IMG/VR virus record: IMGVR_UViG_3300043446_000886
Coordinates: 1 to 20,490 of that record
DNA: 20,490 bases
Strand: one strand, 5' to 3'
From: a virus
In this document: one piece after another, positions 1 through 20,490 of the stretch
Layout of the letters: every line of letters begins with the position of its first letter
Position numbering within the stretch: position 1 is the stretch's first letter
Position numbers and translations under genes: made by a program
Notes under the pieces: model-generated
Told to the model about the DNA's origin: nothing
Databases searched by the model: none
The model's input: the letters and a program-made list of their open reading frames with translations, nothing else

Positions 1-1
1 A

Positions 2-355
2 ACACTCTACAAATACTATAATGAGTACTGCGAAAAATACAGTGTTTTATTTGAAGGTAATAAACCACATATTTTGACTGCAAACAGAATTCAGAAAACG
101 CTTATTGGGCAGGGTTACCACTTATGCCACTTTGAATCTAGCTCTAGAGAAGTTGCTCACAGGATTACAGCCTACACATTGTATTTGAATGATGTAGATG
201 AAGGCGGAGAAACTGAATTTTTGTACTACCCAATCCGGGTTAAACCAAAAACAGGGCGGCTTGTAATTTGGCCCGCAGGATTTACCCACGCTCACAGAGG
301 TAATCCGCCGTTATCCAACACAAAATATTTGCTCACTGGATGGTTTGTCCTTTAA
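2..355 (+). CDS. 2OG-Fe(II) oxygenase (prolyl 4-hydroxylase-like), 5' end missing
   Basis: The frame is open from the left edge, so the gene begins outside the window; the TTG at 74 is not a convincing start because coding sequence of the same kind continues upstream. The 117 visible residues form the double-stranded beta-helix core of a 2-oxoglutarate/Fe(II) dioxygenase. An HFE triad (HxE, codons at 128-136) supplies two iron ligands, the conserved LYLNDVDEGGETEF strand follows, then a VIWPAGFTHAHRGNP segment with the distal His (287 or 293), and a basic residue in KYLLTGW near the end for 2OG binding. Such enzymes hydroxylate protein side chains or small molecules using O2 and 2OG. The substrate is unknown. 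The stop is one base upstream of the next gene, also a 2OG oxygenase, so the two are probably co-translated. The family call is firm; the function in the phage is inference. Confidence 0.85.
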   Translation, partial: TLYKYYNEYCEKYSVLFEGNKPHILTANRIQKTLIGQGYHLCHFESSSREVAHRITAYTLYLNDVDEGGETEFLYYPIRVKPKTGRLVIWPAGFTHAHRGNPPLSNTKYLLTGWFVL

Positions 356-356
356 T

Positions 357-935
357 ATGATTATCGAACTACCAAATTTTGTAGCCCCAGAATATCTTGA
401 ACAGATTCGGCAAGAGGTGCTACCTTTGCTCAATGATTCTGAACGTCAATCCAATAAATACCCGTTTTTTCCTAGTAACAGAGACGGCAAAACCATAAAT
501 ATTTCAGAAGAACCTGCGTTGTCTAACGTGGATAGTTTGCTTTCTTCAATTTTTAGAACTGTTCAGCACAATGTGATTGCTAACCGGTACAAACCCGGAA
601 ACTTTCAATCTGGTGATTCTGGGTATGAATACCACCTATATAACCCCGGGGAGTTTTGTCATTACCATTCTGACGGGGAATTTTCTGGAGATTTAAGCGG
701 CCCAACCTTACTTCGATACGCGGCGGTTGTTTTACATATGAATACGGTAGAAAACGGCGGAGAAACCGTTTTTCCAAGTCAAAACAAAAGTATAAAGACT
801 GAAGCTGGAAAAATCGCTATCTGGCCTCCTTATGGGATGTTTGGGCATTACACAACCCCCTCTTCCCAGCCAAGAGAAGTTATCGTAACATGGTTTGTCT
901 ATACAGGAATATCGGCGGTGCGCAATGGAAATTAA
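357..935 (+). CDS. Second 2OG-Fe(II) oxygenase
   Basis: This 192-residue protein is a complete 2OG-Fe(II) dioxygenase, distinct in sequence from its upstream neighbour. The iron-binding HxD motif is HSD (His104, Asp106) in the segment CHYHSDGE, the distal His is His164 in MFGHYTTP, and Arg173 in PREVIVTWF would bind the 2OG carboxylate. The strand AVVLHMNTVENGGETVFP matches the family's core. I chose ATG 357, directly after the upstream TAA, over TTG 345, which lies inside the previous gene. No strong Shine-Dalgarno is visible, which fits translational coupling. The 3' end overlaps the next gene by 11 bases. Two adjacent non-identical dioxygenases suggest two substrates or two steps, but neither is identifiable here. 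Confidence 0.85.
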   Translation: MIIELPNFVAPEYLEQIRQEVLPLLNDSERQSNKYPFFPSNRDGKTINISEEPALSNVDSLLSSIFRTVQHNVIANRYKPGNFQSGDSGYEYHLYNPGEFCHYHSDGEFSGDLSGPTLLRYAAVVLHMNTVENGGETVFPSQNKSIKTEAGKIAIWPPYGMFGHYTTPSSQPREVIVTWFVYTGISAVRNGN

Positions 936-1218
936 AAACGGTGATTTCTGTCCTTTAATAAAAAAGGATTGTGTTGGACTTAAGTGTGTATGGTTTACAC
1001 AAGTTCGTGGTATGAACCCAAACACAGGAAAAGAAGTTGACGAGTGGGCATGCGCTATTGCGTGGCTGCCCGTTTTATTAATTGAAAATAGTCAACAGCA
1101 AAGACACACGGGCGCTGCTGTTGAAAGTTTTAGAAATGAAGTTGTAAAAGCCAATGATTTAAACCGAGAAGCCATGATTGGCATGGTAAAAAATCAAACG
1201 TTGACGTTAGGAGATTGA
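925..1218 (+). CDS. Small four-cysteine conserved phage protein, function unknown
   Basis: This 97-residue protein starts at ATG 925 inside the end of the dioxygenase gene; the longer reading from TTG 895 only adds residues that overlap the oxygenase. Four cysteines, C9, C16, C21 and C43, lie in the N-terminal half (FCPLIKKDC, GLKC, DEWAC), spaced as C-X6-C-X4-C-X21-C, an arrangement compatible with a zinc or iron-sulfur site. The second half (AWLPVLLIENSQQQRHTGAAVESFRN, split here only for description) is helical and amphipathic. I recall similar proteins as uncharacterised conserved proteins of aquatic phages, but no function is known to me. Its position directly after two iron enzymes raises the possibility of a shared pathway, which is inference only. 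No signal peptide or membrane segment is visible. Confidence 0.75.
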   Translation: MEIKNGDFCPLIKKDCVGLKCVWFTQVRGMNPNTGKEVDEWACAIAWLPVLLIENSQQQRHTGAAVESFRNEVVKANDLNREAMIGMVKNQTLTLGD

Positions 1219-1219
1219 T

Positions 1220-1672
1220 ATGCGCCTCACAATAGTTGTTTCAGATAAAACTGTGGGTAAAGACGGCGTTTTTTACTCTGATCTAGCTTTAGACCAGTGC
1301 GGCATACCAGATGGCGTGCACGCAATGCAGTGGAGTACTGACGTTGGTTTTATTGAATTTGATGGGCATCGTGAACCTGAAGAAAAAATTACTGAACTCC
1401 CAAATTGGGCCACTGCTTGTTTGGCCTTGTGGCAAGTTGCGCATGATGAGAAAACAAAACCAAAACCAGAGGAAACACTTGAAGAAAAATTGTTGATGGT
1501 AAAAGGAACAGCAAATGGGCTGTTATACCAATCGGACTTTGCAATGCTCCCTGATGTTAATATTTCTAATAAAGCTGATTGGGAAATTTATCGCGCCGCA
1601 TTACGAACAATAGCGCGTAATCCAACGATTGACCCTGTATGGCCTGTTCGCCCGCCATCGCTCTGGGTGTAG
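1220..1672 (+). CDS. Tail fibre assembly / tail assembly chaperone-like protein
   Basis: A 150-residue protein starts at ATG 1220 with a GGAG Shine-Dalgarno at 1210-1213, one base after the preceding stop. The C-terminal third, with SDFAMLPDVNISNKADW, then a YRAALR helix and a final WPVRPP, matches the pattern of phage tail-assembly chaperones and tail-fibre assembly proteins (short helix, W..YR..LR, proline-rich VWP end). The N-terminal half is a small beta-rich region. Such proteins help fibres or tail proteins fold and trimerise but are usually not in the virion. The collar fibre gene at 2452, two genes downstream, is the obvious client. The C-terminal motif gives moderate to good confidence in the family; the client is inferred from position. 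Confidence 0.65.
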   Translation: MRLTIVVSDKTVGKDGVFYSDLALDQCGIPDGVHAMQWSTDVGFIEFDGHREPEEKITELPNWATACLALWQVAHDEKTKPKPEETLEEKLLMVKGTANGLLYQSDFAMLPDVNISNKADWEIYRAALRTIARNPTIDPVWPVRPPSLWV

Positions 1673-1676
1673 ACAT

Positions 1677-2411
1677 ATGTTATTTTTAAAACAAAAACCT
1701 GTGGTGTTGACGGCGTATACAACTAGCGCGCTCTTGGCAGAAATGCTAGCGCCTAAATTTGCAAAAGCAAAACCGCCTCGATACTACAAGACAATGCCGC
1801 ACAGATATAAAGAAAATCCAAATTTAGTTTGCCCGGTCAGCCATTCATTGGAATATAAAAGCACGATCCGACAATGCTATGGAATTCACAAATTTAATAT
1901 GTCTGGGATTTTGTTGCCGTTGTGGGCTGATTATTCTGTGGTGACGTATCAAGGAAACCTAAGTTGTTGTAGCACTACAGGCTCTGATAATTATCATAGT
2001 TTCCATAAAAACGAACAAGCTCCAGAATTGCTTGATGACTACAACATATTAAAACTTGAGTCGCCTTGGATTTTTAGATGCTCTGACGACACAAAATTTG
2101 CGGTTGGCCCAAATTTTTATGATGTTGTTGAGTATGCGGATAAGTTTATTATTCCGCCAGCAGTGGATGAATACTTTAACCAAACTTCCACAAGTTTCTT
2201 TTTACTTTTTAGAAAAGACTTGCCCGATCAAGAGATTTTGTTAAAGTTTGGCACGCCTTTTTTAAAAATACTTCCATTGACAGATCGCCCAGTAGAACTT
2301 CGGGTTGAACTGGTGGACAACTTGGAAAAGTACAAAATGATCCCCCCAAAATATATTTTGTCTGGGTCTATGGCAAAGCTAAGACAGGTTGCCAAAAGTT
2401 GGAACAGCTAG
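1677..2411 (+). CDS. Uncharacterised phage protein (possibly DUF6065-like)
   Basis: This 244-residue protein starts at ATG 1677; an upstream TTG at 1629 in the same frame would overlap the previous gene and is less likely. The protein has no signal peptide or membrane helix. It is rich in aromatic residues and prolines, with IIPPAVDEYFNQTSTSFFLLF in the middle (residues about 160-180) and a KFGTPFLKILPLTDRP segment after it. That pattern, a small beta domain with a G-T-P-[FL]-x-[KQ]-[IV]-[IL]-P turn, resembles a group of cyanophage and marine-phage proteins annotated as DUF6065, in which I suspect a trimeric dUTPase-like fold. The assignment is by memory of pattern and is weak. It sits between the chaperone-like gene and the fibre gene and belongs to the AT-richer upstream block. 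It could be a virion or a host-modifying protein. Confidence 0.55.
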   Translation: MLFLKQKPVVLTAYTTSALLAEMLAPKFAKAKPPRYYKTMPHRYKENPNLVCPVSHSLEYKSTIRQCYGIHKFNMSGILLPLWADYSVVTYQGNLSCCSTTGSDNYHSFHKNEQAPELLDDYNILKLESPWIFRCSDDTKFAVGPNFYDVVEYADKFIIPPAVDEYFNQTSTSFFLLFRKDLPDQEILLKFGTPFLKILPLTDRPVELRVELVDNLEKYKMIPPKYILSGSMAKLRQVAKSWNS

Positions 2412-2427
2412 CAATTATGTTTAGAAT
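2399..2427 (+). promoter_or_regulatory. Candidate sigma70-like promoter upstream of the tail fibre gene
   Basis: TTGGAA (2399-2404) and TAGAAT (2422-2427) are separated by 17 bases and match 4/6 and 5/6 of the sigma70 -35 and -10 consensus. The pair ends in one of the few gaps of the operon, about 25 bases before the fibre start codon, and at the AT/GC composition change. A chance match in AT-rich sequence is quite possible. Confidence 0.35.
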
Positions 2428-2440
2428 TTAACCCACGTAC

Positions 2441-2446
2441 AAGGAG
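2441..2446 (+). promoter_or_regulatory. Ribosome binding site of the tail fibre gene
   Basis: AAGGAG lies five bases before ATG 2452. It is one of the strongest Shine-Dalgarno sites in the window and fixes the start of the fibre gene, which suits a protein needed in several copies. Confidence 0.8.
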
Positions 2447-2451
2447 TTTCT

Positions 2452-3564
2452 ATGAGCAGCACGTATTCATCAAGCCTGCGGATCGAATTGATTGGTTCGG
2501 GCGACCAAGCCGGTGCGTGGGGAACAACCACAGACAACAATTTGGCGTATGTGCTGGACACTGCCATTGCTGGGTTTCAAGCCGTCACGGTGTCTTCCAC
2601 ATCTCAAGCGCTGACGTACGTTAACGGGCCTTCAACTGTTTCAACTTTGAATCAGTCGGTGTATGCCATGTTGAAGTTCAACAGCGCAGGTGCAGCCTCA
2701 TCCATCTACGCCCCGCCGGTGTCTAAACAATACATTGTTTGGAACAACACCAGCTACACCATCACCATCTACAACTCCACAGTAATTGGTAACACCACCG
2801 CAGCAGGTACAGGGATTTCAATTGCTTCTGGCGACAAGATCATGGTTTGGTCTGACGGAACAAACTTCTACGACCTTCAGGCGCAAAATTTAACTACCAC
2901 ACTGGCTATTGCCAAAGGCGGCACAGGACAGACCACAGCCAACGCAGCGTTCAACGCTTTGGCTCCATCACAAGCAAGCGCCAACGGCAAATACCTGAAG
3001 TCTGACGGCACAAACACCGCTTGGGATCAGATTGATATCAGCACCGCCGACATTACAGGCACTTTGCCTGTGTCAAATGGGGGTACGGGAGTAACAACCA
3101 GTGCGGCCATTGTGTCCCTTGTAGGCAACGTTCTTTTCCCTGTAGGTGCAATTTATTCCAGCACTTCAGCCACAAACCCCGGAACATCTTTGGGTTTTGG
3201 CACTTGGGCGGCGTTTGGCGCAGGGCGCGTAATGATCGGTGCTGGCACGGGTGGGGGCGGAACATACACCGCAGGCGCAACGGGCGGTAGCAAAGATGCA
3301 ATCGTAGTCAGCCACAACCACACCGCAACTTCAACTGATTCAGGCCACACTCACGCCGCCTTAAGCGGTGCATTGGTTCAGGATGGTTCTAACCCATCTG
3401 GCGGGTCTACGCCGTATGGCCCGGGTAACTTAGGCGGTCGTATTCCTGCTACTGCAACCGGCAACGCAAGTATCACAACCACAATTGCCACAACCGGCTC
3501 AAGCGGAACAGATGCAAATTTGCCGCCATATGTCGTTGTCTACATGTGGCAACGCACTGCTTAA
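2452..3564 (+). CDS. Tail fibre / short tail fibre protein with tail collar receptor-binding domain
   Basis: A 370-residue fibre protein. The N-terminus (SSTYSSSLRIELIGSGDQAG, then AWGTTTDNNL) is the attachment region seen in many phage fibres; it is followed by beta-rich repeats, including two GGTGxTT turns (AKGGTGQTTANAA and NGGTGVTTSAA), which usually mark a trimeric shaft. The C-terminal part starts at FPVGAIYSS, the hallmark of the phage tail collar domain (T4 gp12-like), continues through GFGTWAAFGAGRVMIGAGTG, and contains SHNHTA and GHTHAA. Those two HxH pairs (His288/290 and His299/301) resemble the metal-binding needle of T4 gp12. The end, NLPPYVVVYMWQRTA, is the standard terminus of this family. 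It is likely the receptor-binding protein at the cell surface. Confidence 0.9.
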   Translation: MSSTYSSSLRIELIGSGDQAGAWGTTTDNNLAYVLDTAIAGFQAVTVSSTSQALTYVNGPSTVSTLNQSVYAMLKFNSAGAASSIYAPPVSKQYIVWNNTSYTITIYNSTVIGNTTAAGTGISIASGDKIMVWSDGTNFYDLQAQNLTTTLAIAKGGTGQTTANAAFNALAPSQASANGKYLKSDGTNTAWDQIDISTADITGTLPVSNGGTGVTTSAAIVSLVGNVLFPVGAIYSSTSATNPGTSLGFGTWAAFGAGRVMIGAGTGGGGTYTAGATGGSKDAIVVSHNHTATSTDSGHTHAALSGALVQDGSNPSGGSTPYGPGNLGGRIPATATGNASITTTIATTGSSGTDANLPPYVVVYMWQRTA

Positions 3565-3565
3565 C

Positions 3566-3569
3566 GGGG
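3566..3569 (+). promoter_or_regulatory. Ribosome binding site supporting an ATT start at 3576
   Basis: GGGG follows the fibre stop and lies six bases before ATT 3576, the correct distance for a Shine-Dalgarno site. No ATG, GTG or TTG in the correct frame is close to it, so it argues that translation starts at the ATT. Confidence 0.45.
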
Positions 3570-3575
3570 TAGAAA

Positions 3576-4262
3576 ATTGATCCAATCTCACTTCTCTTTG
3601 CCGCCAATGCTTGTGTTGCCGCCATCAAGCAGGGATGCAAGCTGTACAAGGACGCTAAAGCGTCTTTCATGGAGGTTAAGAAAACTGTTGATGAAATTGT
3701 TTCTGATGCAAAACAGGTTCGCAGTTTTTGGCAAAAGTTGTTTGGAACAGTTCCTGAGCCAGTCACGACCAAGCCTGTGGCGAAAAAGAAAGAGAAGTTC
3801 ATTGCCGTTGACGAAACGCAAGTCATGGCAGACATCGTCACCCAGCTTACAAAACTGTTTCGACTTGAAGAACAATTAGCCAAACATATCAGGGAGGAAG
3901 AAGAGAAGTCCAAGAATGTCTATGACCCTGATGCCAATTTGATGGAAGCTGCGTTGCAACGCGTGATGGCGCAGCAGCAAATGGCAGAGCTGATAGTGAC
4001 GGTCAGGGAAACGATGGTGTACCAATCCCCGCCTGAGCTGGGTGCGTTGTACAGTAAAGTTTTTGAAATGCGGGAGATCATTGCGCAAGAGCAAGAACAG
4101 GCAAGGTTGAAACAGGAAGCGCAGCAGAGGTACAAGCAATGGCAACGACAGGAGGCAAAAAGAAACCTTCGGGCAAAGTCAGCGTACCTGATAGCGACTA
4201 CTATATTCCTCCTTTACCTGTGGTCGTTCCTCCTCTTCGTAAATCGCTGGGGGAAGACGTAA
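3576..4262 (+). CDS. Coiled-coil protein with C-terminal membrane segment, probable ATT start
   Basis: The first in-frame ATG is at 3669, but the same frame reads back without a stop to 3573 and gives a coherent N-terminus (IDPISLLFAANACVAAIKQG then CKLYKDAKASF) that matches the M-D-P-[IV]-[ST] start of many phage proteins in this position, as I recall them. ATT 3576 is the only reasonable start near the GGGG site. The 228-residue product has a small hydrophobic N-terminal helix, a long charged coiled coil (about residues 90-200, with EEQLAKHIREEEEK and Gln/Glu/Lys/Arg repeats), and a C-terminal membrane helix (IATTIFLLYLWSFLLFV) before a short basic tail. Its role is unknown; its place next to the holin and endolysin genes suggests a part in lysis or a membrane-associated virion function. 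The last 124 bases overlap the next gene out of frame. Confidence 0.6.
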   Translation: MDPISLLFAANACVAAIKQGCKLYKDAKASFMEVKKTVDEIVSDAKQVRSFWQKLFGTVPEPVTTKPVAKKKEKFIAVDETQVMADIVTQLTKLFRLEEQLAKHIREEEEKSKNVYDPDANLMEAALQRVMAQQQMAELIVTVRETMVYQSPPELGALYSKVFEMREIIAQEQEQARLKQEAQQRYKQWQRQEAKRNLRAKSAYLIATTIFLLYLWSFLLFVNRWGKT

Positions 4263-4444
4263 TGGGTTGGGTTGCTGCTTTGATTTTGGTGGGTTTGATG
4301 CTACCCCTTTTGGGTATGCTATATCTGGATATCTTGGAAGCCAAACATGAAGTCAAAGCACAGGTGGAAAAGGTAGAGAAACTCAGGCGTGAGCTTGAAA
4401 GAAAGGAAAGAGATGATTCCAATAGTAGCGTCCCTCCTCGGTAG
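4139..4444 (+). CDS. Small membrane protein with coiled coil, i-spanin-like
   Basis: A 101-residue protein with a basic, proline-rich N-terminus (PDSDYYIPPLPVVVPPLRK), one membrane helix (GWVAALILVGLMLPLLGMLY), and a charged coiled coil (EAKHEVKAQVEKVEKLRREL). One N-terminal membrane helix followed by a periplasmic coiled coil is the architecture of inner-membrane spanins, but no partner lipoprotein with a lipobox is visible here, so the call is tentative. Two starts are possible: ATG 4139 (GAGG about eight bases upstream, giving the out-of-frame overlap with the previous gene) and ATG 4262 directly after the upstream stop with a GGGGGA site at about 4249-4254, giving a 60-residue protein. 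I keep the longer form since its N-terminus has protein-like composition. It also overlaps the holin gene by 32 bases. Confidence 0.55.
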   Translation: MATTGGKKKPSGKVSVPDSDYYIPPLPVVVPPLRKSLGEDVMGWVAALILVGLMLPLLGMLYLDILEAKHEVKAQVEKVEKLRRELERKERDDSNSSVPPR

Positions 4445-4922
4445 TCTTGCCCAAAATGGGCTGGGTTTACTGTCGTCTGCCATCCAAGCCAAAGGCAAGG
4501 AAGTGGTTGAAAACACGCTTGGCGTAAAGATTCCTGACAACCCCACCGCAGAAGATGTTTCCAAACTGCGGGAACTGCAATACGCCCATGAGGAGAAGCT
4601 CCTTGAGTTGGGCATTGAAAAAGCCAAAATGGAGTTGGCTGAAATGGAACTGTTTGCAAAAGCCGCCCAGAACGATGCCGACAACATCACAGACAGGTGG
4701 CAAGCAGACATGTCCAGCGATTCATGGCTGTCCAAAAACATACGCCCCATGAGCCTTATAGCCATATTTGCGGGGTATTTCCTGTTTGCCATGATGTCGG
4801 CATTTAACTACAACGCCAACGAGTCCTACGTCACCTTGCTTGGTAACTGGGGAATGCTTATCATGGGTGCATACTTTGGCGGTCGCACAGTTGAGAAACT
4901 GGCAGAAATGAGGAAGAAATGA
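4413..4922 (+). CDS. Holin (3TM/GTA-holin type)
   Basis: A 169-residue protein starts at ATG 4413, with GGAAAGAG before it; the GTG 4389 is further inside the upstream gene. It begins with a hydrophobic helix (IPIVASLLGSLAQNGLG), has an amphipathic charged middle (about residues 40-100) with TAEDVSKLRELQ and EEKLLELGIEKAKMEL, then WLSKNIRPMSLIAIFAGYF and WGMLIMGAYFGG as two membrane helices near the C-terminus, ending in TVEKLAEMRKK. The WLSKNIRP motif before the helix pair and this overall shape fit the 3TM holin family of phages and gene transfer agents. It would make holes in the inner membrane and set the time of lysis, releasing or activating the endolysin encoded immediately downstream with an ATGA overlap. 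Confidence 0.75.
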   Translation: MIPIVASLLGSLAQNGLGLLSSAIQAKGKEVVENTLGVKIPDNPTAEDVSKLRELQYAHEEKLLELGIEKAKMELAEMELFAKAAQNDADNITDRWQADMSSDSWLSKNIRPMSLIAIFAGYFLFAMMSAFNYNANESYVTLLGNWGMLIMGAYFGGRTVEKLAEMRKK

Positions 4923-5260
4923 GCCTGAGCCAAGAACAAGCTGCGTTCCTGTTGGACGCTTGTAAACTGATCCAGTACGCCACAGAACAAGGGTTTGTGG
5001 TCACAGGCGGGGAACTTGCCCGCACACCTGAACAACAAGCTATTTACGTCAAGACCGGGCGCTCTAAGACCATGAAAAGCATTCACTTGAAACGGTGCGC
5101 CATAGACTTGAACTTCTTCAAGGATGGGAAGATAATCTGGGACAAGGCAACCATTGCGCCGTTGGGGGCATACTGGGAGTCACTAAACGTAAAAAACCGT
5201 TGGGGCGGAAATTTTTCCAATCTGGTGGACTGCCCTCATTTTGAACGTAACGTGGGTTAA
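4919..5260 (+). CDS. M15-family peptidase endolysin (L-Ala-D-Glu / D-Ala-D-Ala peptidase-like)
   Basis: A compact 113-residue peptidase of the VanY/M15 type, at the short end of the family's usual length. The zinc-binding SxHxxxxAxD motif is SIHLKRCAIDLN, with His56 and Asp63; the third ligand His107 sits in the C-terminal DCPHFE, with Asp104 as candidate catalytic acid. The N-terminal segment TGGELARTPEQQA and W-G-G near residue 95 also match M15 phage endopeptidases, which cut the peptide stems of peptidoglycan. No signal peptide is present, so it needs the upstream holin. It overlaps the holin gene by ATGA with an AGGA site four bases before the start and is followed three bases later by the nozzle-like gene, so the lysis genes are embedded within the virion operon. 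Confidence 0.85.
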   Translation: MSLSQEQAAFLLDACKLIQYATEQGFVVTGGELARTPEQQAIYVKTGRSKTMKSIHLKRCAIDLNFFKDGKIIWDKATIAPLGAYWESLNVKNRWGGNFSNLVDCPHFERNVG

Positions 5261-5263
5261 GAA

Positions 5264-7462
5264 ATGCCACTGCAAAAACTCCAGTTCAGGCCCGGAATCA
5301 ACCGCGAAGGCACAACACTTGCCAACGAAGGCGGTTGGTTCGAGTCCGACAAGATTCGGTTTCGTTCCGGCTATCCCGAAAAGATTGGCGGTTGGGTACT
5401 TGACACTGGGACAAACACGTCCGCTTTGCAAGCACCAGCTGGATCGTACTGGGGCGTTGCCCGGAGCATGTGGAATTGGTTGAATTTGGCTGGCTACAAC
5501 TTGTTGGCAATAGGTACAAACCTCAAATACTACATTCAAAACGGCACAAACGGTAATCTATACGACGTGACTCCGTTGCGCAATACAACCACCGCAGGTG
5601 AGGTGACATTTGCTGCTTCAAACGGATTAACCACCATCACGGTAACTGATGTGGGGCATGGCGCACAGACTGGCGACTTTGTGACTTTCAGCGGCGCGGT
5701 ATCTCTGGGCGGCAACATCACTGCAACCATCCTCAACGCAGAGTTTCAGATCACTTACGTCAGTTCAAACCAATACACCATTCAGTCTTCTGTTGCAGCA
5801 AACGGCAGTGACTCCGGTAATGGCGGCGCATCCGTAGTTGGCGCGTACCAAATCACAACTGGACAAGATATTTTTTCCCAGAACGTAGGCTGGGGCGCAG
5901 GCACTTGGGGTGGTATTGTGACCGGCACTGCAACCACCGTCATAACAGGCGGTACGCTTTCCAGCTCAAATACCACGGTGACTGTGAGTTCTACGGCTGC
6001 GTTTACATCTTCCGGCAACATTCTGATTGACTCAGAAACAATCAGTTATTCAGGTAAGACCGCAACGACATTCACAGGCTGTACTCGCGGGGTCAGCGGG
6101 ACAGGTTCAGGCGCAGCTACTACTCACGCCAACGGCACAACAGTAGTTCAGTCCACCACATTTACTGGCTGGGGTTCTCCTGCGGCAACAGGCATTGGTG
6201 TTCAGCTTCGTTTGTGGAGCCAGTCAAACTTTGGCGAAGACTTAGTGTTCAACCCTCGCGGCGGTGCGTTGTATTACTGGGCCAACTCAGCGTCAGCCAG
6301 CACATTCAACCGTGGGCAATTGCTCGGCCCCAACGCGTCTATATCTACCAAATCAGGAACAGTCACGGTCGATGCCTACTGCCCATCCGTAGCAAATTTT
6401 GTGACGGTATCCGACTCTTCGCGTTTTGTAATTGCATTTGGCTGCAACGATGCAGTTGCTGGCAGTTTGGTGCAAAACCCTATGTTTATTGCTTGGTCTG
6501 ACCAAGAATCAATTGCAACATGGTATCCGCAGGCCACAAACCAAGCAGGTAGCTACACGCTCAGTCACGGCTCACAGATCATCACAGCCATTCAGACACG
6601 CCAAGAAATTTTGGTTTTGACCGACGCGGCTATCTACTCTATGCAATATCTTGGCCCACCATATGTGTGGGGCTTCCAGTTGATGGGTGACAACATCTCT
6701 ATCGCTGGGCCAAACGCCATCACCACCATCAACAACGTGACTTATTGGATGGGTGCAGACAAGTTCTACATGTACACAGGTCGAGTGGAAACGCTCCCTT
6801 GCTCCTTGCGCCAGTACGTATATGACGACATCAACTTGACGCAATCATTTCAGTTTTTTGCAGGCACAAACGAGGGCTACAACGAAATATGGTGGTTCTA
6901 CTGTTCTGCAAACTCAACCACTATAGACAAATACGTCATCTTTAACCATCTTGAACGTACTTGGTATTACGGCACTTTGGCGCGGTCTTACTGGCTAGAC
7001 AGTCCCTTGCGGGCAACACCTATGGCTGCCGGATACAACGGGCAGCTGATCTATCACGAGAACGGCAATGACGATGGCACAACCAACCCTGCCACGCCGA
7101 TTGAAGCCTACGTCCAATCTTCTGACTTCGACATCGGCGACGGGCATAACTTTGGCTTAGTAACCCGCATCATCCCTGATGTGACTTTTGATGGTTCGAC
7201 TGTCAACGCACCTTCGTTGGATTTTGAAGTACGCCCACGTCAGTTCCCCGGAACAAACTATGGTTCGGCAGACGCGCCAACTGTGACCAGCGCGCAAAAT
7301 TACTTGAACCAAAGAACGTACAACGTGCAGCAGTTCACCCAACAGGTGTTTGTGCGGGTGCGTGGCAGACAGATGGCACTTAAAGTTATCTCTAACGATC
7401 TTGGCGTGTCATGGCAATTGGGCGTGCCTCGTATTGATACACGGCCTGACGGACGACGCTGA
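5264..7462 (+). CDS. Nozzle-like / packaged-DNA-stabilisation-type tail protein
   Basis: A 732-residue, beta-rich virion protein with very little charge. The N-terminus (KLQFRPGINREGTTLANEGG, then WFESDKIRFR) and the later LRLWSQSNFGEDLVFNPRGG strand followed by ALYYW are repeating features of phage tail proteins like P22 gp10 (packaged DNA stabilisation) and T7 gp12 (nozzle), large beta-propeller-type proteins that close the portal and carry fibres. A GHGAQTGDFVTFSG segment (about residue 127) is a strand pair often seen in these. Residues about 231-300 contain a SETISYSGKTATTFTGCTRG module that also appears in the next gene. Start ATG 5264 follows the endolysin stop by three bases, with only a weak Shine-Dalgarno. 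It would sit at the tail tip. The nozzle role is an inference from motif memory and context. Confidence 0.65.
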   Translation: MPLQKLQFRPGINREGTTLANEGGWFESDKIRFRSGYPEKIGGWVLDTGTNTSALQAPAGSYWGVARSMWNWLNLAGYNLLAIGTNLKYYIQNGTNGNLYDVTPLRNTTTAGEVTFAASNGLTTITVTDVGHGAQTGDFVTFSGAVSLGGNITATILNAEFQITYVSSNQYTIQSSVAANGSDSGNGGASVVGAYQITTGQDIFSQNVGWGAGTWGGIVTGTATTVITGGTLSSSNTTVTVSSTAAFTSSGNILIDSETISYSGKTATTFTGCTRGVSGTGSGAATTHANGTTVVQSTTFTGWGSPAATGIGVQLRLWSQSNFGEDLVFNPRGGALYYWANSASASTFNRGQLLGPNASISTKSGTVTVDAYCPSVANFVTVSDSSRFVIAFGCNDAVAGSLVQNPMFIAWSDQESIATWYPQATNQAGSYTLSHGSQIITAIQTRQEILVLTDAAIYSMQYLGPPYVWGFQLMGDNISIAGPNAITTINNVTYWMGADKFYMYTGRVETLPCSLRQYVYDDINLTQSFQFFAGTNEGYNEIWWFYCSANSTTIDKYVIFNHLERTWYYGTLARSYWLDSPLRATPMAAGYNGQLIYHENGNDDGTTNPATPIEAYVQSSDFDIGDGHNFGLVTRIIPDVTFDGSTVNAPSLDFEVRPRQFPGTNYGSADAPTVTSAQNYLNQRTYNVQQFTQQVFVRVRGRQMALKVISNDLGVSWQLGVPRIDTRPDGRR
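5954..6160 (+). repeat. Shared beta module, copy in the nozzle-like gene
   Basis: Codes for a segment containing GNILIDSETISYSGKTATTF and GCTRGVSGT. A related segment (HLLIGTELIAYTGKTSTTF, GITRGVYGT) is encoded at about 7681-7890 in the next gene. The shared pattern is [LI]-I-[DG]-[ST]-E-x-I-x-Y-[ST]-G-K-T-[AS]-T-T-F-T-G-[CI]-T-R-G-V-x-G-T followed by a His and a final T/A-V strand. The boundaries are approximate. Confidence 0.7.
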
Positions 7463-8337
7463 TGGCACTTCCGCAGTTCAAAACAGCACCGCTCATTGCG
7501 CCGCAGCAGCCGCGCCTGCCTGCGGCTCCGGTTGAGTACAGCGCCCAATACCAAGAGCAGTTCATCAACATCTTGCGCCTGTACTTCAACCAGCTGCAAA
7601 ACTTCAACCAGCTCTTTGCCACCAATACCGGCGGGGCATTGTTGCAGTTTCCAAATGGGGCGTTCCACCAAGACGGAGCCACGACGCTTACCGCTGCCAT
7701 GACCAATGTGTCTACAACGGCTATTCAGGTGGTATCTACGGCGCAGTTTGAGTCTGCCGGACATTTGTTGATCGGCACTGAGCTGATTGCTTACACAGGA
7801 AAGACATCCACCACATTCACGGGCATAACCCGTGGCGTGTATGGCACGACAAACGTGGCGCACAATATTGGTGATGCAGTAACTGAAGCTTTGGGCGTGG
7901 CGTCCGCTACAACATCTATTGCCATTCCGTTTGACAGTACAGATACAAGCAATGAAGTGTCTATTGACACAACAACCAATTCCAAGATTGTGTTTGCCGT
8001 GGCTGGCTATTACAACATCCAGTTCAGCGCCCAGCTCTTAAATTTCACCACGACCGACGACAACGTCACATTCTGGTGGAAACAAAACGGCACTGACGTG
8101 GCTTATAGCGCGGGTATTCAAGCTGTCCCTGCCAAGCACGGCTCATCTCCCGGAGCTGCAATTGTGTCTTGGAATATTGTGTTGCCAATTCAAGCAAATG
8201 ACTATGTCCAGTTGTATTACGCCTCTGAATCCGGCAACACGGTGACCGCCACATACCCAGCCGGTACAGCCCCAACACACCCCGTTTCCCCGTCTGTCAT
8301 TCTGACCGCGACATTTGTGTCTGCGCTGTTCCCATGA
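7462..8337 (+). CDS. Virion protein with shared beta module and C1q-like jelly roll
   Basis: A 291-residue protein whose ATG shares a base with the upstream TGA (TGATG), implying translational coupling. The N-terminus is Pro/Ala-rich, then a helix (YQEQFINILRLYFNQLQNF, about residues 28-46) of the kind found at the start of phage structural proteins that attach to a tail or nozzle. Residues about 74-143 hold the beta module shared with the upstream gene. The last 130 residues (from about SKIVFAVAGYYNIQFSAQLL through ILPIQANDYVQLYY-like strands) have the alternation and the A-G-Y-Y-x-[IV]-x-F-S-A pattern of a C1q/TNF-like trimeric jelly roll, ending ILTATFVSALFP. It probably is a trimeric tail or decoration protein with a carbohydrate- or cell-binding tip. 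The fold call is moderate; the role is inference. Confidence 0.6.
   Translation: MALPQFKTAPLIAPQQPRLPAAPVEYSAQYQEQFINILRLYFNQLQNFNQLFATNTGGALLQFPNGAFHQDGATTLTAAMTNVSTTAIQVVSTAQFESAGHLLIGTELIAYTGKTSTTFTGITRGVYGTTNVAHNIGDAVTEALGVASATTSIAIPFDSTDTSNEVSIDTTTNSKIVFAVAGYYNIQFSAQLLNFTTTDDNVTFWWKQNGTDVAYSAGIQAVPAKHGSSPGAAIVSWNIVLPIQANDYVQLYYASESGNTVTATYPAGTAPTHPVSPSVILTATFVSALFP
7681..7890 (+). repeat. Shared beta module, copy in the jelly-roll virion gene
   Basis: The second copy of the module described for 5954-6160. At the DNA level the two are clearly related in the core (GGTAAGACCGC versus GGAAAGACATC followed by a common acattcac stretch), but diverged, so the duplication or exchange is old. 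Confidence 0.7.
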
Positions 8338-8362
8338 TAAAGTTCGCAAACCCTGTTTACAC

Positions 8363-8366
8363 GAGG
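8363..8366 (+). promoter_or_regulatory. Ribosome binding site deciding the start at 8372
   Basis: GAGG lies five bases before ATG 8372. It favours this ATG over TTG 8315, which would place 19 extra residues inside the preceding gene. Confidence 0.6.
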
Positions 8367-8371
8367 CAAAT

Positions 8372-10309
8372 ATGAGCCTACAGCACGCCGCACAACATTT
8401 AGCTGCCCACGGCAGAGGCCCCGACACAACCCTTGTCCACATGTCAAAGGGCGAGGTGAAAAGTTTAAACGACTTGGCTATGGCTCATGGCGGGCATTTG
8501 ACCATCAATCCACATACGGGTTTACCCGAGGCTGGTTTTTTGTCTTCTATTCTTCCCATGATTGCTGGGGTTGGCTTAACCGCAATATCCGGCGGCGCAA
8601 TCAACCCCATGACCGCAGGTCTGTTGGTAGGTGGGCTTACAGGAGTTAGTTCCGGTAGCTTGTCTAAAGGGCTAATGGCTGGTTTGGGCGCTTATGGTGG
8701 CGCAGGATTGGGTGAAGCCTTGGCAAGCTCTGGTATGCAAGCGGCAGCAGCGCCTGAAATGACTGCGGCCCAATCAAAATTAAGTTCTTTAACCCCGGCG
8801 CAAATTTCAGAATTCCAAGCCGCAAGTGAGCCTGTCACTTCTGGCCCGGTATTTGAAGCCCAGCAAGCTGCCCAGCAAGCCGCACAAAAAATGGCTGCGC
8901 AACAAGCTGGTTATGGTGCAGGCGGTTATGGATCTGACGCAGTAATGGGCAGGCTTTCAACTATGGGCGAAGGCATTAAAAGCTTAGGCCAGCCCGGAGG
9001 CTTTAGTAATTTGGCTGCAAATGCGGGCGGCAATATGGGTCTTGCCAAATACGGCATGGCGGCAGCCGCGCCTTTGCTCTCAGAGTCGCCAACTGTACCA
9101 AAGCCTGCCGAAGACAAAGATCTTGGTCAACGATATGAATACAGTCCCGGCGTTGTAATGCCTACCCCCAGAGCTGACCCGTATGGACGGGAACAGCGGT
9201 ATTTCAGCCCATCGTATACCCCAATCAGTTCCGATCGGGCAAAGGGCATTTACGGGTTTGCTGGCGGCGGCCCGATTGAGGCTATGTCCAATGCAAATGC
9301 CATAGGAGCCAATACGGGCTATCCAATGGCTGATATAAGCAAGGGCGCATATGCCACACCATACCAAACCCCTATATCCCGCAATGTGATTGCTGACACC
9401 TCAGATACTGGGGTCAGTCCAATTACCGGGGAGATGACCAACTTTGCTGATGGCGGAGTGGCAACTGCCACCCCAATGCCCGGCGAAAAACCAAGCTATG
9501 AATATGACCCAATGAAGCAATTGTTCTCCAAGATTGAGTCAATGCCTTCTGACGATCAAACAAGACAGATGACTGAAAAACGCCCTATGCAGGGCGGCAT
9601 ACCTGCACACAGTGGTTATGAAGCACCATCCACACAAGGGCTTTCTGAAGGGATTGCAAGTGGTTTGGTTGGCTATGGGTCTATGGGATTTATGCCCGGC
9701 GGATTTATTGCAAAGATGCTTGGTCAAAGCATGATTAACTCTGCGCTTGCGAATGCTGCTTTAAACGGCGGTTATACAGGAACGTTTACAGGGCCTGCCG
9801 CCTTTAGCGGCGGTGTTGGCAACATAACAACCGAAGGTAGCAGTGGCCCAATAAGCGGAGAAGCTTTTAGCAATAGCGGCGGAGGCGGTGGCGAAGGCGG
9901 TGGCGGGGGTCGTGGAGGTGCGGGCAATGTTGGCACAGGCAACGGCAGCACTGCATCTGGCGTAGGCACAGGAATTGGCAGTCTTGGCGGTATGGGTGGC
10001 GGCCTTGCTGCTGGCGGCCTGTCCCATCTTGGTGATTATTCAGATGGCGGTAGATTACTGCGTGGCCCCGGCGATGGTGTGTCTGACTCTATCCCTGCGG
10101 TCATTGGCAAAAAGCAACCTGCGCGTTTAGCTGACGGCGAATTTGTAGTACCTGCACGTATCGTTTCTGAACTGGGTAACGGGTCAACCGAAGCTGGTGC
10201 GCGTAAGTTGTACGCCATGATGGACAGAATTCAATCCGCCCGCAGCAAAACTGTGGGCAAAGGCAAGATTGCCAAAAACAGTCGGGCTGAGAAGTATTTG
10301 CCAGCATGA
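8372..10309 (+). CDS. Glycine-rich virion protein with LADGEFVVPA C-terminal domain, putative internal protein
   Basis: 645 residues from ATG 8372. The N-terminus (HMSKGEVKSLNDLAMAHGGH) is followed by a long Gly/Ala-rich hydrophobic stretch (about residues 50-130, for example LLVGGLTGVSSGSLSKGLMAG) that could insert in or cross a membrane. The middle is low in complexity (QQAAQQAAQKMAAQQ), and includes three GG motif repeats (GFAGGG at residue 295, NFADGG at 357, DYSDGG at 555). A polyglycine hinge (9878-9925) precedes the C-terminal domain, LADGEFVVPARIVSELGNGS and TEAGARKLYAMMDRI, which recurs in many phage virion proteins I recall. It shares an ATGA with the next gene. Position and composition suggest a virion protein ejected with the DNA, possibly one forming part of a channel; no enzymatic motif is visible. 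Confidence 0.65.
   Translation: MSLQHAAQHLAAHGRGPDTTLVHMSKGEVKSLNDLAMAHGGHLTINPHTGLPEAGFLSSILPMIAGVGLTAISGGAINPMTAGLLVGGLTGVSSGSLSKGLMAGLGAYGGAGLGEALASSGMQAAAAPEMTAAQSKLSSLTPAQISEFQAASEPVTSGPVFEAQQAAQQAAQKMAAQQAGYGAGGYGSDAVMGRLSTMGEGIKSLGQPGGFSNLAANAGGNMGLAKYGMAAAAPLLSESPTVPKPAEDKDLGQRYEYSPGVVMPTPRADPYGREQRYFSPSYTPISSDRAKGIYGFAGGGPIEAMSNANAIGANTGYPMADISKGAYATPYQTPISRNVIADTSDTGVSPITGEMTNFADGGVATATPMPGEKPSYEYDPMKQLFSKIESMPSDDQTRQMTEKRPMQGGIPAHSGYEAPSTQGLSEGIASGLVGYGSMGFMPGGFIAKMLGQSMINSALANAALNGGYTGTFTGPAAFSGGVGNITTEGSSGPISGEAFSNSGGGGGEGGGGGRGGAGNVGTGNGSTASGVGTGIGSLGGMGGGLAAGGLSHLGDYSDGGRLLRGPGDGVSDSIPAVIGKKQPARLADGEFVVPARIVSELGNGSTEAGARKLYAMMDRIQSARSKTVGKGKIAKNSRAEKYLPA
9878..9925 (+). repeat. 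Polyglycine-encoding tract
   Basis: Reads mainly GGN codons, giving GGGGGEGGGGGRGG. It forms a flexible linker in front of the conserved C-terminal domain of the glycine-rich virion protein. Confidence 0.85.
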
Positions 10310-10734
10310 GGATTTCATTGATTCCACCCGGTGCGGTAGCGGGAGTTATTCCGTCGCTGTTACCCTACTTGGTGAAATCACAGGAATGGACAAGAGGCCG
10401 AGCCACAGTTGACGACATACTGCGGTTTGTGTTGAATGGGCAGATGCAATTGTGGGTTGGGCATGACGACAACGAAATTTACGGGCATGTCATAACCGAA
10501 GTTAAAAGTTACCCTCGGCGCAAGATGCTGGTTGTTCAGTATTGCGCAGGGGAGCCAAACCACATGCAATATGTGGATGATGAAATGTTCGACCTGCTTG
10601 ACAGGTTTGCTAAGGATGCTGGATGCTCCGGCATTGAATTTGTTGGTCGCCCGGGTTGGCGAAAACAAGCTGGGAAATACGGGTTTGAGGTACAGAGTGT
10701 GATGTACCAAAAATTCTTTAAGGATGAAACATGA
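10306..10734 (+). CDS. GNAT-like acetyltransferase-fold protein in the internal virion gene cluster
   Basis: A 142-residue protein that begins within the previous stop (ATGA) and ends within the next start (ATGA). The order helix (VDDILRFVLNGQMQLWVG), strand pair (YGHVITEVKSYPRRKMLVVQ), then a helix (DEMFDLLDRFAKDAGCSGIE) and GRPGWRKQAGKYGFE fits a GNAT fold, in which the last segment resembles the G-x-x-[KR]-x-G-F at the end of acetyltransferases. The usual acetyl-CoA loop (R/Q-x-x-G-x-G/A) is not obvious; the equivalent stretch is CAGEPNHMQY, so activity is doubtful. T7-type phages carry a small internal virion protein of similar size at the same relative place, and GNAT-like proteins there are common. 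It may be a structural or chaperone-like derivative or an enzyme acting on a virion or host protein. Confidence 0.6.
   Translation: MRISLIPPGAVAGVIPSLLPYLVKSQEWTRGRATVDDILRFVLNGQMQLWVGHDDNEIYGHVITEVKSYPRRKMLVVQYCAGEPNHMQYVDDEMFDLLDRFAKDAGCSGIEFVGRPGWRKQAGKYGFEVQSVMYQKFFKDET
10720..10724 (+). promoter_or_regulatory. Ribosome binding site for the 815-residue protein
   Basis: AAGGA sits six bases before ATG 10731 and inside the upstream gene's end, so the two genes are translationally coupled. Confidence 0.6.
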
Positions 10735-13178
10735 GTTATTCGCGTCGTCAACTTTATGCACTTGGTGAGCCAATTGGGGATTCTGCTACCCGTTTAAAAC
10801 CGGGCGGGCGTGTTTATGGCGCTGGTGGTGGCGACGGTGGTCAACCGTCCCAGCAAACACAAACCACAGAGCTGCCTGAATGGGCAAGACCTTATGCCAA
10901 AGATGTTTTGGCTAAGGGTCAAGCACTTACTGACATCAATAAAAACCCTTACCAAGTCTATGGTGGTGAGCGTATTGCAGGCTTTCAGCCTATGCAGCAG
11001 CAGGCATTTGAAACTGCCGCCAACATGCAGCCTTCCGCTCAGTTGGGTTTAGGTACGGGATTGGCTGGCGCAGCTGGTTTGGGTGCGCTTGGTACAAACT
11101 ATCAAGCAGGTAGATTTTCTGGCGGTCAGTTTGGTAACCGTCAAGCCGCTCAGTACATGTCTCCGTACATTGAAGAAGCTATGCAACCTCAATTACGGGA
11201 AGCTGAACGCGCCTCACAGATTCAAGGTGCGCAACAACAAGCCCAAGCCGTCGGTGCTGGTGCTTTTGGCGGAAGTAGAGATGCTCTCATGCGGGCAGAA
11301 CGTGAACGTAATCTTGGAATGCTCCAAGGCGACATCCGCGCCAAAGGCTATCAAACAGCCTATGAGCAAGCTGCTAACCAATATAACCAAGACATGGCTC
11401 GTCGTTTACAGGCCCAGCAATTGGGTGAGCAGTCGCGTCAATATGGTGCAGGTTTAGGAATGCAAGGTCTTCAAACCGCCTTACAAAGCGCAGGTCAGCT
11501 TGGTCAGCTTGGTCAAACCGAGTATGGTCAAAAAATGGGTATTACTGGGTTACAAAGTCAATTTGGTGCGCAACAGCAGGCACAAGCACAGCGTCCGTTA
11601 GACATGGCGTATCAGGATTTCCTGAACCAACAGAACTACCCATACAAGCAGTTGGGCTTCATGTCCGACATGATCCGTGGATTGCCGCTTGGCCAAAAAT
11701 CTACCAGTACAGTCTACGAAGGGTCAGGCCCGGGCATGGTGCAGACTTTGGCTGGCTTGGGTGGCGCAGCTTACGGCTTTGGTAAGTCTGGATTGTTTGG
11801 CGCTGCCGAAGGCGGTTTGATGGAATCGTACGCTGGTGGTGGTGTGACCAGCCCACAAAACGTAGAAAACATTTTGGCCAAACTTAGTGACCAACAGTTG
11901 GCACAAGCCAAAGAAGCGGCGTTGAACCGCCGCGATATTATGGAAGCCCAAATGATTGATGCTGAGATGGCCGAGCGGGCTTCAATCCGTGGTGGTCTTG
12001 GCGGCGCGTTTAATCAAATTCCAGAAGATCAGCAAGAGCAAATGATGGCTGGCGGCGGGATTGTTGCGTTTGCCAAGGGCGGCGACACTTACGGGAATAA
12101 GTTTGAACAAAGTATGGCTGACTTGAAGGCAATGGCTAATCAAGCACCGCCAGAGCAGACTCCAGAACAAAGAGATGAAGCTATATCCGCGCGTATTCCA
12201 ATGCTGGAGAAACGCTACGGCCCTGACATTACTCAACCATATTTGGAAGAAACCAAAGCCAAACGGGCTGCGTTGGCAGACCAAATGGAAAAAGATAAAG
12301 GGCTTGCTATTGCCGCTGCAAGTTTGAAGTTACTAAGCCCAAATAAAAATCTTCGTGGCCGCAGTGAAAGAGAACAACTTTTTGCTGGCCTTGGTGAAGC
12401 AGGTGAAGCATTCGTCGGCGAAGTTGGCAAGCTCAAGAAAGACTACAGAGACGTTGATGACAAATTGCGCCAGTCTGAAATCTTGTTGGCCACTGCTCAA
12501 CAATCTCGTAAGGAAGGTCTGGTTAATAAAGCAGATGCTGAAGAGACTCGTGCACGAGATTTGAAGAGAGAAGCCTACAAAACTCAAGTTGGTATTCAAG
12601 AGAAAGTTGCTCAACTCAACAGCGGCTTGGCTCAAACAGAGATGCAGGGTAAGACCCAAGAAAAAGTCGCGGGTATACACGCTGGTGTTCAGCGTGAGAT
12701 GATGAATAAGCCCGGTGAATTTGAACGCATGCTCAGTGACTACGAAAAACGGTTAGGTCGAAAACTCACGCCCACAGAATACAAGGAAGCTATGGCTGAA
12801 ATCGGTGCAGCTCGGTACGGTGCAAAATACACCGGCCCAGATACCACGTTTGCCAATGACGCTAAGTTTCAAGCTGAGTTGGATAAACGCACTGCCATGT
12901 TGAATTTACAAAAAGCTCGACCCGGTATAACCCAAGAAGAGATTGAGAGAATAAATGGGCAAATAGAAGGCGAACGCCAGAAACTCATCGAAGAATTTAA
13001 GCAAACCCGCGCTTCTGGGATTACTTCTAAAGCCGCTCCCGGTGCTGCACCAGCGCCGAGCGCTTCAGCAGCTCCTCCCGCTCAGTCGCCGCTGTATGTA
13101 ACAGCGCCAGACGGTAAAACGTACAGATTTAAAACCCAAGCCGAGGCAGATAAGTTCAGACAACAAATTGGGGGTTGA
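10731..13178 (+). CDS. Large Gln/Ala-rich internal virion-type protein
   Basis: An 815-residue protein with three parts. The N-terminal part (residues 1-340) is Gln/Ala-rich and helical, with landmarks GGERIAGFQPMQQQAFE, AQYMSPYIEEAMQPQLREAE and DFLNQQNYPYKQLGFMSDMI, segments seen together in virion proteins of aquatic short-tailed phages. The centre (about 345-450) has a Gly-rich stretch (LAGLGGAAYGFGKSGLFG) and GG motifs (AAEGG, YAGGG, MAGGG, FAKGG). The rest is charged coiled coil (about 480-720), then an Ala/Pro linker (APGAAPAPSASAAPPAQ), ending in DGKTYRFKTQAEADKF and QQIGG. Together with the GNAT-like and giant neighbours it corresponds in position to the T7 gp13-gp16 internal core proteins, which are ejected to build a channel through the cell envelope; that correspondence is inferred from gene order and size, not from detectable homology. 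Confidence 0.6.
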   Translation: MSYSRRQLYALGEPIGDSATRLKPGGRVYGAGGGDGGQPSQQTQTTELPEWARPYAKDVLAKGQALTDINKNPYQVYGGERIAGFQPMQQQAFETAANMQPSAQLGLGTGLAGAAGLGALGTNYQAGRFSGGQFGNRQAAQYMSPYIEEAMQPQLREAERASQIQGAQQQAQAVGAGAFGGSRDALMRAERERNLGMLQGDIRAKGYQTAYEQAANQYNQDMARRLQAQQLGEQSRQYGAGLGMQGLQTALQSAGQLGQLGQTEYGQKMGITGLQSQFGAQQQAQAQRPLDMAYQDFLNQQNYPYKQLGFMSDMIRGLPLGQKSTSTVYEGSGPGMVQTLAGLGGAAYGFGKSGLFGAAEGGLMESYAGGGVTSPQNVENILAKLSDQQLAQAKEAALNRRDIMEAQMIDAEMAERASIRGGLGGAFNQIPEDQQEQMMAGGGIVAFAKGGDTYGNKFEQSMADLKAMANQAPPEQTPEQRDEAISARIPMLEKRYGPDITQPYLEETKAKRAALADQMEKDKGLAIAAASLKLLSPNKNLRGRSEREQLFAGLGEAGEAFVGEVGKLKKDYRDVDDKLRQSEILLATAQQSRKEGLVNKADAEETRARDLKREAYKTQVGIQEKVAQLNSGLAQTEMQGKTQEKVAGIHAGVQREMMNKPGEFERMLSDYEKRLGRKLTPTEYKEAMAEIGAARYGAKYTGPDTTFANDAKFQAELDKRTAMLNLQKARPGITQEEIERINGQIEGERQKLIEEFKQTRASGITSKAAPGAAPAPSASAAPPAQSPLYVTAPDGKTYRFKTQAEADKFRQQIGG
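11493..11519 (+). repeat. Short 9-bp tandem repeat
   Basis: GGTCAGCTT occurs twice in tandem and is followed by a partial third copy, GGTCAAACC. It encodes GQLGQLGQT within the Gln-rich helical part of the 815-residue protein. Slippage at this point would keep the frame. Confidence 0.8.
13170..13174 (+). promoter_or_regulatory. Ribosome binding site of the giant gene, deciding a GTG start
   Basis: GGGGG ends one base before the TGA of the upstream gene and six bases before GTG 13181. The alternative start TTG 13175 directly abuts the G-run and would have no spacing, so GTG 13181 is preferred. Confidence 0.6.
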
Positions 13179-13180
13179 CT

Positions 13181-13291
13181 GTGGACTACGCAAAATTAGC
13201 GTCCCAATTTGGCGGTGCGCCAATTGAAGATCAACCATCAAAAGCGCCTGACTATGCAGCTCTTGCATCGCAGTTTGGTGGTGCGCCTGTT
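13181..13291 (+). repeat. N-terminal pair of DYxxLASQFGGAP motifs
   Basis: Encodes VDYAKLASQFGGAPI (13181-13225) and PDYAALASQFGGAPV (13247-13291), separated by a seven-residue linker. Eleven of the core residues are the same. A third, looser copy closes the protein at 20372-20410. Confidence 0.9.
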
Positions 13292-16200
13292 GCGGTTCAA
13301 AAGCCTGAAGAAGACGACAGCATTTGGACTAAAGCAGCTGACTTTTCCAAGTACATACTTGGGTCTGCTACTTCTGGTGTAGCCAGTATTCCTAAAGGTG
13401 TAGAAGAAGGCGCAAAAGGCGCAGTACGTAAAGCAGCAGAAGGCGAAGTCGATCTCCATGAGCCAATGCCGTTGGTTCTTGGCAAGATGGCGTCCAGAAA
13501 AATTGATGAGTTGTTGCGCGGTAAAGAACAGCAAGACAAAGATGCTTTGGCTTTGGAGCGTACGCTTGCAAAAGTTCCAGAGATTCCCGGTTCTACATAC
13601 TTGAGAGACCTCGGTAAGCAAGCTCAACAAAGTATTGAAGACAGCGTATCAGAGCAATCCAAGAAAGCGGTTAGAGAGTCACAAATAACCGGCAACATCT
13701 TCAAGGGTGAAATAGATTTTGGTAAGAACCCAACTGTGCGCGGCTACGCTATGCAAGCGGCCAGTGTGTTTGGTTCTTTGGCCCCTGTAATTGCCACATC
13801 CGTAATTACAAAAAGCCCAACTGCCGGTGGTGTAGCGGGCGGCGCTATGGCTGCTGACGAAGCGGCTACAAATGCGTCCGACTTTATTGGCAAGATGAGC
13901 CATGAAGAGTTGATGAAAAACAGCCCGTTCTATGCTTCGCTGATAAAGCAGGGTGTCAAGCCGGACGAAGCCAAAGATTTAACCACACGTAAAGCAGCAG
14001 AGACAGGCGCAATCATGCAGGGTATGGTTGCCACGTTTGGCGATCGTTTTACTGGGCAGCTTGTAACCGGTGCGTTCGATGACCTATTGAGAAAAGCAGC
14101 GGGCAAGTCCGTACTTGGTAGAACGGCCGCCGGAGCTACCGTTTCTGGGTTGGAAGAAGGCGTGCAAGAGACCGCTGAAGGTGTTGCAGCCGACATTGCT
14201 ATCAACCGGGTGTCAAAGAACAAAGAGATTGGCGAAGACTCCGCAGCCAATCTTATTCTTGGCGCGTTGGGCGGCGCACCTACAGGCGGTGTGCGTGGTT
14301 TGAAAACTGCTCTGGCGGATAAATTTAAAGACCCAAATACTACACAACAAGAACGCCAAACTATCCTTGATAACCTCACTCAAGGAATGGAAGAGCCTGC
14401 TGGTTTGTTTGCAGACCAAGAAGGTGGCGTACCTACTGCCCCCACCGGAGAAGAATCTCAGCGGGATAAGTGGGCAAGTCGTGTTCAATTAGACCGTAAT
14501 ACAGGAACTGTATCTACAAAATACGGCGACGCAGATCAAGCGCTCCCACCGTCAAATGAACCGCCCGGTTTATTTGAAGATGTAGATACAGGCGCTGCTA
14601 CAACAGCAGCTCCAAGCGCACCTGCTGCTCCAGCTGCCGCTGCGCCTGCACAATCTCTTGAAGCCTACGGCGATTTTGTACGCCAGTACACGCAGTTACG
14701 GGATGAGTACAACTCTCTCCCACAAGGCCGCATAGATCAAGCGGGCATGAACCAGCGTGGGTTGATCTTGAAAGATTTGGCGCAAGTGGTAGACGCCAAC
14801 ATGGGCTTCATCCGCAACAAAGCGCTGGCCGCTCAACTCAAGAACCCTATATTCGACGGCGAAAAAGCCTTGGCTGCGCTTGAGCCGGATGTTGGCCAGC
14901 CCCGTGCAATGCAGGGTAATCTATTTGGGGTCTTCAAAGGCGCTGCCCGCCGCATGAAAAACGCTATGGCGTTGTCTGGACAAAGCGTTGAAGGCGCAAT
15001 CCAAGAGCTTGAGAACAGCCGCGAACGCTTGCAAGAAAAAGCTGACTCCGGTGGATACGATGACGCAACAATCATAAGTATGCGTCCCGCTGGCATGACT
15101 TCTGGTCAAGCGCTCAAAAACAGAGATTCAATAATCCAAAATTACACGCAAAACGCAAACGCTGAAATTGATCAAGCAATTGATTACTTGCGTAGAGGTG
15201 TTGGTCAGCCCCGTGCGATGCAAGGTGATTTGTTTGATAACCAAAAAATCCAGCAAGAAAACGCTGAAGTGATGGGTGAGCGTAGGGCAGCAGAAAGACA
15301 AAAAACCCCTGAACAAAAAGTTGCTGAAGAAATTGAACCAGAAGAAACTGCGCCTACTGAAACAGTTCGTCAAGGTGTTCCCGCAAGAGAAAGATTTGAG
15401 AAGGCCCCTGCTGTAGACACAGAGCATGTGGTGCAGACGGTGGAGGGCGGCAAGATCAAAGGTTTCTTTGATTCCATTCAGTCCATCTCTGACTCCCCTG
15501 CGGAGCAGGAACGTCACGGCAACTCAAAGAACACCGCTGCTGACACCATGTTGGAGTTTGATATTGCCCAGCCGGGCGAGACCACCAGCGCCGGTTCACA
15601 ACAGATGCTCGACTACCTTGCCCGCCGTGTGGGTGGTCAAGAGCAGTTGGATAAGTTATTGGATGCACTTCAGAATGCAGCACCAGAAACACAAGCTGAT
15701 TTGTTGAGTAGAGCTGGATTACCAGACTTGACCACACGTCGCGGTATGGATGAGTTCAGTGCGCAAGTTCAAGCCTATGTGGATCAGATGTTGGCTACCG
15801 GAGAGGGGCCTCTATCGACCATACGAACCAGCAAGATGCGGCCATCTCAAGTCACTGGAACAAAGATACCGTATCAAGAAACAATAACCACCGGCGCTAC
15901 TGTAACCAGCGCTTATGCAACACCAAAAGGTGGCAAACCACGCCGACCAAGTCAGGCAGTGCGTGAAATAGTTCGTGACATCAATGACAACAAACTGCGT
16001 GCAGCAGCATTGATTCTCAAACAGATGACGGGGAAAATTTCTCCGCAGGCCCAAGCCGCCATTACATATTTGACAAACCGCAACAGAGAAACCTTTGGCG
16101 ATGCACTCAGAGACTTGGCGTTTGATTTGGCCTATTTTGAGATTGACCCTAAACATTACGGCGCGGGTTCTACTTTCTATAAAGAAGGTGGCAAGTACGC

Positions 16201-19200
16201 ACAGGACTTCCGCGCATGGATTGAAGCCAACTTAGACCCATCTACGTTGCAGTTGCTCGACGAGTTGGTGGCTGAGAACAAACAAAACGCCGAAGAAGCG
16301 GCGAAGTTTGAGAAAGCCATATCTACTTACAACGATGAGCTGGAATCTGCGGCTGAGAAAAAACGTCAAGAGGCGGAGAAGAACGGCGCTAAGTTACCCA
16401 AAGCCCCACGCAGAAAGAGAACGGCCAAAGAACGCCTTTCCAAAATGCAGGAAGAGGCCGAAACCGAAGCGGGCGAAGGTGAAGAAACTCCAGAACCATT
16501 CACTGAAGTCGAAACCAAAAACTTGCCCACCGTCGAGATGCTCACCGAAGTGCATCCGGCTATTCGCCGTTTGCTGATTGAAGGCAAGACCCGCGACGCC
16601 CTTGAGCTTCTTGCACAGACAAAGAACAACAAGTATTACGCTGAACTGGCTCAGCGCATACTGGACACCGGCTTTACGGCTGAGACACGCCTGATTGATC
16701 CTGACACTATGGAGTCGTTGTCCAACGACCCACAGGTTAAAGAATCACTGAATGAGCGATTGAACTCGCTGAGCGATTTGGTTGTGGCGCTCTATCCGCA
16801 GGAGCAGCAAGCAGCCATCATTGAGGGGTTGCGATCCGGCAAGTTACGTAATGTGGTTTTTGCAATTGAGACCATGCAGGATACGCTGGATAAAAACGGC
16901 GGTACTGAATCCAACCAGATGCTGCTCGATAGCGTAGCGCAGTTGGTCAACGAGCAGTTTGCATGGAACGGTAAGTACGATCCAGCGACAGACAAAGTTG
17001 TCATGCGCCAAGGTGCTGGCTACCTTACAAACCATTTGCTGCTGCATGAAACTCTGCATGCCGCCGCATCTCATTTGCTTGACAACGCAGATAAGCTGGT
17101 TGGTATACAACGCCAAGGTTACGAGAGGCTTGACGAGTTATATCAGTATTCCAAGAACATGTTTTCGCAGAAGGGCGTGGACTTGTCTACTGTGTACGGC
17201 CTGCAAGACATACATGAGTTCTTGTCTGAGGCACTCACAAACCCAGAGTTTCAAGCACTGCTGCGTTCTATTCGCTACAAAGCCGCACCGTTTTCTTTGT
17301 ACAACCGCTTCACTGACGCAGTAAGAAAACTGTTTAACGTGAAGCCCGGTGGCCCAAGCAACGTCATGGTTGAGGTCATGTTTGCTGCTGATGCAATGAT
17401 GGCCGGTACGATGTCCTTGGAAGGCATGAATGAAGCGGGCGGCACTATTGCCGGGCCACCTAAGCCAAGAGCTATGGCCACTCGACGGCCAGCACGTCAG
17501 ACGACTGTACCCAAGGGCATGCCAAACCAGCCGTCCACCATTAAGCGGTGGATGATGGCCAGTACTTGGACAAAAGGCAAGATGCGTGAGATACGTAGCA
17601 TGGATGCGTCTGCACGCGATGCGTATCTGGGTATGCTGACCTTGCGTCAGATCAATGACTTGGTTGCTAATCGTATCCCACAGATTAGTAACTTCATTAA
17701 CGTGACAGAAAAGTTTCTGTCCCGCAAGTCACAAATACTGAAAGAGTCTGGTGACACTTCCCGTAAGTGGGAGAGATTGCAATCTGCTGACCCTGAGATG
17801 TCACGCAAGCTCGGTGAAGTCATGCACACCGCCACCATCTTAGAAATTGACCCAGACAAAGCCACACGCGCTCAACAGGCAAGCAATCCCCAACTGATGA
17901 ATAGTTGGAGAGCGCTGAGTCCAGAAGCACGAACTATATACAGAGAAGTGCGTGACTTCTACGAGCGCAGATACAGCCAGTACAAACGGTTGATGAACCA
18001 ACGCATTATTTTTATGCGGCAGATGGGTGTGTCCGAGGCAACGATCACAGAGATTCGTAACGAGTTTGAAAAAGGTAAACGGGCGGGGCCTTACTTTCCG
18101 TTGATGCGCTTTGGTAAATTCTGGTATCAGGTTGGTAAAGGCGCAAACCGTGAGTACTACATGTTTGAGTCACAGGCTGCGAGAGAAGCGCACTTGCAGG
18201 CCCGTCTGGATCAGGAGCCTAATCAAGCTGCCCGCGATGCTTTGGAGCGAACCATCGGCACAAATATTGGTGATGATTACCAAAAGCAAATGGACTTGCA
18301 CGCACGTCAATCTGAGTTTCTGAAGAATTCGTTTGCTGCCATAGATAGTATGAATATGGCGGGCCTCACACCTGCTGACGCCGATAAGCGCAAGACTGAG
18401 CTGAAAGACAACCTGTACCAGACATACTTGGCCAATCAACCAGACCGCAGTATCCGTAACGCTTTCATTCACCGTAAGAGTATTGCTGGTTACTCTGAGG
18501 ACGCGCTGCGCAGTTTTGCATCGTCATCGTTCAGTATGGCGTATCAGATGGCGCGTCTGGAATATTCTCCAGAAATGTTTTCGCAACTTGACGCTGCAAG
18601 GTCACAGATAAAAGGACGCTTCACTCCCGGCGCAGCATACAGTGAAGTATTGACCGCAGAGAACGATGAGTTGCGCAGCTATGTCCGAGAGATTGATAAC
18701 CGTCTTGCTGCAATGCTCAACCCAACTGATACGGGTAAATGGACATCGTATTTCTCAAACATTGGGTTTGTCTATTACCTTACTTCGATTGGTTCTGCGG
18801 TCGTCAACGTGATGGGTGGCGTGATGATTGGCGCACCCACATTGATTGGGCAACAAGTTCGTGCAAACCCCGGCATGAGTTACACGACAGCAACGGGCCG
18901 TGTGTTATTCAATATGAGCAAAACTGTGGCCGAAATTATGGCCACTGGGTTTGGTATTGAAGCTGGCGGGCGTGTAATAGATTCACGTCTGTTATCCCCA
19001 TCATTGGATCGCTCCACAAGTTTGTCTGCTGTAGATAAAGCAGCGTACAACCGTTTTGTTGCTGATGGTTTGATTGACATTACAGCAGCCTACGACCAAT
19101 CTGGTTTGGCAGCAAACCCAACGTCTGAGTATTCCAGCATACCCAATCGGGCCATGCAGGTTGTTGCTTACGCTTTCCACCATGCTGAGCGATTCAATCG

Positions 19201-20425
19201 CGAAGTCATGGCCATGTCTGCCTTCAGGTCAGCTATGGAGAAGCGGGCGAACTACCCCAACAAACAACAAGCATTTGCGGAATCAATTGCCGAAGCAAAA
19301 GACTTGACGCAACGGGCCATGTTTGACTACTCGTCAACCAACAAGCCACGTTTCTTACAGAGTTCAATAGCCAGAGTAATTTTCCAATTCAAACAGTTCC
19401 CGCAACAAATGACTTGGTTCTTGGCTCGCAACGCTTGGAACTCGTTTGGTAATTTGCCTGAAGAAGAAAAGCGCGAAGCCCGCGCCCGCTTTGTTGGCAC
19501 GATGGGTATGGCAGCTATCTTCTCTGGAGTCACTGGTCTCTGGGGTTTCTCTACCGTGGCGGCTATCGTTAATGCCGCAGCTCATTTGCGTCCCGGTGCT
19601 GATGACGACGAACCCTTTGACTTTGAGCTTGAGTTTGCAAACTGGGCGGTCAACACGTTAGGCAAGAACATGGGCACTATGGTGTCGCGTGGTATTGGCA
19701 ACGCTGCCGGTATTGACTTGCACAGCCGCTTGAAGCTCGACGGTATGTGGTTACGCGATGGCCGCGATAACCAAGATGCAGAATCTTGGGTGCAAAGCAT
19801 ATTGGTTGGCGTATTGGGGCCGTTGGCTGGACTCGGTGTGAATGCTGGTCGCGCCTATGACTTGTACAACAAAGGACACGCAGATCGCTCCATTGAAACC
19901 ATTCTTCCCGGGTTTGCAAAGCAACCGTTGGTTACTGCTCGATACGCAAAAGAAGGCGCGTTGACTTTGCAGGGTGAAATCATGAAGAAAGAGTTCACTC
20001 CGTTTGAGTTGATGATGCAGTCCTTGGGTATACGGCCCGCTGACCTTGCGGAAATTCAGTTCCGCAACATGAAAGTGAAGGGGCAGGCTGAGGCAATCAA
20101 CAAGAAGCGTGAAAACATAATGAACATTTTTGCGCTGACCTTCATGACCAACGACCCTAAAGGAAATGAAAAAGCCTTCGACATGATCATGGAGTTCAAC
20201 AAGAAGTATCCCACCAAGGCTATTGAAGCTGAGACCATTATCAATTCAATAAAAGGGAAGTTGGAGAAGTCTGCGCAAACCGATCACGGTTTGTATATTG
20301 ACCCCAAGCTGCGGTACTTGTTCACTGACACGTACATACAGAAGCTCACGCAGAAAGAATCTGTGCCAAAGGTGGATTACAAAGCCCTTGCTCAACAACA
20401 CGGCGGCGAACTTGTGAGCGAATAA
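13181..20425 (+). CDS. Giant virion protein: zincin (HETLH), PLxRFG-type region, membrane-active C-terminus
   Basis: 2414 residues from GTG 13181, far larger than T7 gp16 (about 1300 residues). Order: two [V/P]DYAxLASQFGG motifs (residues 1-37); a Gly/Ala-rich, membrane-prone section with LEEGVQETAEGV (about 190-380); a disordered linker with four [GN/GD]LF-type motifs (406-685); helical domains; a charged coiled region (about 1030-1130); a zincin with HETLH (1289-1293) and HEFLSEALTNPEF (from 1345), whose Glu1350 or Glu1346 may be the third ligand; a helical region; PYFPLMRFGKFW (PLxRFG motif, 1640-1645); GFVYYLTSIGSAVVNVMGG (from 1862) and FVGTMGMAAIFSGVTGLWG (from 2104) as membrane segments flanking DYSSTNKPRFLQSS, which resembles the LPD38 module of large polyvalent proteins; and a terminal VDYKALAQQHGG. 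It is probably ejected with the genome, forming a channel and carrying a protease. Domain names rest on motif memory. Confidence 0.8.
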   Translation: MDYAKLASQFGGAPIEDQPSKAPDYAALASQFGGAPVAVQKPEEDDSIWTKAADFSKYILGSATSGVASIPKGVEEGAKGAVRKAAEGEVDLHEPMPLVLGKMASRKIDELLRGKEQQDKDALALERTLAKVPEIPGSTYLRDLGKQAQQSIEDSVSEQSKKAVRESQITGNIFKGEIDFGKNPTVRGYAMQAASVFGSLAPVIATSVITKSPTAGGVAGGAMAADEAATNASDFIGKMSHEELMKNSPFYASLIKQGVKPDEAKDLTTRKAAETGAIMQGMVATFGDRFTGQLVTGAFDDLLRKAAGKSVLGRTAAGATVSGLEEGVQETAEGVAADIAINRVSKNKEIGEDSAANLILGALGGAPTGGVRGLKTALADKFKDPNTTQQERQTILDNLTQGMEEPAGLFADQEGGVPTAPTGEESQRDKWASRVQLDRNTGTVSTKYGDADQALPPSNEPPGLFEDVDTGAATTAAPSAPAAPAAAAPAQSLEAYGDFVRQYTQLRDEYNSLPQGRIDQAGMNQRGLILKDLAQVVDANMGFIRNKALAAQLKNPIFDGEKALAALEPDVGQPRAMQGNLFGVFKGAARRMKNAMALSGQSVEGAIQELENSRERLQEKADSGGYDDATIISMRPAGMTSGQALKNRDSIIQNYTQNANAEIDQAIDYLRRGVGQPRAMQGDLFDNQKIQQENAEVMGERRAAERQKTPEQKVAEEIEPEETAPTETVRQGVPARERFEKAPAVDTEHVVQTVEGGKIKGFFDSIQSISDSPAEQERHGNSKNTAADTMLEFDIAQPGETTSAGSQQMLDYLARRVGGQEQLDKLLDALQNAAPETQADLLSRAGLPDLTTRRGMDEFSAQVQAYVDQMLATGEGPLSTIRTSKMRPSQVTGTKIPYQETITTGATVTSAYATPKGGKPRRPSQAVREIVRDINDNKLRAAALILKQMTGKISPQAQAAITYLTNRNRETFGDALRDLAFDLAYFEIDPKHYGAGSTFYKEGGKYAQDFRAWIEANLDPSTLQLLDELVAENKQNAEEAAKFEKAISTYNDELESAAEKKRQEAEKNGAKLPKAPRRKRTAKERLSKMQEEAETEAGEGEETPEPFTEVETKNLPTVEMLTEVHPAIRRLLIEGKTRDALELLAQTKNNKYYAELAQRILDTGFTAETRLIDPDTMESLSNDPQVKESLNERLNSLSDLVVALYPQEQQAAIIEGLRSGKLRNVVFAIETMQDTLDKNGGTESNQMLLDSVAQLVNEQFAWNGKYDPATDKVVMRQGAGYLTNHLLLHETLHAAASHLLDNADKLVGIQRQGYERLDELYQYSKNMFSQKGVDLSTVYGLQDIHEFLSEALTNPEFQALLRSIRYKAAPFSLYNRFTDAVRKLFNVKPGGPSNVMVEVMFAADAMMAGTMSLEGMNEAGGTIAGPPKPRAMATRRPARQTTVPKGMPNQPSTIKRWMMASTWTKGKMREIRSMDASARDAYLGMLTLRQINDLVANRIPQISNFINVTEKFLSRKSQILKESGDTSRKWERLQSADPEMSRKLGEVMHTATILEIDPDKATRAQQASNPQLMNSWRALSPEARTIYREVRDFYERRYSQYKRLMNQRIIFMRQMGVSEATITEIRNEFEKGKRAGPYFPLMRFGKFWYQVGKGANREYYMFESQAAREAHLQARLDQEPNQAARDALERTIGTNIGDDYQKQMDLHARQSEFLKNSFAAIDSMNMAGLTPADADKRKTELKDNLYQTYLANQPDRSIRNAFIHRKSIAGYSEDALRSFASSSFSMAYQMARLEYSPEMFSQLDAARSQIKGRFTPGAAYSEVLTAENDELRSYVREIDNRLAAMLNPTDTGKWTSYFSNIGFVYYLTSIGSAVVNVMGGVMIGAPTLIGQQVRANPGMSYTTATGRVLFNMSKTVAEIMATGFGIEAGGRVIDSRLLSPSLDRSTSLSAVDKAAYNRFVADGLIDITAAYDQSGLAANPTSEYSSIPNRAMQVVAYAFHHAERFNREVMAMSAFRSAMEKRANYPNKQQAFAESIAEAKDLTQRAMFDYSSTNKPRFLQSSIARVIFQFKQFPQQMTWFLARNAWNSFGNLPEEEKREARARFVGTMGMAAIFSGVTGLWGFSTVAAIVNAAAHLRPGADDDEPFDFELEFANWAVNTLGKNMGTMVSRGIGNAAGIDLHSRLKLDGMWLRDGRDNQDAESWVQSILVGVLGPLAGLGVNAGRAYDLYNKGHADRSIETILPGFAKQPLVTARYAKEGALTLQGEIMKKEFTPFELMMQSLGIRPADLAEIQFRNMKVKGQAEAINKKRENIMNIFALTFMTNDPKGNEKAFDMIMEFNKKYPTKAIEAETIINSIKGKLEKSAQTDHGLYIDPKLRYLFTDTYIQKLTQKESVPKVDYKALAQQHGGELVSE
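14891..14926 (+). repeat. VGQPRAMQGNLF peptide repeat, copy 1
   Basis: 36 bases encoding VGQPRAMQGNLF at residues 571-582 of the giant protein. It matches copy 2 at 15200-15235 in 30 of 36 bases. Confidence 0.95.
15200..15235 (+). repeat. VGQPRAMQGDLF peptide repeat, copy 2
   Basis: 36 bases encoding VGQPRAMQGDLF at residues 674-685. Of the six base differences from copy 1, five are silent and only one changes the residue (Asn to Asp). Confidence 0.95.
17045..17245 (+). other. Zincin metallopeptidase active-site region of the giant protein
   Basis: HETLH (17045-17059) is a perfect HExxH zinc motif in a helix (HLLLHETLHAAASHLL). It is followed about 50 residues later by DIHEFLSEALTNPEF, a context in which the E of gluzincin-type third ligands is found in phage polyvalent proteins. 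The upstream GKYDPATDKVVMRQGAG strand fits the edge strand before the helix. The sequence supports a zinc peptidase, not its substrate. Confidence 0.7.
20372..20410 (+). repeat. C-terminal copy of the DYxxLAxQxGG motif
   Basis: Encodes VDYKALAQQHGGE, thirteen residues beginning at residue 2398 and stopping four residues before the end of the giant protein. It matches the N-terminal motif VDYAKLASQFGGA at V, D, Y, L, A, Q, G and G. Confidence 0.85.
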
Positions 20426-20429
20426 AAAA

Positions 20430-20453
20430 CGCCCCGCTTTTTACGGCGGGGCG
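20430..20453. terminator. GC-rich hairpin after the giant gene
   Basis: A perfect 8-bp stem CGCCCCGC/GCGGGGCG with an eight-base loop TTTTTACG starts four bases after the stop codon. The run of six A's before it reads as a T-tract after the hairpin on the - strand, while the + strand side lacks a T-tract. It therefore looks like an intrinsic terminator for - strand transcripts, or a bidirectional/stability hairpin at the end of the + strand operon. Confidence 0.6.
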
Positions 20454-20462
20454 AAACCTATC

Positions 20463-20469
20463 AAAGGAG
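20463..20469 (+). promoter_or_regulatory. Ribosome binding site of the next gene
   Basis: AAAGGAG lies eleven bases before ATG 20481, slightly further than ideal; the following GAGAG could move the pairing closer. Confidence 0.5.
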
Positions 20470-20480
20470 AGAGCAACTAC

Positions 20481-20490
20481 ATGTTGCGTT
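20481..20490 (+). CDS. Start of a further gene, cut by the window edge
   Basis: ATG TTG CGT T follows the ribosome binding site at 20463-20469. Only three codons (Met-Leu-Arg) are visible, so the product cannot be named. It shows that + strand coding continues past the hairpin. Confidence 0.4.

What the first reader, a model, noticed from the sequence alone, without database searches (positions are those of the whole stretch)
17045..17245. HETLH zincin inside a giant ejected virion protein
A perfect HExxH in a helix-like context, with HEFLSEALTNPEF about 50 residues on, shows a zinc metallopeptidase domain in the middle of a protein that otherwise looks membrane-active and structural. A protease delivered with the genome could process the virion protein itself, host defence proteins or the cell envelope. 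HExxH domains are known in large polyvalent phage proteins (Iyer, Aravind and colleagues' polyvalent protein class), but substrates are not established.
Basis: partly seen in the sequence, partly recalled or inferred. Interest (0 to 1): 0.6.

Follow-up and report, generated by a model that had tools for sequence, protein, structure and literature searches.

The report
Zinc-protease domain in injected phage protein
A phage known only from metagenome sequence carries, inside a giant protein of the kind packed in the virus particle and injected with the DNA, a zinc-protease domain with all its active-site residues; this kind of domain was already predicted in such proteins, and what it cuts is still unknown.

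Summary
Observation confirmed. HETLH is residues 1291-1295 of a 2416-aa ORF (13175-20425, +). About 0.015 HExxH motifs are expected by chance in this protein. H1291, E1292, H1295 and the third-ligand candidate E1348 (in HEFLSEA) are invariant in the 38-row and 21-row alignments while their codons vary synonymously; E1352 is not required. An AlphaFold2 model (pLDDT 83) puts HExxH on one helix and E1348 on the next. The domain's profile matches podophage ejection proteins (PDB 8vb2, 9sfn, 23sg), the HExxH domain of N4 virion RNA polymerase and, weakly, anthrax lethal factor. Of five tested segments, only this one aligns confidently with N4-type vRNAPs. It precedes LPD39 and a PLxRFG/DarB-like C-terminal module; most named relatives have HExxH or HExxxH at the same place. 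This is a member of the zincin class of phage polyvalent proteins (Iyer et al. 2017), ordinary as a kind. Less ordinary: the matching domain of phage PhiM1's tetrameric ejection protein was published as endolysin/transglycosidase-like, and the giant's linkers hold repeated P[RK]AM and Qxx[LM]F motifs. Most likely role (inferred, about 40%): processing of the ejected chain or its partners after entry. Zinc binding, proteolysis and substrate are undemonstrated.

The parts
13175..20425 (+). Giant ORF, 2416 aa, TTG start overlapping the preceding stop; DarB-like/PLxRFG-type phage protein
   Evidence: phrog_10089 DarB-like antirestriction E 1.4e-88; NCBIfam NF032893 E 1.5e-137
16775..17434 (+). Zincin domain with its N-terminal helices, residues 1201-1420
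   Evidence: AF2 model pLDDT 83.4 from a 38-sequence alignment; profile matches to podophage ejection proteins and N4 vRNAP
16970..17005 (+). Beta hairpin before the active-site helix (residues 1266-1277)
   Evidence: strands 66-69 and 74-77 of the model; G and Y conserved in at least 90% of rows
17045..17059 (+). HETLH, residues 1291-1295: zinc ligands H1291 and H1295, general base E1292
   Evidence: invariant in A4 and A5; on helix 1286-1303; synonymous codon changes only
17216..17218 (+). E1348, proposed third zinc ligand, in IHEFLSEA
   Evidence: invariant, while H1347 and E1352 are other residues in some relatives; on helix 1346-1355
17465..17482 (+). PRAMAT linker motif directly after the zincin domain (residues 1431-1436)
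   Evidence: P[RK]A[MI] 130-140 residues after HExxH in most homologues
17609..18016 (+). LPD39, large polyvalent protein associated domain 39 (residues 1479-1614)
   Evidence: PF18858 E 2.2e-18, 67 bits, cut-off 27
18086..20311 (+). C-terminal PLxRFG module (tail-700), residues 1638-2379
   Evidence: NF032893 E 1.5e-137
14900..14926 (+). Linker motif PRAMQGNLF (residues 576-584)
15209..15235 (+). Linker motif PRAMQGDLF (residues 679-687), 103 residues after the first copy
10731..13178 (+). Neighbouring large ORF (815 aa), in the position of the virion structural gene that precedes the giant gene in LASTA, Skulduggery and PEp14
   Evidence: gene order
10306..10734 (+). Small ORF in the position of the N-acyltransferase gene of Lastavirus and Skulduggery
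   Evidence: phrog_7642 E 5.8e-8, unknown function; gene order; assignment by position only

Best explanation
Residues about 1201-1420 of a giant virion-type protein form a zincin: H1291 and H1295 on one helix and E1348 on the next hold a zinc ion, and E1292 activates the water that cuts a peptide bond. The giant is a slim member of the DarB-like/PLxRFG proteins that podophages package and inject. I propose that the peptidase acts after ejection, mainly as a processing protease on the ejected chain itself or on partner ejection proteins, cutting exposed linkers. Support by step: zincin fold and complete active site, shown by conservation, profiles and model (about 0.92); virion-delivered, by family (about 0.85); active peptidase rather than structural metal site, inferred (about 0.75); self or partner processing after ejection as the main role, inferred (about 0.4).
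For: Invariant H, E, H and E across 38- and 21-row alignments, with synonymous drift only. The general base E1292 is invariant too, which a purely structural zinc site would not need. Model pLDDT 83 with the expected helix order. The A5 profile finds PDB 8vb2 (3e-12), 9sfn (1e-9), 23sg (7e-8), N4 vRNAP (5e-4), lethal factor (0.011) and IrrE (0.14). Structural alignment to the lethal factor zinc domain, Z 5.0-5.4. Profile-profile match to vRNAPs at 97.5%, E 7e-12, for this segment and no confident match for the other four segments. LPD39 and PLxRFG follow; most named relatives hold HExxH/HExxxH at the same place. A DarB-like giant of the related phage type was found in purified virions of phage JC1 by mass spectrometry (PMC9144972). 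P1 DdrB, which also bears such a domain, is cut before packaging (PMC5512222). Linker motifs recur at junctions, one directly after the zincin.
Against: N4 vRNAP, which carries the same domain, is packaged unprocessed (PMC5512222), and recombinant full-length N4 vRNAP showed no sign of degradation (PMC12633501); self-cutting is therefore not automatic. No other known enzyme domain was found in this 2416-aa protein, so the usual argument of cutting cargo enzymes apart is weaker here. Foldseek gave no PDB match below E 1. No zinc, cleavage or substrate data exist for this protein.
Confidence: 0.6

Rival explanations
1. The domain is a zinc-dependent wall endopeptidase that opens peptidoglycan cross-links for the ejection channel, as transglycosylase domains do in other podophages.
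For: No SLT transglycosylase, Hydrolase_2 or Phage_lysozyme2 family was found in 14 related records, several of 58-65 kb, while LASTA has SLT and Atu_ph08 has Hydrolase_2 at the N-terminus of the giant. In PhiM1 the matching domain sits in the ejectosome, whose octameric ejection protein has a lysozyme-like domain (PMC11440229).
Against: N4 virion RNA polymerase and crAss-like phage proteins carry the same kind of domain next to cytoplasmic cargo. The nearest characterised fold relative, lethal factor, cuts proteins. Records are fragments, so missing families prove little; Phage_lysozyme occurs in 3 of 14 records and M15 peptidase in 5, possibly as endolysins.
Confidence: 0.22
2. The domain is an effector that cuts a host protein (defence or housekeeping) after injection.
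For: Weak profile and fold similarity to lethal factor and sub-threshold similarity to Tox-MPTase4. It is the only recognised enzyme domain in this protein. Iyer et al. list the effector role as a possibility (PMC5512222).
Against: Shared by phages of unrelated hosts (Flavobacterium, Acinetobacter, Pseudomonas, Rhizobium) and by proteins with unrelated cargo, which suits a general delivery task better than one host target.
Confidence: 0.2
3. The zinc site is structural or inactive: a fold kept for assembly and packaging.
For: In N4 the region around the domain is needed for encapsidation and the protein stays intact (PMC5512222); N4 vRNAP is not degraded when expressed (PMC12633501).
Against: The catalytic Glu, not needed for metal binding, is invariant together with all three ligands down to below 25% identity.
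Confidence: 0.15
4. HETLH is a chance match in a helical structural protein.
For: Short motif; the protein is large and helical.
Against: 0.015 expected by chance; conserved with its third ligand in dozens of distinct sequences; solved homologues keep it.
Confidence: 0.01

Closest known systems
Zincin-like MPTase domains of phage polyvalent proteins (Iyer et al. 2017, PMC5512222)
   Same: HExxH helix, Glu on the following helix, variable insert between them, hairpin before; sits with LPD domains in giant phage proteins
   Different: This giant has no other recognised enzyme domain; its clade among their 12 was not determined
N4-type virion RNA polymerase, C1 domain (PMC12633501)
   Same: Profile-profile match 97.5% over 115 columns, same YGxQ(D/N)xxEF motif
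   Different: No polymerase, and no confident match in the other four segments tested; N4 vRNAP is much longer (3500 aa)
Pectobacterium phage PhiM1 tetrameric ejection protein gp48 (PDB 8vb2, PMC11440229)
   Same: Matches the profile at residues 377-501, E 3e-12, with H385, E386, H389 and E449 at the active-site positions (counted)
   Different: 1263 aa; the authors named Asp268-Asp528 endolysin/exotransglycosidase-like, and a search of the main text found no zinc site or protease
Internal virion protein of PDB 9sfn (1337 aa, the length of phiKMV gp37) and gp10 of PDB 23sg
   Same: HExxH and a Glu on the following helix conserved
   Different: Smaller ejection proteins; the phage identity of these entries was not shown by the tool
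DarB-like/PLxRFG giants of Lastavirus, Skulduggery and PEp14
   Same: PLxRFG-type end module, LPD39 shown for LASTA (E 9e-65), HExxH 1083-1193 residues from the C-terminus, similar gene order
   Different: 3700-4900 aa; LASTA has methylase, helicase and transglycosylase domains, which this protein lacks; their HExxH region is not found by this family's profile
Anthrax lethal factor zinc domain (M34 type)
   Same: HExxH and an EF-type third ligand; weak profile match (0.011) and Z 5.0-5.4
   Different: Too distant to be called the same family

Membership tests
Zincin (HExxH metallopeptidase with Glu third ligand) | HExxH on a helix | tested here: met
   helix 1286-1303 of the model; invariant
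Zincin (HExxH metallopeptidase with Glu third ligand) | Third-ligand Glu on a following helix | tested here: met
   E1348 invariant, on helix 1346-1355
Zincin (HExxH metallopeptidase with Glu third ligand) | Small beta sheet before the active-site helix | tested here: inconclusive
   only two short strands predicted (66-69, 74-77), where three are usual
Zincin (HExxH metallopeptidase with Glu third ligand) | Fold matches solved zincins | tested here: inconclusive
   lethal factor Z 5.0-5.4, rmsd about 4, 105-109 aligned; Foldseek E above 1 in PDB
Zincin (HExxH metallopeptidase with Glu third ligand) | Binds zinc and cuts peptides | not testable with these tools
   needs the purified domain
Phage polyvalent protein, MPTase class (Iyer et al. 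2017) | Giant phage protein combining the MPTase with LPD domains | tested here: met
   LPD39 E 2.2e-18; MPTase by profile
Phage polyvalent protein, MPTase class (Iyer et al. 2017) | Further enzyme domains of unrelated activity in the same chain (common, but the class is defined as 2 to 15 domains) | tested here: inconclusive
   no other enzyme family above cut-off in Pfam or NCBIfam; the regions before residue 1180 remain unassigned, and LPD39 is listed as potentially enzymatic
DarB-like/PLxRFG virion protein | C-terminal PLxRFG module | tested here: met
   NF032893 E 1.5e-137, 460 bits, cut-off 100
DarB-like/PLxRFG virion protein | Present in virions and injected | not testable with these tools
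   a DarB-like giant was found in JC1 virions (PMC9144972); inferred here
N4 virion RNA polymerase | Polymerase domain before the zincin | tested here: not met
   the middle region has no match to vRNAPs; only about 500 residues lie there
Lethal-factor-type peptidase (M34) | Significant similarity to the lethal factor catalytic domain | tested here: inconclusive
   E 0.011 by profile, Z 5.0-5.4

The most novel reading that the evidence does not exclude
The zincin is a general working part of podophage ejection complexes, including structures already solved and named otherwise, and it recognises a repeated linker code (P[RK]AM-type sites) to cut the giant chain at domain junctions after entry, while the Qxx[LM]F part of the same linkers docks the released pieces on the host sliding clamp.
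Probability: 0.08. Interest if true: 0.8.

Novelty: new member of a known kind. Interest (0 to 1): 0.38.

Why it matters
It ties three literatures together with one measurable active site: polyvalent proteins, N4 virion polymerase, and solved podophage ejectosomes. If the domain is active, the deposited PhiM1 map could be re-examined for metal at H385, H389 and E449, and a single Glu-to-Gln change in a cultured relative such as coliphage N4 would test the 2017 processing hypothesis. It also cautions that an 'endolysin-like' label in a published ejectosome may hide a protease.

Tried and rejected
Chance motif: rejected (0.015 expected; conserved). E1352 as the third ligand: rejected, since it is Tyr in L022, L024 and L025. 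Single-clade AF2 model with 11 sequences: pLDDT 50, not used. Foldseek against PDB: nothing below E 1. VIA-align rank 1, N4 vRNAP 9pnr (Z 7.0), lies on 2385-2579 and not on the HExxH domain C1 (2124-2375), so it is not counted as support. N4-like chassis with swapped cargo: suggested by a PHROG match of residues 68-701 to vRNAP, but profile-profile alignment gave only 19% for the N-terminus and no confident match elsewhere outside the zincin, so not claimed. P[RK]AM in other virion proteins as shared cleavage sites: none in other ORFs of the window, apart from a looser PKAIK match in a short overlapping ORF. Bacterial genome scan with this profile: no relatives confirmed. Absence of transglycosylases as proof of a wall role: rejected, because the records are fragments.

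Full report
What was checked. The finding places HETLH at 17045. Translation confirms it as residues 1291-1295 of a 2416-residue ORF at 13175-20425. With 22 His in the protein, about 0.015 HExxH motifs are expected from composition, and only this one is present.

Conservation. Three scans of viral contigs gave relatives at 91% down to about 30% identity. All 28 loci keep HExxH, with different middle residues. In the 38-row alignment the invariant columns are H1291, E1292, H1295, E1348, F1349 and two more, P1357 and L1363. In the wider 21-row alignment, with an Acinetobacter N4-like polymerase, a Rhizobium phage and a Flavobacterium phage, the invariant columns are H, E, H, E, F, P and F. The spacing between the two helices varies while the ligand residues stay. 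Codons at these positions vary synonymously. E1352 is Tyr in three relatives, which leaves E1348 as the third ligand.

Fold. AlphaFold2 with 38 sequences gave mean pLDDT 83.4 and pTM 0.68. HExxH lies on helix 1286-1303 and E1348 on helix 1346-1355, with a short hairpin (1266-1277) before. VIA-align found five lethal factor entries at Z 5.0-5.4 over 105-109 residues, above the background rows, which mostly cover only the N-terminal helices. These Z values are modest and are not proof alone. Foldseek in PDB found nothing significant. In viral models the best matches are a transglycosylase-bearing phage protein, internal core proteins of Pseudomonas phage PAO1_Ab05 and Ralstonia phage RSB3, polyvalent proteins and, further down, a virion RNA polymerase.

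Relatives of known structure. Profiles of the domain match, with rising confidence as the profile widens, PhiM1 gp48 (8vb2), an internal virion protein (9sfn), gp10 (23sg) and N4 virion RNA polymerase, then lethal factor at E 0.011. The displayed alignments for 8vb2, 9sfn and 23sg keep HExxH and the Glu; the displayed N4 alignment keeps HExxH but ends before the Glu region. The PhiM1 paper names Asp268-Asp528 of gp48 endolysin/exotransglycosidase-like (PMC11440229), and a search of its main text found no zinc site or protease. The profile match (377-501) lies inside that stretch, so I suggest that label be re-examined. The N4 paper notes the HExxH in its C1 domain (PMC12633501).

Mobile module. 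Aligned against six N4-type polymerases, only the zincin segment of the window family matches confidently (97.5%, E 7e-12); the N-terminal, middle, LPD39 and C-terminal segments do not. After the zincin come LPD39 and a PLxRFG module. In named PLxRFG relatives an HExxH or HExxxH lies 1064-1234 residues from the C-terminus: LASTA, ZX1, Skulduggery, PEp14, Mwe-JY07 and, as HELITH, Vibrio phage douglas; Agrobacterium phage Atu_ph08 has none. Whether all of these are zincins was not tested. LASTA and Atu_ph08 add methylase, helicase and wall-hydrolase domains that the window protein lacks. The gene order before the giant resembles that of LASTA and Skulduggery.

Delivery. Virion location is inferred. 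A DarB-like giant of Bcep22-like phage JC1 was found in CsCl-purified virions with 51 unique peptides (PMC9144972). PHROG links the window protein to DarB-like antirestriction proteins.

Mechanism. Zinc held by H1291, H1295 and E1348, with E1292 as base, is the standard zincin mechanism; the invariance of E1292 argues for catalysis. The substrate is open. Iyer et al. proposed self-processing before packaging (P1 DdrB), in the head, or after entry, and an effector role (PMC5512222). N4 polymerase stays whole in virions and showed no degradation when expressed, so if the homologous domain cuts itself it must be triggered after ejection. I hold self or partner processing after entry as most likely at about 0.4, wall opening at about 0.2, and a host target at about 0.2.

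Linker motifs. The poorly conserved linkers before the zincin hold P[RK]AMQGxLF copies 103 residues apart, and P[RK]AMA[TG] follows the zincin. In 31 homologues Qxx[LM]F occurs 77 times before the zincin against 6 expected from shuffles, and P[RK]A[MI] 59 times against 2; the homologues are related, so these are not independent counts. Some further copies lie in linker segments that only part of the family has, with different flanks. Qxx[LM]F fits the known bacterial sliding-clamp-binding pattern (own knowledge, untested); P[RK]AM at junctions could also be a recognition site. Both are leads.

Wall enzymes. Fourteen related records have LPD39 in every case but no SLT, Hydrolase_2 or Phage_lysozyme2 domain; Phage_lysozyme occurs in three and M15 peptidase in five. 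This leaves room for a wall role but does not show one, as the records are fragments.

Verdict. A real, conserved zincin of a known class in a slim giant protein. Ordinary as a kind, useful as a link between solved ejection proteins and the polyvalent-protein hypothesis.

Noticed in passing
14900-14926, 15209-15235, and homologues L013-L069: Repeated Qxx[LM]F motifs (QGNLF, QGDLF and others) in otherwise variable linkers of the giant: 77 in 31 homologues against about 6 in shuffles. The pattern fits a bacterial sliding-clamp-binding motif; clamp binding was not tested.
   Followed up: partly
14900, 15209 and 17465 (residues 576, 679, 1431): P[RK]AM motif at three linkers, one directly after the zincin; 3 observed against 0.13 in shuffles. 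Possible processing sites.
   Followed up: partly
13184-13216, 13250-13282, 20375-20407: DYxxLAxQxGG motif twice at the N-terminus and once at the C-terminus of the giant (DYAKLASQFGG, DYAALASQFGG, DYKALAQQHGG); perhaps a packaging or docking tag.
   Followed up: no
PDB 8vb2 residues 377-501 (PhiM1 gp48): The stretch published as endolysin/exotransglycosidase-like contains the HExxH plus Glu pattern of the zincin domain and matches its profile.
   Followed up: partly
L089 residue 1962 of the giant (Vibrio phage douglas 12A4): HELITH, an HExxxH form, at the place of HExxH before the C-terminal module; Iyer et al. describe HExxxH variants of this peptidase.
   Followed up: no
2-355 and 345-935: Two neighbouring 2OG-Fe(II) oxygenase genes (PF13640) upstream of a tail assembly chaperone gene and a Gp10_C tail protein gene.
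   Followed up: no
4389-5260: Holin-like gene (sub-threshold match) followed by a short M15 peptidase gene, probably the endolysin, placed among virion genes.
   Followed up: no
N4 vRNAP 9pnr residues 2385-2579: The best structural alignment of the zincin model to N4 vRNAP fell outside the HExxH domain; either a helical look-alike or a degenerate second copy.
   Followed up: no
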